From assembly GCA_025463925.1 (NCBI GenBank), contig JAODBK010000042.1:62001-126000 (forward strand): a stretch of 64,000 nucleotides of DNA, given 5' to 3'. Of this stretch, positions 1-64,000 are shown piece by piece; the stretch's first letter is position 1; each line of letters begins with the position of its first letter. The DNA is from Acidimicrobiales bacterium (GTDB lineage: Bacteria; Actinomycetota; Acidimicrobiia; Acidimicrobiales; AC-14). The position numbers were made by a program, and so were the translations under genes. The notes beneath the pieces are model-generated. The model saw nothing but the letters and a program-made list of their open reading frames with translations, ran no database searches and had not been told where the DNA came from.

Positions 1-1209
1 CTGCAGACGTTCGGCGAGTACGTAAAGGATGACGGCGAAGCGTCGGGCGTGCACGGGCAGTATGGGTGGGTGGGGCTGCCCGCGGCGCAGATGGTGTCGA
101 CGATGCGTGTCGAGGCCGGGCCCGACCGCCGGACGGCAATCGTCTTGGTGAATCCCTATGACGGACCGGGCGCACCAGTCGAGATGCGGGCCCGACTGAC
201 GGTTACCGACGCCGAGGGCCACTCGCGGTCGGCGCGGCTGGACGCGCTCCCGGCGGGCGGCAGCCGCCGCGTGTACCTCGACGATCTCTTCCATGACCTG
301 CCGTCGTTTCTGGGCGGCCAACCCGGCCACGCGCGCGTCCTCTTCCCTTGCCCGGTCTCGCGGGTGGCGACCTTTGTGGAGTTCGACGATGGGCGTCGCG
401 TCGTCAACCATGGCACCGTTGACCGTCTGTATCACCAGGGGTCCGGCATTCCTCGCGACTGGACGGAGTCGGAACCTATGGCGAGCGCCTTCGTCATCGT
501 TGGAGACGGGCAGGACACCGTGTTGACCCTCGTCAACGTGTGGGGCCCGGTGCCGGCTCCGTATCAGGCCGCCATCTCCGTGTACGACGCGGCCGGCCAG
601 CTCGTCGGGGCCGTTGTCGAGCCGGTCCCTGCACTTGGCCTTCGTTCGGTCAGCCTTGGGAAGATCGTCCGAGCCGCTGGCCATGCGGGCCGGTTCGTGG
701 GGCACGCCGAGGTCCGCCTCGACACGCCGACTGGAGTCCGTGAGCGGCCGGCGCAGTTGGACATCCTCGTCGGATTGACGCGCGGCGGTGTCCTCCAAGG
801 GGAAGTCCAGGTCGGTGGCGAGTTCTTCAACGCTCCGGTGCCGCCAGGCATCGCGTTGCCGGACGTCCGGCGCACCCGGACGTTCGGACGGGTGCGAGTG
901 GACGGCACGGCCAGGACGTTCATCCATCTGGGCTATCCCGCTCCCGACCAGGAGCAGCGCGTGTCGACGGCGACGTTGACGTTGGTTGACATGAGTGGCA
1001 CGAAGGCCGCGGTTCGGGAGGTCACGGTCCCCGCTCATGGAGCGGTGTTCGCTGAGCTGACGGAGCTCTTCCCAGACGCGGCCAAGCTTCTCGCCAGCGG
1101 TTCCGGTGTCCTCCGCGTTCGCGATGCCGGAGCTCGCCTCTACGGCTTCTACCTCGTCGAGACCGACGGCGCGATCACCGGCCCGATCTGTCATCTCATC
1201 GGGGGATGA
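1..1209 (+). CDS. Repeat-rich hypothetical protein, 5' end outside the window
   Basis: The frame is open from base 1, so the gene probably starts upstream; the first start codon inside the window is GTG at 49 (386 residues from there). I do not recognise a named family. Three tandem beta-rich units can be seen, at about residues 18-128, 143-245 and 277-386 counted from position 49. Each has a 'T.I.LVN/GYP' strand, a 'LTV.D..G' strand, a 'VPA.G...V.L..LF' turn and a trailing strand region. This suggests repeated beta-sandwich domains of a surface or secreted protein; any signal peptide would lie outside the window. It is upstream of and co-directional with the glycosyltransferase and pseudaminic acid genes, so a cell-surface role is an inference from position. 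Confidence 0.7.
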   Translation: MQTFGEYVKDDGEASGVHGQYGWVGLPAAQMVSTMRVEAGPDRRTAIVLVNPYDGPGAPVEMRARLTVTDAEGHSRSARLDALPAGGSRRVYLDDLFHDLPSFLGGQPGHARVLFPCPVSRVATFVEFDDGRRVVNHGTVDRLYHQGSGIPRDWTESEPMASAFVIVGDGQDTVLTLVNVWGPVPAPYQAAISVYDAAGQLVGAVVEPVPALGLRSVSLGKIVRAAGHAGRFVGHAEVRLDTPTGVRERPAQLDILVGLTRGGVLQGEVQVGGEFFNAPVPPGIALPDVRRTRTFGRVRVDGTARTFIHLGYPAPDQEQRVSTATLTLVDMSGTKAAVREVTVPAHGAVFAELTELFPDAAKLLASGSGVLRVRDAGARLYGFYLVETDGAITGPICHLIGG

Positions 1210-1282
1210 CGCGCGCGACGACGAATGATCGCAACAATCGGATTTCGTCCTCCGTGGCTGTGTCCGGGAAAGGACCACCGAC

Positions 1283-2311
1283 ATGGTAGAACCCGATCCG
1301 GGCATGCCCGAGGACGCTCAACCGACCGTTTCCGTCGTCCTGCCGGCACGCAACGAGCGTGGGTGGATTCGCGACTGCTTGGACAGCCTCCTGGCCCAGG
1401 ACTATCCCAACCTCATCGAGATCCTCGTGGTGGATGGAGGCTCGACCGACGGAACCGTCCTTCTTGCCGAAGCGCTCGATCCGATCATCCGGACCATCGC
1501 CAACCCGCGTGTGACCGCGGCGGCCGCCATGAACATCGGACTCGCGGAAGCGAAGGGCCAGATCCTCTGTCGTGTGGACGCCCATGCTCGGTATGCCGCG
1601 GATTACGTCAGGCGGTGCGTCGATCTCTTGGTCTCGAGCGGGGCCGACAACGTCGGCGGCTCGATGCGACCGGTCGGGACGACGAACTTCGGCCGTGCGG
1701 TGGCGGCGGCGACGACCAGCCGCTTCGGCGTCGGCCCTGGCGCGTTCCACTTTGCCGACGCGGTCGGCGAAGTCGACACGGTGTGGCTCGGATGCTGGCG
1801 GCGCGAAACCCTTGATGCGCTCGGCGGCTACGACGAGGACTCCCTTCAGTGGGCCGCTGAGGACCAGGAGCTGAATCACCGGATCCGAAAGCGCGGCGGC
1901 CGGATCCTGTTGAGTCCCGCCATCCGATCCTGGTACTTCCCGCGCGACACGCCGCGCGCTCTCGCTCGGCAGTACTTCAACTACGGATTGGCGAAGGCGT
2001 CCACCATCGCGAAGCACGGTGACCTCCCGTCGTACCGACCCCTCGCCCCTGCGGGACTCGTCGGCGCGACGGTTGTCCTCGCGGTATGCGGACGACGCTG
2101 GAGGCGGTTTGCCCTTCCCCTCGCACACCTCGGCGCGTGCGCAATCGCGTCGGTCGGGCCCTCGCGAGATCCCGGCGTGGCGCCGCACCGCGTCACCGGC
2201 GCTTTCGTGATCTGTCATTGGGCGTACGGCGCGGGCTTTTGGGCCGGAATGGGCAGAGTCGCGCGCCGGCGGCCGTTCGATACCCGACCGGCGGGCTCGG
2301 AGCCACGATGA
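1283..2311 (+). CDS. Family 2 glycosyltransferase, SpsA-like position
   Basis: A 342-residue GT-A fold glycosyltransferase. The N-terminal VSVVLPARNE strand, the LVVDGGSTDGT nucleotide-binding loop and the VDAHARY metal-site region (DxD replaced by DAH) are typical of GT2, as is the acidic GGYDEDSLQWAAEDQEL acceptor-side motif. The last ~90 residues carry one or two hydrophobic segments, so it is probably membrane associated. A purine-rich site (GGAAAGGA, 1267-1274) precedes the ATG. Its stop overlaps the next ATG (ATGA at 2308). With the following capsule-type transferase it resembles the spsA-spsB pair of Bacillus subtilis spore-coat polysaccharide operons. It likely adds a sugar to the nonulosonic-acid-containing glycan; donor and acceptor cannot be told from sequence. 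Confidence 0.85.
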   Translation: MVEPDPGMPEDAQPTVSVVLPARNERGWIRDCLDSLLAQDYPNLIEILVVDGGSTDGTVLLAEALDPIIRTIANPRVTAAAAMNIGLAEAKGQILCRVDAHARYAADYVRRCVDLLVSSGADNVGGSMRPVGTTNFGRAVAAATTSRFGVGPGAFHFADAVGEVDTVWLGCWRRETLDALGGYDEDSLQWAAEDQELNHRIRKRGGRILLSPAIRSWYFPRDTPRALARQYFNYGLAKASTIAKHGDLPSYRPLAPAGLVGATVVLAVCGRRWRRFALPLAHLGACAIASVGPSRDPGVAPHRVTGAFVICHWAYGAGFWAGMGRVARRRPFDTRPAGSEPR

Positions 2312-3918
2312 GCCCTCTGCCTGACCGCGACCGCCTCGCCGAATACGCGACGAAGGGCGTCCACCTCGCGCTGCGGCAGGCTCATCTTGCGCCCGAGGAA
2401 ATCCGCGCCCGGTCGTTGGCCCGGCAAGCGATGACGCTCGAGCCGCCAACGGAAAAGCACGTCGTCGTGCTCACACCGCGGGACTGGGCCGTTCACGTCC
2501 AGTGGGAGACCATGATCGGCCAGGCGCTCCGCCTTCGCGGCGCGCGAGTGACGTTCATCACCTGCGGCGGAGAGCTTGGCCTGTGCGACCGGGTCAACAC
2601 GTACGAGGGGCCACCGGTGCCATGCACGACCTGCCGGCGTTACGTCCACGGGCTGGTCGATGCGCATGGTTTCGACCGCGTTGCCATTCGCGACGGTTGG
2701 GAGGATCACTCGCCGTCCTGGGAGGAACTCGACGCCCTCGGCCTCGCTGAGCTCCTGCGGGTCGAGGCTGACGATCTGGAGTATGGGCGGCTCATCGCGG
2801 TGCCGCTCCGATGGTTCCTGATGCGATCGCAGATCGACGACGACCCCCTCGCCGCGCTGACGGCCCGCCGTCTGTTGCGGGCGGCGCGCCGGATTGCCCA
2901 AGGAGCCAACGCCGCGCTCGATCACCTGCAGCCGGATGTGGTCCTGCTGCTGAACGGTCTGTTCCTGTTCGAGTCGATCATGACTGCGATCTGCGCTCAG
3001 CGCGAGATCGACGTCGTGACCTATGAACGCGGCTTTCTTCTTGACACGCTGCTGTTCCATCGTTCGTCGCCTGAGAACCTGTATGACATCTCGCCGCTGT
3101 GGAGCGCGGCTCAGTCGACGCCCTTGACCGGCGAGCAGGACGCCGCGCTCGATCGCTATCTCGCAGATCGCCGAGTGGGTCGGCGTACGAACGATCGGTA
3201 CTGGACCCGTGCGACCTATGACGCGCCCAGCGCTGGGACCGGACGGTTGGCCACGCTCTTCACCAATCTCACGTGGGATTCGGCCGTTCTCGGGCAGGAG
3301 GGAGGGTTCGACAGCATTCACGACTGGCTGACGACGGTCATCGACGCATTCAGCGATCACCCTGATGACCGTTTGATCGTGAGGATTCATCCTGCCGAGG
3401 TCAAGCTCGCCGGCAAGCAGACGCGAGAGCCCCTCGCCGCGTTCATCCGGCAGCGGTATCCGACGCTGCCATCCAACGTCGAGGTGATTGAAGCCACGGA
3501 TCCGATCAGCTCGTACACCCTGATGGAGGCCACTGACATCGGCCTGGTCCTCACGTCGACGACCGGCCTGGAGCTGGCGCTCCACGGGAAGCCGGTCATC
3601 GTCGCCGGGCACACCCACTACCGCGAGAAGGGATTCACGCTCGACGTGAACTCGCCCGAGGAACTCGTTGCCACACTCGGTCGGGCGCTGGCCAAGCCGG
3701 CGTCAGTCGCACCCTCGACGGACCTTGCCCGGCGTTACGCGTATCACTTCTTCTTCACGGCGCCGGTCGCATCGCCGGGTGTCGAGGAGCACATCCCGGG
3801 TCTCGCACGGACGACCATCCGGGATCTCTCGGAGCTGGGTCCCGGCCGGAACGATGGGATCGATCGGATCTGTGACGGATTGCTCGGCGGCGGTGAGTTC
3901 CTGCCCTCCCTTGACTGA
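2308..3918 (+). CDS. Capsule polysaccharide-type transferase, SpsB/KpsS-like
   Basis: 536 residues from the ATG at 2308, chosen because it forms a 4-base ATGA overlap with the upstream glycosyltransferase; an open frame upstream is only the shadow of that gene. The C-terminal part (residues ~370-480) has the features of capsule-synthesis and CDP-glycerol transferases: an RIHPAE motif, then SSYTLMEATD, a TSTTGLELALHGKPVIVAG nucleotide-sugar-site motif and HYREKGF. A CTTCRR pair of cysteines lies near residue 106-109. In Bacillus the equivalent SpsB sits with SpsA and legionaminic acid genes. Here it is a good candidate for the transferase that uses CMP-pseudaminic acid or builds the glycan backbone, but this is inference from context. 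Confidence 0.75.
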   Translation: MSPLPDRDRLAEYATKGVHLALRQAHLAPEEIRARSLARQAMTLEPPTEKHVVVLTPRDWAVHVQWETMIGQALRLRGARVTFITCGGELGLCDRVNTYEGPPVPCTTCRRYVHGLVDAHGFDRVAIRDGWEDHSPSWEELDALGLAELLRVEADDLEYGRLIAVPLRWFLMRSQIDDDPLAALTARRLLRAARRIAQGANAALDHLQPDVVLLLNGLFLFESIMTAICAQREIDVVTYERGFLLDTLLFHRSSPENLYDISPLWSAAQSTPLTGEQDAALDRYLADRRVGRRTNDRYWTRATYDAPSAGTGRLATLFTNLTWDSAVLGQEGGFDSIHDWLTTVIDAFSDHPDDRLIVRIHPAEVKLAGKQTREPLAAFIRQRYPTLPSNVEVIEATDPISSYTLMEATDIGLVLTSTTGLELALHGKPVIVAGHTHYREKGFTLDVNSPEELVATLGRALAKPASVAPSTDLARRYAYHFFFTAPVASPGVEEHIPGLARTTIRDLSELGPGRNDGIDRICDGLLGGGEFLPSLD

Positions 3919-5341
3919 CACCCTCCTCGTTCGCGCTGATGGCGGCGCCATCGGTTCCGGGCACGTGCTCAGAGAGGTCGCGCTCGCCGAAGCATGGCGC
4001 CGAGCAGGAGAGGTCGTGTTCGCCGGTGCGATCCCCTCGCTCCTCGTGCGTCGAATCGAGGCCGCGGGCGCCCGCGTGGTCATCGCGTCCGAGGCCCCCG
4101 GCTCGGAGGCCGATGCCTTGGCAACGGCGTCGCTCGTCGCCGAGACGGGCGCGAGCTGCCTCGTGCTCGACGGGTATCACTTCGGCCATCGCTTCCAAGC
4201 GCAGCTGCGCGGCGGCGTAGAGCGCCTCCTCGTCGTCGACGACCACGGGTCGCTGGGCCGCTACGAGGCGGACCTCGTTCTCGACCAGAACGTCGACACT
4301 CCGATCGAGGCGTACCAGTCCGTCCCGGCGAACACCCGACACCTGCTCGGTGGTCGCTACACGCTCGTCCGCCGTGAGTTCTTGGCGCAACGAGTGTTGG
4401 CGCGATCTCAATCAGCCCTTCCGCGGCGACTTCTCGTCGCGCTCGGCGGCGCAGCGCCCGCCGCGGCGATCAGCATGGTCGAGGACGCCGTGCGCCGATT
4501 GGGCCTTTCCGGGCTCGTGCCCGTCTGGCCCGGGCGTACCGAACCATATGCCGATGACCTCGGCGCAGTCATGGCGAGTTGCGACCTCGCCGTGACCGCA
4601 GCCGGCGGCACGGCATGGGAGCTTTGCGTGGTCGGACTACCTGCTGTCCTCCTCCCGATCGCCACCAATCAGCTCCCGATCGCGTCCGCGCTGGCGGCGC
4701 GAGGCGCCGCATTGAACGCGGGTCCTCCGGATGGGATCGATGGTCAGACCCTCGCCGGGTTTGTGCGGCAGATCGCCCTCGACCCAAGCCTCCGCGAGTC
4801 CATGGTCACCGCGCAGCGGGCGGTTGTCGACGGGATGGGTGCGCCGCGCGTCGCCGCGGCCCTGCGCGCCGGATTGCTGACCCTCCGCCCGGCCCAGGAG
4901 GCGGACGCTGTACTGCTGTGGGAGTGGGCAAACGACTCTGTCGTCAGGAGGGCCGCGTTCTTCTCGGAGCGCATCCCGTGGGATGAGCACGTGGCCTGGT
5001 TCGACGACCGCCGTCGCGATCCTGAAGCCCGTACCTATGTCGCCGAGCGGCATGGCACGCCGGTCGGCACCGTCCGCTTCGACAGACGCGCCGACGCGGC
5101 CGAGATCGGGGTCAGCGTTGCGCCGGATGTCCGGGGGAGCGGGTGGGGCGGCGCGCTCGTCGTCGCGGGGTGCTGGGAAGCTTTCCGCGACCTTCATGTG
5201 CGTCGAATCGACGCGCTGATCAAGCCGGACAACGCGGCTTCGCTGGCGACGTTCGATCACGCCAACTTCTCCCTGGCCGGGGAGGAGACGCGGAACGGCG
5301 GCCCAGCGCTCCGTTACGCTCTCGAAGGCGATGCCGCGTGA
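3911..5341 (+). CDS. pseG: PseG-PseH-like fusion: UDP-sugar hydrolase plus GNAT acetyltransferase
   Basis: 476 residues from TTG at 3911, which overlaps the upstream stop by 8 bases; GTG at 3893 is an alternative. Residues ~1-315 match PseG/SpsG, the hydrolase releasing UDP from UDP-2,4-diacetamido-2,4,6-trideoxy-L-altrose. The N-terminal RADGGAIGSGHVLR has the catalytic His, VVDDHG follows, and TAAGGTAWELCVVGLPAVL is the UDP-binding loop of the GT-B-like fold. Residues ~325-476 form a GNAT domain (LRPAQEADAVLLWEWAND, then VGTVRFDR, VSVAPDVRGSGWGGALV as the acetyl-CoA loop, ending DNAASLATFDHANF). This is the place of PseH, the 4-amino acetyltransferase that acts one step before PseG. The fusion thus joins two consecutive steps in one polypeptide. 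The pathway order and neighbours support the roles strongly. Confidence 0.85.
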   Translation: MTDTLLVRADGGAIGSGHVLREVALAEAWRRAGEVVFAGAIPSLLVRRIEAAGARVVIASEAPGSEADALATASLVAETGASCLVLDGYHFGHRFQAQLRGGVERLLVVDDHGSLGRYEADLVLDQNVDTPIEAYQSVPANTRHLLGGRYTLVRREFLAQRVLARSQSALPRRLLVALGGAAPAAAISMVEDAVRRLGLSGLVPVWPGRTEPYADDLGAVMASCDLAVTAAGGTAWELCVVGLPAVLLPIATNQLPIASALAARGAALNAGPPDGIDGQTLAGFVRQIALDPSLRESMVTAQRAVVDGMGAPRVAAALRAGLLTLRPAQEADAVLLWEWANDSVVRRAAFFSERIPWDEHVAWFDDRRRDPEARTYVAERHGTPVGTVRFDRRADAAEIGVSVAPDVRGSGWGGALVVAGCWEAFRDLHVRRIDALIKPDNAASLATFDHANFSLAGEETRNGGPALRYALEGDAA

Positions 5342-5375
5342 CCCGATCACCGAGCCCGCTGACAAGGGTGCTGCC

Positions 5376-6434
5376 GTGACACCGTCGATCCGTATCGGGA
5401 GCCGCGAGGTCGGGACTGGTCACGCCGTCTACGTGATCGCGGAACTCTCGGCCAACCACGGCGGCAGCCTCGATCGGGCGCTTTCCCTGGTGGATCTCGC
5501 GGCGGAAGCGGGCGCCGACGCGGTGAAGCTCCAGACATTCACGCCCGAGACGATGACGATGAAGTCGGACGCTCCCGGGTTCGTCGTTTCCGGTGGCACG
5601 CTCTGGGACGGGCGCACCCTCCACGATTTGTATAGCGAGGCACAGACGCCGTGGGAGTGGCACCCCCAGCTCAGAGATGCCGCCGTGGCGCGCGGGATCG
5701 ATCTGTTGTCGTCGCCGTTCGATGCGAGGGCGGTCGACTTCCTGGACAAGCTCGGCGTACCGGCCTTGAAGATCGCCTCGTTCGAGTTGGTGGATCTCGA
5801 GCTGATCGAGCGAGCCGCGTCGACGAACCGTCCGATCCTCATGTCGACCGGAATGGCGACGGCCGCTGAGATCGGAGAGGCAGTGTCGGTCGCGCGGTCG
5901 AGCGGCTCGGGTGGCATCTGTCTCCTTCGTTGCAACAGCGCGTATCCAGCGCCTCCCTACGAGATGGACCTCGCCACCATTCCCGACATGATGCGGAACT
6001 GGGCAGTACCGGTCGGCCTGTCCGACCACACTTTGAGCGCGACGGCGGCCATCGCGTCGGTGGCGCTCGGCGCATGCCTCATCGAGAAGCACTTCACACT
6101 GACTCGATCTGAACCGGGTCCCGACTCGGCGTTCTCGCTGGAGCCGCACGAGTTCCGCACGATGGTCGAGTCGATACGGGAGGCTGAGGCGGCGCTCGGC
6201 TCCGTTCGCTATGGCCCCACGACGGCCGAGGAGGCGAGCGTGATGTTTCGGCGGTCGCTCCATGTAGGTCGCCACGTTGCGGCGGGAGCCGCCCTCACGC
6301 GAGACGACATCGCCGTAGTTCGCCCATCACATGGCCTCGCACCGAAGCACATCGATGCAGTCGTCGGTCGGCGGACCAAGCGGGCTCTCGATCGCGGCAC
6401 GCCCCTCAGTTGGGACGACCTGCTTCCGGAGTGA
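5376..6434 (+). CDS. pseI: Pseudaminic acid synthase, NeuB family
   Basis: Condenses 2,4-diacetamido-2,4,6-trideoxy-L-altrose with phosphoenolpyruvate to give pseudaminic acid. From GTG 5376 it is 352 residues, close to known PseI (~345), with AAGGG (5364-5368) 7 bases upstream. ATG at 5331, overlapping the preceding gene by 11 bases, is the alternative start. Visible NeuB features are IAELSANHGGSLDRAL, DAVKLQTFTPE, LSSPFD and STGMAT; the segment GGTLWDGRTLHDLYSEAQ followed by TPWEWH is the PseI-type signature rather than NeuB or LegI. A C-terminal antifreeze-like SAF domain (about residues 285-352, FRRSLHVGRHVAAGA...) closes the protein. It is the last gene of the plus operon; its stop lies one base from the stop of the opposing operon. 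Confidence 0.93.
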   Translation: MTPSIRIGSREVGTGHAVYVIAELSANHGGSLDRALSLVDLAAEAGADAVKLQTFTPETMTMKSDAPGFVVSGGTLWDGRTLHDLYSEAQTPWEWHPQLRDAAVARGIDLLSSPFDARAVDFLDKLGVPALKIASFELVDLELIERAASTNRPILMSTGMATAAEIGEAVSVARSSGSGGICLLRCNSAYPAPPYEMDLATIPDMMRNWAVPVGLSDHTLSATAAIASVALGACLIEKHFTLTRSEPGPDSAFSLEPHEFRTMVESIREAEAALGSVRYGPTTAEEASVMFRRSLHVGRHVAAGAALTRDDIAVVRPSHGLAPKHIDAVVGRRTKRALDRGTPLSWDDLLPE

Positions 6435-6435
6435 C

Positions 6436-7518
6436 TCAGCGGCGCCAGACAAGGCCGCGTGGACCCTGGACGAAGCCGGCGCCGGCAAGCGTTGCCTCGT
6501 CGCCGGCTGGCGCCACCAACTCGACCACTTGGTAGTCGTTCAGGAGCACCTGCTCGAGCGCGCGGATCGTCGCGACTGCGGCAGTCGGATCCGTCACGGC
6601 TCCTCGCAATGTGCCGACGCCGTTCTCGACGGTGACAGCGGCCCAGCCGACGGTGGATCCGCCACGTCGGACCAACCAGGCTCGGGTGGACGGTTCAGCG
6701 GCCTGGTCAACGACGAGACAACGCCGCACCTCGTCGCCCGAGTCGGACGCGAGGAACAACGGAGACTCGAGCGCATCCAGGTCGTTCTCGTTTTCCCCAG
6801 GGACGACAAGGGCGATTTCGTCGGCACGAGGCCCATCCGCCCTTCCGGCGACTGCGAGCACATCCCGCCAACCGGCTGACGTCGGCGCAGTCAGGCGTGC
6901 GGCAATGCCCCGCAGACGCTCGAGATCCTCGTTCGTGTCAACCGTCCAGCGCTCGTCACCGAGGGCCTCACGGCCGCGAAAGCCTCTCAAGCGGAACCGC
7001 TCGGGCCTGCGATAGATGAACGGCGTCACGTGTTCCCGTTCAATCGGATCCGCGGCATCGGCCGCGGCGGCGAGCAACGCCGCGCTCGACACGACCTCGA
7101 CGTCCAGCCCGTCGGGAAAGGTCCGGACGAGTGTGTTGGAGACGTAGTCTGCGCCGGTCTCCTCTTGGCGCTCGAGTACCGCCTCGATCAATTCGGGATC
7201 GGCAAACGGGCAGTCTGCCGTCAAGCGTACGAGGCGTTCGACCGGATGTTCACGAAGTGCAATCGCAAATCGACCCAACACGTCGCGCTCTGGACCACGA
7301 ACCACAGCAACCCCGCAGCTCGCGGCCACGTTTGCCACGACGTCGTCGGTCGGGAGCACTGACGTGGCGACAATCAGGTTGTCGACGCGCAGACTCTCCA
7401 GGCGCTCGAGCATGAACTGGAGCATCGGGCGTCCGGCAAACTCGGCAAGCACCTTGCCGGGCAGACGGGACGAGCCGGTGCGGGCCTGGACCACACACGC
7501 GGTGCGACCTGCAGTCAC
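6436..7518 (-). CDS. pseF: PseF/SpsF-like CMP-pseudaminic acid cytidylyltransferase with acetyltransferase-like tail
   Basis: 360 residues from GTG at 7518, which overlaps the upstream oxidoreductase stop as GTGA; homology begins right after this start (TACVVQARTGSSRLPGKVL, the nucleotide-binding signature). Residues ~1-235 match the SpsF/PseF cytidylyltransferases that activate nonulosonic acids with CTP (RLTADCPFADPELIEAVL, then YVSNT and FPDGLDVEV). Usual family members are ~230-250 residues, so about 115 residues are extra. The tail reads like a GNAT fold: a central strand pair AWLVRRGGSTVGWAAV, a helix, then VELVAPAGDEATLAGAGFV. Its acetyl-CoA loop is not clear, so it may be degenerate or specialised. 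It is the last gene of the five-gene minus operon. Confidence 0.8.
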   Translation of the reverse strand: MTAGRTACVVQARTGSSRLPGKVLAEFAGRPMLQFMLERLESLRVDNLIVATSVLPTDDVVANVAASCGVAVVRGPERDVLGRFAIALREHPVERLVRLTADCPFADPELIEAVLERQEETGADYVSNTLVRTFPDGLDVEVVSSAALLAAAADAADPIEREHVTPFIYRRPERFRLRGFRGREALGDERWTVDTNEDLERLRGIAARLTAPTSAGWRDVLAVAGRADGPRADEIALVVPGENENDLDALESPLFLASDSGDEVRRCLVVDQAAEPSTRAWLVRRGGSTVGWAAVTVENGVGTLRGAVTDPTAAVATIRALEQVLLNDYQVVELVAPAGDEATLAGAGFVQGPRGLVWRR

Positions 7519-8456
7519 GACGATGCCGCGTTCCGGATCCGATCGGCGAGGACGACAGATGCGGCGCCGGTCGCGCCATCGACGGGAGGGGATGACTGCC
7601 CGCGGACGAAGCCGAGAAAGCTCTCGGCCTGGAGCTCGTAGGAGTGAGCCACCGACGTCGAAATCGTCTCGACCTCGACGCCGTCGGCATCCTCGATCTC
7701 CATCACCGAGCGAGCCCAGTCGAGACGCAGAGTTGCTCGGTCGCCGATCACCTCGATGCCCCGGCGATACCGCCGGCTGAGATAGTCCAACGAGAGCTCG
7801 ATCCCAACGCCGCTGGGGTGGCGGAGCAGTGCCTTGACGGTGTCCTCGACGTCGATGTCGAGAGGCCCGACCCGCCCGATCAGTGAGCCGACGACGTCGA
7901 ACTCTGCCCCACGGAACAACCATATGAGCATGTCGACCTCGTGGATGGCGTCTAGGAGCACGCCTCCGCCGAGTTCTGCCCGGGCGGAGTACGTCGACCG
8001 GTAGTCGACGGCCGGTCGCCAGTCGGGAAGCCAACTGCCGAACCACAGTCTCGCGGCCACGGGCGTCCCGCAGTCGCCTGCCTGAACCCGGCGGACGAAT
8101 CGCGCCAGGGGCTCGAAGAAGCGGAGGTTGTACCCGACCATGAGGCGGTCACCCGCTTCAGCGACAAGGCCGTCGAGCTCGACGCCAGTGGTGGCCAACG
8201 GCTTCTCGACGAGCACGTATGCGCCGGTGGCGACCGCCGCCTGCGCCTGTTCCAGGTGGAACACCGTCGGGCTGGCCACGACGATCCCGTCCTGCGCTTC
8301 GAGATGATCGAGCGAGAACGGCCGAGTCGGAAAGCCCGAAGCATCGGCTTTCGCCGGATCAGGGTCCGTGATCGTTACCGCGGCGCCGAGGGCATGAAGG
8401 TGAGTCGCGTGCCGTGTGCCGGCTGATCCGGCGCCGAGCACGAGCACGTTCGTCAC
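7515..8456 (-). CDS. Gfo/Idh/MocA-type NAD(P)-dependent oxidoreductase
   Basis: 313 residues starting at GTG 8456. The N-terminal Rossmann fold is clear (VLVLGAGSAGTRHATHL), followed by DGIVVASPTVFHLEQ and the family signature VLVEKPLA with the catalytic-site Lys at about residue 96. GGGVLLDAIHEVDMLIWL carries the conserved HExD-like His/Asp of the C-terminal domain. These enzymes oxidise or reduce sugar hydroxyl or keto groups with NAD(P). It overlaps the aminotransferase gene upstream and the cytidylyltransferase downstream by 4 bases each (GTGA), so it is made as part of the pseudaminic acid operon. It is not one of the six standard Pse enzymes. A role making a ketosugar for the neighbouring aminotransferase is inference. 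Confidence 0.85.
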   Translation of the reverse strand: MTNVLVLGAGSAGTRHATHLHALGAAVTITDPDPAKADASGFPTRPFSLDHLEAQDGIVVASPTVFHLEQAQAAVATGAYVLVEKPLATTGVELDGLVAEAGDRLMVGYNLRFFEPLARFVRRVQAGDCGTPVAARLWFGSWLPDWRPAVDYRSTYSARAELGGGVLLDAIHEVDMLIWLFRGAEFDVVGSLIGRVGPLDIDVEDTVKALLRHPSGVGIELSLDYLSRRYRRGIEVIGDRATLRLDWARSVMEIEDADGVEVETISTSVAHSYELQAESFLGFVRGQSSPPVDGATGAASVVLADRIRNAASS

Positions 8457-9724
8457 GGGGAGCGGAACACGTCCTGCACCGGCTCGCCTCGGAGAAGTCC
8501 GCGGACGTCACGCCCGTCCTCGAGCGCGGTGAACGCGACGTCGAATGCCGCGAGGGCACGGGCGACGTCCTCGTCCGAGTGGCTGGCGGAGATGAACATC
8601 GACCCGTTGAACAGCGCGCCCCCGTCGATGAGGCACTGCTGCACCCAGCTCTTGACGATCAGAGAGTCGTCGCCCGAAAAAGCCACGACGGCGCGGTGTG
8701 GCTCACCGCCGACCCGAACCCGGGCGCCGACACCGTGATCGTCGATATGAGCGTGGATCCCATCGAGCATCTGCCGGCCCAGGACTTCGATCCGGGTCAG
8801 CACGCTGCCGTCGCGCAACGCATCCAATACCGCTTTGGCAGCTGCGAGCGACAGCGTCTCGCCACCATGCGTCCCGGAGAAGAACACATCCTCGAACTCA
8901 CGCATCACCTTCCAGGCACCGCCGATCGCCGATATCGGCATGCCATTGCCGAGGGCCTTCCCGTAACACGACATGTCAGGGATCACGTTGTACCGCTCGC
9001 GGGCTCCGCCGGGCGCCAAACGAAAGCCGGTGATGACTTCGTCGAAGACCGAGAGTGCGCCGTGCTCGCAGGCCAGGTCGACAACGCCTTGAAGGAATCC
9101 GTCGTTCGGTGTCTCGAGACCTGAAGGCTCGAGGATGACTGCCGCGACCTCGCCGGCATGCGCTGTCAGGCGTTTGTCGAGATCAGCCAGGTCGTTGTAG
9201 ACGAACGTCTCGGTCAGCGCACGCACCGATGGCGGTACACCGCGGTGCCGGGTCGTGGATCCGACGTACCAATCGTGCCATCCGTGGTATCCGGCGACGA
9301 GGACATGATCCCGGCCGGTGAACGCCCGCGCTGCCCGAACCGCGGCGCTCAGCGCGTCCGAACCGCTCTTCCCGAATCGCACGGCCTCGACGCCGGGGCA
9401 CATCGAGACGATCCGCTCAGCGACTTCCACCTCGAGGGGGTGCATGAGGCTGAACGTGATGCCGTTCGCCAGTTGCCTGGTGATGGCACCATCGACCCGG
9501 CTGTCCGCGTAACCAAGGATCACCGGACCGAGCGCCATCGGGAAGTCGATGTACTCGTTGCCGTCCACGTCCCAGACGTGAGCGCCCCGGCCACGTTCGA
9601 GATAGATCGGCGCGACACCCTGCACGAACTGGGTGGGGCTCTTCGACAACGTCTGTGTCCCGAGCGGGATCACCCGTTCGGCCCGCGCCCACCATGCCCG
9701 TGACCTGTTGAGCCGACGGCTCAC
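8453..9724 (-). CDS. Class III PLP aminotransferase, glutamate-1-semialdehyde aminomutase-like
   Basis: 423 residues from GTG at 9724, overlapping the PseC stop as GTGA. Fold type I PLP enzyme of class III: GKSGSDALSAAVRAARAFTG and AGYHGWHDWY in the cofactor pocket, VFDEVITGFR with the pyridoxal-ring Asp, and MSCYGKALGNGMPISAIGG with the Schiff-base Lys. The overall look is that of HemL-like aminomutases, but the genomic place in a sugar operon argues against haem synthesis. It is an addition to the standard Pse pathway, which already has its aminotransferase (PseC). Together with the adjacent oxidoreductase it could oxidise and then aminate a second position of the sugar, or move an amino group between neighbouring carbons. 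Confidence 0.85.
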   Translation of the reverse strand: MSRRLNRSRAWWARAERVIPLGTQTLSKSPTQFVQGVAPIYLERGRGAHVWDVDGNEYIDFPMALGPVILGYADSRVDGAITRQLANGITFSLMHPLEVEVAERIVSMCPGVEAVRFGKSGSDALSAAVRAARAFTGRDHVLVAGYHGWHDWYVGSTTRHRGVPPSVRALTETFVYNDLADLDKRLTAHAGEVAAVILEPSGLETPNDGFLQGVVDLACEHGALSVFDEVITGFRLAPGGARERYNVIPDMSCYGKALGNGMPISAIGGAWKVMREFEDVFFSGTHGGETLSLAAAKAVLDALRDGSVLTRIEVLGRQMLDGIHAHIDDHGVGARVRVGGEPHRAVVAFSGDDSLIVKSWVQQCLIDGGALFNGSMFISASHSDEDVARALAAFDVAFTALEDGRDVRGLLRGEPVQDVFRSP

Positions 9725-10791
9725 AGTGATGCTGCCAGTGCGCCGATGACTTGGTCCTGTTCGTCGGTGGTGAGACCAGGGTGGAGCGGCAGGCTCAGCA
9801 AGCGGGCGAACGCGGAGTCGGCGTTCGGCACTGGTGGCGATGCGGCCCGGTAGAGGGGCTGGCTGGAGATCGGGATGTAATGGATTTGGACACCGATCCC
9901 TGTGTTGCGCATGGCGCTGAAGACCTGATCGCGACGATCCACCTGCACGGGAAAGAGGTGGTAAGCGTGAGAGAACCCGGGGTGCGGCTCGGGAGGCAAT
10001 TCGACGGGGAGGTCTGCGAGCGCCTTCCGATACCGTTCCGCCAACCGTTGGCGGGCCACGATGAAGCGGTCGAGCTTCGCGAGCTGGCTCGTACCCAACG
10101 CGGCCTGGATATCGGTGAGCCGATAATTGAAGCCGAGTTCGGAGATCTCGTACGCCCACGCACCGCGTGCCGGCTTGCGCACTATGCCGTGGTTGCGGAA
10201 GGCCAACAGCCGTTCAGCGATTTCATCGTCGTTGGTGCTTACGGCGCCGCCTTCACCAGTCGTGATGGCCTTCACTGGGTGGAATGAGAACACGGTGGCG
10301 TCGGAGTGCGCGCAGTTGCCGACGGGACCGTCGGGTGTTGTTGCGCCGAGTGCGTGCGCGGCGTCTTCGATCACGACACGAGGGCGGCTTGTCAGGCCCC
10401 GTAGGTCCAACGGCAGGCCGGCATAATGGACCGCCACGAGACCAGTGGCGTCGCCGGGAATCTTCGCCGGATCGAGGTTGAGGGTCTTCGGGTCGATGTC
10501 CGCGAATGTGACCTTCGCGCCGACGTAGCGGGCACAGTTCGCGCTGGCGATGAACGACAACGGGGACGTGCACACCGTGTCGGTCGGACCCAACCGCGAT
10601 GCTGCGGCTGCGCCGTGCAGCGCCGCAGTCCCATTGGCGAACGCGACGACATGACGGGCGTGGATGCGCTCGGCGAGGGCATGCTCGAAGGACTCGATGT
10701 GTGGCCCCTGTGTGAGCCAGTCGCCTTGCAGAACCGCTACTACCGCGGCGATGTCCTCGTCGTCGATCGACTGCCGACCATAAGGAATCAC
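9721..10791 (-). CDS. pseC: UDP-4-amino-4,6-dideoxy-N-acetyl-L-altrosamine transaminase (DegT/DnrJ family)
   Basis: Second step of pseudaminic acid synthesis: PLP- and glutamate-dependent amination at C4 of the PseB product. 356 residues from GTG 10791 (VIPYGRQSIDDEDI), which overlaps the pseB stop as GTGA; upstream codons are only the pseB shadow. Family marks are GDWLTQGPHIESFEHALAE near the N-terminus, VVAFANGTAALH, VIEDAAHALGA, and SFHPVKAITTGEGG with the Schiff-base Lys at about residue 183. ELGFNYRLTDIQAALG is also typical of PseC/DegT. It is the second gene of the operon pseB-pseC-aminotransferase-oxidoreductase-pseF. Confidence 0.92.
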   Translation of the reverse strand: MIPYGRQSIDDEDIAAVVAVLQGDWLTQGPHIESFEHALAERIHARHVVAFANGTAALHGAAAASRLGPTDTVCTSPLSFIASANCARYVGAKVTFADIDPKTLNLDPAKIPGDATGLVAVHYAGLPLDLRGLTSRPRVVIEDAAHALGATTPDGPVGNCAHSDATVFSFHPVKAITTGEGGAVSTNDDEIAERLLAFRNHGIVRKPARGAWAYEISELGFNYRLTDIQAALGTSQLAKLDRFIVARQRLAERYRKALADLPVELPPEPHPGFSHAYHLFPVQVDRRDQVFSAMRNTGIGVQIHYIPISSQPLYRAASPPVPNADSAFARLLSLPLHPGLTTDEQDQVIGALAASL

Positions 10792-11756
10792 GGGAGCATG
10801 TCGGCAAGTTGATCGATGGTAAGCCACTCGTCGTTGAGCTCACTCGAGTACACGAACCCATCGGCCAGGGGCTTGCCATCGACCCACCTCGGGTGCGCCT
10901 CCCACCACGGGTGCTCCGGGAGCACGACGAACACCTGGCCGGCGTCAATCGCATGTCGGCTCTCGTCGGCGGTGATGAGCACCTCATGCACCTTCTCGCC
11001 TGGCCGGATCCCTGTGATCTCGCGCGGCAAGCCGGGACCCATCGCTTCGGCGAGGTCGACCACCCTCATCGACGGGATCTTCGGGATGAACACTTCACCA
11101 CCCGTCATGTGCTCGAGGGCGTAAAGGACCAGGTCCACGGCCTGGGGGAGTGTGATCCAGAACCGCGTCATCCGCTCGTCGGTGATCATCAACCGCCCGG
11201 CGGCCGCTTGCTCGCGGAAGACCGGCACGACCGAGCCGCGCGACCCGACGACGTTGCCGTAGCGGACACAAGCCAGACGCGTGCGCGATTGTGCGGCATA
11301 CGCGTTTCCCTGCACGAAGATCTTCTCGGCGCACAGCTTGGTGGCGCCGTAGAGATTCACCGGATTCACGGCCTTGTCGGTCGAGAGCGCGACGACCCGC
11401 TCCACTCCGGCGTCGATCGCGGCATCGACGACGTGCTGACCGCCCAGCACATTCGTCCTGACTGCCTCGAATGGGTTGTATTCGCACGCCGGAACCTGCT
11501 TCATCGCGGCGGCATGGATCACGATGTCTGCACCTTGCGCGGCCCTGGCCATGCGTGACCGGTCGCGGACGTCGCCAATGAAGAACCGCAATTGCCGGTC
11601 CCCGAACCGAGCGGCGAGCTGTGACTGCTTCAACTCATCCCGGGAATAGATCCGGATCGTGGACGCGGGCCAGGCCGTGCTGACACGGTCAATGAAGGCC
11701 GTGCCGAACGAACCCGTTCCGCCAGTGAGCAGGATGGTGGCGTCGGAGAGGTCCAT
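10788..11756 (-). CDS. pseB: UDP-N-acetylglucosamine 4,6-dehydratase (inverting)
   Basis: First step of pseudaminic acid synthesis: C4 oxidation, 4,6-dehydration and C5 inversion of UDP-GlcNAc. 322 residues; extended short-chain dehydrogenase fold with LLTGGTGSFGTAF at the N-terminus, IHAAAMKQVP, LSTDKAVNP and the catalytic YGATK. It continues with RYGNVVGSRGSV, MTRFWITL, GGEVFIPKIPSMR and GIRPGEKVHEVL, which together identify PseB rather than a retaining LegB-type dehydratase. The ATG has AGGA 5 bases upstream. It begins the minus operon 33 bases downstream of nadA. The PseB type of dehydratase plus the PseI type of synthase argue for pseudaminic rather than legionaminic acid. Confidence 0.94.
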   Translation of the reverse strand: MDLSDATILLTGGTGSFGTAFIDRVSTAWPASTIRIYSRDELKQSQLAARFGDRQLRFFIGDVRDRSRMARAAQGADIVIHAAAMKQVPACEYNPFEAVRTNVLGGQHVVDAAIDAGVERVVALSTDKAVNPVNLYGATKLCAEKIFVQGNAYAAQSRTRLACVRYGNVVGSRGSVVPVFREQAAAGRLMITDERMTRFWITLPQAVDLVLYALEHMTGGEVFIPKIPSMRVVDLAEAMGPGLPREITGIRPGEKVHEVLITADESRHAIDAGQVFVVLPEHPWWEAHPRWVDGKPLADGFVYSSELNDEWLTIDQLADMLP

Positions 11757-11789
11757 GCGAGTCCTATCCTGCCTCGAACTGCGTAGGGG

Positions 11790-12881
11790 CTACGTGATGT
11801 CGAGCATCCGCTGGAGCGCGACCCGCGCCCACTCGGCGGTGTCCGGGTCGACGGTGATCCGGTTGACGACCTCGCCGCTCACCAACGACTCGAGCACCCA
11901 CGCCAGGTGGGCGGCGTCGATGCGGAACATGGTCGAGCACGGGCAGACCAGTGGGTCGAGCGAGACGACCGTGCGGTCGGGGTGCTCGGCCGCGAGCCGC
12001 TGGACGAGATGGATCTCGGTGCCGATCGCGATCGTCGACCCCGCTGGTGCTTCGCCGACGGCGCGGATGATGAAGTCCGTCGATCCGACCTGGTCGGCGA
12101 TTTGCACGACCTCGTGGGCGCACTCGGGGTGGACGACGACGATCCCGTCGGGATGCTCCGCCCGGAACTCCTCGACGTGGGTCGTCTTGAACCGTTGGTG
12201 CACCGAGCAATGGCCGCGCCACAGCAGGAATCGGGCTTCCTTGACGTCGCGCTCCTCAAGGCCGCCGAGATCGCGACGCGGGTCCCACACTCGCATCTCG
12301 TCGGGCCCGTACCCGAGCTGGTACGCGGTGTTGCGGCCGAGGTGCTGATCGGGAAAGAACAGCACCTTGTCACCCCGCTCGAGCGCCCAGGTCAGCACGG
12401 CACGGGCGTTGGAGGAGGTGCACACCGCGCCGCCGTGCCGGCCGACGAATGCCTTCAGGTCGGCAGCCGAGTTCATGTAGGTGATCGGCACGAGGCGCTC
12501 GACGTCGGTGACCGCGCCGAGCGCGCCCCACGCGTCCTCGACCGCGTCGAGGTCGGCCATGTCGGCCATCGAGCAGCCGGCGTTGAGGTCGGGGAGCACG
12601 ACCTGCACGTGGTCAGGAGTCAGGATGTCGGCCGACTCGGCCATGAAATGGACGCCGCAGAAGACGACGTACTCGGCGTCGGTGTTGGCGGCGGCCAGCC
12701 GGGAGAGCCCGAAGGAGTCGCCCCGGTGGTCGGCCCAGCGCATGACCTCGTCGCGTTGATAGTGGTGCCCGAGGATGAGGAGCCGGGGACCGAGCAGGGC
12801 CTTGGCCGCACTGATCCGTGACTCCAGCTCCTCCGGCGGAACGCCGGTGAACCGCTCATCGAGCGGCGTCTGGATTCGCAT
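11790..12881 (-). CDS. nadA: Quinolinate synthase
   Basis: [4Fe-4S] enzyme condensing iminoaspartate with dihydroxyacetone phosphate to quinolinate in de novo NAD synthesis. 363 residues from ATG 12881, preceded by a strong site GAGGGGGT (12890-12897) at 8-base spacing; open codons further upstream are non-coding. Family marks include ILGHHYQRDEV, VFCGVHFMAESADIL, PDLNAGCSMAD with the first cluster Cys, VCTSSNA, FFPDQHLGRN, VVHPECAHEVVQIAD with the second Cys and DPLVCPCSTM with the third. nadB and nadC are not in the window. It is co-directional with pseB, 33 bases upstream of it, and could be cotranscribed, but there is no functional link. Confidence 0.95.
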   Translation of the reverse strand: MRIQTPLDERFTGVPPEELESRISAAKALLGPRLLILGHHYQRDEVMRWADHRGDSFGLSRLAAANTDAEYVVFCGVHFMAESADILTPDHVQVVLPDLNAGCSMADMADLDAVEDAWGALGAVTDVERLVPITYMNSAADLKAFVGRHGGAVCTSSNARAVLTWALERGDKVLFFPDQHLGRNTAYQLGYGPDEMRVWDPRRDLGGLEERDVKEARFLLWRGHCSVHQRFKTTHVEEFRAEHPDGIVVVHPECAHEVVQIADQVGSTDFIIRAVGEAPAGSTIAIGTEIHLVQRLAAEHPDRTVVSLDPLVCPCSTMFRIDAAHLAWVLESLVSGEVVNRITVDPDTAEWARVALQRMLDIT

Positions 12882-13041
12882 AGGGATGGACCCCCTCGAA
12901 GAGTCCCGATGTGACCGGCGGGGACAGCCTGGTCGCCCATCCGCGGGGTTGTCGGTCTCGGGACCGGATATGTCGCCGGAAGCCAGGCCGGCGTCCACCC
13001 AGTGTAAGCGGCAACCGCCGGTTTCGCAGCCGTGGTCGCTG

Positions 13042-14589
13042 CTACGCCCGGCGGTAGACCGCCCCGTCGGGATAACGGGCCACCAACTGGAGGCGGAGGC
13101 CGCTCACCACCTCGGCCTCGGTCGGGAGGAATGGCTGAGCGAGGTCGGCGAACCACACGACGATTCCGTCAGAGCCGAGCCAGCGCCCGGCGAGTTCCAG
13201 ATCGGACGTCAGGCGTCCGTTCACCCTGTCCGTCCGGAGGTCCCGGCGCGGCGGCACCGCAGCACTGGCGCGGCGAGTCCGCGCGTAGAGCAAGTCGGGC
13301 CCGTCGGTGAGGATCCGCGTGGGCGCCGGCAATCTCGCGGCGGCCGCGAGCGTCGGCGATCCGTCCCACGACGCGTCGGTGTATCCCTTTGCGCCGTTGG
13401 TCGACGCCCGTCCGACGAAGTCGGAGGTCGCGTGCGCGCCCGACACGAGGATCAGGGCCAGCAGGGCGATTGCCCCTCCGCCGACCGCGTGCCGCCGCCG
13501 CCCGTCGGTCACCCCTGACAGCGCCGAGACCATTCCGATGACGGCCAGGACCGCAAGCGCGTGGACCGGCGCCAACATGCGGAGCGGCTGATCGAGCACG
13601 GCGGCATCGAGCAGGAAGCGCGCCGCGACGACTCCGCCCAGCAAACCGACAACCAGCACCGCGGCCATGGCGGTCTCGGTCCGGATCTCGACGGGTCGAC
13701 GGGGTCCGGCCGCCAGGAGCATGCAGAGGACTGCGAGACCGATCAACACGATGAATGCGCGGTCGGGCGACGAGGCCAGAAGCCACCGCTCGCCGACCTT
13801 CACCACCTGACCCAGCTCGGCGCCGCTGACCGGATGCCAGCCGAGTGAGCGGCTCGCCGAGCCGCTCGCAATCCGTTGCCCGACGAACACCGCGATCGGT
13901 GCGAACAGACCGATCGTCGCGACCCATGCAGTCGTGCGCCGGCGTCGTGCCGCGTCGGTGCGATTGATCGCGATTCCGAGGGCGATCAGCCCGGCCGTCA
14001 ACCCCACCGTGCGCGTCAACGCGAGGAGCGCGGCGACCGCGGCGGCCGCGACGCCGCTCGCGGGTGACGGGTCGTCGTGGAACCGCGCGAACAGCAGCAC
14101 GGCTGCGAGGAGCAAGACGACGAACAGCGGCTCGCTCCAGGCCATGAGGTGGGCCCACATCAGATCGTAGGAGGTCGCACCCAGCGCCACGGCTCCCAGA
14201 CCGGCCCACGACGAACCGCCCGCCCGCCCGCCCAGCAGGTACAGGAGCGCGAGGCTCGCGGCGAGCGCGACGGCGTCGAGCCAGCGCGCCACGACGAGGG
14301 CGTCACGGCCGGTGATCGCCGACCCGGCGGCGAGGACCGCGGGGTAAAGAGGCGGGAAGTTGGTCGCGACCGCGCCGCTGACCCCCGGCCGCCACGGCTC
14401 GTTGTACGACGGGACCGGCTCCGTCAGACCGTGTCCCGACCGCAGGGAACGCGCCGTCTGCAGGTAGTCCACCGAGTCCCGCGACACGCCCAGCGGATGG
14501 GTCGCACCCAGCTGCACGCCCAGTGCCAACGCGCCGATCAGGACGGCCAGGATGACGGCCGGCCGTTGACCGAATTGGCCGAGCCGCAT
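13042..14589 (-). CDS. Polytopic membrane protein, GT-C glycosyltransferase-like
   Basis: 515 residues with about ten hydrophobic helices spread over residues 10-400 and a soluble C-terminal ~110 residues. The first extracytoplasmic loop contains SRDSVDYLQTARSLRSGHG, the acidic loop expected for lipid-linked-sugar-dependent GT-C glycosyltransferases, followed by NFPPLYPAVLA. The best reading is a membrane glycosyltransferase or related mannosyltransferase-like protein; donor and acceptor are unknown. Its start codon lies only 14 bases from the divergently read uvrC start, so its promoter must overlap uvrC coding sequence or the mRNA is nearly leaderless. Confidence 0.7.
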   Translation of the reverse strand: MRLGQFGQRPAVILAVLIGALALGVQLGATHPLGVSRDSVDYLQTARSLRSGHGLTEPVPSYNEPWRPGVSGAVATNFPPLYPAVLAAGSAITGRDALVVARWLDAVALAASLALLYLLGGRAGGSSWAGLGAVALGATSYDLMWAHLMAWSEPLFVVLLLAAVLLFARFHDDPSPASGVAAAAVAALLALTRTVGLTAGLIALGIAINRTDAARRRRTTAWVATIGLFAPIAVFVGQRIASGSASRSLGWHPVSGAELGQVVKVGERWLLASSPDRAFIVLIGLAVLCMLLAAGPRRPVEIRTETAMAAVLVVGLLGGVVAARFLLDAAVLDQPLRMLAPVHALAVLAVIGMVSALSGVTDGRRRHAVGGGAIALLALILVSGAHATSDFVGRASTNGAKGYTDASWDGSPTLAAAARLPAPTRILTDGPDLLYARTRRASAAVPPRRDLRTDRVNGRLTSDLELAGRWLGSDGIVVWFADLAQPFLPTEAEVVSGLRLQLVARYPDGAVYRRA

Positions 14590-14603
14590 GGGACGATGAT
14601 GCC

Positions 14604-16463
14604 GTGGTTTCCCGCCCGCCCACCGGCACCGTTCCCGACGCGCCGGGCTCGTATCAGTTCAAGGACGCCGACGGCCGGGTGATCTACGTGGGCAAGGCGG
14701 CGTCGTTGCGGCACCGCCTGTCGAACTACTTCGCCGACCCCCGCACGCTTCCACCCCGCACCGCCCAGATGGTGGCCGCGGCCGAGACCGTCGAGTGGAT
14801 CCAGGTCCGCAACGAGGTCGAGGCGCTGATGCTCGAGTACAGCCTCATCCAACAGCACCGGCCCCGGTTCAACATCCGCCTCCGGGACGACAAGAGCTAC
14901 CCGTTCCTCGCCATCACCCTCGACGACGAGTGGCCGCGGGCCATGGTGATGCGCGGCCAGAAGCGCAAGGGGACCCGGTACTTCGGCCCGTACGGCCACG
15001 CGTACGCGATCCGCGAGACGCTCGACCTGCTGCTGCGGACGTTCCCGGTCCGCACCTGCAGTGACAACAAGTTCGGCCGTCACGAGCGACTCGGGCGGCC
15101 CTGCCTGCTGGCCCACATCGAGAAGTGCTCGGCGCCGTGCGTCGGCGCCATCGACAAGGCGGAGTACGACCGGCTCGTCGACGAGCTGGTCTCGTTCCTC
15201 GACGGCGAGACCCAGCCCGTCGTCCGCCGGTTGACCGCGCAGATGAAGGAGGCGGCCGAATCGCTCGAGTTCGAGCGGGCCGCCCGGCTGCGGGATCGAC
15301 TCACCGCGGTGACGAAGGCCATCGAGCGCCAAGCGATCGTCGCCGAGCGGGCCGAGGACATCGACGTGATCGGGATCGCCGACGACGAGCTCGAGGCGTC
15401 GGTGCAGGTGTTCTACGTCCGGCGGGGCCGCATGGTCGGGCGGAAGGGCTTCATCGTCGACAAGGTCGAGGACGTGACACCGGCCGAGCTGGTGGCGCGG
15501 GTGCTCGAGGGGCTCTACTACGAGCCGGCGGCACTCGGCGTGCCCAAGGAGGTGCTCGTCCCGGTCGCGCCCGACCAGCAAGACCTCTACGAGACCTGGC
15601 TCAGCGGACTGCGAGGCTCACACGTCGGCGTGCGCGTCCCGCAGCGGGGCGACAAGCGGGCCTTGCAGACGACCGCGGTGCAGAACGCGAAGGAGGAGTT
15701 CACGCGCCACCGGCTCAAGCGATCGAGCGACCACAACGCGCGGGCCAAGGCACTCAACGCGCTGCAGGACGCGCTCAACCTCCCCGAGGCACCGCTCCGG
15801 ATCGAGTGCTTCGACATGAGTCACATCCAGGGCAGTGACTACGTGGGCTCGATGGTCGTGATGGAGGACGCGCTGCCGAAGAAGAGCGACTACCGCCGCT
15901 TCAAGGTGCACGTTCCGGGCAACGACGACTTCGGCGCGATGGAGGAGGTGCTCACCCGCCGGCTCACCGCGCTCCTCGCCGAGCGCGACCGCCCGCCGGG
16001 GGACCGGCCCCGCAAGTTCGCGTACCCGCCCAACCTGCTCCTGGTCGACGGCGGCAAGGGCCAGCTGAACGTGGCCGTGCGGGTGTTGGAGGAGCTCGGC
16101 CTCGACGACGAGATCCCAGTCGCGGCGCTGGCCAAGCAGTTCGAGGAGATCTACCTCCCCGGCCAGGCAGAGCCGGTGCGCATTCCGCGCCAGTCCGAGG
16201 CGCTGTACCTGCTTCAACGGGTGCGCGACGAAGCGCACCGCTTTGCGATCACCTACCACCGCCAGTTGCGGGCCAAGCGGATGACCAAGAGCGTCCTCGA
16301 CGACGTCCCCGGTCTCGGCCCGGGCCGTCGCAAGCGATTGATCAAGGAGCTCGGCGGCGTAACGGCCGTGAAGGCCGCGACCCTCGAGCAGCTGACGTCG
16401 TTGTCATGGCTGCCCGACGCGGTCGCGGCCGCGGTGCACGAGAAGATCCACGGCGCGCCGTGA
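14604..16463 (+). CDS. uvrC: Excinuclease ABC subunit C
   Basis: Makes both incisions in nucleotide excision repair with UvrA-UvrB. 619 residues, normal length. An N-terminal GIY-YIG nuclease domain (PDAPGSYQFKDADGRVIYVGKA, residues ~8-95) is followed by a four-Cys region (CSDNKFGRHERLGRPCLL, then IEKCSAPC). The UVR/UvrB-binding segment (MKEAAESLEFERAARLRD, ~210-235) comes next, then the RNase H-like endonuclease domain (RIECFDMSHIQG, VDGGKGQL). The protein ends in the C-terminal tandem helix-hairpin-helix DNA-binding motif (VPGLGPGRRKRLIKELGG...). The GTG at 14604 starts 14 bases from the divergent membrane protein gene. It opens the conserved uvrC-rapZ-yvcK-gap-pgk-tpiA order, here interrupted by Flp pilin genes and a methyltransferase. 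Confidence 0.97.
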   Translation: MVSRPPTGTVPDAPGSYQFKDADGRVIYVGKAASLRHRLSNYFADPRTLPPRTAQMVAAAETVEWIQVRNEVEALMLEYSLIQQHRPRFNIRLRDDKSYPFLAITLDDEWPRAMVMRGQKRKGTRYFGPYGHAYAIRETLDLLLRTFPVRTCSDNKFGRHERLGRPCLLAHIEKCSAPCVGAIDKAEYDRLVDELVSFLDGETQPVVRRLTAQMKEAAESLEFERAARLRDRLTAVTKAIERQAIVAERAEDIDVIGIADDELEASVQVFYVRRGRMVGRKGFIVDKVEDVTPAELVARVLEGLYYEPAALGVPKEVLVPVAPDQQDLYETWLSGLRGSHVGVRVPQRGDKRALQTTAVQNAKEEFTRHRLKRSSDHNARAKALNALQDALNLPEAPLRIECFDMSHIQGSDYVGSMVVMEDALPKKSDYRRFKVHVPGNDDFGAMEEVLTRRLTALLAERDRPPGDRPRKFAYPPNLLLVDGGKGQLNVAVRVLEELGLDDEIPVAALAKQFEEIYLPGQAEPVRIPRQSEALYLLQRVRDEAHRFAITYHRQLRAKRMTKSVLDDVPGLGPGRRKRLIKELGGVTAVKAATLEQLTSLSWLPDAVAAAVHEKIHGAP

Positions 16464-16468
16464 ACCGG

Positions 16469-16651
16469 TCAGCTCAGGTTCGAGCCGACGGTGCTGAACT
16501 TCGTGGACGCGCTCGAGCCGACAAAGGTGATGGCCGCGATGCACACGACGGCGATGAGCGCCACCAACAGCGCATATTCGACGAGGCTGGCGCCCTCTTC
16601 GTCTCGTTGCAGTCTGGACAGCATCCAGCACCACAGTTGGGTCGTGATCAA
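16469..16651 (-). CDS. Flp/Fap-type pilin, copy 1
   Basis: 60 residues. A short basic and acidic leader ends in EEG|ASLVEYALLVALIAVV, the Flp prepilin-peptidase motif: cleavage after Gly, Glu at +5, Tyr at +6, then a long hydrophobic helix. The mature subunit would be about 40 residues and packs as the pilus core. It is convergent with uvrC (5 bases between stops). A second, very similar gene lies on the opposite strand at 17647. No tad assembly genes (ATPase, secretin, prepilin peptidase) are in the window, so the machinery must be elsewhere. Confidence 0.88.
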   Translation of the reverse strand: MITTQLWCWMLSRLQRDEEGASLVEYALLVALIAVVCIAAITFVGSSASTKFSTVGSNLS

Positions 16652-16769
16652 CGTTCCTCCAGGGAAAAGCAGACGAGTGTCCGTTGTCTTTCGGTCGTAT
16701 GCGCCGCGATCCTTAACGCCTATTCCAGGGATGATCCAAACGCACTAGACCATCGACGATCGGGCGCCA

Positions 16770-17495
16770 GTGGCTGACGACCTCTGGGAGCGGCACGCCG
16801 ACTGGTGGGTCCAGGGGTTCACCGAGGGCGCCGACCCCGAGTACGTGGAGCAGATCGTGCCGATGGCAGCCGAGCACCTGGCGGGCGCGTCGACGGTGAT
16901 CGACGTCGGCGCCGGCGACGGCCAGCTCGCCCGGCTCGCGACCCGCGGGGGCGCCGCGACCGTCGTCGGCGTCGACCCCACGCGGGCGCAGGTCGCGGTC
17001 GCCCGCCAACGGGCGGGCGGTCCGCACTACGCCCGGGCGACGGCAGAGGCGTTGCCGTTCGCCGCGGCGATGTTCGACGCGGCCGTCGCGTGCCTGGTGT
17101 TCGAGCACATTCCGGCGTTCGAGGCCGCCCTCGCCGAAGTCGGCCGGGTGCTGCTGCCGGGTGGTCGGTTCCTGTTCTTCCTGAACCATCCGCTCCTGCA
17201 GACGCCCAACAGCGGCTGGATCGACGACCGCGTGCTCGACCCGCCCGAGCAGTACTGGCGCATCGGCCAGTACCTCGTCGAGGACCGCACGATCGAGGAG
17301 GTCGAGAAGGACGTGTTCCTCCCGTTCTTCCACCGCCCGCTGTCGCGCTACGTCAACGCCATGGCCGCCGCCGGATTGGTGATCCGTCACATGGCCGAGC
17401 CGCCGCCACCACCGGGGTTCTTGGCCCGGGCGTCCGAATACGGGGCGGCGGCGACGATCCCGCGCTTGCTGTTCCTTCTTGCGACGCGCCGCTGA
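16770..17495 (+). CDS. Class I SAM-dependent methyltransferase
   Basis: 241 residues from GTG. Rossmann-type methyltransferase: TVIDVGAGDGQLARLA is motif I for S-adenosylmethionine, VVGVDPT carries the ribose-binding Asp, and ATAEALPFAAAMFDAAVACLVFEHI covers motifs II/III as in Methyltransf_11 (UbiE-like) proteins. GRVLLPGGRFLFFLNHPLLQ follows. The C-terminal half has LPFFHRPLSRYVNAMAAAGL, seen in small-molecule methyltransferases. Substrate unknown. It sits between two inverted Flp pilin genes; no pilin link is implied by its sequence. Confidence 0.85.
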   Translation: MADDLWERHADWWVQGFTEGADPEYVEQIVPMAAEHLAGASTVIDVGAGDGQLARLATRGGAATVVGVDPTRAQVAVARQRAGGPHYARATAEALPFAAAMFDAAVACLVFEHIPAFEAALAEVGRVLLPGGRFLFFLNHPLLQTPNSGWIDDRVLDPPEQYWRIGQYLVEDRTIEEVEKDVFLPFFHRPLSRYVNAMAAAGLVIRHMAEPPPPPGFLARASEYGAAATIPRLLFLLATRR

Positions 17496-17646
17496 CCGCG
17501 ACCGTCCGCTTCGCTCGGTCCGGGAGCCGCCCAATTCGTCATGAGCCGCGTGACTCATTTGCCGGCGCCGCCGTACCCCGACGGCCACCGGTGACGTTGA
17601 CGAGGTAACCGGCGGGCCGCCAGGCTCTGACAAGCAAGGAACTCGA

Positions 17647-17829
17647 ATGAATCTCACGTCCATCTGGTGTTGGCTGCAGAACCGAACGGACCGGAACGAG
17701 CACGGCGCGAGCCTGGTCGAGTACGCCTTGCTGGTCGCGCTCATCGCGATCGTGTGCATCGCCGCGATCACCTTCGTCGGCTCGTCGGCGTCGGCGAAGT
17801 TCAGCAATGTCGGCTCCGGCTTGAGCTGA
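17647..17829 (+). CDS. Flp/Fap-type pilin, copy 2
   Basis: 60 residues, the same length as copy 1 at 16469-16651 and nearly identical from EHG|ASLVEYALLVALIAIV to the C-terminus; the leader peptides differ more than the mature parts. The prepilin-peptidase site (Gly, then Glu at +5) is intact. CAAGGAA (17635-17641) lies 5 bases upstream of the ATG. The two pilin genes form a ~180-bp inverted pair about 1 kb apart around the methyltransferase. They could be two pilin subunits of one Tad pilus or alternate forms. Confidence 0.88.
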   Translation: MNLTSIWCWLQNRTDRNEHGASLVEYALLVALIAIVCIAAITFVGSSASAKFSNVGSGLS

Positions 17830-17929
17830 TCGGACGGCCCCGTCGCCGGAACACTCCCGCACGCCCGGGTACCCTTTCGCGGATGCGCTTCCCCCGATCG
17901 CATGGAGTGACCGAAGGGGAACGAACGAC

Positions 17930-18247
17930 ATGGTGTCCGACCACGATCGCCGCGAGCTGTTCGAGGCGCTGGAGCGCCGGCTGGGTGATCGCCCGGCGGC
18001 CATTCTGATGGAGCTGTTGCCGCCCGTCGGCTGGGCGGATGTCGCCCGATCGTCGGAGCTGGCCGCGCAGGGCGTCGCCGTGCGGGGCGAGATGGCCGAG
18101 CTCAGGGGCGAGATGGCCGAGCTCAGGGGCGAGCTGGCCGAGCTCAGGGCCGAGATCCGGGCCCAGTTGCCCAAGATGATCACCGCCAACATCGCCTCGA
18201 TGCTCGGCGTCGCCGGTCTCGTGCTCGGGGCGGCCAAGCTCGCTTGA
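17930..18247 (+). CDS. Small coiled-coil protein coupled to rapZ
   Basis: 105 residues, no family recognised. An N-terminal helical part (RRELFEALERRLGDRPAAILMELLPP) is followed by a perfect heptad coiled coil, EMAELRG repeated three times (residues ~53-75, from three 21-bp DNA repeats). A hydrophobic segment ends the protein (ITANIASMLGVAGLVLGAAKLA), probably one membrane helix. The plan resembles small membrane-anchored coiled-coil proteins. The stop overlaps the rapZ TTG start (TTGA), so the two are translationally coupled. A weak AAGGGG site precedes the ATG. Confidence 0.65.
   Translation: MVSDHDRRELFEALERRLGDRPAAILMELLPPVGWADVARSSELAAQGVAVRGEMAELRGEMAELRGELAELRAEIRAQLPKMITANIASMLGVAGLVLGAAKLA
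18086..18148 (+). repeat. Three 21-bp tandem repeats encoding a coiled-coil heptad
   Basis: Units at 18086-18106, 18107-18127 and 18128-18148. The first two are identical and the third differs by one base. Each encodes one heptad (GEMAELR / GELAELR) of the coiled coil in the gene at 17930. Such in-frame repeats can gain or lose units by slippage and change coiled-coil length by whole heptads. Confidence 0.95.
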
Positions 18248-19092
18248 GCGAGTTCCTGATCATCAGCGGGCTCTCGGGCGCGGGACGCAGCCAGGCGGCC
18301 AACACCTTCGAGGACCTCGGCTGGTTCGTCATCGACAACCTGCCGCCCGCCCTCATCGCCAAGGTCGCCGAGCTGGTGCAGAACCCGGGATCGGAGACCG
18401 AGCGGGTCGCGCTGGCCATGGGCACGGGCGCGTACCTCGACGACCTCACGCCGGCGCTCGACCACCTGCGGTCGACGGGCGCCAAGGTGAAGGTGCTGTT
18501 CCTCGAGGCGTCGGACGAGGCCCTGCTCCGCCGCTACGAGAACACCCGCCGGCGCCACCCGCTCGCCGACTCCGAACGGGTGGCCGACGCCATCGCCCGT
18601 GAGCGCGCCGCGCTCGACGAGGTCAAGGCGGCGGCCGACGTCGTGGTCGACACCAGCGACCTCAACGTCCACCAGCTGCGCGACCGGCTGCTCGAGCTGT
18701 TCACCGCCGAGGACGAGTCCGGGCTCCAGACGAGCGTGGTGTCGTTCGGGTACAAGCACGGCCTGCCGCTCGACGTCGACCTGGTCTTCGACTGCCGCTT
18801 CCTGCCCAACCCGCACTGGGTCGACGACCTCCGTCCGCTCACCGGCCGCGACGCGCCGGTGCGCGAGTACGTGCTCGGGCAGGCCGAGACCGGCGAGTTC
18901 CTCCGGCGGCTCGACGACCTGCTCGGCTTCCTGCTGCCCAACTTCGTGAAGGAGGGCAAGTCCTATCTGTCGATCGCGGTCGGGTGCACCGGCGGCCGGC
19001 ACCGCTCGGTGGTGCTGGCCGACGAGATCGCCCGCCTGCTGTCCGCCCGCGGGTTCCGGCCGACCGTCCTGCATCGCGACGTGGACCGATGA
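18244..19092 (+). CDS. rapZ: RapZ/YvcJ family nucleotide-binding protein
   Basis: 282 residues, usual length. The N-terminal P-loop is IISGLSGAGRSQAA, with Arg in place of the usual Lys of GKS; VIDNLPPALI is the typical following motif. RRYENTRRRHPLA and DTSDLNVHQLRD come next, and the C-terminal domain has FGYKHGLPLDVDLVFDCRFLPNP and VGCTGGRHRSVVLAD. In Escherichia coli RapZ binds GlcN6P-linked small RNAs; in Gram-positives YvcJ binds and hydrolyses nucleotides and its role is less clear. The TTG start overlaps the preceding stop. yvcK follows 27 bases downstream, the conserved arrangement. Confidence 0.95.
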   Translation: MSEFLIISGLSGAGRSQAANTFEDLGWFVIDNLPPALIAKVAELVQNPGSETERVALAMGTGAYLDDLTPALDHLRSTGAKVKVLFLEASDEALLRRYENTRRRHPLADSERVADAIARERAALDEVKAAADVVVDTSDLNVHQLRDRLLELFTAEDESGLQTSVVSFGYKHGLPLDVDLVFDCRFLPNPHWVDDLRPLTGRDAPVREYVLGQAETGEFLRRLDDLLGFLLPNFVKEGKSYLSIAVGCTGGRHRSVVLADEIARLLSARGFRPTVLHRDVDR

Positions 19093-19119
19093 CCGACGTG
19101 ACCGACCGGTGATCTGGGC

Positions 19120-21037
<1,918 letters not shown>

Positions 21038-21042
21038 GGACG

Positions 21043-22143
21043 GTGCGCCTCCCGCAGCTCGAGGACCTGCCCGATCCCCACGGCCGGCGCGTCCTGCTCC
21101 GCGCCGACTTCAACGTCCCGATCGAGGACGGTCGCATCACCGACGACCTGCGGATCCGCGCCGCCCTGCCGACGATCCACTGGCTGCAGGAGCACGGCGC
21201 GACGGTGGTCGCGTGCAGCCATCTCGGCCGGCCCGAGGGGAAGCCCGACCCGCGCTGGTCGATGGCGCCGGTCCGGGCCCGGCTCGCCGAGCTCGCGCCG
21301 GGCGTCGAGCTGATGGAGAACCTGCGGTTCGACCCGGGCGAGGAGGCCAACGACCCCGGCTTCGTCGAGAAGCTCGTCGCCGGCATGGACATGTTCGTCA
21401 ACGACGCGTTCGGCGCCGCCCACCGGGCGCACGCCTCGATCGTCGGGCCGCCGAAGCGGCTGCCGAGCGCCGCCGGCCGCCTGCTGGCCAGGGAGGTCGA
21501 AGTCCTCAGCAGCCTGCTCGACCAGCCGCGCCGGCCCTTCGTCACGGTGCTCGGCGGCGCCAAGGTGAGCGACAAGCTCGGCGTCATCGACGCGCTGCTG
21601 CCCAAGGTCGAGGCGCTGCTGATCGGCGGCGCGATGGCCTTCACGTTCCTCGAGGCCCAGGGCCGCGAGATCGGGGACTCGCTGGTCGAGGACGGCCGCG
21701 TCGAGGACTGCCGCCGGCTCCTGGCCGCGGACGCGGCGAAGATCCGGCTGCCCGAGGACCTGGTGGCGCTCGGCCCGGGCGGCGAGGTCCGCCAGGTCGG
21801 CGCCGGCGTGCCGGCGGGCTGGAAGGGCCTCGACATCGGCCCGGGAACGGCGGCGGCGTTCAGCGACTGCATCCTCGATGCCGGCACCGTGTTCTGGAAC
21901 GGCCCGATGGGCGTGTTCGAGGACGAGCGGTTCGCGGCCGGCACCCGCGCCGTCGCCCAAGCGGTCGCCGACTCGAAGGCGTACACCGTCGTCGGTGGCG
22001 GCGACAGCGCGGCCGCGCTGGCCCGCTTCGGCCTCGCCGACGAGGTCGACCACGTCTCGACCGGTGGGGGCGCGTCGCTCGAATTCCTCGAGCGGGGCGA
22101 CCTGCCCGGCCTCCAGGCCCTCCGGGAGGCCCCCAATGCCTGA
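21043..22143 (+). CDS. pgk: Phosphoglycerate kinase, short form
   Basis: Transfers phosphate from 1,3-bisphosphoglycerate to ADP. 366 residues from GTG 21043, against ~390-400 in most bacteria. Family marks are VLLRADFNVPIEDG, SHLGRPEGKPD, MENLRFDPGEE, FVNDAFGAAHRAHAS, VTVLGGAKVSDKLGV, FWNGPMGVFE and TVVGGGDSAAAL, so substrate and nucleotide sites are all present. The missing residues are mainly between SMAPVRARLAEL and ENLRF, where other PGKs carry ~25 residues with a DC(I/V)G motif; here only a short APGVELM bridge remains. The tpiA start lies within its last codons. Confidence 0.95.
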   Translation: MRLPQLEDLPDPHGRRVLLRADFNVPIEDGRITDDLRIRAALPTIHWLQEHGATVVACSHLGRPEGKPDPRWSMAPVRARLAELAPGVELMENLRFDPGEEANDPGFVEKLVAGMDMFVNDAFGAAHRAHASIVGPPKRLPSAAGRLLAREVEVLSSLLDQPRRPFVTVLGGAKVSDKLGVIDALLPKVEALLIGGAMAFTFLEAQGREIGDSLVEDGRVEDCRRLLAADAAKIRLPEDLVALGPGGEVRQVGAGVPAGWKGLDIGPGTAAAFSDCILDAGTVFWNGPMGVFEDERFAAGTRAVAQAVADSKAYTVVGGGDSAAALARFGLADEVDHVSTGGGASLEFLERGDLPGLQALREAPNA

Positions 22144-22915
22144 CGACCGCAAGCCCATCATCAGCGGCAACTGGAAGATGCACCTCACCCACCTCGAGGC
22201 GATCCAGCTGGTGCAGAAGCTCTCGTACGCGCTGACCCGCGACGACTACGAGGCCGTCGACGTGACGGTGCACCCGCCGTTCACCGACCTGCGCTCGGTC
22301 CAGACCGTGCTCGACGCCGACCGGATCCCGATGATCCTCGGCGCCCAGCACTGCCACTGGGAGGAGAAGGGCGCGTACACCGGAGAGATCAGCCCGGTCA
22401 TGCTGGCGAAGCTCAACGTCCGGTACGTGATCGCCGGGCACTCCGAGCGGCGCGAGCTCTTCTCCGAGACCGACGACTGGGTGAACAAGAAGGTCAAGGC
22501 GATCATCGCCCACGAGATGACACCGATCATGTGCGTCGGCGAGACGTTGGACGAGCGCGAGGCGGAGCGCACCCAGGCCAAGGTCGAGGGCCAGGTGCAG
22601 GCCGGGCTCGACGGCGTGACCGCCGAGCAGGTCGCGGCGATGGTGATCGCCTACGAGCCGATCTGGGCGATCGGCACCGGGCGGACGGCGACGCCCGACG
22701 ACGCCCAGCAGACCTGCGCGCTGGTGCGGGCCACCGTCGCCCGGACCCACGGCGCCGACGCCGCCGGCGCGGTGCGGATCCAGTACGGCGGGTCGGTGAA
22801 GGCGGCCAACGCCCCCGAGCTGATGGCCGGGCCGGACGTCGACGGCTGCCTGGTCGGCGGGGCCAGCCTCGACCCGGACGAGTTCGCGCGCATCGCGCGG
22901 TATCGCACGACCTGA
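22136..22915 (+). CDS. tpiA: Triosephosphate isomerase
   Basis: 259 residues from ATG 22136, overlapping the pgk stop by 8 bases, with GGGAGG at 22124-22129. The TIM-barrel marks are all present: SGNWKMH (substrate Asn and Lys), VIAGHSERR with the electrophilic His, AYEPIWAIGTG with the catalytic Glu and flexible loop 6, then IQYGGSVK and VGGASL for phosphate binding. Normal length and no missing catalytic residues. Confidence 0.97.
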   Translation: MPDDRKPIISGNWKMHLTHLEAIQLVQKLSYALTRDDYEAVDVTVHPPFTDLRSVQTVLDADRIPMILGAQHCHWEEKGAYTGEISPVMLAKLNVRYVIAGHSERRELFSETDDWVNKKVKAIIAHEMTPIMCVGETLDEREAERTQAKVEGQVQAGLDGVTAEQVAAMVIAYEPIWAIGTGRTATPDDAQQTCALVRATVARTHGADAAGAVRIQYGGSVKAANAPELMAGPDVDGCLVGGASLDPDEFARIARYRTT

Positions 22916-22966
22916 GTGCCCGTGGTGCTACGGTGATCCCCCGGTGAATCGGAGGCCCCCCCGCCC

Positions 22967-23197
22967 GTGTTGACCGCGCTCATCGTGGCAGTCCACGTCG
23001 CAGTGTCGGTGACGCTGGTGATCCTCGTCCTCTTGCACAGCGGCCGCGGGGGCGGTTTGTCCGACATGTTCGGGGGAGGCATGGGCACGGCGGCGGCCGG
23101 CTCCACCGTGGTCGAGCGCAACCTCGATCGGATCACGGTTGCGACGGCGATCATCTTCTCCTTCACGACGATCATCCTGGCCATCCGGTTCGGGTAA
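22967..23197 (+). CDS. secG: Preprotein translocase subunit SecG
   Basis: 76 residues with two membrane helices (residues ~2-24 and ~53-74) joined by the conserved cytoplasmic loop HSGRGGGLSDMFGGG. Part of the SecYEG channel. GTG 22967 is used; TTG 22970 directly after it is equally possible. A TACGGT -10-like box (22929-22934) and GGAGG (22951-22955) sit upstream, so it may have its own promoter besides readthrough from tpiA. secG after tpiA is the usual order. Confidence 0.92.
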   Translation: MLTALIVAVHVAVSVTLVILVLLHSGRGGGLSDMFGGGMGTAAAGSTVVERNLDRITVATAIIFSFTTIILAIRFG

Positions 23198-23248
23198 CGG
23201 CGCGCTCGAATCCAAGACCGTCCGATTCCGGGACACGGAGGTTCCGCT

Positions 23249-24949
23249 GTGCGACGCATGCGTGGTAGGGCATCACTGGCAGTACTCATCGTCTGCGTGG
23301 CGCTGGTGGCCGCGGCCTGCTCCTCGAGCAAGAAGACGAGCACGGCCGGCGGATCCGGCAGCGCTGGCACGCCCGTCGTGGGCGGGACGCTGAACGACTA
23401 CCAGCAGTACGCGCAGGGCGAGCCCGACCACATCGACCCGGACCTGGCCGCCGACGTCAACTCGTCCGCGACCGGCCAACTCCTCTTCGACGGGCTCACC
23501 GAGAACGACTACAAGACCGGCAAGGTCGTGCCTCAGGTGTCCGACCGCTGGACCCACAACGACAACTTCACCCAATGGGTGTTCCACATCCGCAGCGGCG
23601 TGACGTTCAGCAACGGCGACGCGGTGTTGCCGAGCAGCTTCGCCTACGCGTGGAATCGGATCCTCAACCCGGCGCTCGCCTCTGAGGTCGCGTACATCCC
23701 GGCCACCCTCGGCATCAAGGGCACCGCCGACGTCCAGGCCGGCAAGGCGGCGACGCTGAGCGGCCTCACCGCCGACGACGGCGCCATGACGCTCACCTTG
23801 AACCTCGACAAGCCGATCAGCTTCGTCGACGGGCTCGCCGCGCACCTCTCGATGTCACCGCTCGACCAGAAGGACGTCGAGGCGAAGACCGGCACCACCG
23901 ACGTGACCAAGACCGCCAAGTACGAGCAGGGCATCATGATCGGCAACGGGCCGTTCATCATGGCCGAGGCGTGGAAGCACAACGTGTCGATCACGTTGGC
24001 CCGCAACCCCACGTACTGGGGCGGCTACGAGGGTCACAAGGCGTATCTCGACAAGTTGGTCTTCACGATCTCCAAGGACCTCGACTCCGCGTACGGGGCG
24101 TTCCAGGGAGGCCAGGCCGACACGGCCTACATCCCGGCCGCGAAGTACCAGGAGGCGCTCACCACCTATGCCGGCCACGTGGCCAACGGCCCGATCCTCG
24201 GCATCTACGACTGGGGCTTCAACATGAAGGACCCGGAAGTCGGTGGACCCGCGAACCTGAAGTTGCGTCAAGCGATCGCCCTGTCGATCGACCGGGACGC
24301 CATGATCACCCGCACCTACAACAACTCGCGCCTGAAGGCGCTCGGCTGGACCCCACCCGGCGTCCCGGGCTACCAGACCGGGCTGTACCAGTTTGCCGAG
24401 CGCGACCTGACGAAGGCCAAGCAGCTGTTGTCGGAGTGGGAGCAGGCGACCGGGAAGAAGGCGGCCAGCCTCAAGCCGATCCAGGTGAACTTCAACATCG
24501 GCTCGGGCCATGACATCAACGCCGGCATCATCAAGGGCAACCTCGATGAACTCGGCGTGCCCTCCGTCGTCGTGCCGCACGAGAGCAAGACCTACTTCAA
24601 GGACATGCGCAAGGGCCTCGGGCAATTCATGCGGTCGGGCTGGATCGCCGACTACACCTCATACGACAATCAGCTGTACCCATCGTTCGACACCGCAGGG
24701 ATCGGCGGCGACAACATTTACCAATACAGCAGCGCCGAGTTCGACGCGCTGATCGACAAGGCTCGCGCGCAAACCGGTGCCGACGCCGAGGCGACGTACC
24801 GCCAAGCCGAAGACGTCGCCCTCAACAAGGACGTCGTCGCCATCCCGCTCAACTGGTACAAGGGCGCGGTCGTGTATGCCACTCGCGTGCAGAACGTCGT
24901 CCAGAGCCCGCTCCAGTTCGTCAAGTACGACAGCATCTGGGTCAAGTAG
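23249..24949 (+). CDS. Peptide-type ABC transporter substrate-binding lipoprotein 1
   Basis: 566 residues. Lipoprotein signal: basic N-terminus, hydrophobic core and lipobox VAAAC at about residues 20-24. The mature part is the SBP_bac_5 (DppA/OppA) fold: DHIDPDLAADVNSSATGQLLFDGL, WVFHIRSGVTFSNGD, the typical LSIDRDAMI hinge segment and FMRSGWIADY. It delivers oligopeptides or similar ligands to the permease encoded just downstream. A strong GC hairpin (24977-25003) separates it from the permease genes, as often seen where the binding protein is made in excess. GGAGG precedes the GTG. Confidence 0.92.
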   Translation: MRRMRGRASLAVLIVCVALVAAACSSSKKTSTAGGSGSAGTPVVGGTLNDYQQYAQGEPDHIDPDLAADVNSSATGQLLFDGLTENDYKTGKVVPQVSDRWTHNDNFTQWVFHIRSGVTFSNGDAVLPSSFAYAWNRILNPALASEVAYIPATLGIKGTADVQAGKAATLSGLTADDGAMTLTLNLDKPISFVDGLAAHLSMSPLDQKDVEAKTGTTDVTKTAKYEQGIMIGNGPFIMAEAWKHNVSITLARNPTYWGGYEGHKAYLDKLVFTISKDLDSAYGAFQGGQADTAYIPAAKYQEALTTYAGHVANGPILGIYDWGFNMKDPEVGGPANLKLRQAIALSIDRDAMITRTYNNSRLKALGWTPPGVPGYQTGLYQFAERDLTKAKQLLSEWEQATGKKAASLKPIQVNFNIGSGHDINAGIIKGNLDELGVPSVVVPHESKTYFKDMRKGLGQFMRSGWIADYTSYDNQLYPSFDTAGIGGDNIYQYSSAEFDALIDKARAQTGADAEATYRQAEDVALNKDVVAIPLNWYKGAVVYATRVQNVVQSPLQFVKYDSIWVK

Positions 24950-24976
24950 CGCCCGACTGATCAGCGGCATGACGTG

Positions 24977-25003
24977 GCGAGGGCCCCGCGACGGGGCCCT
25001 CGC
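24977..25003 (+). terminator. Perfect 12-bp GC-rich hairpin after the first binding-protein gene
   Basis: GCGAGGGCCCCG and its exact complement enclose a 3-base loop (CGA), 27 bases after the stop codon and 24 bases before dppB. There is no T-tract, so it may be a partial terminator or an mRNA 3'-end protector setting a higher level of binding protein than permease. Confidence 0.6.
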
Positions 25004-25027
25004 CTGCATCTAGAGTGAGGCACCACG

Positions 25028-26026
25028 ATGGGTGGGTACATCCTGCGCCGGGCGCTCCTCGTCATCCCCGTCGTGGTCGGCGCCGTCACGCTGCTCTTCG
25101 CCGCCTTCTTGGTCACCGGCGACCCGGTCGAGACGATCGCCGGCGGTCAGCGGGCGGTGAGCGCGACGACCCGTGCCCAGATCATTCACAAATACGGGCT
25201 CGACGAGCCCTCGTACGTGCGGTACGGGCGCTACATCGGGCGCCTCGTCCGCGGCGACCTGGGCGACTCGTACAAGCAGGGCCGCAGCGTGAACGACATC
25301 CTCCGCCAAGACGCGCCGGCGAGCCTCCGTCTGGCGATCTGGGCAATCATCCTCGAGATCCTCATCGGCATCGCCGCGGGGGTGATCGCAGCGGTGCGGC
25401 GCTACTCGTTCCTCGACGCGCTCACCACGGTGTCGACGACGATGGTCGTCGCCATCCCGGTCTTCGTCCTGGGCTACTTGTTCCAGTACGTCTTCGGGAT
25501 ATTGCCGAACAAGCAGAACCTCGGCTCCTGGGCGCGGTTCCCGGTGCAGGGCATCGGGCCCAACCACTGGTTCCTCTTCATCCCGCTCGGCAACCAGTGG
25601 AAGTTCCTGCTCTTCCCGGCGCTGACCCTTGCATCGGTTTCGACGGCCGTCGTGGCCCGCATGACGCGCAGCACCATGCTCGAGGTCATGAAGGCCGACT
25701 ACATGCGCACCGCCGCGGCCAAGGGCCTGACCAAGAACGCCATCATCCTCAAGCACGGCCTGAAGAACGCCATGATCCCGGTCGTCACGCTGATCGGGCT
25801 CGACCTCGCCACCCTCATCGGGTCGGCGGTCATCACCGAGACCGTGTTCAACTGGCCGGGCATGGGGTCCGAGATCGCGCGCGCCGCGGTCTCCCTCGAT
25901 GCGCCGGTCGTGCTCGGGCTCACGACCCTCCTCGTGGTGGCGTACGTCGTGATCAACCTCCTCGTCGACCTCAGCTATGCATTCTTCGACCCCCGCATCC
26001 GCTACGGCGGTGCGGAAGCCCGGTAG
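25028..26026 (+). CDS. Peptide-type ABC transporter permease, DppB/OppB-like
   Basis: 332 residues, six predicted membrane helices. N-terminal YILRRALLVIPVVVGAVTLLF is typical of the first helix, followed by the large periplasmic loop with GLDEPSYVRYGRYIGRLVRGDLG. The EAA coupling motif to the ATPases is recognisable in the segment YMRTAAAKGLTKNAIILKH; the end of the protein is LVDLSYAFFDPRIRYG. The next gene starts immediately after its stop. Confidence 0.93.
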   Translation: MGGYILRRALLVIPVVVGAVTLLFAAFLVTGDPVETIAGGQRAVSATTRAQIIHKYGLDEPSYVRYGRYIGRLVRGDLGDSYKQGRSVNDILRQDAPASLRLAIWAIILEILIGIAAGVIAAVRRYSFLDALTTVSTTMVVAIPVFVLGYLFQYVFGILPNKQNLGSWARFPVQGIGPNHWFLFIPLGNQWKFLLFPALTLASVSTAVVARMTRSTMLEVMKADYMRTAAAKGLTKNAIILKHGLKNAMIPVVTLIGLDLATLIGSAVITETVFNWPGMGSEIARAAVSLDAPVVLGLTTLLVVAYVVINLLVDLSYAFFDPRIRYGGAEAR

Positions 26027-26965
26027 ATGGCCGTCACCGACGACCGCGTCCCTGCCGGCAGCAGCCCCACCGGCGAAGCCGGATACGGGCCGGCCGCGCT
26101 GGCGGCCGCCGAGGGGCTCGCGCCGGAATCGTCGCAACTGGGTGACGTCTGGCGTCGTTTCCGCCACAACCGGCTGGCGCTGGTCGGCATGGGCGTCGTG
26201 GCGGTCGAGGTCCTCGCCGCCGCGCTGGCGCCGCTCATCACGTTCTCGAACCCCACAACGAACAACACCACACTCGGCCCCACCGGCCCGAGCCTCACGC
26301 ACTGGTTCGGGACCGACCTCCTCGGGCGTGACATCTACGCGCGTGTGGTCTACGGCGCCCGGGTGTCGTTGAAGGTCGGCATCCTGGCCCTGGTGATCGC
26401 GCTCGTCATCGGCCTCGTCGTGGGCGCCCTCGCCGGCTTCTACGGTGGTGTCCTCGATGGCCTCCTCATGCGGATCACCGACGTCTTCCTGGCGTTCCCA
26501 TACATCGTGGCCGCCATCGTGTTGATCGTCGTGATCGGACGCGGCCTCAACACCGTGATCCTCGTCCTGGGCCTCCTCGGCTGGATGCCGTTCGCCCGCC
26601 TCTTCCGATCGAGCATCCTTCAGATCAAGGAGCTCGAGTACATCGAGGCGGCGCGCGCGGTGGGCTGCTCCGACGCCCGCATCATCGTGCGGCACATGCT
26701 TCCGAACGCGATCCAGCCGGTTGTCGTCTACGGCACCATCTTCGTCGGCACCGCGGTGCTGTCCGAAGCCGCCTTGTCGTTCCTGGGGGTCGGCGCGCTC
26801 GAGCCGACGCCGGCATGGGGGCTGATGGTGGCCCAGGGCAAGAGCTTCATGTCCACGATCCCGGGGATGTTGTTCTTCCCCGGCGCGGCGATCTTCCTCA
26901 CGGTGATGGCGTTCGTCTTCATGGGCGACGGACTGCGCGACGCGCTCGATCCCAAGTTGCGGTGA
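26027..26965 (+). CDS. Peptide-type ABC transporter permease, DppC/OppC-like
   Basis: 312 residues with six membrane helices after a ~45-residue cytoplasmic extension ([14 protein letters not shown] is the usual DppC entry). [25 protein letters not shown] is the family signature; [23 protein letters not shown] is the EAA coupling loop, and [16 protein letters not shown] and [13 protein letters not shown] end the protein. It starts on the base after the dppB stop and overlaps the next ATPase gene by GTGA. Confidence 0.93.
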
Positions 26966-28145
26966 CCGAACCCGAGCCGCTCCTCTCCGTGCGCGACCTG
27001 CGCACCCACTTCCACACGGATGCCGGCGTGGTGAAGGCCGTCGACGGCGTCTCGTTCGACGTCATGCCGGGCGAGGTGTTCGGCATCGTCGGCGAGTCCG
27101 GCTCCGGCAAGTCCATCACCGCGATGAGCATCCTCGGTCTCGTGCCCATGCCACCGGGCCGCATCGAGTCGGGCGAGATCCTGTGGAAGGGCACCGACCT
27201 CCTCAGTGCGACCGACGCCGATCTCCGCCGCATCCGGGGCAAGGAGATCTCGATGATCTTCCAGGACCCGATGACCTCGCTGAATCCCGTCTACACGATC
27301 GGCCAGCAGATCGCCGAGATCGTTCGGGTCCACAACGACGTGTCGAAGCAGGAGGCCAGGGACCGGGCCATCGAGATGCTCGAGCTGGTGGGGATCCCGC
27401 GGCCGGAGCAGCGGGCCAACGACTATCCCCATCAGTTCTCCGGTGGCATGCGCCAGCGGGCGATGATCGCCATGGCGATCGCGTGCGACCCCGACCTGCT
27501 CATCGCCGACGAGCCCACCACTGCGCTCGACGTCACCATCCAGGCCCAGATCCTCGAGGTGCTCCAGCATGCGTCGGAGGAGACGAACTCGTCGATCATC
27601 CTCATCACCCATGACCTCGGCGTGGTGGCCGGCATGGCCGACCGAGTCGCGGTGATGTACGCCGGCCAGATCGTGGAGACGGGCGCCATCGACGAGATCT
27701 TCTACGAGCCGCGCATGCCGTACACGTGGGGATTGCTCGAGTCCATCCCGCGGCTGGACCAGCGTCGCGGCGGCCGCCGGCTGCAACCCATCTCGGGGTC
27801 CCCGCCGTCGATGCTCCGGCCGCCGAGCGGTTGCCGGTTCCATCCGCGCTGTCCCTACTCCGACGGCGATCGCTGCGTCTCCGACGAGCCGTCGCTCATC
27901 GAGCTCCGCTTCGACCGCCAGGCCCGGTGCCACTACGCGTTGCAACCTGGGTGGTACTCGCCGGGCGAGCGGCTGGCGGTCGCCGAGGTCGAGTGGGACG
28001 TGCTCATCGTGGCCGCGACCGATCGCTCGGCGGCGCCGGACGTCGACCTCCCGGACGACCTCGCGGCGCGCGAACAGGTGCCCGAGACGCTGGCCGACGC
28101 ATTGACCGCGTCCCAGAAGCCGGGCCGGCGACGAAGCCGGAAGTC

Positions 28146-28149
<4 letters not shown>
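26962..28149 (+). CDS. Peptide-type ABC transporter ATP-binding protein, DppD/OppD-like
   Basis: 395 residues from GTG 26962 (GTGA overlap with the permease). Walker A is GESGSGKS, Q-loop [10 protein letters not shown], signature FSGGMRQR, Walker [13 protein letters not shown] and switch His [12 protein letters not shown]. The C-terminal oligopeptide-transporter domain has the Cys-containing CRFHPRCPY...RCHY segment (three to four Cys, an Fe-S-like site in some Dpp/Opp ATPases). About 60 extra residues after that segment, ending RRRSRKS, are not usual and are of unknown role. Confidence 0.92.
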
Positions 28150-29210
<1,061 letters not shown>

Positions 29211-29218
29211 CCGTCACC

Positions 29219-30784
29219 GTGCGCCGGTTCCAGGTCTTCGTCGTGATCGTCGCGGTGGCGCTCGTCGCGGCCGCGTGCGGCGGCGGGTCGAAGTCGGCGT
29301 CGGCCAACCGGCCGAAGGCGGGCGGCACCCTCCGCATCGCCGTCGCGAAGCCCGCGAGCCTCGACCCGGCCCAGGCCAAACTGCCGAGCGAGCTGCTCCT
29401 GGCGCAGCAGCTGTTCCAAGGGCTCACGACGTACGACCCGGCGACGATGGAGGTCCGCCCGGGCATCGCCGAGCGATGGGTCACGACGCCCGACCAGATG
29501 CACTGGGTCTTCACGATCCGGCCAGGGGCGACGTTCGCCAACGGTCGCGCCGTCACCGCGACCGACGTGAAGTTCACGCTGGAGCGCATCGCGTCGAAGG
29601 GGTCGACGTCCCCGCTGGCGGTGCAGCTCGAGCTGATCCACGGGTACGGGTCGTGGGCCAAGGCGGCCGCGCCCGAGCTGGCCGGCGTCATCGTCGTCTC
29701 GCCGTCGATCGTGCGCATCGACCTCGACCAGGCGCAATCCGCCCTGCCGGCGGTCGTCGGCAACCCCGCGCTGGGGATCGTGCCGAAGGACGCGGCGACC
29801 GCGAGCGCGTTCGCCGACCAGCCGGTCGGCAGCGGCCCCTTCCGCATCGGCCGGCGAACTGCGAACTCGCTGCACCTGGTGCCGGCCACCGGCACCCAGC
29901 ACTGGGTCGACGCCATCGACGTCACCCTCGCCGCGACCGAGGCGGCGGCATACAAGGCGTTCACCGACAAGAAGGTCGACTGGGCGCCGGTGCCGCCGGA
30001 CAAGCTGGGCGACGAAGCCGTCCGCACCCGCCGGGTGAGCAAGCCGTACATGGCCGAGCTCTTCTACGGCTTCAACGTGAAGGACCCGAAGTTCGCCGAC
30101 GTCCGGTTCCGTGAGGCGATCGTGCGGGCCATCGACCGCGACGCGATCGTGAAGGCGGTCTACGGCGGCACCGCGCGGCCGGTCACCGGGCTGGTGGCCG
30201 ACGGCGTGCCGGGACACGTCGCCGACCCGTGCGGCGACCGCTGTCGCAACGACATCGCGAAGGCGCGCAGCCTGGTCGCCGCCGCGTTCGCCGGGCAGAC
30301 CGTGCCCACCGTCCAGATCGACTACGACGACGACGCCACGCAAGGCGCGATCGCCAAGGCGATGCAGGCCAACCTCAAGGACGCCGGCATCCCGGCCGCG
30401 CTCCGCCCGCATCCGTATGCCGACTACCTCACGTTCGCGATCAGCGGCAAGCAGGAGCTGTTCCGCCTCGGTTGGATCGGCGCGTACCCGACGCCGGATG
30501 CCTTCCTGTTCCCGCTGTTCGTGTCGGGGCTGGCCGACAACGTCACCGGCTTCAGCTCGCCGGACGTCGACCGGTTGTTGAAGGCGGCGCGGGCCGAGCC
30601 CGACGCGGCCAAGCGCCTCGCCGAGCAGCAGTCGGCCGAGCGCACGATCATGGCGCAGCTGCCGGTGGTGCCGATCGCCCAGTTCGAGACCGACGCGGTG
30701 ATTGCGACGCGCGTGCGGGGTCTCGTGCTCTCGGCGTTGGGGACGTTCGACGCGACCCAGGTGTGGCTCACCGGCGCGCCGTAG
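29219..30784 (+). CDS. Peptide-type substrate-binding lipoprotein 2
   Basis: 521 residues from GTG 29219, 8 bases after the dppF stop; chosen because the signal peptide starts here (RRFQVFVVIVAVALVAAAC, lipobox VAAAC). SBP_bac_5 fold: GGTLRIAVAKPASLDPAQAKLPSE, LFQGLTTYDPATM, WVFTIRPGATFANGR, VRAIDRDAIV and FRLGWIGAYPTPDAFLFPLF. CGDRCRND has two Cys in the mature region. It differs clearly from lipoprotein 1, so it probably widens the ligand range of the same permease. Confidence 0.9.
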   Translation: MRRFQVFVVIVAVALVAAACGGGSKSASANRPKAGGTLRIAVAKPASLDPAQAKLPSELLLAQQLFQGLTTYDPATMEVRPGIAERWVTTPDQMHWVFTIRPGATFANGRAVTATDVKFTLERIASKGSTSPLAVQLELIHGYGSWAKAAAPELAGVIVVSPSIVRIDLDQAQSALPAVVGNPALGIVPKDAATASAFADQPVGSGPFRIGRRTANSLHLVPATGTQHWVDAIDVTLAATEAAAYKAFTDKKVDWAPVPPDKLGDEAVRTRRVSKPYMAELFYGFNVKDPKFADVRFREAIVRAIDRDAIVKAVYGGTARPVTGLVADGVPGHVADPCGDRCRNDIAKARSLVAAAFAGQTVPTVQIDYDDDATQGAIAKAMQANLKDAGIPAALRPHPYADYLTFAISGKQELFRLGWIGAYPTPDAFLFPLFVSGLADNVTGFSSPDVDRLLKAARAEPDAAKRLAEQQSAERTIMAQLPVVPIAQFETDAVIATRVRGLVLSALGTFDATQVWLTGAP

Positions 30785-32196
30785 CAGCCGGTCTCCTGTG
30801 GGCCGCGCTGGTCGCGGCCGGCTGCTCCGGCTCGCACCCACCGCGGCTCGACCGCAGCCTGCCGGCGACATCGACGCCGACCGCGTCGGTACCGGCATCG
30901 GCGCACCCGCGCGGTGGCGCGGCGCGGGTCGGTGTGTGGGAGGAACCTGACCCGTCGGCGCCGACTCTGGGCGGCGCCGCGGTGCGCGCGCTCACGTTTC
31001 CGCAACTCTTCGTGGCCGCCCCCGACGGCTCGTGGCAGCCATCGCTGGTCGTGGCGGGCTCCGACACGCTCGCCGCCGACCATCGGTCGGTGACGTTCGC
31101 GCTGGTGCCGGGCGCGGCCTGGTCCGACGGCACCGCGATCACCGCGTCCGATCTGCGGCGCTCGGCCGACACCCGGTTCGTCGCCGGCGTCGACGAGCTC
31201 TCCGGCGGATCGGTCCGGGTGCGCTTCACCGGACCGCTCGGGCCGTCGGCCTGGCACCGGCTCTGGTCGGGCACCGACTCGGTCGGACCGCCGGTGCCCG
31301 GTGTGTTCGGCGGGCCGTTCGTCGTCGCCTCGTACACCCCGGGCCTCGAAGTGGTGCTGCGCCGGAACGACCACTGGTACGGCCGGGCCGCCGGCCCGTG
31401 GCTCGACGAGGTCCGGCTCGTGCTGGTGCCCGACGCCATCACCGCCCGACAGCTGCTCGCGCGCCGCGAGCTCGACGTCGTGATGCCGCCGGCGGCCACG
31501 GTCCGTACCCCGCAATTGCGGACGATTCCCGGCGTGTCGGTCGCCGTTGCTCCGGCCGCCGCGACCGGTTGGACCGTCGTGCTGGCGGTCAACCCCGACA
31601 AGGTCTCCGCGGTGGCGACGCGGGCCGCGCTGCTCGCAACGGTCGACCGGGCCGCGTTCGTGCGCACGTTGCTGGCCGGCGAGGCCACGATCGCCGAGAG
31701 CGCGGCGTGGCCGTCGTCGGCCGGGTCGCCGTCCGCTTCCGACGTGCTGCCACTCGGGCGGGCCGACCCGATCGACCTGGTCGGCGAGAACGAGGAGCCG
31801 ATGACCGCGCTGCTCCAGCGGTCCATGCAGCAGCGCGCCCGCCCGGCCGGCGGCGTGCTCGAGCTGCGCGACGCCGAGGCCGACCGCGTCGAGGGCTGGG
31901 TCGCGGGCGGGTCGTACGGCGCGGCCGTCGTGATGCGGTACGACGGACCATCGGTGTGCTGGACCTGCCGCTTCGCGACCCGCTACCGCGACCTGGCGGC
32001 CGCCGCCGACGCCGACGTGCCCGGCGCGATCGACCGCTTGGAGGCTCGCCTCCGCGACGACGCGGTGTTCCTGCCGCTGTGGCGCCCCATCGCGGTCACC
32101 GCTTGGCGCGCCGGCCTCGAGGGCGTCCGGGCCAACGGCTACGCGCTGTCCGGCGCGTGGAACGCGTGGGAGTGGTGGCGGGGGAGCGAGGGCTAG
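30763..32196 (+). CDS. Peptide-type substrate-binding lipoprotein 3, divergent
   Basis: 477 residues from GTG 30763, which lies 22 bases inside lipoprotein 2; this start gives a good lipoprotein signal (RRAVAAGLLWAALVAAGC, lipobox VAAGC), while later starts remove it. The mature part keeps SBP_bac_5 elements (FPQLFVAAPDGSWQPSLV, FALVPGAAWSDGTAITASDLRRS) and a late WRPIAVTAWRAGLEGVRAN segment, but is shorter and less typical. CWTC near residue 400 is a close Cys pair. It completes a three-binding-protein operon and is followed by a tRNA. Confidence 0.8.
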   Translation: MAHRRAVAAGLLWAALVAAGCSGSHPPRLDRSLPATSTPTASVPASAHPRGGAARVGVWEEPDPSAPTLGGAAVRALTFPQLFVAAPDGSWQPSLVVAGSDTLAADHRSVTFALVPGAAWSDGTAITASDLRRSADTRFVAGVDELSGGSVRVRFTGPLGPSAWHRLWSGTDSVGPPVPGVFGGPFVVASYTPGLEVVLRRNDHWYGRAAGPWLDEVRLVLVPDAITARQLLARRELDVVMPPAATVRTPQLRTIPGVSVAVAPAAATGWTVVLAVNPDKVSAVATRAALLATVDRAAFVRTLLAGEATIAESAAWPSSAGSPSASDVLPLGRADPIDLVGENEEPMTALLQRSMQQRARPAGGVLELRDAEADRVEGWVAGGSYGAAVVMRYDGPSVCWTCRFATRYRDLAAAADADVPGAIDRLEARLRDDAVFLPLWRPIAVTAWRAGLEGVRANGYALSGAWNAWEWWRGSEG

Positions 32197-32239
32197 AGTG
32201 ACCAGCCGCCGAGTCCTCGGACCCGGCGTTGCAGCGCTC

Positions 32240-32326
32240 GCGGTGGTGGCGGAATAGGCAGACGCGCCAGCTTGAGGGGCTGGTGCCCGAAAGGGCGTGG
32301 GGGTTCAAGTCCCCCCCACCGCACCA
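32240..32326 (+). tRNA. tRNA-Leu (anticodon GAG)
   Basis: 87 bases including the encoded CCA. Acceptor GCGGTGG (32240-32246) pairs with CCACCGC (32316-32322). The anticodon stem CCAGC/GCTGG encloses TTGAGGG with GAG at positions 34-36. A long variable arm (GCCC-GAAA-GGGC) marks a class II tRNA, and the T arm is GGGGG-TTCAAGT-CCCCC. A TAGAGT box (32194-32199) about 40 bases upstream may be its -10. The AbiE remnant follows directly, so this tRNA could be an integration hot spot. Confidence 0.97.
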
Positions 32327-32345
32327 ATGTGATGTGGCGTGAAGC

Positions 32346-32848
32346 TCAGCGCCAAGTACGAGAAGCCGGGTCCCATTTTCGCCCCAACGCGTCGGCGCTG
32401 ATTACGGGGTCGGCGAACGCCATGAATGCCGCGACGACGTCTGCGAAGGCCTCGGGCACCCGATCTTCGACCCGCTGCTTCCGCCGCCACGCCGCCCACT
32501 TCTGCTGGCCGATGTCGGCATAGCCGTCGAGGACGGCGGCGAGCGGTGCCAACTCGACGCCGCGGTGCTGCGCGACGTCACGGACCGACCCGACGAGGGC
32601 GTCGCCGTCGATGGGGTGGTGGGCGGCGAGGCCGACGACGCTCATGAAGTCGCGCCAGCGGGCGTTCACGGTGCCGCGTGCGACGGCGGTGACGATCTTC
32701 TCCGCGTGCACCATCTCGAGCGGGTAGCCCTTGACACCGATCTCGCCACCGAGCAGCCGTGGTATGCGCACCTCTTCGGGTTGGCTCGCGCCTCCTTCTG
32801 CAGCTCGATGTACGCGCGGCCGGAGGTGGAGTCGCGCGACGGGGTCAA
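32346..32848 (-). pseudogene. AbiEii-type nucleotidyltransferase toxin, internal deletion
   Basis: The original start is TTG 32848, overlapping the abiEi stop as TTGA. From there the frame reads the expected AbiEii N-terminus (LTPSRDSTSGRAYIELQ followed by KEARANPKR) for 26 codons, to about 32771. The reading then jumps, one base out of frame, into the expected C-terminal third (VRIPRLLGGEIGVKGYPLEM, then VHAEKIVTA, then WDPASRTWR). The segment in between, which carries the GS/DxD nucleotidyltransferase active site in this family, is missing. Either reading frame gives only a fragment, so the toxin should be dead. The junction lies in about 32765-32775. Confidence 0.85.
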
Positions 32849-33459
32849 AGGAGGACCTGGAGCGCGGAGCGCAAGGGCGCCTCGGCGCCCTTGAACTCGC
32901 GGGCCATGGTGATCAGTTGGCCCGGGTTGCGACCGTGCGGGGTCAGCCACCGGCGCAGGGCCTCCCATGCAAGCTCCGAGCCTTGGTTGTGCCGGAGCCG
33001 GACCAGATCGATGAGGGATCGCTCTGCCGAGTAGATGCCAAGTGGCCGCCGGGCGCCAACATCGAAGGTGTCCCGCCCGATGTCGAAGGTGCTGCGGTCG
33101 AACTGGTGTAGCCGGTGGGGCGCTTGCAACTTCGGCCGGGTCTCGCCACGAGGGATGGCAATGTCGATGGAAGCCGGGATGGCATCAATGAGGTCGTGGT
33201 GGGCCAGTGCCGTTTCCAGGCACAGCGTCGCTCGGGTGACCCGCTCTGCGATCTCGATGAGGTCGAGGTCGGCCGCGGGGGCATCTGCCCACCGGTAGAG
33301 GCCGCGGCCCAGGGTGATGAGCTCGCCGGTGTCCCGAAGGGCGTAAAGCCGGCGGTCGGAAAGCCCCTGGCTCGTGGCCTCGCTGTAGGTGAACAGGTCA
33401 CCCAGGCGCTCACGCAACGTGCGTCTCTCAGCGATCTCCACGGAGGAAAGCATACCCAC
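32845..33459 (-). CDS. AbiEi-family antitoxin of a type IV toxin-antitoxin pair
   Basis: 204 residues from GTG 33459 (ATG 33453 is an alternative). The N-terminal winged-helix antitoxin domain is clear (LGDLFTYSEATSQGLSDRRLY ends with ALRDTGELITLGRGLYRW), followed by the AbiEi C-terminal domain (HRLHQFDRSTFDIGRDTF, YSAERSLIDLVRLRH, EALRRWL). In AbiE systems this protein represses its own promoter and counters the AbiEii toxin without direct binding. The toxin gene downstream is broken, so the antitoxin is now an orphan; its frame is intact end to end. Confidence 0.88.
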   Translation of the reverse strand: MGMLSSVEIAERRTLRERLGDLFTYSEATSQGLSDRRLYALRDTGELITLGRGLYRWADAPAADLDLIEIAERVTRATLCLETALAHHDLIDAIPASIDIAIPRGETRPKLQAPHRLHQFDRSTFDIGRDTFDVGARRPLGIYSAERSLIDLVRLRHNQGSELAWEALRRWLTPHGRNPGQLITMAREFKGAEAPLRSALQVLL

Positions 33460-33538
33460 CGATGCCGGGTCTGTGTAGGATGTCCTCCGGAGTCACCTCC
33501 TGGCGACCGATGTGCCGCACCGTCCGCGAGATGTCCGC

Positions 33539-34138
33539 CTACGTGGCGGGCAACTCGCGAAAGGTCGGGCCGGTCGTGGCGCGGATGAGCGCGCCGGCCG
33601 CCAGGGTGATGACGACGCCGAGCAGGAGCGTGCCGGCGTAGAGGCCGAGGGGGGCGCGGGTCACCGCCGGGCCGCCGTCGCTCGGGACGCGGAGCGCCGG
33701 GTCGGCGGCATCCACGCCGATGACGCGCCAGATGCCGTCGGACCGTTGGAGCGTGAGCACGCGGCGGCCGGTCGAGCCCTCGACCGCCTCGCGGTACTCC
33801 ACCTTCAACGGGACACGGGCGACGTCGAGCATGACGAGGTCGGCCTTGCCGACCTCGAGTGCGGTGAACGCGCTCTTCTTGTGGTGGTTCACCGACAGGT
33901 CCACGAGGTTGCCGACCAGCTCGACGTCGCCGTGCGCGGCGATGCGTTTGCGGGCGTCGGTGCCGACCCCCTTGCGGGTGATGTCGCTGACCGCAGTGAC
34001 CCAACGCTCGGCGACGCCCTCGACGCGGGCCTTGCGGGTGCCGAACGCGCCGATGAGCCCGCCGATCAGCACGAAGCCGATGAGCACCGCCAGCAGCACG
34101 ACGCGGTACGTCCGCCGGAACCGCTGGTCGGGCGTCAC
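33539..34138 (-). CDS. Small membrane protein coupled to an MFS transporter
   Basis: 199 residues from GTG 34138, overlapping the MFS stop as GTGA. One N-terminal membrane helix (VVLLAVLIGFVLIGGLIGAF), a ~110-residue soluble domain with alternating strands and helices (WVTAVSDITRKGVGTDARK..., VLTLQRSDGIWRVIGVD, reminiscent of NTF2-like Mce-associated domains), then a second helix (LGLYAGTLLLGVVITLAAGALI). No confident family. Coupling suggests that it works with or is made alongside the transporter. Confidence 0.65.
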   Translation of the reverse strand: MTPDQRFRRTYRVVLLAVLIGFVLIGGLIGAFGTRKARVEGVAERWVTAVSDITRKGVGTDARKRIAAHGDVELVGNLVDLSVNHHKKSAFTALEVGKADLVMLDVARVPLKVEYREAVEGSTGRRVLTLQRSDGIWRVIGVDAADPALRVPSDGGPAVTRAPLGLYAGTLLLGVVITLAAGALIRATTGPTFRELPAT

Positions 34139-35499
34139 GCGGCGGCGTCCGCCAGGTCTTGACCCTTGGTCTCGGGTACGTACCGCCACACCAGCCAGAG
34201 CGTCGGGAGCTGGAGCAGCATCAGCAGGCTCACGGTGTCGCCGACGTTGCCGACCGCGCCGGTCGCGTGGTCGCCGAGGATGCCGACCAGCGCAGGGCCG
34301 AACACGTAGCCGGCGATCTCGAAGACGTTGCGGATCCATGCCGCCGCCTGACCGCGCAGCTCGGTCGGGAACAGCTCGGTCGCGAAGGCACTCATCACCG
34401 GTCCCATGCCGAGACCGAAGAACACCGCCAGCAGCAGCGCGACGAACGACACTGGCTTCGAGCTGACCTGGAAGAGGAGGATCGAGAACGCGATGCCGCC
34501 GCTGAAGTACACCATCGCCGTCGGTCGCCGGCCCCAACGCTCCATGGCCCGGCCGCACACGTAGTAGCCGAGGCAGCCCAACCCGTACGCGCAGATGATG
34601 AAGACCGCGACCTCGGCGGAGGTGAAGCCGCGCTCGCGTTCGGCGTAGAAGGCCCACCACGCCGTCGACCCGTACAGCGGGATCGAGCGCAGCATGTGCA
34701 TCAATCCGACGAGGAGGATGTTGCGGCGCGACGACGTGCGCCACGGTTCCAACATGCTCGGCTTCCGTTCCTCGTGGATCCTCCCGGCCTTCACCGCCTC
34801 GAAGCGACGCGTCTCGCGGAGCCGGCGCCGGAACACACTGAGCACCAGCAGCGGCGCCAGCCCGACGAGATAGAACGCGCGCCACTCGAGCGGCCCGTCC
34901 TGGAGTCCGGCGCCGAGGAGGATGCCGACGACGATCGTGCCGAGCGCGCTGAACGTCAGCAACGTGCCGAGGGCCCGGGCTCGGCGCGCCACCGGGAACT
35001 CCTCGACGATCATCGTGACGCCGATGGCGTACTCGGCGCCGAGGAAGATCCGGCTGGCGAACTGGAAGAGCGCGAACGACCAGATGTCCCAGCTCAACGC
35101 GGTGAGCGCGGTGAAGACGGTGTAGCCGACGACCGACCAGAGCAGCGTCGGCCGCCGGCCGAGGCGGTCCGACAGCCGGGCGACGAAGAAGGCGACGAAC
35201 AGCCCGAGCTCGATCGGGATGCGGGTGATGCCGAGCACCGCCTCGCTCACGTGGAACGTGCTCTGGATGTTGGGCAGGAGGAGCGCCAGGATCGACGAGT
35301 CGTATCCCTCGAAGAACGCCGCCGAGACCAGCAAGAGGAGCAGGAGCTTGAGGTACCGCGGCCCCCATTCGAGGCCCGGGTCCCCGTCCAGCGGCGCGAC
35401 CGACGGCCCCTCGAAATCGATGGGGAGGCCAGCGGGGGTCGGTGCGAGCACCCGCTCGTCGGTCGGCGCGGCGATTCGGGCCATATGTCGGGAGTTCAT
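34135..35499 (-). CDS. MFS transporter, sugar/metabolite:H+ symporter-like
   Basis: 454 residues, 12 predicted helices. Loop 2-3 motif SDRLGRRPTLLWS, repeated in the second half as MERWGRRPTAMV, and the C-terminal YVPETKGQDLADA (PETKG) are marks of the sugar-porter/metabolite:H+ symporter branch. The central loop has RRRLRETRRFEAVKAGR. ATG 35499 or 35484 may be the start. It is divergent from the ABC operon at 35638 with a 138-bp shared promoter region. Substrate unknown; the neighbourhood suggests an organic acid or aromatic compound. Confidence 0.88.
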   Translation of the reverse strand: MNSRHMARIAAPTDERVLAPTPAGLPIDFEGPSVAPLDGDPGLEWGPRYLKLLLLLLVSAAFFEGYDSSILALLLPNIQSTFHVSEAVLGITRIPIELGLFVAFFVARLSDRLGRRPTLLWSVVGYTVFTALTALSWDIWSFALFQFASRIFLGAEYAIGVTMIVEEFPVARRARALGTLLTFSALGTIVVGILLGAGLQDGPLEWRAFYLVGLAPLLVLSVFRRRLRETRRFEAVKAGRIHEERKPSMLEPWRTSSRRNILLVGLMHMLRSIPLYGSTAWWAFYAERERGFTSAEVAVFIICAYGLGCLGYYVCGRAMERWGRRPTAMVYFSGGIAFSILLFQVSSKPVSFVALLLAVFFGLGMGPVMSAFATELFPTELRGQAAAWIRNVFEIAGYVFGPALVGILGDHATGAVGNVGDTVSLLMLLQLPTLWLVWRYVPETKGQDLADAAA

Positions 35500-35621
35500 T
35501 CGACGCCCGGGCGGTCGTGCCTGCTGGATCGAGCCACGGTCGATGGCCCGGGCAACCGGGCCTGACCGACAGGAGACCTGCCCGAAGGACTAGAACTGTT
35601 GACCAGTCAGAAATCGGCTCA

Positions 35622-37110
<1,489 letters not shown>

Positions 37111-37120
37111 GGGCCTGGTC

Positions 37121-39034
37121 GTGCACAGCTTCATGCCCTACGTCGTGGTCGGCATCATCCTCGGCTGCCTGTACGCGTTGACGGCCTGCGGGCTGGTCGT
37201 GACGTACCAGACGTCGGGCATCTTCAACTTCGCGCACGGTGCCATCGGCATGTTCATGGCGTTCACGTACTGGCAGCTCTCGGGCGGTTGGGGCCTGCCG
37301 TGGCCCGTCGCGTTGCTGCTCGTGCTGCTGGTCCTCGCGCCACTCCTCGGAGCCGCCATCGAGCGCTTGGCCATCCGCCCGTTGTACGGCGCCTCGCTCG
37401 GCGTGACCCTCGCAGTCACCCTCGGGCTGCTGCTGTTCCTTCTCGGCCTGGCCGACGCGATCTGGAAGCCCACCATCACCCGGCGGCTGCCCGAGATCCT
37501 CCCCGGTCACCAGGTCAAGCTCTTCGGCGTGGTCGTGACGTACTACGAGATCCTGGTGCTGGTGATCTCGGTCGCGGCCGCGGCCGGCCTCCGCCTGCTC
37601 TTCACCCGCACCCGCGCCGGCATCACCATGCGGGCGGTCGTCGACGACCGTGACCTGACGTCGCGTTCGGGCGCCAACCCGGCCCGCTCGGCCCAGCTGA
37701 GCTGGGCGCTCGGCGCGTCGATCGCGGCCCTTGCCAGCATCCTCATCGCACCGCTGCAGAACTTCGACCAGTTCAACCTCACGATCCTCGTCATCACCGG
37801 CTACGCGGCGGCGGTGGTCGGACGGCTCAAGCACCTCCCGCTGACGGTGGCGGGCGCGATGGCACTCGGCCTGCTCCAGTCGTTCGCGGTCGGCAAGCTC
37901 CCGAACCGATGGTTGTCGGACGTGGCACCCGTCCTCCCGATGGCCTTGCTCTTCGGGGCCTTGGTCGTCTTGCGCCCGGCCAGGCTCGAAGCGGTTCGGC
38001 TCAAGCTCGGTCGGGACCGTCAGACGATGGGCGTGAGACCCTCGATGGTGCTGGCGGTCGCGTTCGTGCTGGGGTCGTGGGTGGTTGGCCAGATGTTGTC
38101 GCCGGGCAACCTGCTCACCTTCGGTCACGGCATCGTGCTGGGGATCGTGATGCTGTCGTTGGTGCTCCTCACCGGCTATGGCGGGCAGGTTGCGCTGTGC
38201 CAGATGACGTTCGCCGGCTTCGGGGCCTACTTCATGGGCAAGTACGGCGGGTCGGGCGGCTCGCTCTTCGGTCTCGCCGGGGCGGTGCTGTTCCCGGCGG
38301 CCGCGGGCACACTGCTCGCACTGCTGGTGCTCCGGCTGCGGGGCATCTACCTGGCGCTGTCGACGCTGGCATTCGCCTACGCCATGGAGTCGCTGTTCTT
38401 CAATCACCAACTCGGGTACGGCGGCAGTCTCCGGGTGTCTCGATTCGTGGCCCATTCGCAGCGGGCATTCCTCGTCGAGGTGTCGATAGTGTTCGCACTG
38501 GTGGCGCTCGCCGTGCTCGCCATCAAACGGGGCGCATTCGGCCGGCGACTGTCGGCGATGAACGACAGCTCGATCGCGTGTGTGTCGCTCGGCATGGATG
38601 TCACCGGGACGAAGGTGGCCGCCTTCACGATTGCGGCCGGCATCGCCGGTCTCGGCGGGGCGATGTACGGCGGCTGGCAGGGGATCGTCGGACCGAACGA
38701 CTTCGCCATGTTGACCAGCCTGCTGCTCCTCCTGACGCTGGCGGTGGCGGGCATCAACGTCGTGCTGGGCGCGACCTTCGCGGCGCTCTACCTGGCGATC
38801 GCACCGATCATCGAGCGCCACACCCTGGCCAACTTCACGTACCTGACCGTCGGGCTGGGGTCGATCCTGCTCGGCCGCTTCCCGGACGGCGTCGCCGGGG
38901 GCCTGTCGACCGCGGCCGACAGAGTGCGTTCGCTCAGGCGTCGCGAGAACCGCCGGCTCGACTCGGTCGTGGCCGGCGACGCGGTCACCGCCGGCTTCGG
39001 CGAGGAGGTGGACGTTGTCGGTCTCGCCCGCTGA
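37121..39034 (+). CDS. Fused LivH-LivM branched-chain-type ABC permease
   Basis: 637 residues. Residues ~1-290 are LivH-like (GIILGCLYALTACGLVVTYQ, then GIFNFAHGAIGM, RAVVDDRDLTSRSGANPARS). Residues ~315-610 are LivM-like (LLTGYGGQVALCQMTFAGFGAYF, LRLRGIYLALSTLAFAYAME, GMDVTGTKVAAFTIAAGIAGLGGAMYGG). The two usual subunits are therefore one polypeptide with ~17 helices, followed by a charged tail. It starts 10 bases after the lipoprotein stop and overlaps the ATPase gene by 20 bases. Exact substrate unknown; systems of this type also carry urea, amides and aromatic acids. Confidence 0.9.
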   Translation: MHSFMPYVVVGIILGCLYALTACGLVVTYQTSGIFNFAHGAIGMFMAFTYWQLSGGWGLPWPVALLLVLLVLAPLLGAAIERLAIRPLYGASLGVTLAVTLGLLLFLLGLADAIWKPTITRRLPEILPGHQVKLFGVVVTYYEILVLVISVAAAAGLRLLFTRTRAGITMRAVVDDRDLTSRSGANPARSAQLSWALGASIAALASILIAPLQNFDQFNLTILVITGYAAAVVGRLKHLPLTVAGAMALGLLQSFAVGKLPNRWLSDVAPVLPMALLFGALVVLRPARLEAVRLKLGRDRQTMGVRPSMVLAVAFVLGSWVVGQMLSPGNLLTFGHGIVLGIVMLSLVLLTGYGGQVALCQMTFAGFGAYFMGKYGGSGGSLFGLAGAVLFPAAAGTLLALLVLRLRGIYLALSTLAFAYAMESLFFNHQLGYGGSLRVSRFVAHSQRAFLVEVSIVFALVALAVLAIKRGAFGRRLSAMNDSSIACVSLGMDVTGTKVAAFTIAAGIAGLGGAMYGGWQGIVGPNDFAMLTSLLLLLTLAVAGINVVLGATFAALYLAIAPIIERHTLANFTYLTVGLGSILLGRFPDGVAGGLSTAADRVRSLRRRENRRLDSVVAGDAVTAGFGEEVDVVGLAR

Positions 39035-39773
39035 GCTCCAGGCGCTCGACATCGGCGCCGACCCGGCCATTGCGGCGCTCGAGGTGTACCACCTGCGGGC
39101 CGGCTACGGCCGCGTGGAAGTGCTGCACGGGGTGAACCTCGTCCTCCCGCGCGGGTCGGTGCTCGCCCTGCTCGGGCCGAACGGCGCCGGAAAGACGACG
39201 TTGCTCAACTGCGCGTCGGGCATCCTGCGGCCGACCTCGGGCTGCGTGCACATCGCCGGGCTGCACGTCAACGACGTCGCGCCCGACGCGTTCGCGCGCG
39301 CCGGGGTGTGCAGCATTCCCGAAGGCCGCGGCGTCTTTCCCAACCTCACCGTCAACGAGAACCTCCGCGTCTTCTCCCACGCCGGCAACATCCCGTACGG
39401 GCTCGTGCAGGAGCGGGCGTTCACCCGGTTCCCGCGGCTGAAGGACCGGGGCGGCCAGATGGCGGCGACGCTCTCGGGTGGTGAGCGGCAGATGCTGTCG
39501 ATGAGCCGGGCGTTCGTCGCCGAGCCGGCGGTCATGCTGCTGGACGAGATCTCGATGGGCCTGGCCCCGCTGATCGTGGCCGAGCTGTACGACCTCGTCG
39601 GTCAGTTGGCCGCGGACGGCATCGCCATCCTGCTGGTCGAGCAGTTCGCCACGCTGGCGTTGAAGGTCGCCGACTATGCCGCGGTGATGCGGCAGGGGCG
39701 GATCGACATCGTGGGCGATCCTGACGAGGTCGCCGATCACCTGTCGGGCGCGTACCTGGGGGAGATGAGATGA
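39015..39773 (+). CDS. LivF-like ABC transporter ATP-binding protein
   Basis: 252 residues from TTG 39015. Walker A GPNGAGKTT, PEGRGVFPNLTVNENL (LivF Q-loop region), signature LSGGERQMLSMSRAF, Walker B VMLLDEISMGLAP, and LLVEQFATLAL switch region. Standard systems have two ATPases, LivG and LivF; only this one is present in the operon. It either forms a homodimer or pairs with a LivG encoded elsewhere. Its stop overlaps the start of the secreted protein gene (ATGA). Confidence 0.9.
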   Translation: MSVSPAELQALDIGADPAIAALEVYHLRAGYGRVEVLHGVNLVLPRGSVLALLGPNGAGKTTLLNCASGILRPTSGCVHIAGLHVNDVAPDAFARAGVCSIPEGRGVFPNLTVNENLRVFSHAGNIPYGLVQERAFTRFPRLKDRGGQMAATLSGGERQMLSMSRAFVAEPAVMLLDEISMGLAPLIVAELYDLVGQLAADGIAILLVEQFATLALKVADYAAVMRQGRIDIVGDPDEVADHLSGAYLGEMR

Positions 39774-41083
39774 CACACTTCGGTCGCCGGGTGTCGGCGT
39801 TCGCCGCGGCCCTGCTGCTCACCGCGGCGTGGCCGCTGATGCTGGCGCCGACGCCGGCAGCCGCAGCAGACTTCACCTTCCAGTCGGTCGCGCAGGCGCC
39901 GGTGTTCCAGATCACCGAGGACCACGCCAGCGCGTCGTTCCACCCTGAAGGTGACGGTGACTACAACTACGCCGAAGCCGACCTCGGGTCGCAGGGAGGT
40001 CACGCCCTGGCGGCGGTGGTCTGGCCGGGCGCCGCCGGTGGTCACGCCGGCTCGCTGGTCCAGCTGCTCGGCGGCCCCAGCCAGGCCGAAGCGTTGAACG
40101 ACCCGGCGAAGGCCGAAGCCGGCACCGGCTCCGGCGAGGAGTCGTCGTGCTGCCCCGCCGGCGTCGGCAAGCAGACGACCGCGTCGGTGAAGCCGCCCGG
40201 CCCGACGGCCGACACCAACCTCGCCGGCGGCGGCATCGGCGGCGGCGGCTCGGTCGGCAACTCCGCCTCTCATGCCCAGGTGACGATCGACGCCAACAAC
40301 GTGCTGAACGCGGTGGCCAGCTCGGCCGCGTCCGGCATCAACATCGCCGACGTCTTCAAGGTGGGGTCGGTCACGTCGTCGGCGACTGCCACGAGTGTCG
40401 ACGGCGCGACGCCGAAGCTGGCCGGGGCCACCGTGTACAACGACGTCAAGATCGCCGGCCAGGAGGCCTACGTCGACGGCAACGGCGTCCACGTCGGCAA
40501 GCCCGGCAAGCCGGCCGGGTCGGAGACGCTCGGTCTCGTCAACCAGGCGCTGAAGAACTTCGGCATGACGATCTATTACACCGATTCGACGACGATCACT
40601 CTCGGGTCGACGCAGTACTTCTACGCCGGATCGGTGATCGTGTTCTGGCAGCCGCCGCAGAGCGGTGAGACGTTCACCGTCTCGATCGGCGGTGCCGCCG
40701 TCGGGATGGCGATCACACCGGGTTCGGCGAACTCGCCGACGGTGGACCTGCCGGCGGTGCCCGATGTGCCGGCGTCACCGGCGGCGCCGACAGCGTCGCT
40801 CCCGACCGATGCCGGCACGACCGCCGGCGTCGCGGCGTCACCGGCGCCGGCGGCCGTCGCCGGCACCATCAGCCAACCCGCCAACCGCCCGGTCACTGCT
40901 GTCGACCCGTTGGCCGCGGTGAAGACCCGCGGCATCGGGGCCGGACCGATCATCGTGCTCGGGCTGCTCGGCATCGCCGCGGCGTTCGCCGGCCCGCGCC
41001 TGCCCGGCCTGCTCAGCGCGGCGTGGAAGCCGGGCTGCGAGCTGGAGCGTCTCCGTCAAGCCCAACTCAGGAGTCGACAATGA
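39770..41083 (+). CDS. Secreted, C-terminally anchored protein coupled to the ABC operon
   Basis: 437 residues, no family assigned. Signal peptide with AAAA-type cleavage near residue 33 (LMLAPTPAAAADFTF). The mature part is rich in Ala, Gly, Ser, Thr and beta strands, with an ESSCCPAG adjacent Cys pair (~residue 125), then a Pro-Ala-Thr stalk (~320-375) and a final membrane helix with basic end (IIVLGLLGIAAAFAGPRLP...), like a surface anchor. ATGA overlaps on both sides tie it to livF and the next membrane gene. A surface-exposed partner of the importer is plausible but unproven. Confidence 0.75.
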   Translation: MTHFGRRVSAFAAALLLTAAWPLMLAPTPAAAADFTFQSVAQAPVFQITEDHASASFHPEGDGDYNYAEADLGSQGGHALAAVVWPGAAGGHAGSLVQLLGGPSQAEALNDPAKAEAGTGSGEESSCCPAGVGKQTTASVKPPGPTADTNLAGGGIGGGGSVGNSASHAQVTIDANNVLNAVASSAASGINIADVFKVGSVTSSATATSVDGATPKLAGATVYNDVKIAGQEAYVDGNGVHVGKPGKPAGSETLGLVNQALKNFGMTIYYTDSTTITLGSTQYFYAGSVIVFWQPPQSGETFTVSIGGAAVGMAITPGSANSPTVDLPAVPDVPASPAAPTASLPTDAGTTAGVAASPAPAAVAGTISQPANRPVTAVDPLAAVKTRGIGAGPIIVLGLLGIAAAFAGPRLPGLLSAAWKPGCELERLRQAQLRSRQ

Positions 41084-41547
41084 CCTCGACGACGTCTCCG
41101 GCCGCGCTCGACGCGTCCGACCGGCAAGCCGAGCGCGACGAGCGCCTGGTGCGGGTGCTGAGCCGGTCGCGCGGCCACCTCCAGCTGAACCTGTCGGAGA
41201 CCTGGCTGTTCACGCTCGGCGGAGTCTTCGTGACGATTGGGATCGTGTTGGTGGTCGTCGGTTGGGTCGGCGCATCCCGCACCGTGCTGGTGGCCGGGCA
41301 GATCCCGTACCTGATCTCGGGCGGGCTGCTCGGCCTGGCCCTGGTGTTCCTCGGTGGGTTCCTCTACTTCGGCTACTGGCTCGCGATGCTGGTGCGCGAC
41401 GGGCGCGAGCGGGCCGAGGACGAGCAGGCCGACCGGGCCGCGCTGCGGACCGGCATCGACGAGGTCAACAAGTCGCTGACCGAGATCGCCGCCCTCCTCG
41501 AGAACGCGGCCAAGCCCCGCTCCCGGACCCGCCAGCCCGCCTCATAG
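41080..41547 (+). CDS. Two-helix membrane protein with coiled-coil tail
   Basis: 155 residues from ATG 41080 (ATGA overlap). Charged N-terminus, two membrane helices (residues ~45-67 and ~76-100: FTLGGVFVTIGIVLVVVGWV, then IPYLISGGLLGLALVFLGG), then a charged helical tail. The same plan and the motif GQIPYL(I/L)SGG(L/A)LGL occur in the separate gene at 51466-51975, so the two are paralogues. Function unknown. Its stop codon forms the left end of the operator at 41545. Confidence 0.75.
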   Translation: MTSTTSPAALDASDRQAERDERLVRVLSRSRGHLQLNLSETWLFTLGGVFVTIGIVLVVVGWVGASRTVLVAGQIPYLISGGLLGLALVFLGGFLYFGYWLAMLVRDGRERAEDEQADRAALRTGIDEVNKSLTEIAALLENAAKPRSRTRQPAS

Positions 41548-41559
41548 AACCCCGTTCTA
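41545..41559. promoter_or_regulatory. TetR-type operator TAGAAC-N3-GTTCTA
   Basis: Perfect 6-3-6 palindrome. The right half ends in TA, which is also the start of a TANNNT -10 box (TACTAT, 41558-41563) upstream of the amidohydrolase gene. A matching palindrome in the same relation to its -10 box lies at 43055. The TetR gene between them is the obvious candidate for binding. Confidence 0.8.
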
Positions 41560-41606
41560 CTATGGTGGTGCCCAGGGGCGCCGCCACACACAGGGAGATC
41601 GCTGAG

Positions 41607-42485
41607 ATGGGCATGCCGTCGGGCATCGGGATCGTCGACACCATGATCGGGTTCCCGCACAAGGACATGAAGGCCGTCTATTCGTTCATCACCAAGCAGA
41701 CGCACGACCGGCAGTCGAAGGAAGAGTTCCAGTTCCCGGCCGAGTACATGTTCAAGGACGTGCCGGAGAAGGGTCTGGTCGACGTCGACGATCCCATCTC
41801 CACGACACTGCGCGAGATGGACCGGTGGGGGATCGAGAAGGGGCTGATCGGCGTCGGTGGCGAGGCCGGCGACGGCGAGCTGGCACTGAAGCGTCATCCC
41901 GACCGCTTCATCGCCTCGGCCGGCGTGGATCCCAACGAGGGGATGGAGGGCATCCGCAAGCTGGTGCGCGAGTACGAGACCTACGGCGTGCGGGCGGTCG
42001 GGCTGTTCCCGTCGGGGTTCTTCCCGCAGGTCGCGATCAACGACAAGAAGATGTACCCGATCTACGCCAAGTGCGTCGAGCTCGGCATCCCCGTCTTCTG
42101 CTGCGCCGGCGTCCCGGGGCCGCGCCTGAAGTTCGCGCCGCAACGCGTCGAGCTCATCGACGAGGTGATGTACGACTTTCCCGACCTGGTGTTCGTCACC
42201 CGTCACGGCTGCGAGCCGTGGACCGAGCTGGCGGTGAAGCTCATGCTCAAGTGGCCGGGGCTGCACTACTCCACCAGCGCGTTCGCCCCGAAGTACTACC
42301 CGAAGGCGGTGATCGACTTCGCCAACACCCGGGGAGCCGACAAGGTCATCTATGCGGGGTACTTCCCGATGGGCCTGTCGATCGAGCGGATCATGACCGA
42401 GATGCCGCACGTCGGCTTCAACGACGACGTGTGGCCCAAGTTCCTGCGCACCAACGCGCTCCGGGTCCTCGGTCTCGACGGTTGA
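41607..42485 (+). CDS. Amidohydrolase-2 family protein
   Basis: 292 residues from ATG 41607, which has AGGGAGA (41592-41598) upstream; an ATG at 41562 sits on the -10 box and is unlikely. TIM-barrel metal-dependent hydrolase/decarboxylase type (PF04909): IVDTMIGFPH at the N-terminus, then GLIGVGGEAGDGE, FIASAGVDPNEGMEG, GVRAVGLFPSG, FCCAGVPGPRLKF, FVTRHGCEPW and VIYAGYFPMGL. The usual HxH and late GSD metal motifs are not clear, so catalysis may differ or be lost. Such proteins often accompany catabolic P450 and acyl-CoA genes. Controlled by the operator at 41545; tetR follows with a TTGA overlap. Confidence 0.82.
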   Translation: MGMPSGIGIVDTMIGFPHKDMKAVYSFITKQTHDRQSKEEFQFPAEYMFKDVPEKGLVDVDDPISTTLREMDRWGIEKGLIGVGGEAGDGELALKRHPDRFIASAGVDPNEGMEGIRKLVREYETYGVRAVGLFPSGFFPQVAINDKKMYPIYAKCVELGIPVFCCAGVPGPRLKFAPQRVELIDEVMYDFPDLVFVTRHGCEPWTELAVKLMLKWPGLHYSTSAFAPKYYPKAVIDFANTRGADKVIYAGYFPMGLSIERIMTEMPHVGFNDDVWPKFLRTNALRVLGLDG

Positions 42486-43057
42486 GTGCACCGGCCGCGC
42501 TCGAGCAGCTCGACCTCCAGCAGCGGGCCCGCCGCGGCCGGATCGTCGCCGCGGCATTGGAGCTGATGCTCGAGCGCGAGCACGACGACATCCAGATGAA
42601 GGACGTGACGGCCGCGGCCGGCGTCGCGCTGGGGACGGTGTACCGCTACTTCAGCTCGAAGGAGCACCTGTTCGCGGAGGCGCTGCTGAGCTGGTCGCAA
42701 CGCTTCCCGAACGGCGCCGACGTGTCGATCGAGGGCCCGAGCGTCGAGCGGCTCAAAACCGCGTACCACCGGGCGGCGCGGGCCTTCGAACGGCACCCGC
42801 CGGTGTACGGGCACCTGCTCGCGATCCAGGCCACGAACGATCCCGCAGCGTTCGCGGTGTACGTGCGTTTCGCCGGCAGCCAGGGCGAGGCGTTCCGCAG
42901 CTTCCTGCCGCGCGTGCCGTCCCCGCGCCGCGAGCAGATCATCGACGTCATGAGTGCGGTGCTCGACGCCAACCTCCGCGACTGGTCGCGCGGCCGGCGG
43001 CCGATCGGCCGGGTGTACCAGGCGCTCGACGTTGCGGCCGACCTGCTGCTCGCGTAG
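42482..43057 (+). CDS. TetR-family transcriptional regulator
   Basis: 191 residues from TTG 42482 overlapping the amidohydrolase stop (TTGA). The N-terminal helix-turn-helix has RGRIVAAALELMLER, then QMKDVTAAAGVALGTVYRYF, then SSKEHLFAEAL, all textbook TetR. The C-terminal ligand-binding domain has ERHPPVYGHLLAIQATND and a long last helix, as in KstR-like lipid and steroid regulators. It lies in the operon it is expected to repress, between two genes carrying the same 15-bp palindrome, which gives negative feedback. Confidence 0.9.
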   Translation: MSAPAALEQLDLQQRARRGRIVAAALELMLEREHDDIQMKDVTAAAGVALGTVYRYFSSKEHLFAEALLSWSQRFPNGADVSIEGPSVERLKTAYHRAARAFERHPPVYGHLLAIQATNDPAAFAVYVRFAGSQGEAFRSFLPRVPSPRREQIIDVMSAVLDANLRDWSRGRRPIGRVYQALDVAADLLLA

Positions 43058-43069
43058 AATGCGATTCTA
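43055..43069. promoter_or_regulatory. TetR-type operator TAGAAT-N3-ATTCTA
   Basis: Perfect 6-3-6 palindrome starting in the tetR stop codon. Its right end TA begins the -10 box TAGTCT (43068-43073) for the second amidohydrolase. The design and the offset to the -10 box equal those at 41545-41559; only the sixth base of each arm differs. Confidence 0.8.
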
Positions 43070-43090
43070 GTCTCGCCCCACGGAGGTGCC

Positions 43091-44269
43091 ATGCTCGATT
43101 TCCCGGTCTTCGATGCCGACAACCACTACTACGAAGCCACGGATGCGTTCACCCGGCACCTCGACAAGTCGATGCGGAAGCGCACGATGCAGTGGGCGAC
43201 GATCGAGGGCAAGCAGCGACTGATCGTCGGCGGGGCCATCAACCGGTTCATCCCGAACCCCACGTTCGATCCCGTGTCCAAACCGGGTGCGCTGTCCGAC
43301 TTCTTCCGTGCCAAGTCCGGCGTCGGCGACATCCGGGCGGCGTTCGGCGAGCTGGACCCGATCGAGGAGCGGCCGGAGTACCGCGACCGCAACGCCCGCG
43401 TGGCCCTGATGGATGCCCAAGGTCTCGAGTCGGCGTTCATGCTCCCGACGTTGGGGGTGGGCATGGAAGCGTCGCTCGAGCACGACCCGCCGGCGCTGCT
43501 GGCGGCGTTCCGAGCGTTCAACCGATGGCTGCAGGAGGACTGGGGCTACAACTTCCGCGACCGGATCTACACCCCGCCGTACATCACCCTCGTCGACATC
43601 GACTGGGCCCTCGAGGAGCTCGACCACGCCATCGAGCACGACGCCCGCCTGGTCCTCATGCGGCCGGCGTCGGTGGCCGGCCTCCCGGATCGCAAGCGCC
43701 CGGCCGATCCCGCCCACGACCGCTTCTGGGCGCGGGTCAACGAGCTCGGGATCACCGTCGCGGTGCACGGCGGCGACTCCAGCTACGCCGCCTACGAGCA
43801 GCTGTGGGGCCTGACCGGCGAGGCCGAGTCCTTCCGGATCCCCGTGATGCGCCGGATGCTGTCGGCCAGCCCGATCCGCGACTTCATCGCCTCGCTGTTC
43901 GCCGACCACCTCTTCGAGCGCTTCCCGAACGTGCGGCTGGCGACCATCGAGACGGGTTCGGACTGGGTGAAGCCGCTGCGCAAGAAGCTGAAGTCGCTCT
44001 CGGTGCAGCTGCCCGACGAGTTCCCCGTCGATCCGATCGAGATCTTCGACACCAACATCTGGGTGTCGCCCTTCTTCGAGGACGACGTCGCCGCGCTGGT
44101 CGACCTGGTGGGCGCCGACCGCGTCGTGTTCGGTTCGGACTATCCCCACGCCGAGGGCCTGGCCGAGCCCACTGCGTTCATCAAGGAGCTCGACGGGGTG
44201 CCCGACGCCGACGTCCGCAAGATCATGCACGGCAACGCCCGGGCGCTCGCCACCCGCCGCCCGGCGTAG
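43091..44269 (+). CDS. Amidohydrolase-2 family metal-dependent hydrolase
   Basis: 392 residues, preceded by GGAGG. Typical PF04909 marks: FDADNHYYEATDAF near the N-terminus (usual DxHxH replaced by DxNHY), VALMDAQGLESAFMLP, TVAVHGGDSSY with the metal-site His, FPNVRLATIETGSDWV and VFGSDYPHAEGL with the catalytic Asp. Homologues are common in actinobacteria in aromatic, terpenoid or lipid breakdown, with unclear substrates. It starts a unit with the P450 12 bases downstream and lies behind the second operator. Confidence 0.87.
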   Translation: MLDFPVFDADNHYYEATDAFTRHLDKSMRKRTMQWATIEGKQRLIVGGAINRFIPNPTFDPVSKPGALSDFFRAKSGVGDIRAAFGELDPIEERPEYRDRNARVALMDAQGLESAFMLPTLGVGMEASLEHDPPALLAAFRAFNRWLQEDWGYNFRDRIYTPPYITLVDIDWALEELDHAIEHDARLVLMRPASVAGLPDRKRPADPAHDRFWARVNELGITVAVHGGDSSYAAYEQLWGLTGEAESFRIPVMRRMLSASPIRDFIASLFADHLFERFPNVRLATIETGSDWVKPLRKKLKSLSVQLPDEFPVDPIEIFDTNIWVSPFFEDDVAALVDLVGADRVVFGSDYPHAEGLAEPTAFIKELDGVPDADVRKIMHGNARALATRRPA

Positions 44270-44281
44270 CAGGATTCGCGG

Positions 44282-45481
44282 ATGGCCCGTACCCGGCACC
44301 CCGTCCGCGACGACATCGACCTGCTCGACGGCGACTGGTACGCGACCGAGCCGCACGACGCGTGGAAGTGGATGCGCGAGCACGCGCCCGCCTACTACGA
44401 CGAGAAGACCGACACGTGGGCGCTGACGCGCTACGACGACGTGCTCGCGGTCGAGAAGGATCCGGCCACGTTCTCGAGCACGCGCGCGCCTCGGCCGCAC
44501 GGCGACCCGCTGCCGATGATGATCTCGATGGACAACCCCCAGCACCAGCGCCGCCGGTCGTTGGTGAGCCGGGGCTTCACCCCGCGGCGGGTGGGCGACA
44601 AGGAGGAAACGGTCCGCGAGATCTGCCGGTCGATCATCGAGCGGGTCGCGGCGAAGGGGGAGTGCGACTTCGTCTGGGACGTCGCCGCCCCACTGCCGTT
44701 GCTGCTGATCGCCGACATGCTGGGCTTCGAGGCCGACGCGTACGACGACCTGCTGCGCTGGTCGGACGACATGATCCGGGGCACCACCGGCACGCCGACC
44801 GTCGAGACGCAGACCAAGGCGTTGGAAGCCGCCATGGCGTTCCGCGAGTACCAGCTCGGCGTGATCGCCGACCGCCGGTCCAAGCCACCGCAGTCCGACC
44901 TCGTCAGCGTGCTGTGCCACGCCGAGATCGACGGCGAGCGGCTGGACGACGACTCACTCGTCAACGAGACACTGCTGATCCTCATCGGCGGCGACGAGAC
45001 GACGCGCCACGTCATCTCCTGCGGGATGCTCGCCTTGATGCAGCACCCCGCCCAGCGCGACGTGCTCGCCGGCGACCCGAACGCCATCGAGACCGGCGTC
45101 GAGGAGCTCCTCCGGTGGGTGACGCCGATCAAGAACATGTCGCGGACGGTCACGAGGACCGTCGAGGTGCACGGCGAGGAGCTGCGCGAAGGCGATCAGG
45201 TGATCCTGCTGTATCCCTCGGCCAATCGCGACGAGGCGGTGTTCGCCGACCCCTACCGGTTCGACGTGCGCCGCACCCCGAACCCGCACCTGGCGTTCGG
45301 CTTCGGCCCGCACTTCTGCCTCGGCGCGTCGCTGGCCCGGCTGGAGCTGAAGGTCATGTTCACCGAGCTGCTGGCCCGTCTGCCGGACATCGCGCTCGCC
45401 ACCGACGATCCGCTGCCGTTCCGTTCGTCGAACTTCATCGTGGGTCCGGAGGCGATGCCCGTCCGCTTCACTCCGGCGTGA
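44282..45481 (+). CDS. Cytochrome P450, bacterial class I type
   Basis: 399 residues. The I-helix oxygen-activation motif is GGDETTRHV, the K-helix region is EELLRW with the ExxR Glu-Arg pair, and the haem-binding loop FGFGPHFCLGASLAR contains the thiolate Cys. SMDNPQHQRRRSLVSRGFTP is the common C-helix region. Needs ferredoxin and reductase, which are not in the window. Likely hydroxylates the substrate of the neighbouring amidohydrolase pathway. Confidence 0.95.
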   Translation: MARTRHPVRDDIDLLDGDWYATEPHDAWKWMREHAPAYYDEKTDTWALTRYDDVLAVEKDPATFSSTRAPRPHGDPLPMMISMDNPQHQRRRSLVSRGFTPRRVGDKEETVREICRSIIERVAAKGECDFVWDVAAPLPLLLIADMLGFEADAYDDLLRWSDDMIRGTTGTPTVETQTKALEAAMAFREYQLGVIADRRSKPPQSDLVSVLCHAEIDGERLDDDSLVNETLLILIGGDETTRHVISCGMLALMQHPAQRDVLAGDPNAIETGVEELLRWVTPIKNMSRTVTRTVEVHGEELREGDQVILLYPSANRDEAVFADPYRFDVRRTPNPHLAFGFGPHFCLGASLARLELKVMFTELLARLPDIALATDDPLPFRSSNFIVGPEAMPVRFTPA

Positions 45482-45537
45482 TGTTCGCCTCGCGTCACGG
45501 GTAGGCGCCGCCGTTCCGGCGCGACCATGGTCGTTCG

Positions 45538-46173
45538 ATGAACTTGCTCGGGCACGCCCACGTCGCCGTCGCGCTGGGCGTGACGGACCCGGTCTTCGTG
45601 CTCGGTGCGGTGCTGCCCGACCTGGCCTCGATGGCCGGCGCGCGGTTGGACCGCGACCGGATGGCCGGTCCGCTGGCCGCCGGTGTCGCGCTGCACCACC
45701 GCGCCGACGCCGCGTTCCACGCCGAGCCGGCGTTCGTGGCCGGCACGGTGGCGCTCAGGAAGGATCTCGACACCGCCGGCATCCGTCCGGGCTCGTCGCG
45801 GGCGATCGCCCACGTCGGGTGGGAGTTGCTCCTGGACGGGACCCTCCTGCACTCACCGGCTGAGGCCGCCTTCTGGGACGCGATGACGATGATCGGCGCG
45901 TCGTCCGAGGCCGTCGGGCCTGCCGGGCGCGACCGCTGGTCGGCCTTCGTCCGCCGGTGGGACCGGCCCCGCCCGGCGCTGCGGTACGACGACTCCTCGT
46001 GGGTCGCCGATCGGGTCCACGACATGATGGGTCGCCGGCCGCGCCTGGCGTTTCCGGCGGAGCAGCGGGCCGCAGTGCGCGACGTGCTGGCGATGCACGC
46101 GCCCCGCGTTCGGCTCACCGCCGCGGCCGTGCTGGACGCGACCACGTCGCGCGTCGCCGTCACGACGCGTTGA
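45538..46173 (+). CDS. Hypothetical, ACP phosphodiesterase (DUF479/AcpH)-like
   Basis: 211 residues. MNLLGHAHVAVALGV, VLGAVLPDLASMAG, and GVALHHRADAAFHAEPAF place several His and Asp residues where the AcpH-like metal-dependent phosphodiesterase family has them (N-terminal HxH, LxD, then HRxxD). AHVGWELLLDGTLL could supply the fourth ligand set. The C-terminus is different from AcpH. Its end overlaps the convergent GNAT gene by 14 bases. Role uncertain. Confidence 0.6.
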   Translation: MNLLGHAHVAVALGVTDPVFVLGAVLPDLASMAGARLDRDRMAGPLAAGVALHHRADAAFHAEPAFVAGTVALRKDLDTAGIRPGSSRAIAHVGWELLLDGTLLHSPAEAAFWDAMTMIGASSEAVGPAGRDRWSAFVRRWDRPRPALRYDDSSWVADRVHDMMGRRPRLAFPAEQRAAVRDVLAMHAPRVRLTAAAVLDATTSRVAVTTR

Positions 46174-46453
46174 GCAGGTCTTCGTACTCGGGATGCCGCC
46201 GGATGTAGTTGCGGACGAACGGGCACTGCGCGACCACCACCAGCCCGCGGGCGCGGGCGTCGTCGAGCGCGAAGGAGGCGAGGCGGCCGCCGATCCCTTG
46301 GCCCTCGAAGGCGTCGTCCACCTCGGTGTGGGTGAACACGATGCGGTCGGCGCGGCGGCGGTACTCGGCGAACCCGGCCAGTTGGCCGTCGACGCGCGCC
46401 TCGTACCGGTGCTGCTCAGGGTTGTCGACGACGGCGGCGTTCTCGGCCATCAC
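46160..46453 (-). CDS. Small GNAT acetyltransferase of the YjdJ/GTP-less type
   Basis: 97 residues, the compact single-domain GNAT form. HRYEARVDGQLAGFAEYRRR, IVFTHTEVDDAFEGQGIGGRLASFALDDARARG contains the acetyl-CoA pyrophosphate loop (Q/RxxGxG/A), and CPFVRNYIRRHPEYEDLL is the conserved end. GTG 46453 gives a GTGA overlap with the upstream gene; ATG 46450 is also possible. Substrate unknown. Confidence 0.85.
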   Translation of the reverse strand: MMAENAAVVDNPEQHRYEARVDGQLAGFAEYRRRADRIVFTHTEVDDAFEGQGIGGRLASFALDDARARGLVVVAQCPFVRNYIRRHPEYEDLLNAS

Positions 46454-46761
46454 GCGCTCCGGGATCTGGTGAGCGCGATGAGCAGCTCGGCTTCCTCGGG
46501 CTCGACGCTCGGCCCGAAGGCCGACACGAGCACACCCTTTCGATTCCAGTCCGGAAGGCTGATGCCGAGCACGATCGCCTCGTCGGCGGGGTCGCTCGGC
46601 CCTTCGAACCGGAACGTGTGGTCGACGACCGCGTGCGCGAAGGGGTGAACGCCCGCCACCGCGGCGCAGGTGAGGCCCTCGCGCCGGAGCACGAGCTCGT
46701 CGCGGTAGCCCTCGGCCTCGAGGAAGGCGACCGCCTCGGTGATGGTCTCCGGCGCGTCCAT
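46450..46761 (-). CDS. Conserved small hypothetical protein
   Basis: 103 residues. An N-terminal helix (ETITEAVAFLEAEGYRDEL) is followed by an alpha/beta segment (FAHAVVDHTFRFEGPSDPADEAIVLGISL) and a WNRKGVLVSAFGPSVEPEEAELL end. The pattern is that of small cytosolic conserved proteins found widely in actinobacteria, sometimes labelled as phosphoribosylpyrophosphate-synthetase-like without evidence; no catalytic motif is seen. Coupled to the GNAT gene downstream. Confidence 0.65.
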   Translation of the reverse strand: MDAPETITEAVAFLEAEGYRDELVLRREGLTCAAVAGVHPFAHAVVDHTFRFEGPSDPADEAIVLGISLPDWNRKGVLVSAFGPSVEPEEAELLIALTRSRSA

Positions 46762-46787
46762 GCCGACCGCACTCTAGGCCGGGACCG

Positions 46788-47213
46788 CTACGCGACCGGA
46801 CGCTCCATCGACTGCACGTCGAAGTAGATCGGAAGGAGGTACTTCACGTAGAACGCGTGCACCGTGAGCTCCGGGTACACCAGGTCGGCGTACTCCTTGA
46901 TCCGGACGCGGTCGTCCTTGTCCTGGTAGCGGTGGCACGCGTCCAGGAGGCCGTCGACGTCGGCCCGGCTCTCCTGGAGGAGACCGAGATGGTCGTAGCC
47001 GGGTGACGACATCGGCTTGTCGCTCTCGGCCAGGAGGAGGAACTGATCGTCCTCCAGCAGGAGGAGATGGCAGAGCTGACCGACAACCTCGGTGTCGGTC
47101 GTCCGCCATCCGAAGACCGACGTGTAGAAGGCGTCGATGTCGGCCTTGAAGTCATCGGTGAGGGTGCCGACCGGGAACGTCAGCTCCATGTGGTTGAAGC
47201 GGCTCTTGCCCAT
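46788..47213 (-). CDS. VOC-superfamily (glyoxalase-like) protein, copy 1
   Basis: 141 residues from ATG 47213. Paired betaalphabetabetabeta plan: SRFNHMELTFPVG, DIDAFYTSVFGWRTTD, QFLLLAES, PGYDHLGLLQESRADVD, ending FYVKYLLPIYFDVQSME. A close relative lies at 59392-59826 (same RFNH, FYxSVFGW, DHxG and FYVK(Y/F)LLP motifs). His in RFNH and DHLG could be metal ligands. Function unknown; the second copy sits in a catabolic operon. Confidence 0.8.
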   Translation of the reverse strand: MGKSRFNHMELTFPVGTLTDDFKADIDAFYTSVFGWRTTDTEVVGQLCHLLLLEDDQFLLLAESDKPMSSPGYDHLGLLQESRADVDGLLDACHRYQDKDDRVRIKEYADLVYPELTVHAFYVKYLLPIYFDVQSMERPVA

Positions 47214-47302
47214 GTCGGGATTCTTGCGCACTGCGGCACCGGCTCGCGGCCCGCGGCCGTCGAAGGCGTGCGATCCGGCGCCGCAGGGGTAAGGGAACGG
47301 CC

Positions 47303-47863
47303 ATGGACGCCATCACCCTCTTGAAAGAGGACCACAAGGAAGTCAAGCGCCTCTTCCGCGAGTTCGAGAAGCTGGGCGAGCGGGCCGTCAAGGCGAAGCA
47401 GGAGATCGCGACGCACGTGATCGAGGCGCTCTCGGTCCACTCGGCGATCGAGGAGCAGATCTTCTACCCGTCGGTCCGCAAGCTGGTGCCCGACCTGAAC
47501 GAGGCGGTGCTGGAGGCGCTCGAGGAGCACCACGTCGCCAAGTGGCTGCTGGCCGAGCTCGAGGACATGACGCCGGAGCACGAGCGGTTCGACGCCAAGA
47601 TGAAGGTGCTCACCGAGAGCGTGCGCCATCACGTCGAGGAGGAAGAGGGCGAGCTCTTCCCCGAGGTGCGCGAGGCGCTGGGCCGGAAGGCGCTCGCCGA
47701 GATCGGCGAGCAAATGGAGCAGGCGCGGCGGGTCGCGCCCACCCGGCCGCACCCGAAGGCACCGGACGAGCCGCCCGGCAACCTCGTCGCCGGGCCGGCG
47801 GCCGCGGTGGTGGATCGGGCGCGCGAGCTCGGCCGCGAGGTGATCGATCGGGCGCGAGGCTGA
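47303..47863 (+). CDS. Hemerythrin HHE-domain protein
   Basis: 186 residues. Four-helix bundle with the expected di-iron ligands: LLKEDHKEV (His), HSAIEEQIFYPSV (H...E), EEHHVAKWLL and HHVEEEEGELFPEVREAL (HxxxE). Binds O2 or NO, or serves in iron/redox stress; partner unknown. The last ~55 residues are a Pro-Ala-Arg-rich tail ending in a short amphipathic helix. It is followed by a convergent terminator hairpin. Confidence 0.9.
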   Translation: MDAITLLKEDHKEVKRLFREFEKLGERAVKAKQEIATHVIEALSVHSAIEEQIFYPSVRKLVPDLNEAVLEALEEHHVAKWLLAELEDMTPEHERFDAKMKVLTESVRHHVEEEEGELFPEVREALGRKALAEIGEQMEQARRVAPTRPHPKAPDEPPGNLVAGPAAAVVDRARELGREVIDRARG

Positions 47864-47881
47864 GTCTCGCCCGACGCGATG

Positions 47882-47910
47882 GGGCCCCCGGCAACGATGC
47901 CAGGGGGCCC
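47882..47910. terminator. Bidirectional GC-rich hairpin between convergent genes
   Basis: GGGCCCCC-GGCA pairs with TGCCAGGGGGCCC around a 4-base loop, with one bulge. It lies between the hemerythrin stop (47863) and the convergent thioesterase stop (47924). No clear T-run; the symmetry suits both strands. Confidence 0.65.
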
Positions 47911-47923
47911 TCGTCGGCGTCGC

Positions 47924-48709
47924 TCAGCGGCGATCGAGGTACAGGCCCTGCACCGACCGCCCCACCCGTCCTCGTTCGTCCCAGATCGCGGACTCGGCGT
48001 ACCCGCGCCCGTCCGGTGACGCCCACGTCACCGCGTCGAGGCACAGCCAGCCGCCGGCCGGCTCACGGTGGAGGTACACGGTGAGGTCGGGGTTGATGAA
48101 GAGGTACTCGTCCATCGGCAGGATGCCGGATATGCCGTTGCCGAAGTCGGCGAGCGCCGCGCACCGCATCACACCGGACGTCGTCTCGCCGGCGACGATC
48201 GGCGCGACGAGGCGAGCCCACAGCGCAGCTGGCCCGGGCTCGCGGAAACCACCGACGCCGGCGCGCCACTGCCACGCCTTCGCGAAGTGCTCGTCGGACG
48301 CGTCGAACTCGAGGTCGACGTCGGCGCCCGGCGACGTCGGCGGCTTCGGGCCTTGATGACCGGCGACGGGAATGTCGAGGTCGGCGCGGCGCACGCGCAG
48401 GCCGGTGACGCGCGCCGCCTCGACGCCGTCACGGTCGACGATGCGGGCGCCGACGAGTTGGACCCGCTTGCCCGGGCGCAACACGTCGGTGGTGACCGAG
48501 ATCGGCCCGAGCGTCACCGGTCGGAGGAGCTCGACCGTGAGCCGCACGACGGCGACGTCCTCGCCTTCGATGACGACCGCCCGCTCGACGGCACGCGCGA
48601 GCAACGCCGCCGGCCCGCCGCCGTGCATCTGGTTCGGGTCCCACGGGCCGCGCGCCAGGCCGGTCGGCACGAACCAGTCGCCGTCGGGCTCGAACACCGC
48701 ATCACTCAT
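47924..48709 (-). CDS. TesB-like acyl-CoA thioesterase
   Basis: 261 residues from ATG 48709 (ATGA overlap with the phosphatase gene). Double hot-dog plan: FVPTGLARGPWDPNQMHGGGPAALLARAVE at the N-terminus (HGG with the family's conserved residues), VVRLTVELLRPVTLGPISV, then the second repeat with PMDEYLFINPDLTVYLHR and ESAIWDERGRVGRSVQGLYL. Hydrolyses or binds acyl-CoA; Asp in FINPDLTVYL matches the catalytic Asp region of TesB-type enzymes. Confidence 0.85.
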   Translation of the reverse strand: MSDAVFEPDGDWFVPTGLARGPWDPNQMHGGGPAALLARAVERAVVIEGEDVAVVRLTVELLRPVTLGPISVTTDVLRPGKRVQLVGARIVDRDGVEAARVTGLRVRRADLDIPVAGHQGPKPPTSPGADVDLEFDASDEHFAKAWQWRAGVGGFREPGPAALWARLVAPIVAGETTSGVMRCAALADFGNGISGILPMDEYLFINPDLTVYLHREPAGGWLCLDAVTWASPDGRGYAESAIWDERGRVGRSVQGLYLDRR

Positions 48710-49473
48710 CGGGCCGACCGGCGGGCGTCGAGCGCCCGCGCGAGCAGCCACGCCGCGCCCAGCCAGAGCAGGCCGCCGGCCCCGTCGAGGATGTAGTGGT
48801 TGGCGGTCACGACGATCACCAACAGCGTGACGATCGGGTACGCGACGATCGCGATCCTGGCCCATCGCCTTTGCAGCACGGGGTAGAGCGCGAACGCGCA
48901 CCAAGACGACCATCCGATGTGCAGGCTGGGCATCGCCGCGAACAGGTTGCCCGTGTCCTTCATGGACCCCGAGTCGAACGGGCCCATGCCGCCGATGACC
49001 GCGGCGGTGTCGACGAAGTGCCAGTGATCGGGAAGCAGCCGCGGTGGCGTCAACGGGTAGAAGGCGAAGCCGAGCAACGCGAGGACGCACAGCAGGCCCA
49101 GGGTGTCGCGCCACACGCGGTACCGCTCGGGGAACGAACGGAACAACACGATGAGCACGATCACCGGGACGACGAAGTGGATCGTCCCGTAATAGATGTC
49201 GGCGGCCTCGACGAGGGGGTGGTTGCCGAGCACGGCGCGCTGCATGCCGTGCTCGACGAAGAGGTGCAGCGCCCGTTCGGCCGCGACCACCTGCTTGGCG
49301 TGGACGAGCGCGGACGCCGCGGCGTTGCCGTCGACCAGCGAGCGGGCCCACTCGTACGCGCCGTAGAACGCGCCGCACACCGCGACCTGGATCGCCCATT
49401 GGCGCGCCGACGGCCGGCGGCGCGCCGTTTCGGGCGCGGCAGGTTCCGTCGCGAGGGTCGTGGGTGCCGCCAT
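48706..49473 (-). CDS. PAP2-family membrane phosphatase/phosphotransferase, Aur1-like branch
   Basis: 255 residues, about six membrane helices. FAFYPLTPPRLLPD, AAMPSLHIGWSSWCAFAL (PAP2 motif with catalytic His) and TANHYILDGAGGLLW (second His and Asp) match the PAP2_3 branch related to inositol phosphorylceramide synthases. In actinobacteria such proteins handle polyprenyl or phosphatidylinositol lipids. Coupled to the thioesterase gene. Confidence 0.87.
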   Translation of the reverse strand: MAAPTTLATEPAAPETARRRPSARQWAIQVAVCGAFYGAYEWARSLVDGNAAASALVHAKQVVAAERALHLFVEHGMQRAVLGNHPLVEAADIYYGTIHFVVPVIVLIVLFRSFPERYRVWRDTLGLLCVLALLGFAFYPLTPPRLLPDHWHFVDTAAVIGGMGPFDSGSMKDTGNLFAAMPSLHIGWSSWCAFALYPVLQRRWARIAIVAYPIVTLLVIVVTANHYILDGAGGLLWLGAAWLLARALDARRSAR

Positions 49474-49548
49474 CGCCGTCAGTCTTCCCGAGCCCGTCCG
49501 GCAGGGACCAGCTCAGCGGGTATCGGACATTTCGGACGGCAGGTGCAA

Positions 49549-49554
49549 TACACT
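49549..49554 (+). promoter_or_regulatory. -10 box TACACT of a leaderless promoter
   Basis: TANNNT hexamer 8 bases before the ATG at 49563, so transcription should start at or near the start codon. CGGACA (49524-49529) 19 bases upstream may be the -35 box. There is no ribosome-binding site in the gap. Confidence 0.55.
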
Positions 49555-49562
49555 CGACGGAT

Positions 49563-49823
49563 ATGAAATCGACGGGTGACGCCTGGATGGGAACAGTCGA
49601 GGCGTCCGAGCACTTGGGGATCACGCTGCGGACGCTCTACCGCCTGATCGACACCGGCCAGGTGCCGGCCTACAAGTTCGGGCGGGTGATCCGGCTGCGA
49701 CGGGACGAGGTGGACGCGTTCATCGCCGCCTCGCGCGTGTCGCCCGGCCAGCTCGGCCACCTCTACCCGCAGCCCGAGACCACCATCGCGGTCGACCTCG
49801 TCGACGCCGACGCGCGCGGATAG
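49563..49823 (+). CDS. Excisionase/BldC-type helix-turn-helix protein
   Basis: 86 residues from ATG 49563. MerR-like winged HTH: TVEASEHLGITLRTLYRLID (helix-turn-helix), then TGQVPAYKFGRVIRLRRDEVDAFI (wing and strand). The end PGQLGHLYPQPE is a common tail of stand-alone actinobacterial members. No phage or integrase genes are close, so it is a chromosomal DNA-binding regulator rather than a true excisionase. Leaderless promoter upstream. Confidence 0.85.
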   Translation: MKSTGDAWMGTVEASEHLGITLRTLYRLIDTGQVPAYKFGRVIRLRRDEVDAFIAASRVSPGQLGHLYPQPETTIAVDLVDADARG

Positions 49824-49830
49824 GCGGGCA

Positions 49831-49836
49831 TAGCCT
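49831..49836 (+). promoter_or_regulatory. -10 box TAGCCT before the acyltransferase
   Basis: TANNNT hexamer 5 bases before GTG 49842, again the leaderless spacing. The same hexamer TAGCCT is used before the phasin-like gene (61851-61856). Confidence 0.5.
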
Positions 49837-49841
49837 GCGGC

Positions 49842-50537
49842 GTGCGCTTCGACTCCCTGGGTGACGCGGCGCGGCGATCGGCCGGCCGCGCCGTCCAGCG
49901 GGCGTGGGAGGAGGCGTGCCGGGTCGCGGCCGTCGGGCCCGACACCGCGAGAGGCCGGCGCTTCGGGCGCTTCGGCGCCGGCAGCATCCTCTGCTTCCCG
50001 TGGACCGCGCTCTACAACGAGCGGTGGATGTGGATCGGCGAGGCGACCCGCATCGGGCCGTACGTCACGCTGTCGGTCGGGATGGTGCCCGGCCAGACGA
50101 TGACCACCGACCCGGTGGTGCGCATCGGCGACCGCTGCGTCATCGGCAAAGGGAGCGGCATCGTCGGCCACCTGCAGATCGAGATCGGCGACGACGTGTG
50201 GACCGGGCACCACGTCTACATCACCGACCAGAACCACGGCTACGAGGACCCCGACGTGCCGATCGGGGACCAGATGGCGCCCGAGCGGCCGGTTTCGATC
50301 GGCGCCGGCTCGTGGCTCGGGCACGGCACCATCGTGTTGCCGGGCGCCCGGATCGGTCGGCACGTCGTCGTGGCCGCCGGCTCGGTGGTGCGGGGCGAGC
50401 TGCCGGACAACTGCGTCGTCGCCGGCAATCCGGCAAAGGTCATCCGTCGCTACGTCCCGGGTCAGGGCTGGCCGCGGGTCGACACCGATGACCTCAGCCC
50501 GGCAGCGCACCCACGAACGCGAGCGCGGCGTCGATGA
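49842..50537 (+). CDS. Left-handed beta-helix acyltransferase
   Basis: 231 residues. Hexapeptide repeats (ATRIGPYVTLSVG, VVRIGDRCVIGKGSGIVGHLQIEIGDDVWTG, VSIGAGSWLGHGTIVLPGARIGRHVVVAAGSVV) with the catalytic-type loop HHVYITDQNHGYEDPDVPI (His) and the C-terminal PDNCVVAGNPAKVIRRY. Related to sugar O-acetyltransferases of the WbbJ/NodL type and CatB-like proteins. Substrate unknown, possibly a surface glycan. Its 3' end overlaps the convergent hydrolase gene by 44 bases. Confidence 0.85.
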   Translation: MRFDSLGDAARRSAGRAVQRAWEEACRVAAVGPDTARGRRFGRFGAGSILCFPWTALYNERWMWIGEATRIGPYVTLSVGMVPGQTMTTDPVVRIGDRCVIGKGSGIVGHLQIEIGDDVWTGHHVYITDQNHGYEDPDVPIGDQMAPERPVSIGAGSWLGHGTIVLPGARIGRHVVVAAGSVVRGELPDNCVVAGNPAKVIRRYVPGQGWPRVDTDDLSPAAHPRTRARRR

Positions 50538-51183
50538 ACCGGAAGTCCTTGGGAGTGGCGAAGTGGTCGCAGCCCTTCAGGGTGACGAGGCGGGCATCGG
50601 GGAGGGCGTCGACCAACGGTGCGGCCGGCCCGGCGAAGTCCCGGTCGCCGAGCACGACCAGCACCGGGCAGGTGACGGCTTCGAGCACCGCGGGCGACAT
50701 CGGTCCACCCGGCCGCCGCAGGCACGCGGCGAGCGCGGCACGGTCGTTGCCCGGGCCGCCGGCGTAGTCGGCGAACAGGCGGCCGACGATGTCGTCCTCG
50801 TCGGCGCTGCCGGCTTCGACGGCCCGCGCGATGGCGTCGTTGCGATCGTCCCGGAACAGGTTCTCGCCGACGCCCGCGATGACGAGGGTCCGGAATCGGC
50901 CCGGATCGTCGACGGCGACGCCGAGCAGCGTCCGGGCGCCGAGCGAGAAGCCGATGGCGTCGACGGTCGGCGGCAGCTTGGCCGCCAGGTCGGCCTCGAG
51001 GTCGAGATACGCGCTCGGGTCGTGCGGCTTGTCGGACGATCCGTGGCCGAGGAGGTCGACGGCAACGACCTCGCGGCCGGCGTCGGCGAGCAGGTCGACC
51101 CAGCCCGGCTCGCGCCAGGTGTGGTCGAACGAGGAGCCGAACCCGTGGACCAGGACGACGGGCGGCGCGGCGGCATCGGGCAC
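50494..51183 (-). CDS. Alpha/beta hydrolase
   Basis: 229 residues. VVLVHGFGSSFDHTW (oxyanion loop HGFG), VVAVDLLGHGSSDKP, the nucleophile elbow GFSLGARTLLG with Ser, VLGDRDFAGPAAPL with the acid Asp and GCDHFATPKDF with the catalytic His: a full triad. Esterase, lipase or C-C hydrolase; substrate not evident. Confidence 0.9.
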   Translation of the reverse strand: MPDAAAPPVVLVHGFGSSFDHTWREPGWVDLLADAGREVVAVDLLGHGSSDKPHDPSAYLDLEADLAAKLPPTVDAIGFSLGARTLLGVAVDDPGRFRTLVIAGVGENLFRDDRNDAIARAVEAGSADEDDIVGRLFADYAGGPGNDRAALAACLRRPGGPMSPAVLEAVTCPVLVVLGDRDFAGPAAPLVDALPDARLVTLKGCDHFATPKDFRFIDAALAFVGALPG

Positions 51184-51233
51184 GGCGGGAGGGTACCGGT
51201 GTGTGATCGACGCTGTCGGGTATCCAGTGCGAG

Positions 51234-51431
51234 ATGACCGATCCCCGAATCGAGAACCACGCCGTGGGGGTTGAGCTGCAACTGGTCGAGCTGGTCGAGC
51301 AACTCGAGTGGGCGCAGGATCAGGGGCGAGACGGCGACGTGACCCGGCTGCGCGCCGAGATCGACGAGCTTCAGGCCGAGCTGGCTGCCACCGCCGAGAA
51401 GCTGGGTGCCGGTTGGCGCATTGCTGGTTGA
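51234..51431 (+). CDS. Small coiled-coil hypothetical protein
   Basis: 65 residues, mostly one or two helices with leucine/glutamate heptads (VGVELQLVELVEQLEWAQDQ, then DVTRLRAEIDELQAELAATAEKL). A gene of this size and plan is believable because the codon pattern is like that of its neighbours and the start is clean, but no family is recognised. Confidence 0.55.
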   Translation: MTDPRIENHAVGVELQLVELVEQLEWAQDQGRDGDVTRLRAEIDELQAELAATAEKLGAGWRIAG

Positions 51432-51465
51432 CCGGCAGGGTGCGCGTCGCGAAGCGTCGGACGCG

Positions 51466-51975
51466 TCACCGGCCGGCGGGCGCGACGGTTTCGAGCACGT
51501 CCGGCCGGCAGATGCGGCACGGCGTGAGGCCCTCGGCCTCGGCAACCGCGACCGGCGCGACCGGCAGGTCCTTCCCTTCGGCCAGGCGGCAGTCGGGCCG
51601 GTGGTAGGAGCTGGCGCCCAACACGACGTGCGGCTCGCCGGCAGTGCCGGCGGTGGCGTGGCCGTTGCCGGCGGCCAGCACACCTGAACCCAGAGCGTTG
51701 GCGAGGCGACCGACGGCCTGGTTGAGCTCGCGCAGCTGGCCCTCGAGCAGCACGCGGTCGCGGCGGCCGTTCTGCACGATGATCAGCGTCGCCCCGGTGA
51801 TGATGAGGCCCAGGCCGAGCGCGCCGCCCGACAGCAGGTAGGGGATCTGGCCCTGGGTGAAGTCGACGCCGGCGGCGCCGTTCCAGCCGAGGCCGATGAG
51901 GACGATGCCGACGCCGATGCACCCGAGGCCGAGCTGGCCTCCCAGCTGACTCCACGTCCGTCGCACGGCGGTCAT
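51466..51975 (-). CDS. Two-helix membrane protein, paralogue of 41080-41547
   Basis: 169 residues. Two membrane helices (LGLGCIGVGIVLIGLGW and IPYLLSGGALGLGLIITGATLII) around the shared motif GQIPYLLSGGALGL, then a coiled-coil part (RVLLEGQLRELNQAVGRLANAL). Unlike its paralogue it has a C-terminal domain with HRPDCRLAEGK...LTPCRICRP: Cys/His pairs that could bind zinc, as in small treble-clef fingers. Function unknown. Confidence 0.75.
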   Translation of the reverse strand: MTAVRRTWSQLGGQLGLGCIGVGIVLIGLGWNGAAGVDFTQGQIPYLLSGGALGLGLIITGATLIIVQNGRRDRVLLEGQLRELNQAVGRLANALGSGVLAAGNGHATAGTAGEPHVVLGASSYHRPDCRLAEGKDLPVAPVAVAEAEGLTPCRICRPDVLETVAPAGR

Positions 51976-51993
51976 GGTAGGCCCGGCCGCCGG

Positions 51994-51999
51994 TAGGGT
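51994..51999 (+). promoter_or_regulatory. -10 box TAGGGT of a leaderless promoter
   Basis: TANNNT hexamer 8 bases before ATG 52008 of the LLM oxidoreductase gene, with no ribosome-binding site in between. Confidence 0.5.
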
Positions 52000-52007
52000 G
52001 CCCGTTC

Positions 52008-53015
52008 ATGCGACTCGGCCTCAACCTGGCCTACTCGGGTCCCTCGGCGGCGGACAACGTCGAGCTCGTGCAGTTCGCCGAGTCGCTCGGGTACCACTCG
52101 GTCTGGACCGCGGAGGCCTACGGGTCGGACGCGGTCGTGCCGCTGACGTGGCTCGGCGCGCACACGTCGACCATCAAGCTCGGTACGGGGATCATGCAGA
52201 TGCCCGGGCGGTCGCCGGCGATGACGGCCATGACCGCGGCGACGCTCGACGCGTACTCCGGCGGCCGGATGCTGCTCGGGCTCGGCCTGTCGGGCCCGCA
52301 GGTTGCCGAGGGCTGGCACGGCGTGCCGTACGGCAAGCCGCTGGGCAAGACGCGTGAGTACGTCGAGATCGTGCGCGCCGTGCTGGCGCGGGACGCCCCG
52401 CTCGAACACCACGGCGAGCACTACGACATCCCCTACACCGGTGCCGACGCGACCGGTCTCGGCAAGCCGCTGAAGTCGATCCTCCATCCGCGCAAGGACA
52501 TCCCCATCTACCTCGCGGCCATCGGGCCGAAGAACGTCGCGCTGGCGGCGGAGATCGCCGATGGCTGGTTGCCGATCTTCTTCTCGCCGGCGCGATGGCG
52601 CGACGTGTTCGGCGCGTCGGTGGGCGAGCGCGACCTGTCGACGTTCGACATCGCGCCGACCGCGACGGTGGTGCTCGGCGACGACGTCGACGCGTGCCGG
52701 TCGATGGTCAAGCCGTTCCTCGCGTTGTACGTCGGCGGGATGGGCGCCCGGGGCCGCAACTTCTACAACGACCTCGCGTGCCGGTACGGCTTCGAGGGCG
52801 CGGCGAAGGAGATCCAGGACCTGTACCTCGACGGCAAGAAGGCCGAGGCGGCGGCCGCGGTGCCCGACTCGTTGGTGGACGCGGTCGCGCTGTGTGGCCC
52901 GAAGGGCCGCATCGCCGAGCTGGTCGAGGAGTGGAAGGCGTCGCCGGTGACGACGATGATCGTGGGCGCCGCGCAGCGCGAGGCGCTGGAGCTCATGGCC
53001 GAGCTCGTCCTCTGA
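52008..53015 (+). CDS. LLM-class F420-dependent oxidoreductase 1
   Basis: 335 residues, luciferase-like TIM barrel. [41 protein letters not shown] at the N-terminus, [61 protein letters not shown]: the F420-binding members of the bacterial luciferase family look like this. Substrate unknown. Its end overlaps the convergent gene by 23 bases. Confidence 0.9.
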
Positions 53016-53586
53016 CGAACCGGAGCGCGGTGTGGGTGGCCGACCAGCGAGCCACCTTGGTGTCGGTCAAGCCGGCGCCGCGGCCGGCCGCGATGACGTC
53101 GTTCTCGGTGGGCTTCGCCCCGCCCTTGCGGAACACGACCCACAGCGCGCCGCGATCGGCGACGCGGCGCATGAGCGCGTCGAGGTCGGCGAGCTGGTCG
53201 GGCGAGTCCGCCGCGTAGAGGAGGACGTCGGCCGGTTGGCCCTTCTTGGGCGGCGTGACGTCGGTGCCGAGCTCCGCGGCGTCGACGCCGACCAGGGCGG
53301 TGGTGACGCCGGCTTTCAGGCCGAGCTTGTCGGCGAGTGTCGGCGGGTTCGCGATCTTGTCGGCCCAGCGCGCCGCCGCCTTCTCGCCGAGCGCGATCTC
53401 GACCGGGCCGTGCGCGTTGGTGACGAGCACGAGGTCGTCGCCGTCGACGCGGATGCTCGTGATGTCGGCGAACGGGAGCTTGAGCTTCAGCGGCTGCCGG
53501 ACGATGACCTCGTCGGTCTCGAGCAGCACCTTGGCCTCGGCGGCCTCGCCGCCGACTCGGACGGTCGCGACCGCTTCGGCGCCCAT
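52993..53586 (-). CDS. Conserved hypothetical protein next to DUF1015
   Basis: 197 residues from ATG 53586, which shares a base with the upstream stop (TGATG). The first ~85 residues are a beta-rich domain ([25 protein letters not shown]...). The last ~105 form an alpha/beta domain ([37 protein letters not shown] ... [30 protein letters not shown]) similar to small actinobacterial DUF3052-like proteins. No catalytic motif is clear. Confidence 0.7.
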
Positions 53587-54758
53587 CAGCCGAGGCTTCG
53601 GAACACCAGGCCGGTGCGGGGCTTGGGCCAGAAGAACGTCGACTTCTCGGGCATGCGCCGGCGGGCGTGCGCCGCGGCCGCGATCTGGCCGACGGTGGCC
53701 GGGCGGAGCAGCACCGCGGCCGTGGCGTCGCCCTTCTCGACTGCCGCGACGGCGTGATCGACGCCGTGCTGGTAGGCCAGCTCGGGCGGTGCCGGGAGCT
53801 CGGCGAGGGCGACGTCGAGGCGCGCCGAGTCGAGGTCCTCGATGTCGGCGGGGAACGTCTCCGGCTTCGGCTTCAAGAGGAACGCGCCGCTCGCGGTGAC
53901 GAGGGCCAGCGCGCCGGCGTCCGCCATGCGCGGCGCGAGGGTGTCGCTGGTCGCGGGACCGGCGTCGAACACGTCGAAGTGGGCCGCGAGGGTGTCGAGC
54001 AGGTCGACACCGTCGGGGAGCCCGGAGATGAGGCGGTGGATGGGCCGCACCGTCAGCTGCTCGTCGGCCAGCTCGACGACGTAGGCCATGAGGAGGTCGG
54101 CCTCCGGCGTGCCGGCCTCGTCGCGGTAGGCGAGCGCGGTCTCGTACCGGTGGTGGCCGTCGGCGATGACGATCGGCGCGCTGGCGACGGCGCGGGAGAT
54201 GGCGTCGACGACCCCGGGCTGCGTGATGCGCCAGAGGCGGTGGTGGATGCCGTCCTCGTCGGTGCAGCGGGCGTCGGGCGGGCCGGGAAGCTCGCACAGC
54301 GCGCTGAGCCCGGTCGCGAGGGAGAGACCCCACACCGGCGACAGGTTGGCGCGGGTGGCGCGCTGGAGGTCGAGCCGGTCGCTCTTCGGCTTGGGCATGG
54401 TGCGCTCGTGGGGGAGCACGTCGCCCTCGCCCGGCACGCTGAGCTCGAGGGCGCCGATGACGCCCGCCGTCTGCCGGGCCCGGCCGGCCTCGTCGTGGTA
54501 GCCCATCCGGTAGACGTAGAACGAAGGCGCGTCGTCGGGCGCGATGACGCCCTGGTGTTGCCACTCGGCGAACCGCCGCCCGGCGTCGTCGTAGTCCCCG
54601 CCGGGGAGGTCGACCCGCACGATGTTGTACGGGCTCCGCGCCTCCAGCCGGGCCTGCTCGTCCGGCCCGATGACGTCGTACGGCGGCGCGGTGACGTCGG
54701 CCAGCTCGACCCGCTCGAGGTCGTACCGCAGACCGGCGAACGGCTCGAACCGGGGCAT
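53586..54758 (-). CDS. DUF1015-family protein
   Basis: 390 residues. PRFEPFAGLRYD, VTAPPYDVIGPDEQARLEARSPYNIVRVDLP, FYVYRMGY, VIGALELS, MPKPKSDRLDLQRATRANLSPVWGL and IVIADGHHRYETALAYRDE are the conserved motifs of DUF1015 (HTH_RRXRR/SerK-like); relatives in archaea are ADP-dependent serine kinases, and the HxxYET segment aligns with that active site. Likely a kinase-like role in serine/cysteine metabolism, but unproven here. Confidence 0.9.
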   Translation of the reverse strand: MPRFEPFAGLRYDLERVELADVTAPPYDVIGPDEQARLEARSPYNIVRVDLPGGDYDDAGRRFAEWQHQGVIAPDDAPSFYVYRMGYHDEAGRARQTAGVIGALELSVPGEGDVLPHERTMPKPKSDRLDLQRATRANLSPVWGLSLATGLSALCELPGPPDARCTDEDGIHHRLWRITQPGVVDAISRAVASAPIVIADGHHRYETALAYRDEAGTPEADLLMAYVVELADEQLTVRPIHRLISGLPDGVDLLDTLAAHFDVFDAGPATSDTLAPRMADAGALALVTASGAFLLKPKPETFPADIEDLDSARLDVALAELPAPPELAYQHGVDHAVAAVEKGDATAAVLLRPATVGQIAAAAHARRRMPEKSTFFWPKPRTGLVFRSLG

Positions 54759-54783
54759 GGCGTCCAGTTTTAGCAGCCCCGGC

Positions 54784-54830
54784 TTTTGCCTCCCCGCGCC
54801 GGCCTGTGAGGCCGGTGCGGGGAGGCAAAA
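54784..54830. repeat. 47-base palindromic hairpin H1
   Basis: Inverted repeat with a 21-base arm (TTTTGCCTCCCC..., containing one G-T mismatch) and a 5-base loop, between the divergent DUF1015 and DUF559 genes. A close relative (H2) lies at 55777-55823 on the other side of the DUF559 gene. H1 terminates neither neighbour, since both are read away from it. Confidence 0.85.
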
Positions 54831-54877
54831 CGCCGACGCGGTGTTGCTGTCACACCTCCTCCATAGGGTTCGTCGTC

Positions 54878-55774
54878 ATGACGAAGCTCGATCGCCTCGT
54901 CGCGGCAAGGGCCGCCGATCAGCACGGAGTCGTGTCACGCCAGCAGGTCATCGAACTCGGCCTCTCGGACACGGCGATCGACAAACGACTGCGCACTGGC
55001 GCGCTGGAACGGGTGCACCGTGGCGTGTACCGGATGCCCGGCGCTCCGAACTCCTGGCGGCAAGCACTCATGGCCGCCTGCCTCATCGGCGACGGCGGCT
55101 TTGCGTCACATCGCGCCGCGTCGAAGCTGTGGGACCTTCGTGGGGTCAACAACCCACCGGTCGAGATCACGATGCTTCGGCGGAAGCTCCACGTCGTGCG
55201 CGGGGTCGTCTTTCACGTCACGGACACGCTCGATCCGGCCGACGTCATGACCGCTGATCGAATTCCCGTCACGTCGCCGGCTCGCACGCTGGTCGGGCTC
55301 GGCGCCGTGGAGCCGAGGATTGTGGGTCCCGCCCTGAAGGACGCGGTGCTCAAGGGCCTGGTGACGTATCCGCGGATGTGGCACACCGTGCGGAGGTTGA
55401 GCGCTCAGGGACGCAACGGCATCGGCGTGTTGCGGGCCGAGTTGGAGCGGCTTGACCCGTCACAGCCACCGACCGAGTCGATGCTGGAGGATCGCTTTGT
55501 GAGCGTAATGAGGCGAGCAGGCGTCGAACTGCGCGGGCAGGTCCGCATCGGCCCCTTCCGAGTCGACTTCGCCGATCCCGTCCGCAAAGTCATCGTGGAG
55601 CTCGATGGGCGTCGCTGGCACGAAGCCGAGCGCGATCGCGTGCGCGATCGGGCCCGTCGGATGCAGCTGCGAGCCGCTGGCTGGACCGTGATCGAGGTCA
55701 CGTGGCTCGACCTGAAGTATTGGCCGGATCTCGTGGTCGCTGAGCTGCGGCAGGCGCTCGGAGCCGCGGCATGA
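54878..55774 (+). CDS. AbiEi-type winged-helix plus DUF559 endonuclease-like protein
   Basis: 298 residues from ATG 54878. N-terminal domain (residues ~1-90) is the AbiEi antitoxin-type winged helix: DQHGVVSRQQVIELGLSDTAIDKRLRTG, HRGVYRMPG. The C-terminal ~100 residues are a DUF559/Vsr-like PD-(D/E)xK fold: ESMLEDRFVSVMRRAG (Glu), FRVDFADPVRKVIVELDGRRWH (Asp and ExDG), then RDRARRMQLRAAGWTVIEVTW. Proteins of this plan occur in many copies in actinobacteria; their job is unknown, possibly defence or DNA repair. The two hairpins H1 and H2 flank it at 48 and 3 bases. Confidence 0.85.
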   Translation: MTKLDRLVAARAADQHGVVSRQQVIELGLSDTAIDKRLRTGALERVHRGVYRMPGAPNSWRQALMAACLIGDGGFASHRAASKLWDLRGVNNPPVEITMLRRKLHVVRGVVFHVTDTLDPADVMTADRIPVTSPARTLVGLGAVEPRIVGPALKDAVLKGLVTYPRMWHTVRRLSAQGRNGIGVLRAELERLDPSQPPTESMLEDRFVSVMRRAGVELRGQVRIGPFRVDFADPVRKVIVELDGRRWHEAERDRVRDRARRMQLRAAGWTVIEVTWLDLKYWPDLVVAELRQALGAAA

Positions 55775-55776
55775 GC

Positions 55777-55823
55777 TTCTGCCTCCCGTCACCGGCCCCT
55801 GGGGCCGGTGACGGGAGGCAAAA
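55777..55823. repeat. 47-base palindromic hairpin H2
   Basis: Same length and layout as H1: 21-base arms and a 5-base loop. Positions 12 and 13 of the arm differ from H1 (CG versus GT), and the partner bases change with them (CG versus AC), keeping the pairs. Position 15 turns a G-T pair into A-T. H2 begins 3 bases after the DUF559 stop and runs into the last codons of the convergent P450 gene. Confidence 0.85.
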
Positions 55824-57021
55824 ACAGGACGGGGAGGGAGGTGGGGGAGCGGAAGATCTCGCCGTGGATGTGGGGGTCGTCGCCGGTGGGGTCGAGGCGG
55901 AGGTCGGGGAGGCGGGTGAAGAGGGTGTCGAGGGCGACGCGGGTCTCCATGCGGGCGAGGTGCATCCCGAGGCACATGTGCGGGCCGTAGCCGAACGAGA
56001 TGTGCTGCTTCGGGTCGCGGAAGACGTCGAAGCGGTCGGGGTCGGGGTAGCGCGCCGGGTCGCGGTTGGCCGCGCCCAGCGACACCGTGACGCCGGCGCC
56101 CGCGGGCACGTCGAACGGGCCGAGCATGGTGTCCTTGGCCGCGACGCGCGTCGTGAGGAGCAGCGGTGGCTCCCACCGCAGCCCCTCCTCGATCGCCTGC
56201 GGGAGCAGCGAGCGATCGGCGCGTACCGCGTCGAGCTGGTCGGTGTGGGTGAGCAGGGCGTAGAGCAGGTTGCCCGACGACCGGAACGTCGTCTCGGCGC
56301 CGGCCGGCAGGATGAGCCGCAGGAACGAGAAGATCTCCTCGTCGTCGAGCATCTCGCCGTCGAGCTCGGTGACCGCGAGGTCGGAGATCAGGTCCTCGCC
56401 GGGTGACACCCGCCGTTCGGCCAGCACCCGCGACAGGTAGTCCTTCAGCGCGACCGACGCCTCGATCCCGCGGTCCCACTGCGAGTTCACCGAGATGATG
56501 GCCGAGGCCCACTTCTGGAACTGCGCGTAATCCTGGCGCGGCAGGCCGAGGACGCCGGCGATGACCTGCACCGGGAAGCGGAAGGTGAAGTCGCGGACCA
56601 GCTCGGCCGAGCCGCCGCCGCGGGCGACGATCCGGTCGACCAGCTCGTCGACGACCCGCTGCACCAGGCCGATCTCCCACCGGGCCAGCACCTTCTGGCG
56701 GAACGCGGTGCCGACGAGCGCGCGGTGGCGGCGGTGCTCCGGCTCGTCCATGCCGAGGATGATGTGGTCGCCCATGACCGGGCCCATGACGTCGCGCAGC
56801 ACCGCCGACGAGAACGTCTCGCCGTCGCGCAGCACCTGCGAGACCAGCTCGAACGGGAACACCAGGAAACTGGCGGCCTGGCCATCGAACTCGGGCTCCT
56901 GCAGCAGCACCGGCGTGTCGCGGCGGGCCTCGGCCAGCCCCGGGTACGGGTCGCGGACGTCGCCCGCGATGGAGTCGTCGAAGCCTTCGAATGGATCGTC
57001 GTCGAGTGCGATGTCTGACAC
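55789..57021 (-). CDS. Cytochrome P450 at the end of the oxidative operon
   Basis: 410 residues from GTG 57021; ATG 57051 (420 residues, inside the MFS gene) is the alternative. The GTG is preferred because TAAGCT (57029-57034) lies exactly 7 bases upstream, giving a leaderless promoter. I-helix PAGAETTFRSSG, K-helix EEGLRW, and haem loop FGYGPHMCLGMHLAR with the thiolate Cys. MDEPEHRRHRALVGTAFRQ is the C-helix region. The 16-bp palindrome at 57015-57030 covers the start codon. Its last codons lie in hairpin H2. Confidence 0.93.
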   Translation of the reverse strand: MSDIALDDDPFEGFDDSIAGDVRDPYPGLAEARRDTPVLLQEPEFDGQAASFLVFPFELVSQVLRDGETFSSAVLRDVMGPVMGDHIILGMDEPEHRRHRALVGTAFRQKVLARWEIGLVQRVVDELVDRIVARGGGSAELVRDFTFRFPVQVIAGVLGLPRQDYAQFQKWASAIISVNSQWDRGIEASVALKDYLSRVLAERRVSPGEDLISDLAVTELDGEMLDDEEIFSFLRLILPAGAETTFRSSGNLLYALLTHTDQLDAVRADRSLLPQAIEEGLRWEPPLLLTTRVAAKDTMLGPFDVPAGAGVTVSLGAANRDPARYPDPDRFDVFRDPKQHISFGYGPHMCLGMHLARMETRVALDTLFTRLPDLRLDPTGDDPHIHGEIFRSPTSLPVLFLPPVTGPRGR

Positions 57022-57030
57022 GCGTGTCAG
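57015..57030. promoter_or_regulatory. Perfect 16-bp palindrome CTGACACG-CGTGTCAG over the P450 start
   Basis: Spans the gap from the -10 box to the P450 GTG start, where a bound repressor would block transcription. The palindrome at 61010-61027 shares CTGACAC and the GTCAG end. No regulator gene is found in this operon. Confidence 0.65.
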
Positions 57031-57031
57031 C

Positions 57032-58411
57032 TTACTGGTCGGCTCCGCCATCGGGACGCCGGCGCGACTCGGCCACCACGAACGCAAGGTCGTGGGGATA
57101 GTGGCGGGTCGCGAACAGCGCCAGCACCCCACCCACCGCGTACAGCGGCGTGGTCCAGACCAGCGCCCACCGCAGGCCGATCTGGTCGGCCAGCACGCCG
57201 ATGATGACGTAGCCCGCGACCGACACGGTGCGTACGATCGTCCGCACCGCCGACGCCCGGCCGCGCAGCTGGGCGACGACGACGTCGGACACCATCGCCT
57301 CGGCCGGCGCGACCGGCAGCGTGAGGAACACCCCGCCCAGCACCATCAACGGCGCGGTGACCCAGAGCGACGTGGCCGCGAACGCCGGCATCAGCACCAA
57401 CGTCGCCGCGATCGACCCGAACGCGATCACGTACACGCGAGCGTTGATGACGCCGCGCCGCAGGTACCGGTCCGACAGGAACCCACCGCCCAGGATCCCG
57501 ACGACGGAGCCGGCGCCGAGGAGGCCGGTGAGCGCGCCGGCGCCCGCGGGGTCGAGGCCGTGGACCTCCTTGAAGTAGTCGACACCCCAGAACTGCAGGC
57601 CGTTGAGGAGCATCTGCCCGATGCACAGCGAGAGCACGCCGAACCACATGCTCGGGATCCGCATCAACTCGCGCCCGACTTCGCGCGGTGTCGCCGTGGC
57701 GTAGTCGAGGGTGCCGACGCGCCGAGGCTCGGGCAGCAGCGCCCGAAGCTCGGAAAGGCCGCCGACGTCGATGCCGCCGGGATTGACGGCATCGAGGTCG
57801 TCGCCGAAGTCGCGGTCCTGGTGGCCGCGCACCGGTTCGGGCTGGCGCATGAGATAGAGCACGGTGGCGATGCCCAGCGGGATCCAGAAGAGGAAGGCCC
57901 ACCGGAACCCGCCGTACTTCACCGCGAACCCGCCGCCGACCAGGCCGATGATCGCGCCGACCAGCGCGCCCGACTGGTAGAGCCCGAACATCCGGGCCCT
58001 GTCGCGCACGGGGTAGTAGTCCGACAGGAGCGAGGTCGCGGCCGAGCCGTTGGCCTCCACCATGCCGACGCCCATGCGGGCGACGAACAGGAAGACGTAC
58101 GTGGTGGCGAGCCCGTTCAGCCCCATGCACACCGTCCAGATCGCCATGGCGCCCGCCAGGAGCCAGGTGCGGCGCACGCGATCGGCGAGGATGCCGAGCG
58201 GGATGGCGCCGGCGATGGCGACGATGCCCATCGCCGTCGGGAGGAAGCTGACCGCGGTCTTCGAGACGTGGAACGTCTTCTGGATGCCGTCGACCGCCTG
58301 GGCCAGCGACTGCCGCTCGCCCTGCTCGAGCATCTGGGTCGCGGCGAGGGCCACGAGGGGCGCCCAGCCGTACTTGATGGCGCGCTGAACGGGTGTCGGC
58401 GCCTCGCGCAC
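57032..58411 (-). CDS. MFS transporter, Spinster/ACS-like
   Basis: 459 residues from GTG 58411, which follows the LLM stop with no gap. Twelve predicted helices; LGILADRVRRTWLLAGAM is the loop 2-3 motif and GGGFLSDRYLRRGV its second-half repeat. GVGMVEANGSAATSLLSDYYPVRDRARMFGLYQSGALVGAIIG is typical of organic-acid and lipid MFS members. Imports or exports the substrate of the surrounding oxidoreductases (inference). Confidence 0.88.
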   Translation of the reverse strand: MREAPTPVQRAIKYGWAPLVALAATQMLEQGERQSLAQAVDGIQKTFHVSKTAVSFLPTAMGIVAIAGAIPLGILADRVRRTWLLAGAMAIWTVCMGLNGLATTYVFLFVARMGVGMVEANGSAATSLLSDYYPVRDRARMFGLYQSGALVGAIIGLVGGGFAVKYGGFRWAFLFWIPLGIATVLYLMRQPEPVRGHQDRDFGDDLDAVNPGGIDVGGLSELRALLPEPRRVGTLDYATATPREVGRELMRIPSMWFGVLSLCIGQMLLNGLQFWGVDYFKEVHGLDPAGAGALTGLLGAGSVVGILGGGFLSDRYLRRGVINARVYVIAFGSIAATLVLMPAFAATSLWVTAPLMVLGGVFLTLPVAPAEAMVSDVVVAQLRGRASAVRTIVRTVSVAGYVIIGVLADQIGLRWALVWTTPLYAVGGVLALFATRHYPHDLAFVVAESRRRPDGGADQ

Positions 58412-59389
58412 CTAGGTCCCGGGTTCGACGATCTGCGGCACGACCTCGGCCATGAATCGCTCGAGGCTCTCGGTCGACGGGTAGTCGCGGAACCAGAGCA
58501 CGAACTCGCGGCACCCGGCGTCGACGAAGGCCTGCACGTCCGCCGCGACCTTGTCGACGGTGCCGACGAGGTTGTCGCGCACGTAGTCCGGGTCGTCGCG
58601 GCCCCACAGGTTGCCGCCACCGGGGGACTCGAGCCATCGCTGCAGGTCGGCGTCGGTGTCGAAGAGCCGGCAGTCGGGCCCATGCGTCCGCACGATCGAC
58701 GCGAAGTCGCGTCCCACCGCGTCGCAGTGCTGCTCGAGGATCTTCGACTTCCCCTGGAACCGGTCGAGCCCGACCTGCCAGTTGGTCGCGTCGGCTTGCT
58801 CGGCTGCGATGCGCAACGTCACCTGCTCACCACCACCGCCGATCCAGACGGCCGGCAACTGCTGGACCGGCTTGGGATCGCACCGCGCGTCGCGCAGGCG
58901 CACGTGCTCGCCGACGAACGACGTCGTCTTCTGCGACCACAGCAGCCGGACCGCCTGGATGGTCTCGTCGAGCCGGCGGAGGCGGTCGCGCGCCGGCGGG
59001 AACGCCCAGCCGTAGGCCTCGTACTCCTCGCGGTACCAGCCGGCCCCGAGGCCGAGGATGAGCCGCCCCCCGGACATGACGTCGATGCCGGCCGCCTCCT
59101 TGGCCAGCAGGCCGGGGTTGCGGTACGACGCGCACGTCACCAGCTGGCCGAGCTGCGGGCGCGACGTCACCTGCGAGAGCGCCGCCAGCATCGTGAACGC
59201 CTCGAAGCAGTGCTCGGGCTCGCGGCGCGGCACCGTCTCGACGTGGTCGTACACCCAGAGGTGGTCGTAGGACACCGCCTCGGCCCGGCGGGCGATCTCG
59301 ACCGCGACCGCCCACGCGTCGGCCGCCGACATGCCCGCCAGCTCGAGCTTCCAGCCTTGCGGGACGAACGCGCCCCAGCGCAGCGCCAC
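58412..59389 (-). CDS. LLM-class F420-dependent oxidoreductase 2
   Basis: 325 residues. WGAFVPQGWKLELAGMSA, YDHLWVYDHVETVPRREPEHCFEAFTMLAALSQVT, KEAAGIDVMSGGRLILGLGAGWYREEYEAYG and VWIGGGGEQVTLRIAAEQADATNW are family marks (luciferase-like barrel, F420 type). It differs from the gene at 52008. Two bases separate it from the VOC gene upstream; MFS follows directly. Confidence 0.9.
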   Translation of the reverse strand: MALRWGAFVPQGWKLELAGMSAADAWAVAVEIARRAEAVSYDHLWVYDHVETVPRREPEHCFEAFTMLAALSQVTSRPQLGQLVTCASYRNPGLLAKEAAGIDVMSGGRLILGLGAGWYREEYEAYGWAFPPARDRLRRLDETIQAVRLLWSQKTTSFVGEHVRLRDARCDPKPVQQLPAVWIGGGGEQVTLRIAAEQADATNWQVGLDRFQGKSKILEQHCDAVGRDFASIVRTHGPDCRLFDTDADLQRWLESPGGGNLWGRDDPDYVRDNLVGTVDKVAADVQAFVDAGCREFVLWFRDYPSTESLERFMAEVVPQIVEPGT

Positions 59390-59391
59390 GG

Positions 59392-59826
59392 CTAGGGCTC
59401 CTGCGCCACGAGCTCGTAGTGCTGCACCTCGACCATGAGCGGCAGCAGGAACTTCACGTAGAAGCTGGTGAGCTTGATCGCGCCGTAGTCGTCGACCTTC
59501 TTCTCGATGATGTCGACGCGGTCGTCGTGCTCGGCGTACGCCTTGGCCTTGGCGAGGAAGTCGTCGAGCTCGCCCATGGTGTCGACACCCATGCCGAAGT
59601 GGTCGAGGCGCGGCGCCAGCATCGGTTCGTCGTCGGCGATCAGGAACACGAACTGGTCGTAGCGGTAGACGCCCATGACGAGCCGCTTGCGATCCTCGGT
59701 GAGGATGGCGTGCTCGTTCCAGCCGAACACCGAGCCGTAGAAGTCGAGGATGTCCTTGCGACCCTGCTCGTCGAGCGCGTCGGCCGGCATCGAGATGCCG
59801 ACGTGGTTGAATCGGGGCGCGCCCAT
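59392..59826 (-). CDS. VOC-superfamily (glyoxalase-like) protein, copy 2
   Basis: 144 residues from ATG 59826, sharing one base with the alcohol dehydrogenase stop (TGATG). PRFNHVGISMPADAL, ILDFYGSVFGWNEHA, QFVFLIADDEPM, PRLDHFGMGVDTM and FYVKFLLPLMVEVQHYEL repeat the pattern of the protein at 46788-47213. Probable metal ligands are His in RFNH and LDHF. Its place suggests action on the oxidised product of the operon. Confidence 0.82.
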   Translation of the reverse strand: MGAPRFNHVGISMPADALDEQGRKDILDFYGSVFGWNEHAILTEDRKRLVMGVYRYDQFVFLIADDEPMLAPRLDHFGMGVDTMGELDDFLAKAKAYAEHDDRVDIIEKKVDDYGAIKLTSFYVKFLLPLMVEVQHYELVAQEP

Positions 59827-60860
59827 CAGGACGGCACCACCATGACTTTGCCGGGCAAGCGTCCCTCCTTCAGTCCGTGCATCGCGTCGAGGATGCCGCC
59901 GAGCGGCACGTCCTCGGGTTCGATCAACAGGTCGACGGGGAAGTCGGGCCGAGCCAGCAGGGCGAGCGCCTTGTCGAACCCGTCGAAGTCGTAGCAGTTG
60001 GCACCGGTGACGACGAGCTCGTTCAACAGGATGCGGTTCGCGTCCCACTGCGGCTTCTTGATGCCGGCGCCGACCAGCACGAGGGTGCCGGCCCGCTGGA
60101 GCTGCGCCAGCGCCATCTCCTGCGCGTCGGCCCGGCCGGAGCACTCGAACGAGACGGCGTAGCCGTCGTCGTGCACGTCGTACGGCATCGGCGGCTCGGT
60201 GAGGTCGGAGGGGACGAGCCCCCGCGCGGCGCCGACGTCGAGCGCGCGCTGCCGCCGTCGCTCACCCGGCTCGGTGACGGTGATGTCGTCGACACCCATC
60301 GCGCGGAGGCCGGCGATGGTGAGCAGGCCGATCGGTCCCGCGCCCAGCACCAGCGCGCGCTGCCCGGCGGTGATGCCGCTGTTGGTGATGCCGTGCCGCG
60401 CGACTGCCAGCGGCTCGGCCAGCGCGGCCGTGCGGAGCGTCACGCCGTCCGGCAACGCGAACAGCGATGCTGCCGGCACCCGCTGGTAGCCGGCGAACGC
60501 GCCCTGGTAGTCGCCGCCGCCGACGTCGCCGCGCCCCATGCAGAGCGACGGCCGCCGGGCCTTGCAGTACCGGCACTCGCCGCACTTGGGGCTCGGCCCG
60601 ACGACGACCGGGTCGCCGACCGACCAGCCGCCGGCGTCGGTCCCGACGGCGACGATCGTGCCGGTCTGCTCGTGGCCGCCGATCGTGTCGGGATGGCCCC
60701 ACCCGTCGAGCACGAAGTGGATGTCGCTGCCGCAGATGCCGCAGTGGCTGACCTCGATGAGGACGTCGCCCGCGCCGAGCGACGGCACCGGCCGGTCCTC
60801 GACGGCCATCTCGCCCTTCTGCTTGAACACCGCGGCGGGCATCGTCTCAGGCAGTGGCAT
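59826..60860 (-). CDS. Zinc-containing medium-chain alcohol dehydrogenase
   Basis: 344 residues from ATG 60860, with AGGA about 12 bases upstream. Catalytic zinc site SHCGICGSDIHF and GGHEQTG; structural zinc lobe with four Cys (CGECRYCKARRPSLC); Rossmann coenzyme site VLGAGPIGLLTIAGLRAMG. FECSGRADAQEMALAQLQRAGTLVLVGAG is also typical of the sorbitol/threonine/butanediol dehydrogenase group. First full-size gene of the operon running down to the P450. Confidence 0.93.
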   Translation of the reverse strand: MPLPETMPAAVFKQKGEMAVEDRPVPSLGAGDVLIEVSHCGICGSDIHFVLDGWGHPDTIGGHEQTGTIVAVGTDAGGWSVGDPVVVGPSPKCGECRYCKARRPSLCMGRGDVGGGDYQGAFAGYQRVPAASLFALPDGVTLRTAALAEPLAVARHGITNSGITAGQRALVLGAGPIGLLTIAGLRAMGVDDITVTEPGERRRQRALDVGAARGLVPSDLTEPPMPYDVHDDGYAVSFECSGRADAQEMALAQLQRAGTLVLVGAGIKKPQWDANRILLNELVVTGANCYDFDGFDKALALLARPDFPVDLLIEPEDVPLGGILDAMHGLKEGRLPGKVMVVPS

Positions 60861-60996
60861 GGCGGAAGCGTCCTCCCGTGCTGGCGTCGGGGTCAAGGAG
60901 CTCGGCCGGCGCGGCGCCGAGCAGCCGCAGCCGCAACTGGTTGCCCGGCCCGACACTCGGGCGGAACGCTCGGCTGGCCGGCGACACGGGACGCAT
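60847..60996 (-). CDS. Possible leaderless small ORF upstream of the alcohol dehydrogenase
   Basis: 49 residues, Arg/Pro/Ala-rich (MRPVSPASRAFRPSVGPG, then NQLRLRLLGA). The ATG lies 7 bases after TATCGT (61004-61009) and its stop overlaps the dehydrogenase start by 14 bases, so it could couple translation into the operon. A high-GC sequence readily gives such ORFs by chance; no homologue is known to me. Confidence 0.35.
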   Translation of the reverse strand: MRPVSPASRAFRPSVGPGNQLRLRLLGAAPAELLDPDASTGGRFRHATA

Positions 60997-61003
60997 CGGC
61001 GGA

Positions 61004-61009
61004 ACGATA
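61004..61009 (-). promoter_or_regulatory. -10 box TATCGT of the oxidative operon
   Basis: On the minus strand TATCGT directly follows the palindrome at 61010-61027 and is 7 bases from an ATG (60996). It would drive the dehydrogenase-VOC-LLM-MFS-P450 genes. Confidence 0.5.
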
Positions 61010-61027
61010 CCTGACACCAACGTCAGG
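61010..61027. promoter_or_regulatory. 18-bp palindrome CCTGAC-N6-GTCAGG before the oxidative operon
   Basis: Perfect 6-bp arms with a 6-base centre, touching the -10 box of the operon. The core TGACACCAACGTCA resembles TGACACGCGTGTCA at the P450 start. It is a candidate operator of an unknown regulator. Confidence 0.65.
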
Positions 61028-61030
61028 GAC

Positions 61031-61792
61031 TCAGGACGTCACGTACGCCGTCCGCATCGCCGACGGCCGGGCCCGGTTGCGGATCACCAGCCCGACGAGC
61101 AGGCCGAAGACGAAGCCGCCGACGTGCGCGACCCACGCCACGCCGGAACCGGGTGCGGTGAAGAACTGGAGCACGAACCAGAACCCCAGCAGCCATTTGG
61201 CCTCGATCTCGCGGAACAGCACGAAGAAGCCGAGGATGAGCAACGACTTGATGCGCACGTTCGGGAACACGACCATGTACGCGCCCATCACGCCGGCGAT
61301 CGCGCCGGACGCGCCGACGATCGGGACGGTGCTGTTCGGTTGCGCCGCGATGTGGGCCAGCGCCGCGACCACCCCGGCAACCAGGTAGAACCCGAGGTAG
61401 GCGAAGGGCCCGAGGATGTCCTCGATGTTGTTGCCGAAGATCCAGAGGAAGAGCATGTTCCCGCCGATGTGCAGCAGGCTGCCGTGCAGGAACATCGAGT
61501 ACAGGATTGCCAGGTACACGTTCTTCTGGGGGAAGGCCGGCGGGTCCTGCGGGTCGTTGTTGCACCCCGTCTGGAGCTCCCGCAGGTGGAGCGGATGGTC
61601 GTGGACGACTTCGCACGGCACCGCGGCGTGCTCGTACGTGAACACCGCTTCGCGCACCTGGACCGAGCGCGGGTCGGTGGTGTTCCATCCCTGCGGCTGG
61701 ACGACGAAGTACACGAAGACGTTGATCGCGATCAACAGCAGCGTGACGTAGGCGCGCCGGCGGGTCGGATTGTCGTCCTTGAGGGGAATCAC
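61031..61792 (-). CDS. Rhomboid-family intramembrane serine protease
   Basis: 253 residues, about six membrane helices. LHIGGNMLFLWIFGNNIED is the conserved helix 2 region with HxxxN, VPIVGASGAIAGVMGAY contains the catalytic Ser (GASGA), and AWVAHVGGFVFGLLVG the catalytic His. A ~45-residue external loop between helices 1 and 2 contains CEVVHDHPLHLRELQTGC, with two Cys. Cleaves membrane proteins within the bilayer; substrate unknown. Confidence 0.92.
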   Translation of the reverse strand: MIPLKDDNPTRRRAYVTLLLIAINVFVYFVVQPQGWNTTDPRSVQVREAVFTYEHAAVPCEVVHDHPLHLRELQTGCNNDPQDPPAFPQKNVYLAILYSMFLHGSLLHIGGNMLFLWIFGNNIEDILGPFAYLGFYLVAGVVAALAHIAAQPNSTVPIVGASGAIAGVMGAYMVVFPNVRIKSLLILGFFVLFREIEAKWLLGFWFVLQFFTAPGSGVAWVAHVGGFVFGLLVGLVIRNRARPSAMRTAYVTS

Positions 61793-61826
61793 GCTGCTGG
61801 AGTATGCCCGGAACGAGTGCGAACTT

Positions 61827-61856
61827 TTGCAAGCATTCGGGGCCGCTGACTAGCCT
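61827..61856 (+). promoter_or_regulatory. Sigma-70 type promoter TTGCAA-N18-TAGCCT
   Basis: The -10 box (61851-61856) ends 6 bases before the ATG at 61863, so the mRNA of the phasin-like gene should be leaderless. Best -35/-10 pair seen in the window. Confidence 0.65.
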
Positions 61857-61862
61857 GGCCGG

Positions 61863-62222
61863 ATGGCAACCGACAACGCGTGGAAGCGGTACCTCGACAC
61901 CGGGGCAGCGTTCGTGCAGCTCACCGCCGATCGGGCCGAGGCGATCGTGAAGGACCTGGTCAAGGCGGGCGAGCTGCGCCAGGAGCGGGCATCCAAGGCG
62001 GTCGACGAGCTCATGACTCGCAGCCGGAAGAACCGCGAAGAGCTCCAGAAGCTGGTGCGCGCCGCGGTGCAGGAGCAGCTGGGCTCGCTGGGACTCGCGA
62101 CCAAGGCCGACATCGCGCGCCTCGAGGCCAAGATCAACAAGGTCACCAAGGCGCCGGCGGCCAAGGCCGCGAAGAAGGCACCGGCCAAGAAGGCGCCGGC
62201 CGCGAAGGCCGCCACCGCGTAG
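61863..62222 (+). CDS. Phasin/PHA-granule-type protein with basic Ala-Lys tail
   Basis: 119 residues. The N-terminal ~90 residues are one long amphipathic helix pair (WKRYLDTGAAFVQLTADRAEAI, then TRSRKNREELQKLVRAAV and ATKADIARLEAKINKV), like PhaF/PhaI-type phasins. The C-terminal AAKKAPAKKAPAAKA tail resembles histone H1-like DNA-binding tails. Could link storage granules to the nucleoid. Its TAG stop is in the same frame as tlyA, 9 bases before the presumed tlyA start. Confidence 0.75.
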   Translation: MATDNAWKRYLDTGAAFVQLTADRAEAIVKDLVKAGELRQERASKAVDELMTRSRKNREELQKLVRAAVQEQLGSLGLATKADIARLEAKINKVTKAPAAKAAKKAPAKKAPAAKAATA

Positions 62223-62231
62223 GACGCGGCC

Positions 62232-62975
62232 ACGGCCCGCCGTCGACTCGACGCCGAGCTGGTCCGCCGGGGGCTGGTCGAGAGCCGCGAGGCCGCGCAG
62301 GATGCGATCGCGGCCGGGCTCGTGCTCGTGGGCGGGGCCGCCGCCGACAAGCCGTCGCGTCTCGTCGGCGCCGGTGAGCCGCTGGCGCTGACCGCGCCGC
62401 CCAGCCGGTTCGTCGGCCGCGGTGGCGAGAAGCTCGACGCCGCCCTCGACGGCTTCGGCATCGACGTGACCGGCCGGCGGTGTCTCGACGCCGGCGCGTC
62501 GACCGGCGGGTTCACCGACTGCCTGCTGCAGCGGGGCGCGGCCGCGGTCGTCGCGGTGGACGTCGGCCACGGGCAGCTCCATCCGAAGCTGCGCGGCGAC
62601 CGTCGCGTGGACGTCCGCGAGCGGGTCAACATCCGGCATCTGGCGGTGGCCGACGTCGCGGGCCCGTTCTCGCTGGTCGTGGCCGACCTCTCCTTCATCT
62701 CGTTGCGCACGGTCTCGACGTCGCTCGTCGGGCTGACCGCGCCGGGCGGCGATCTCGTCGTGCTGGTGAAGCCGCAGTTCGAGGTCGGCCGGGCCGAGGC
62801 GTCCCGCGGCCGTGGCGTGGTGCGCGACCCGGCCAAGCGGGACGAAGCCGTCGAGGGGGTCGTTGGCGCCCTCGCCGCCGCCGGGGCCGCGATGATGGGG
62901 CGCATGGTGTCGCCCCTCACCGGCGCCGACGGCAACGTCGAGCTCTTCGTCCACGCCCGCGGCGAGGTCGGCTGA
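62232..62975 (+). CDS. tlyA: TlyA: S4-domain 16S/23S rRNA 2'-O-methyltransferase, probable ACG start
   Basis: TlyA methylates 2'-O-ribose in 16S and 23S rRNA and affects capreomycin sensitivity. An N-terminal S4 domain (ARRRLDAELVRRGLVESREAAQDAI) lines up with the start of known TlyA (MARRARVDAELVRRGLARSR in Mycobacterium). In the window the codon where Met should be is ACG (62232), with AGGA at 62221-62224, 7 bases upstream. No ATG, GTG or TTG occurs in frame until 62322, and starting there would remove most of the S4 domain. The methyltransferase part has LDAGASTGGFTDCLL, VVADLSFIS and VLVKPQFEVG. 247 residues from ACG. nadK overlaps its stop. Confidence 0.85.
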   Translation, partial: TARRRLDAELVRRGLVESREAAQDAIAAGLVLVGGAAADKPSRLVGAGEPLALTAPPSRFVGRGGEKLDAALDGFGIDVTGRRCLDAGASTGGFTDCLLQRGAAAVVAVDVGHGQLHPKLRGDRRVDVRERVNIRHLAVADVAGPFSLVVADLSFISLRTVSTSLVGLTAPGGDLVVLVKPQFEVGRAEASRGRGVVRDPAKRDEAVEGVVGALAAAGAAMMGRMVSPLTGADGNVELFVHARGEVG

Positions 62976-63793
62976 TGGCGCGCGTCGCCTTCGTCACCCA
63001 CCCGGTGCGCGACGAAGCTCGGCGGCTCGCCGAAGAGGCCGTCGACTGGCTGAGCGGGCTCGGCCACGAGGCGATGGTGGTCGAGAAGGCGGACGACATC
63101 GACGGCGCCGACCTCGCCGTCAGCATCGGTGGCGACGGCACCATCCTGCGCACCGTCGAGTTGGTCTCCCCGCGCGGCATCCCGATTCTCGGCGTGAACA
63201 GCGGTCGCCTCGGTTACCTCACGACCGTGGAGCCGCCGGCGATGCGATCGGCGCTGGAGCGGTGGCTGGCCGGCGACTTCGGGATCGAGGAGCGCATGAC
63301 GCTGGCCGTCACCGTCGACGCGCCGTCGAACGGGTTGCTGTCCGGCCCGCGCATCGCGCTCAACGAGGCGGTCGTCGAGAAGACGAGCACCGGCCACACC
63401 GTGCACGTGGCGGTGTGCTTCGACGGGGTGCGCTTCACGACGTACGCCGCCGACGGGCTCATCGTCGCGACACCGACCGGTTCCACCGCGTACGCGTTCT
63501 CGGTGCGCGGGCCGATCCTCGCGCCGTCGTTGCGCGCGCTGCTGCTGACCCCGGTCTCGCCGCACATGCTCTTCGACCGCAGCCTGGTGCTCGAGCCCGA
63601 GGTCACCGTGCGGATCGAGGTCATCGACGAGCGTGAGGCCACGCTCACCGTCGACGGCCAGGAGCTCGGGCGGCTGACGCGAGGGGACGGGATCGAGTGC
63701 ACCGCGGGCCCGCATCCGGCGTGCTTCGTGACCTTCGGCGAGCGCGACTTCTTCCGCATCCTCAAGGCGAAGTTCGGCCTGGCGGACCGGTAG
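62975..63793 (+). CDS. nadK: NAD kinase
   Basis: 272 residues from ATG 62975, sharing one base with the tlyA stop (TGATG). Makes NADP from NAD. SIGGDGTILRTVEL is the catalytic GGDG loop, GVNSGRLGYLTTVEP the substrate loop, ALNEAVVEK the NE motif and ADGLIVATPTGSTAYAFSVRGP the C-terminal core. tlyA-nadK-recN is the standard actinobacterial order. Confidence 0.95.
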   Translation: MARVAFVTHPVRDEARRLAEEAVDWLSGLGHEAMVVEKADDIDGADLAVSIGGDGTILRTVELVSPRGIPILGVNSGRLGYLTTVEPPAMRSALERWLAGDFGIEERMTLAVTVDAPSNGLLSGPRIALNEAVVEKTSTGHTVHVAVCFDGVRFTTYAADGLIVATPTGSTAYAFSVRGPILAPSLRALLLTPVSPHMLFDRSLVLEPEVTVRIEVIDEREATLTVDGQELGRLTRGDGIECTAGPHPACFVTFGERDFFRILKAKFGLADR

Positions 63794-63799
63794 GTCGCG

Positions 63800-64000
63800 A
63801 TGCTGACGGAGCTCGCGGTGCGCGATCTCGGCGTCATCGCCGAGCTCTCGTTGGTGCTGGGACCGGGCATGACCGCGCTCACCGGCGAGACCGGTGCCGG
63901 CAAGACCCTGGTGGTCGAGGCGATCGAGCTGCTGATGGGCGGTCGGGCCGATCCGGTGCTGGTCCGGCCCGGTGCCGACGAGGCGGTCGTCGAGGGCCGC
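63800..64000 (+). CDS. recN: DNA repair protein RecN, 3' end outside the window
   Basis: 67 codons visible from ATG 63800. LTELAVRDLGVIAELSLVL and ALTGETGAGKTLVVEAIELL (Walker A of SMC-like ATPases), then GGRADPVLVRPGADEAVVEGR, match the RecN N-terminus. It acts in double-strand break repair. Seven bases separate it from nadK. Confidence 0.93.
   Translation, partial: MLTELAVRDLGVIAELSLVLGPGMTALTGETGAGKTLVVEAIELLMGGRADPVLVRPGADEAVVEGR

Follow-up and report, generated by a model that had tools for sequence, protein, structure and literature searches.

The locus raises the question of why a DUF559 gene should stand between two hairpins of the same length and build. These hairpins, H1 and H2 (Table 1), surpass in strength every other inverted repeat of the window, that is, of the whole 64-kb stretch of DNA that was analyzed. 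Within it, TTTTGCCTCCC, with at most one mismatch, is confined to their four arms (4 matches against 0.39 expected).

Two palindromes and the gene between them

H1 reads TTTTGCCTCCC-CGC-GCCGGCC-TGTGA-GGCCGGT-GCG-GGGAGGCAAAA and H2 reads TTCTGCCTCCC-GTC-ACCGGCC-CCTGG-GGCCGGT-GAC-GGGAGGCAAAA. An earlier note on this DNA had described them as alike in length, arm and loop, and this holds: both measure 47 nt and share the layout 11-3-7-5-7-3-11, in which 11 paired, 3 variable and 7 paired bases lead to a 5-base loop and are followed by their mirror image. The partner-base changes it reported are likewise present, since the pair 12/36 passes from C-G in H1 to G-C in H2 and the pair 13/35 from G-C to T-A, with pairing kept at both. 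H1 is situated 47 nt ahead of the start codon of the DUF559 gene and 25 nt from that of the DUF1015 gene. As it lies between divergent starts, it cannot serve as a 3'-end terminator of either neighbor, and the note was right on this point as well. On the other side, only 2 nt separate the DUF559 stop codon from H2.

Table 1. Features of the locus, with positions counted from the first letter of the window.
Feature	Position	Strand	Remarks
DUF1015 gene	53586..54758	-	opposite side of the unit from the P450 gene
Interval without counterpart in G001	54758..55822	.	comparison of the window with G001
H1 palindrome, 47 nt	54784..54830	.	upstream of the DUF559 gene
TAGGGT, a possible -10 element just ahead of the DUF559 start codon	54864..54869	+	inferred from sequence only
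DUF559 gene, 298-aa product	54878..55774	+	residues about 1-180 AbiEi-like (DNA-binding), about 195-294 a fused nuclease domain of Vsr/EDxHD type
H2 palindrome, 47 nt	55777..55823	.	downstream of the DUF559 gene
Cytochrome P450 gene	55789..57051	-	stop codon and the ten C-terminal residues before it (LPPVTGPRGR) lie within H2

Pfam assigns to the protein an AbiEi_4 domain at residues 8-54 (7.2e-13) and an MTES_1575/DUF559 nuclease at about 206-294, with scores of 1.9e-11 for PF18741 and 6.7e-9 for PF04480, and the PADLOC AbiEi profile extends over residues 7-177 (6.7e-34). A nuclease profile made from 25 homologues matched two PDB entries, the endonuclease-like 3hrl (3e-9) and the “mobile intron protein” 3r3p (1.4e-4), and Vsr more weakly. 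We take 3r3p to be the catalytic domain of I-Bth0305I. The Vsr/EDxHD superfamily takes in nicking as well as homing enzymes. In the homologue alignment, E241 and D243 are invariant and D230 and H248 nearly invariant; these D/E/D/H residues and the profile matches bear out the Vsr/PD-(D/E)xK-like domain that had been proposed for the gene. The product is a predicted nuclease joined to an AbiEi-type fold, and cleavage or nicking by it is inferred from sequence. A single-sequence structure prediction (pLDDT 45) was not used. No gene for an AbiEii/DUF1814 nucleotidyltransferase toxin is adjacent, the neighbors being the P450 and DUF1015 genes.

Empty sites and dispersed copies

In G001, a genome of another genus in the same family as the window's genome, the P450 and DUF1015 genes lie 35 nt apart with neither hairpins nor a DUF559 gene. 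DNA homology between the window and G001 stops at position 54757 and resumes at 55823, the last base and outer edge of H2. The C-terminus of the P450 reads LPVLF followed by the ten H2-encoded residues in the window, and LPALFG followed by the stop codon in G001. Given the tight tandem arrangement in G001, the window's genome most likely gained the unit, a polarity that is inferred, without outgroup rooting at the G001 site. No target-site duplication was recognized in this comparison, in which the flanks are too diverged. A G005 unit of three hairpins and a DUF559 gene corresponds to a 20-nt junction in the window's genome, with flanking genes 80% identical, and G010 carries a unit where G004 has a 168-nt junction. 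Presence or absence at orthologous sites, which the earlier note had proposed to compare between strains for the 1-kb unit, is documented by three clean empty sites in total. Two genes that 12 nt separate in G001 are split at L085 (G000 C6:17610) by 500 nt containing a 95-codon ORF and a window-family hairpin.

A pattern search for TGCCTCCC-N25-GGGAGGCA with mismatches allowed identified about 34 true copies of the hairpin in the window's genome, and a covariance model raises this number to about 41. A lack of further copies would, according to the earlier note, have refuted its proposal; this genome holds some 40, whereas the window family is absent from the 59 relatives searched. The supposed link to DUF559 genes stood only in part. 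Most copies are solo, without a DUF559 neighbor, and the window family was found beside just one of the seven DUF559/AbiEi genes of its genome, which rules out that every hairpin adjoins such a gene. The link runs one way: DUF559/AbiEi genes carry hairpins, but not every hairpin carries a gene.

The palindrome ends are symmetrical and read TTYT...ARAA; on both strands the stem is therefore followed by ARAA and G+C-rich sequence and not by a U-run. Two core types, CCGGCC and GAGCGCG, exist in the family. Gene context was convergent for 22 of 42 copies, tandem for 16 and divergent for 4, and 33 of the 38 copies with a facing stop codon are located between -60 and +40 nt from that stop. Several copies, like H2 at the P450 gene, provide a stop codon. 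Across 33 copies, 91 cells were changed on both sides yet remained paired, against a mean of 44.6 in shuffles, and the middle three positions were unpaired in 10-17 of the 33. Compensatory change is thus well supported; the earlier inference that pairing is under selection is not proven by covariation alone, because template switching within a palindrome yields the same pattern.

Some individual copies deviate from the family. Four are chimeric, namely L087 (G000 C97:8865), L083 (C116:493), L084 (C63:71094) and L088 (C108:12252): their left and right outer arms correspond to the two outer types (TTYTGCCTCC. and TTYTCGCG..) and are not paired, which suggests recombination inside the palindrome. 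The 52-nt copy at L071 (G000 C44:5946-5997) contains an extra GCGCGGATTAC unit in its inner stem, an internal tandem duplication. The gene next to the hairpin at L051 (G000 C27:69161) looks, on visual inspection, like a member of the DUF222/HNH endonucleases, another expanded actinobacterial family.

Searches for an existing description of the hairpin were unproductive. Rfam returned just weak microRNA-type chance matches under the gathering scores, and the exact motif occurred across 84,980 species as six scattered single matches, none of them like the family. Integron attC sites were considered because paired boxes surround an internal spacer; they were ruled out since the copies are dispersed and seem to lack the attC core sequence.

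Matched hairpins around homologous genes

At a junction in G001, a 47-nt hairpin was found that has the layout 11-3-7-5-7-3-11 and a sequence different from the window family. With the layout fixed beforehand from the window family, the surroundings of DUF559/AbiEi homologues in other genomes were then searched for it. A 47-nt 11-3-7-5 palindrome with at least 15 of 18 pairs was present upstream of 17 of 34 DUF559/AbiEi genes and of 6 of 1141 control genes. A second test ignores palindromes and only requires matching sequence before and after the gene at a local score of at least 25. By this measure, 22 of the 34 genes but only 3 of 1081 controls have matched flanks (Fisher 1.5e-34), the largest UP/DN score between different loci being 22. 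The p-value overstates independence, as all genes of the test set belong to one bacterial order and at least two of them are orthologues of each other; yet the gap to the controls is large. Of the 34 homologues, eight have a one-sided hairpin, and in the searched flanks of three others there is none. This survey, together with the genome-wide family, ruled out that two hairpins had come to flank the gene by chance.

The hairpins are alike across one gene and unlike between genes (for example, L013, L096, L097, L099, L102, L105, L110, L111, L113, L116, L117, L118 and L213). In 19 palindromes, each outer-11 and inner-7 position was paired in 15-19 despite the differing sequences. Matched repeats also occur at all four paralogues of the window's genome whose flanks were examined, three of which carry other hairpin families. 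Hairpin similarity correlates only weakly with protein similarity (Mantel r 0.13, p 0.04), and no weight is placed on this correlation. Outside the order, the one plasmid DUF559 gene, of Tsukamurella tyrosinosolvens (NZ_LR134454.1, WP_068740572.1), has matched flanks with a score of 36. No matching flanks (scores 10-11) were found for five AbiEi antitoxins encoded on plasmids; next to four of these the AbiEii toxin gene is intact, and in the remaining case, from Streptomyces canus, it is split by an IS3 element. Coming from one order plus one plasmid, the homologues are not fully independent. No homologue was found in phage records and viral contigs.

DUF559/AbiEi genes are multicopy in many genomes of the order (38 of the 60 searched), and several other hairpin families also have solo members. 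Such hairpins were found for the families of C66, C92, G001 and G008 genes; the L011 family recurs at L174 and L063, the L013 family at L167, the L106 family at three places in G001 and the L091 family in G004. Solo palindromes of several families reside in the same genomes as their genes, mostly right behind stop codons.

Further arrangements were noted at single loci. Two identical tandem hairpins lie 5' of one DUF559 gene in G005 (L102 1324-1441). Orthologous gene ends in two genera carry different hairpin families at near-equal distance from the stop codon (L063, G000 C64:108757; L221 1158-1204, G001 C13:41158), and P450 paralogues are adjoined by a DUF559 unit in G005 (L213 2742-2794) and by a solo hairpin in G001 (L211 1452-1498). 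Long, sequence-unique hairpins without a T-run were observed right behind stop codons at L150 1021-1076, L147 2897-2954 and L178 18929-18965; possibly they are the usual 3'-end structures of the group or additional palindrome families.

A putative mobile unit, its alternatives and known systems

At about 1.04 kb, H1, the DUF559 gene and H2 probably make up a compact unit of mobile DNA, in which a gene for an AbiEi-Vsr nuclease is bounded by its cognate palindromes; binding, cleavage and movement are inferred from sequence alone. The matched flanks, the empty sites and the solo copies support the small mobile element tied to a Vsr-like gene that the earlier note had envisaged. In the proposed mechanism, the AbiEi-like half would read the palindrome, either as inverted half-sites in duplex DNA or in the form of an extruded hairpin. 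In its own promoter, AbiEi binds a pair of inverted repeats of 23 bp each that are separated by 3 bp, and the sites of Rv2827c are similar (PMC7319586); an AbiEi-like half may therefore be a natural reader of two 21-nt arms with a 5-nt spacer, which are near that size. The nuclease half might nick or cut at the palindrome or at a target, after which host repair or replication would copy the unit or a lone palindrome elsewhere. Solo palindromes could either have been moved in trans or have been left once recombination between both ends deleted the gene, and they would settle right behind stop codons. The upstream palindrome probably also gives the protein control of its own promoter. No strand-transfer chemistry is known for a hydrolytic nuclease by itself, which leaves the way in which the unit would insert to conjecture.

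The gene might instead be an ordinary self-regulated one, whose AbiEi-like region binds inverted repeats by its own promoter. The position of H1 ahead of the start codon and the near-AbiEi size of its arms and spacer suit such operators, but a matching copy past the stop codon, about 40 solo copies at unrelated 3' ends and the empty sites are all unpredicted by them, and the AbiEi antitoxins with an AbiEii partner lack matching flanks, so that we regard this explanation as quite improbable. We give as little credit to the proposal that the hairpins are terminators or 3'-end stabilizers copied within the genome, with the DUF559 gene between two of them by chance. The prevalence of convergent and tandem contexts close to stop codons agrees with it, as do other long hairpins without a T-run at gene ends here and in related genomes. 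It is countered by the location of H1 between divergent starts, by the stem without a U-run on both strands and by the homologues of other genera, whose flanking palindromes are matched and gene-specific, a pattern that chance leaves unexplained.

A free-standing homing endonuclease that cuts unit-free alleles, with repair copying the unit and the palindromes acting as binding site and regulator, would account for the match to 3r3p and for units located between genes where relatives have an empty site. Homing, however, goes back to one site, and solo palindromes and paralogous units occupy many unrelated sites; this alternative is unlikely, though not to be dismissed. Within the preferred reading, that of a mobile unit, we lean slightly towards a class of mobile elements of its own: a nuclease of the Vsr/EDxHD type, metal-dependent and fused to an AbiEi-type region, would recognize and spread its own palindromes, of which the solo ones would be dependent copies. 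There is a real chance that it is such a class rather than a REP-like variant, and the class would be an independent counterpart of REP/RAYT without HUH chemistry.

Genes annotated as “DUF559” or “AbiEi family antitoxin domain-containing protein” have no assigned role, and defence profiles score the window protein as AbiEi. Should these genes be mobile elements, each with palindromes of its own, many AbiEi/DUF559 annotations would need revision, dispersed hairpins in genomes without RAYT would have a source, and a second, unrelated enzyme would have given rise to REP-like systems. The claim is directly testable with one protein and one 47-nt DNA. In the part of the literature that was covered on DUF559, on MTES_1575 and on AbiEi in connection with palindromes or mobile elements, which left out most subscription papers, nothing on hairpins was encountered.

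Among known systems, the type IV toxin-antitoxin AbiE (PMC7319586) has the AbiEi-like DNA-binding region and inverted half-sites of similar size in common with the window unit. The unit differs in having a fused nuclease domain and no AbiEii toxin gene, and the true AbiEi genes tested have no matched flanks. With the EDxHD/Vsr-like homing endonucleases such as I-Bth0305I it shares a related catalytic domain and intergenic presence or absence, whereas its AbiEi-like half, the palindromes at both ends and the dispersed solo palindromes set it apart. The resemblance to REP elements, which the earlier note had drawn, is borne out by the comparative data. REP/RAYT (TnpA_REP) “REPtrons” and “TIRtrons” likewise consist of a single gene between copies of its own palindrome, with several gene-specific families per genome and short palindromes dispersed by 3' gene ends, where some REP elements supply stop codons (PMC3733652). 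The enzyme in those systems is a Y1 HUH tyrosine transposase, in contrast to the AbiEi-Vsr-type nuclease of the window unit, and no match to PF01797 (Y1 transposase) was found in the window's genome, which is 96.7% complete, while control genomes were positive. Their palindromes bear a GTAG or CGTC tag; those of the window are 47 nt long, symmetrical and untagged. The unit is REP-like without these two defining features of REPtrons, and the hairpin-flanked AbiEi-Vsr gene, its movement being inferred, has the appearance of a mobile element of a type not described so far, one that combines REP-like behavior with an unrelated enzyme.
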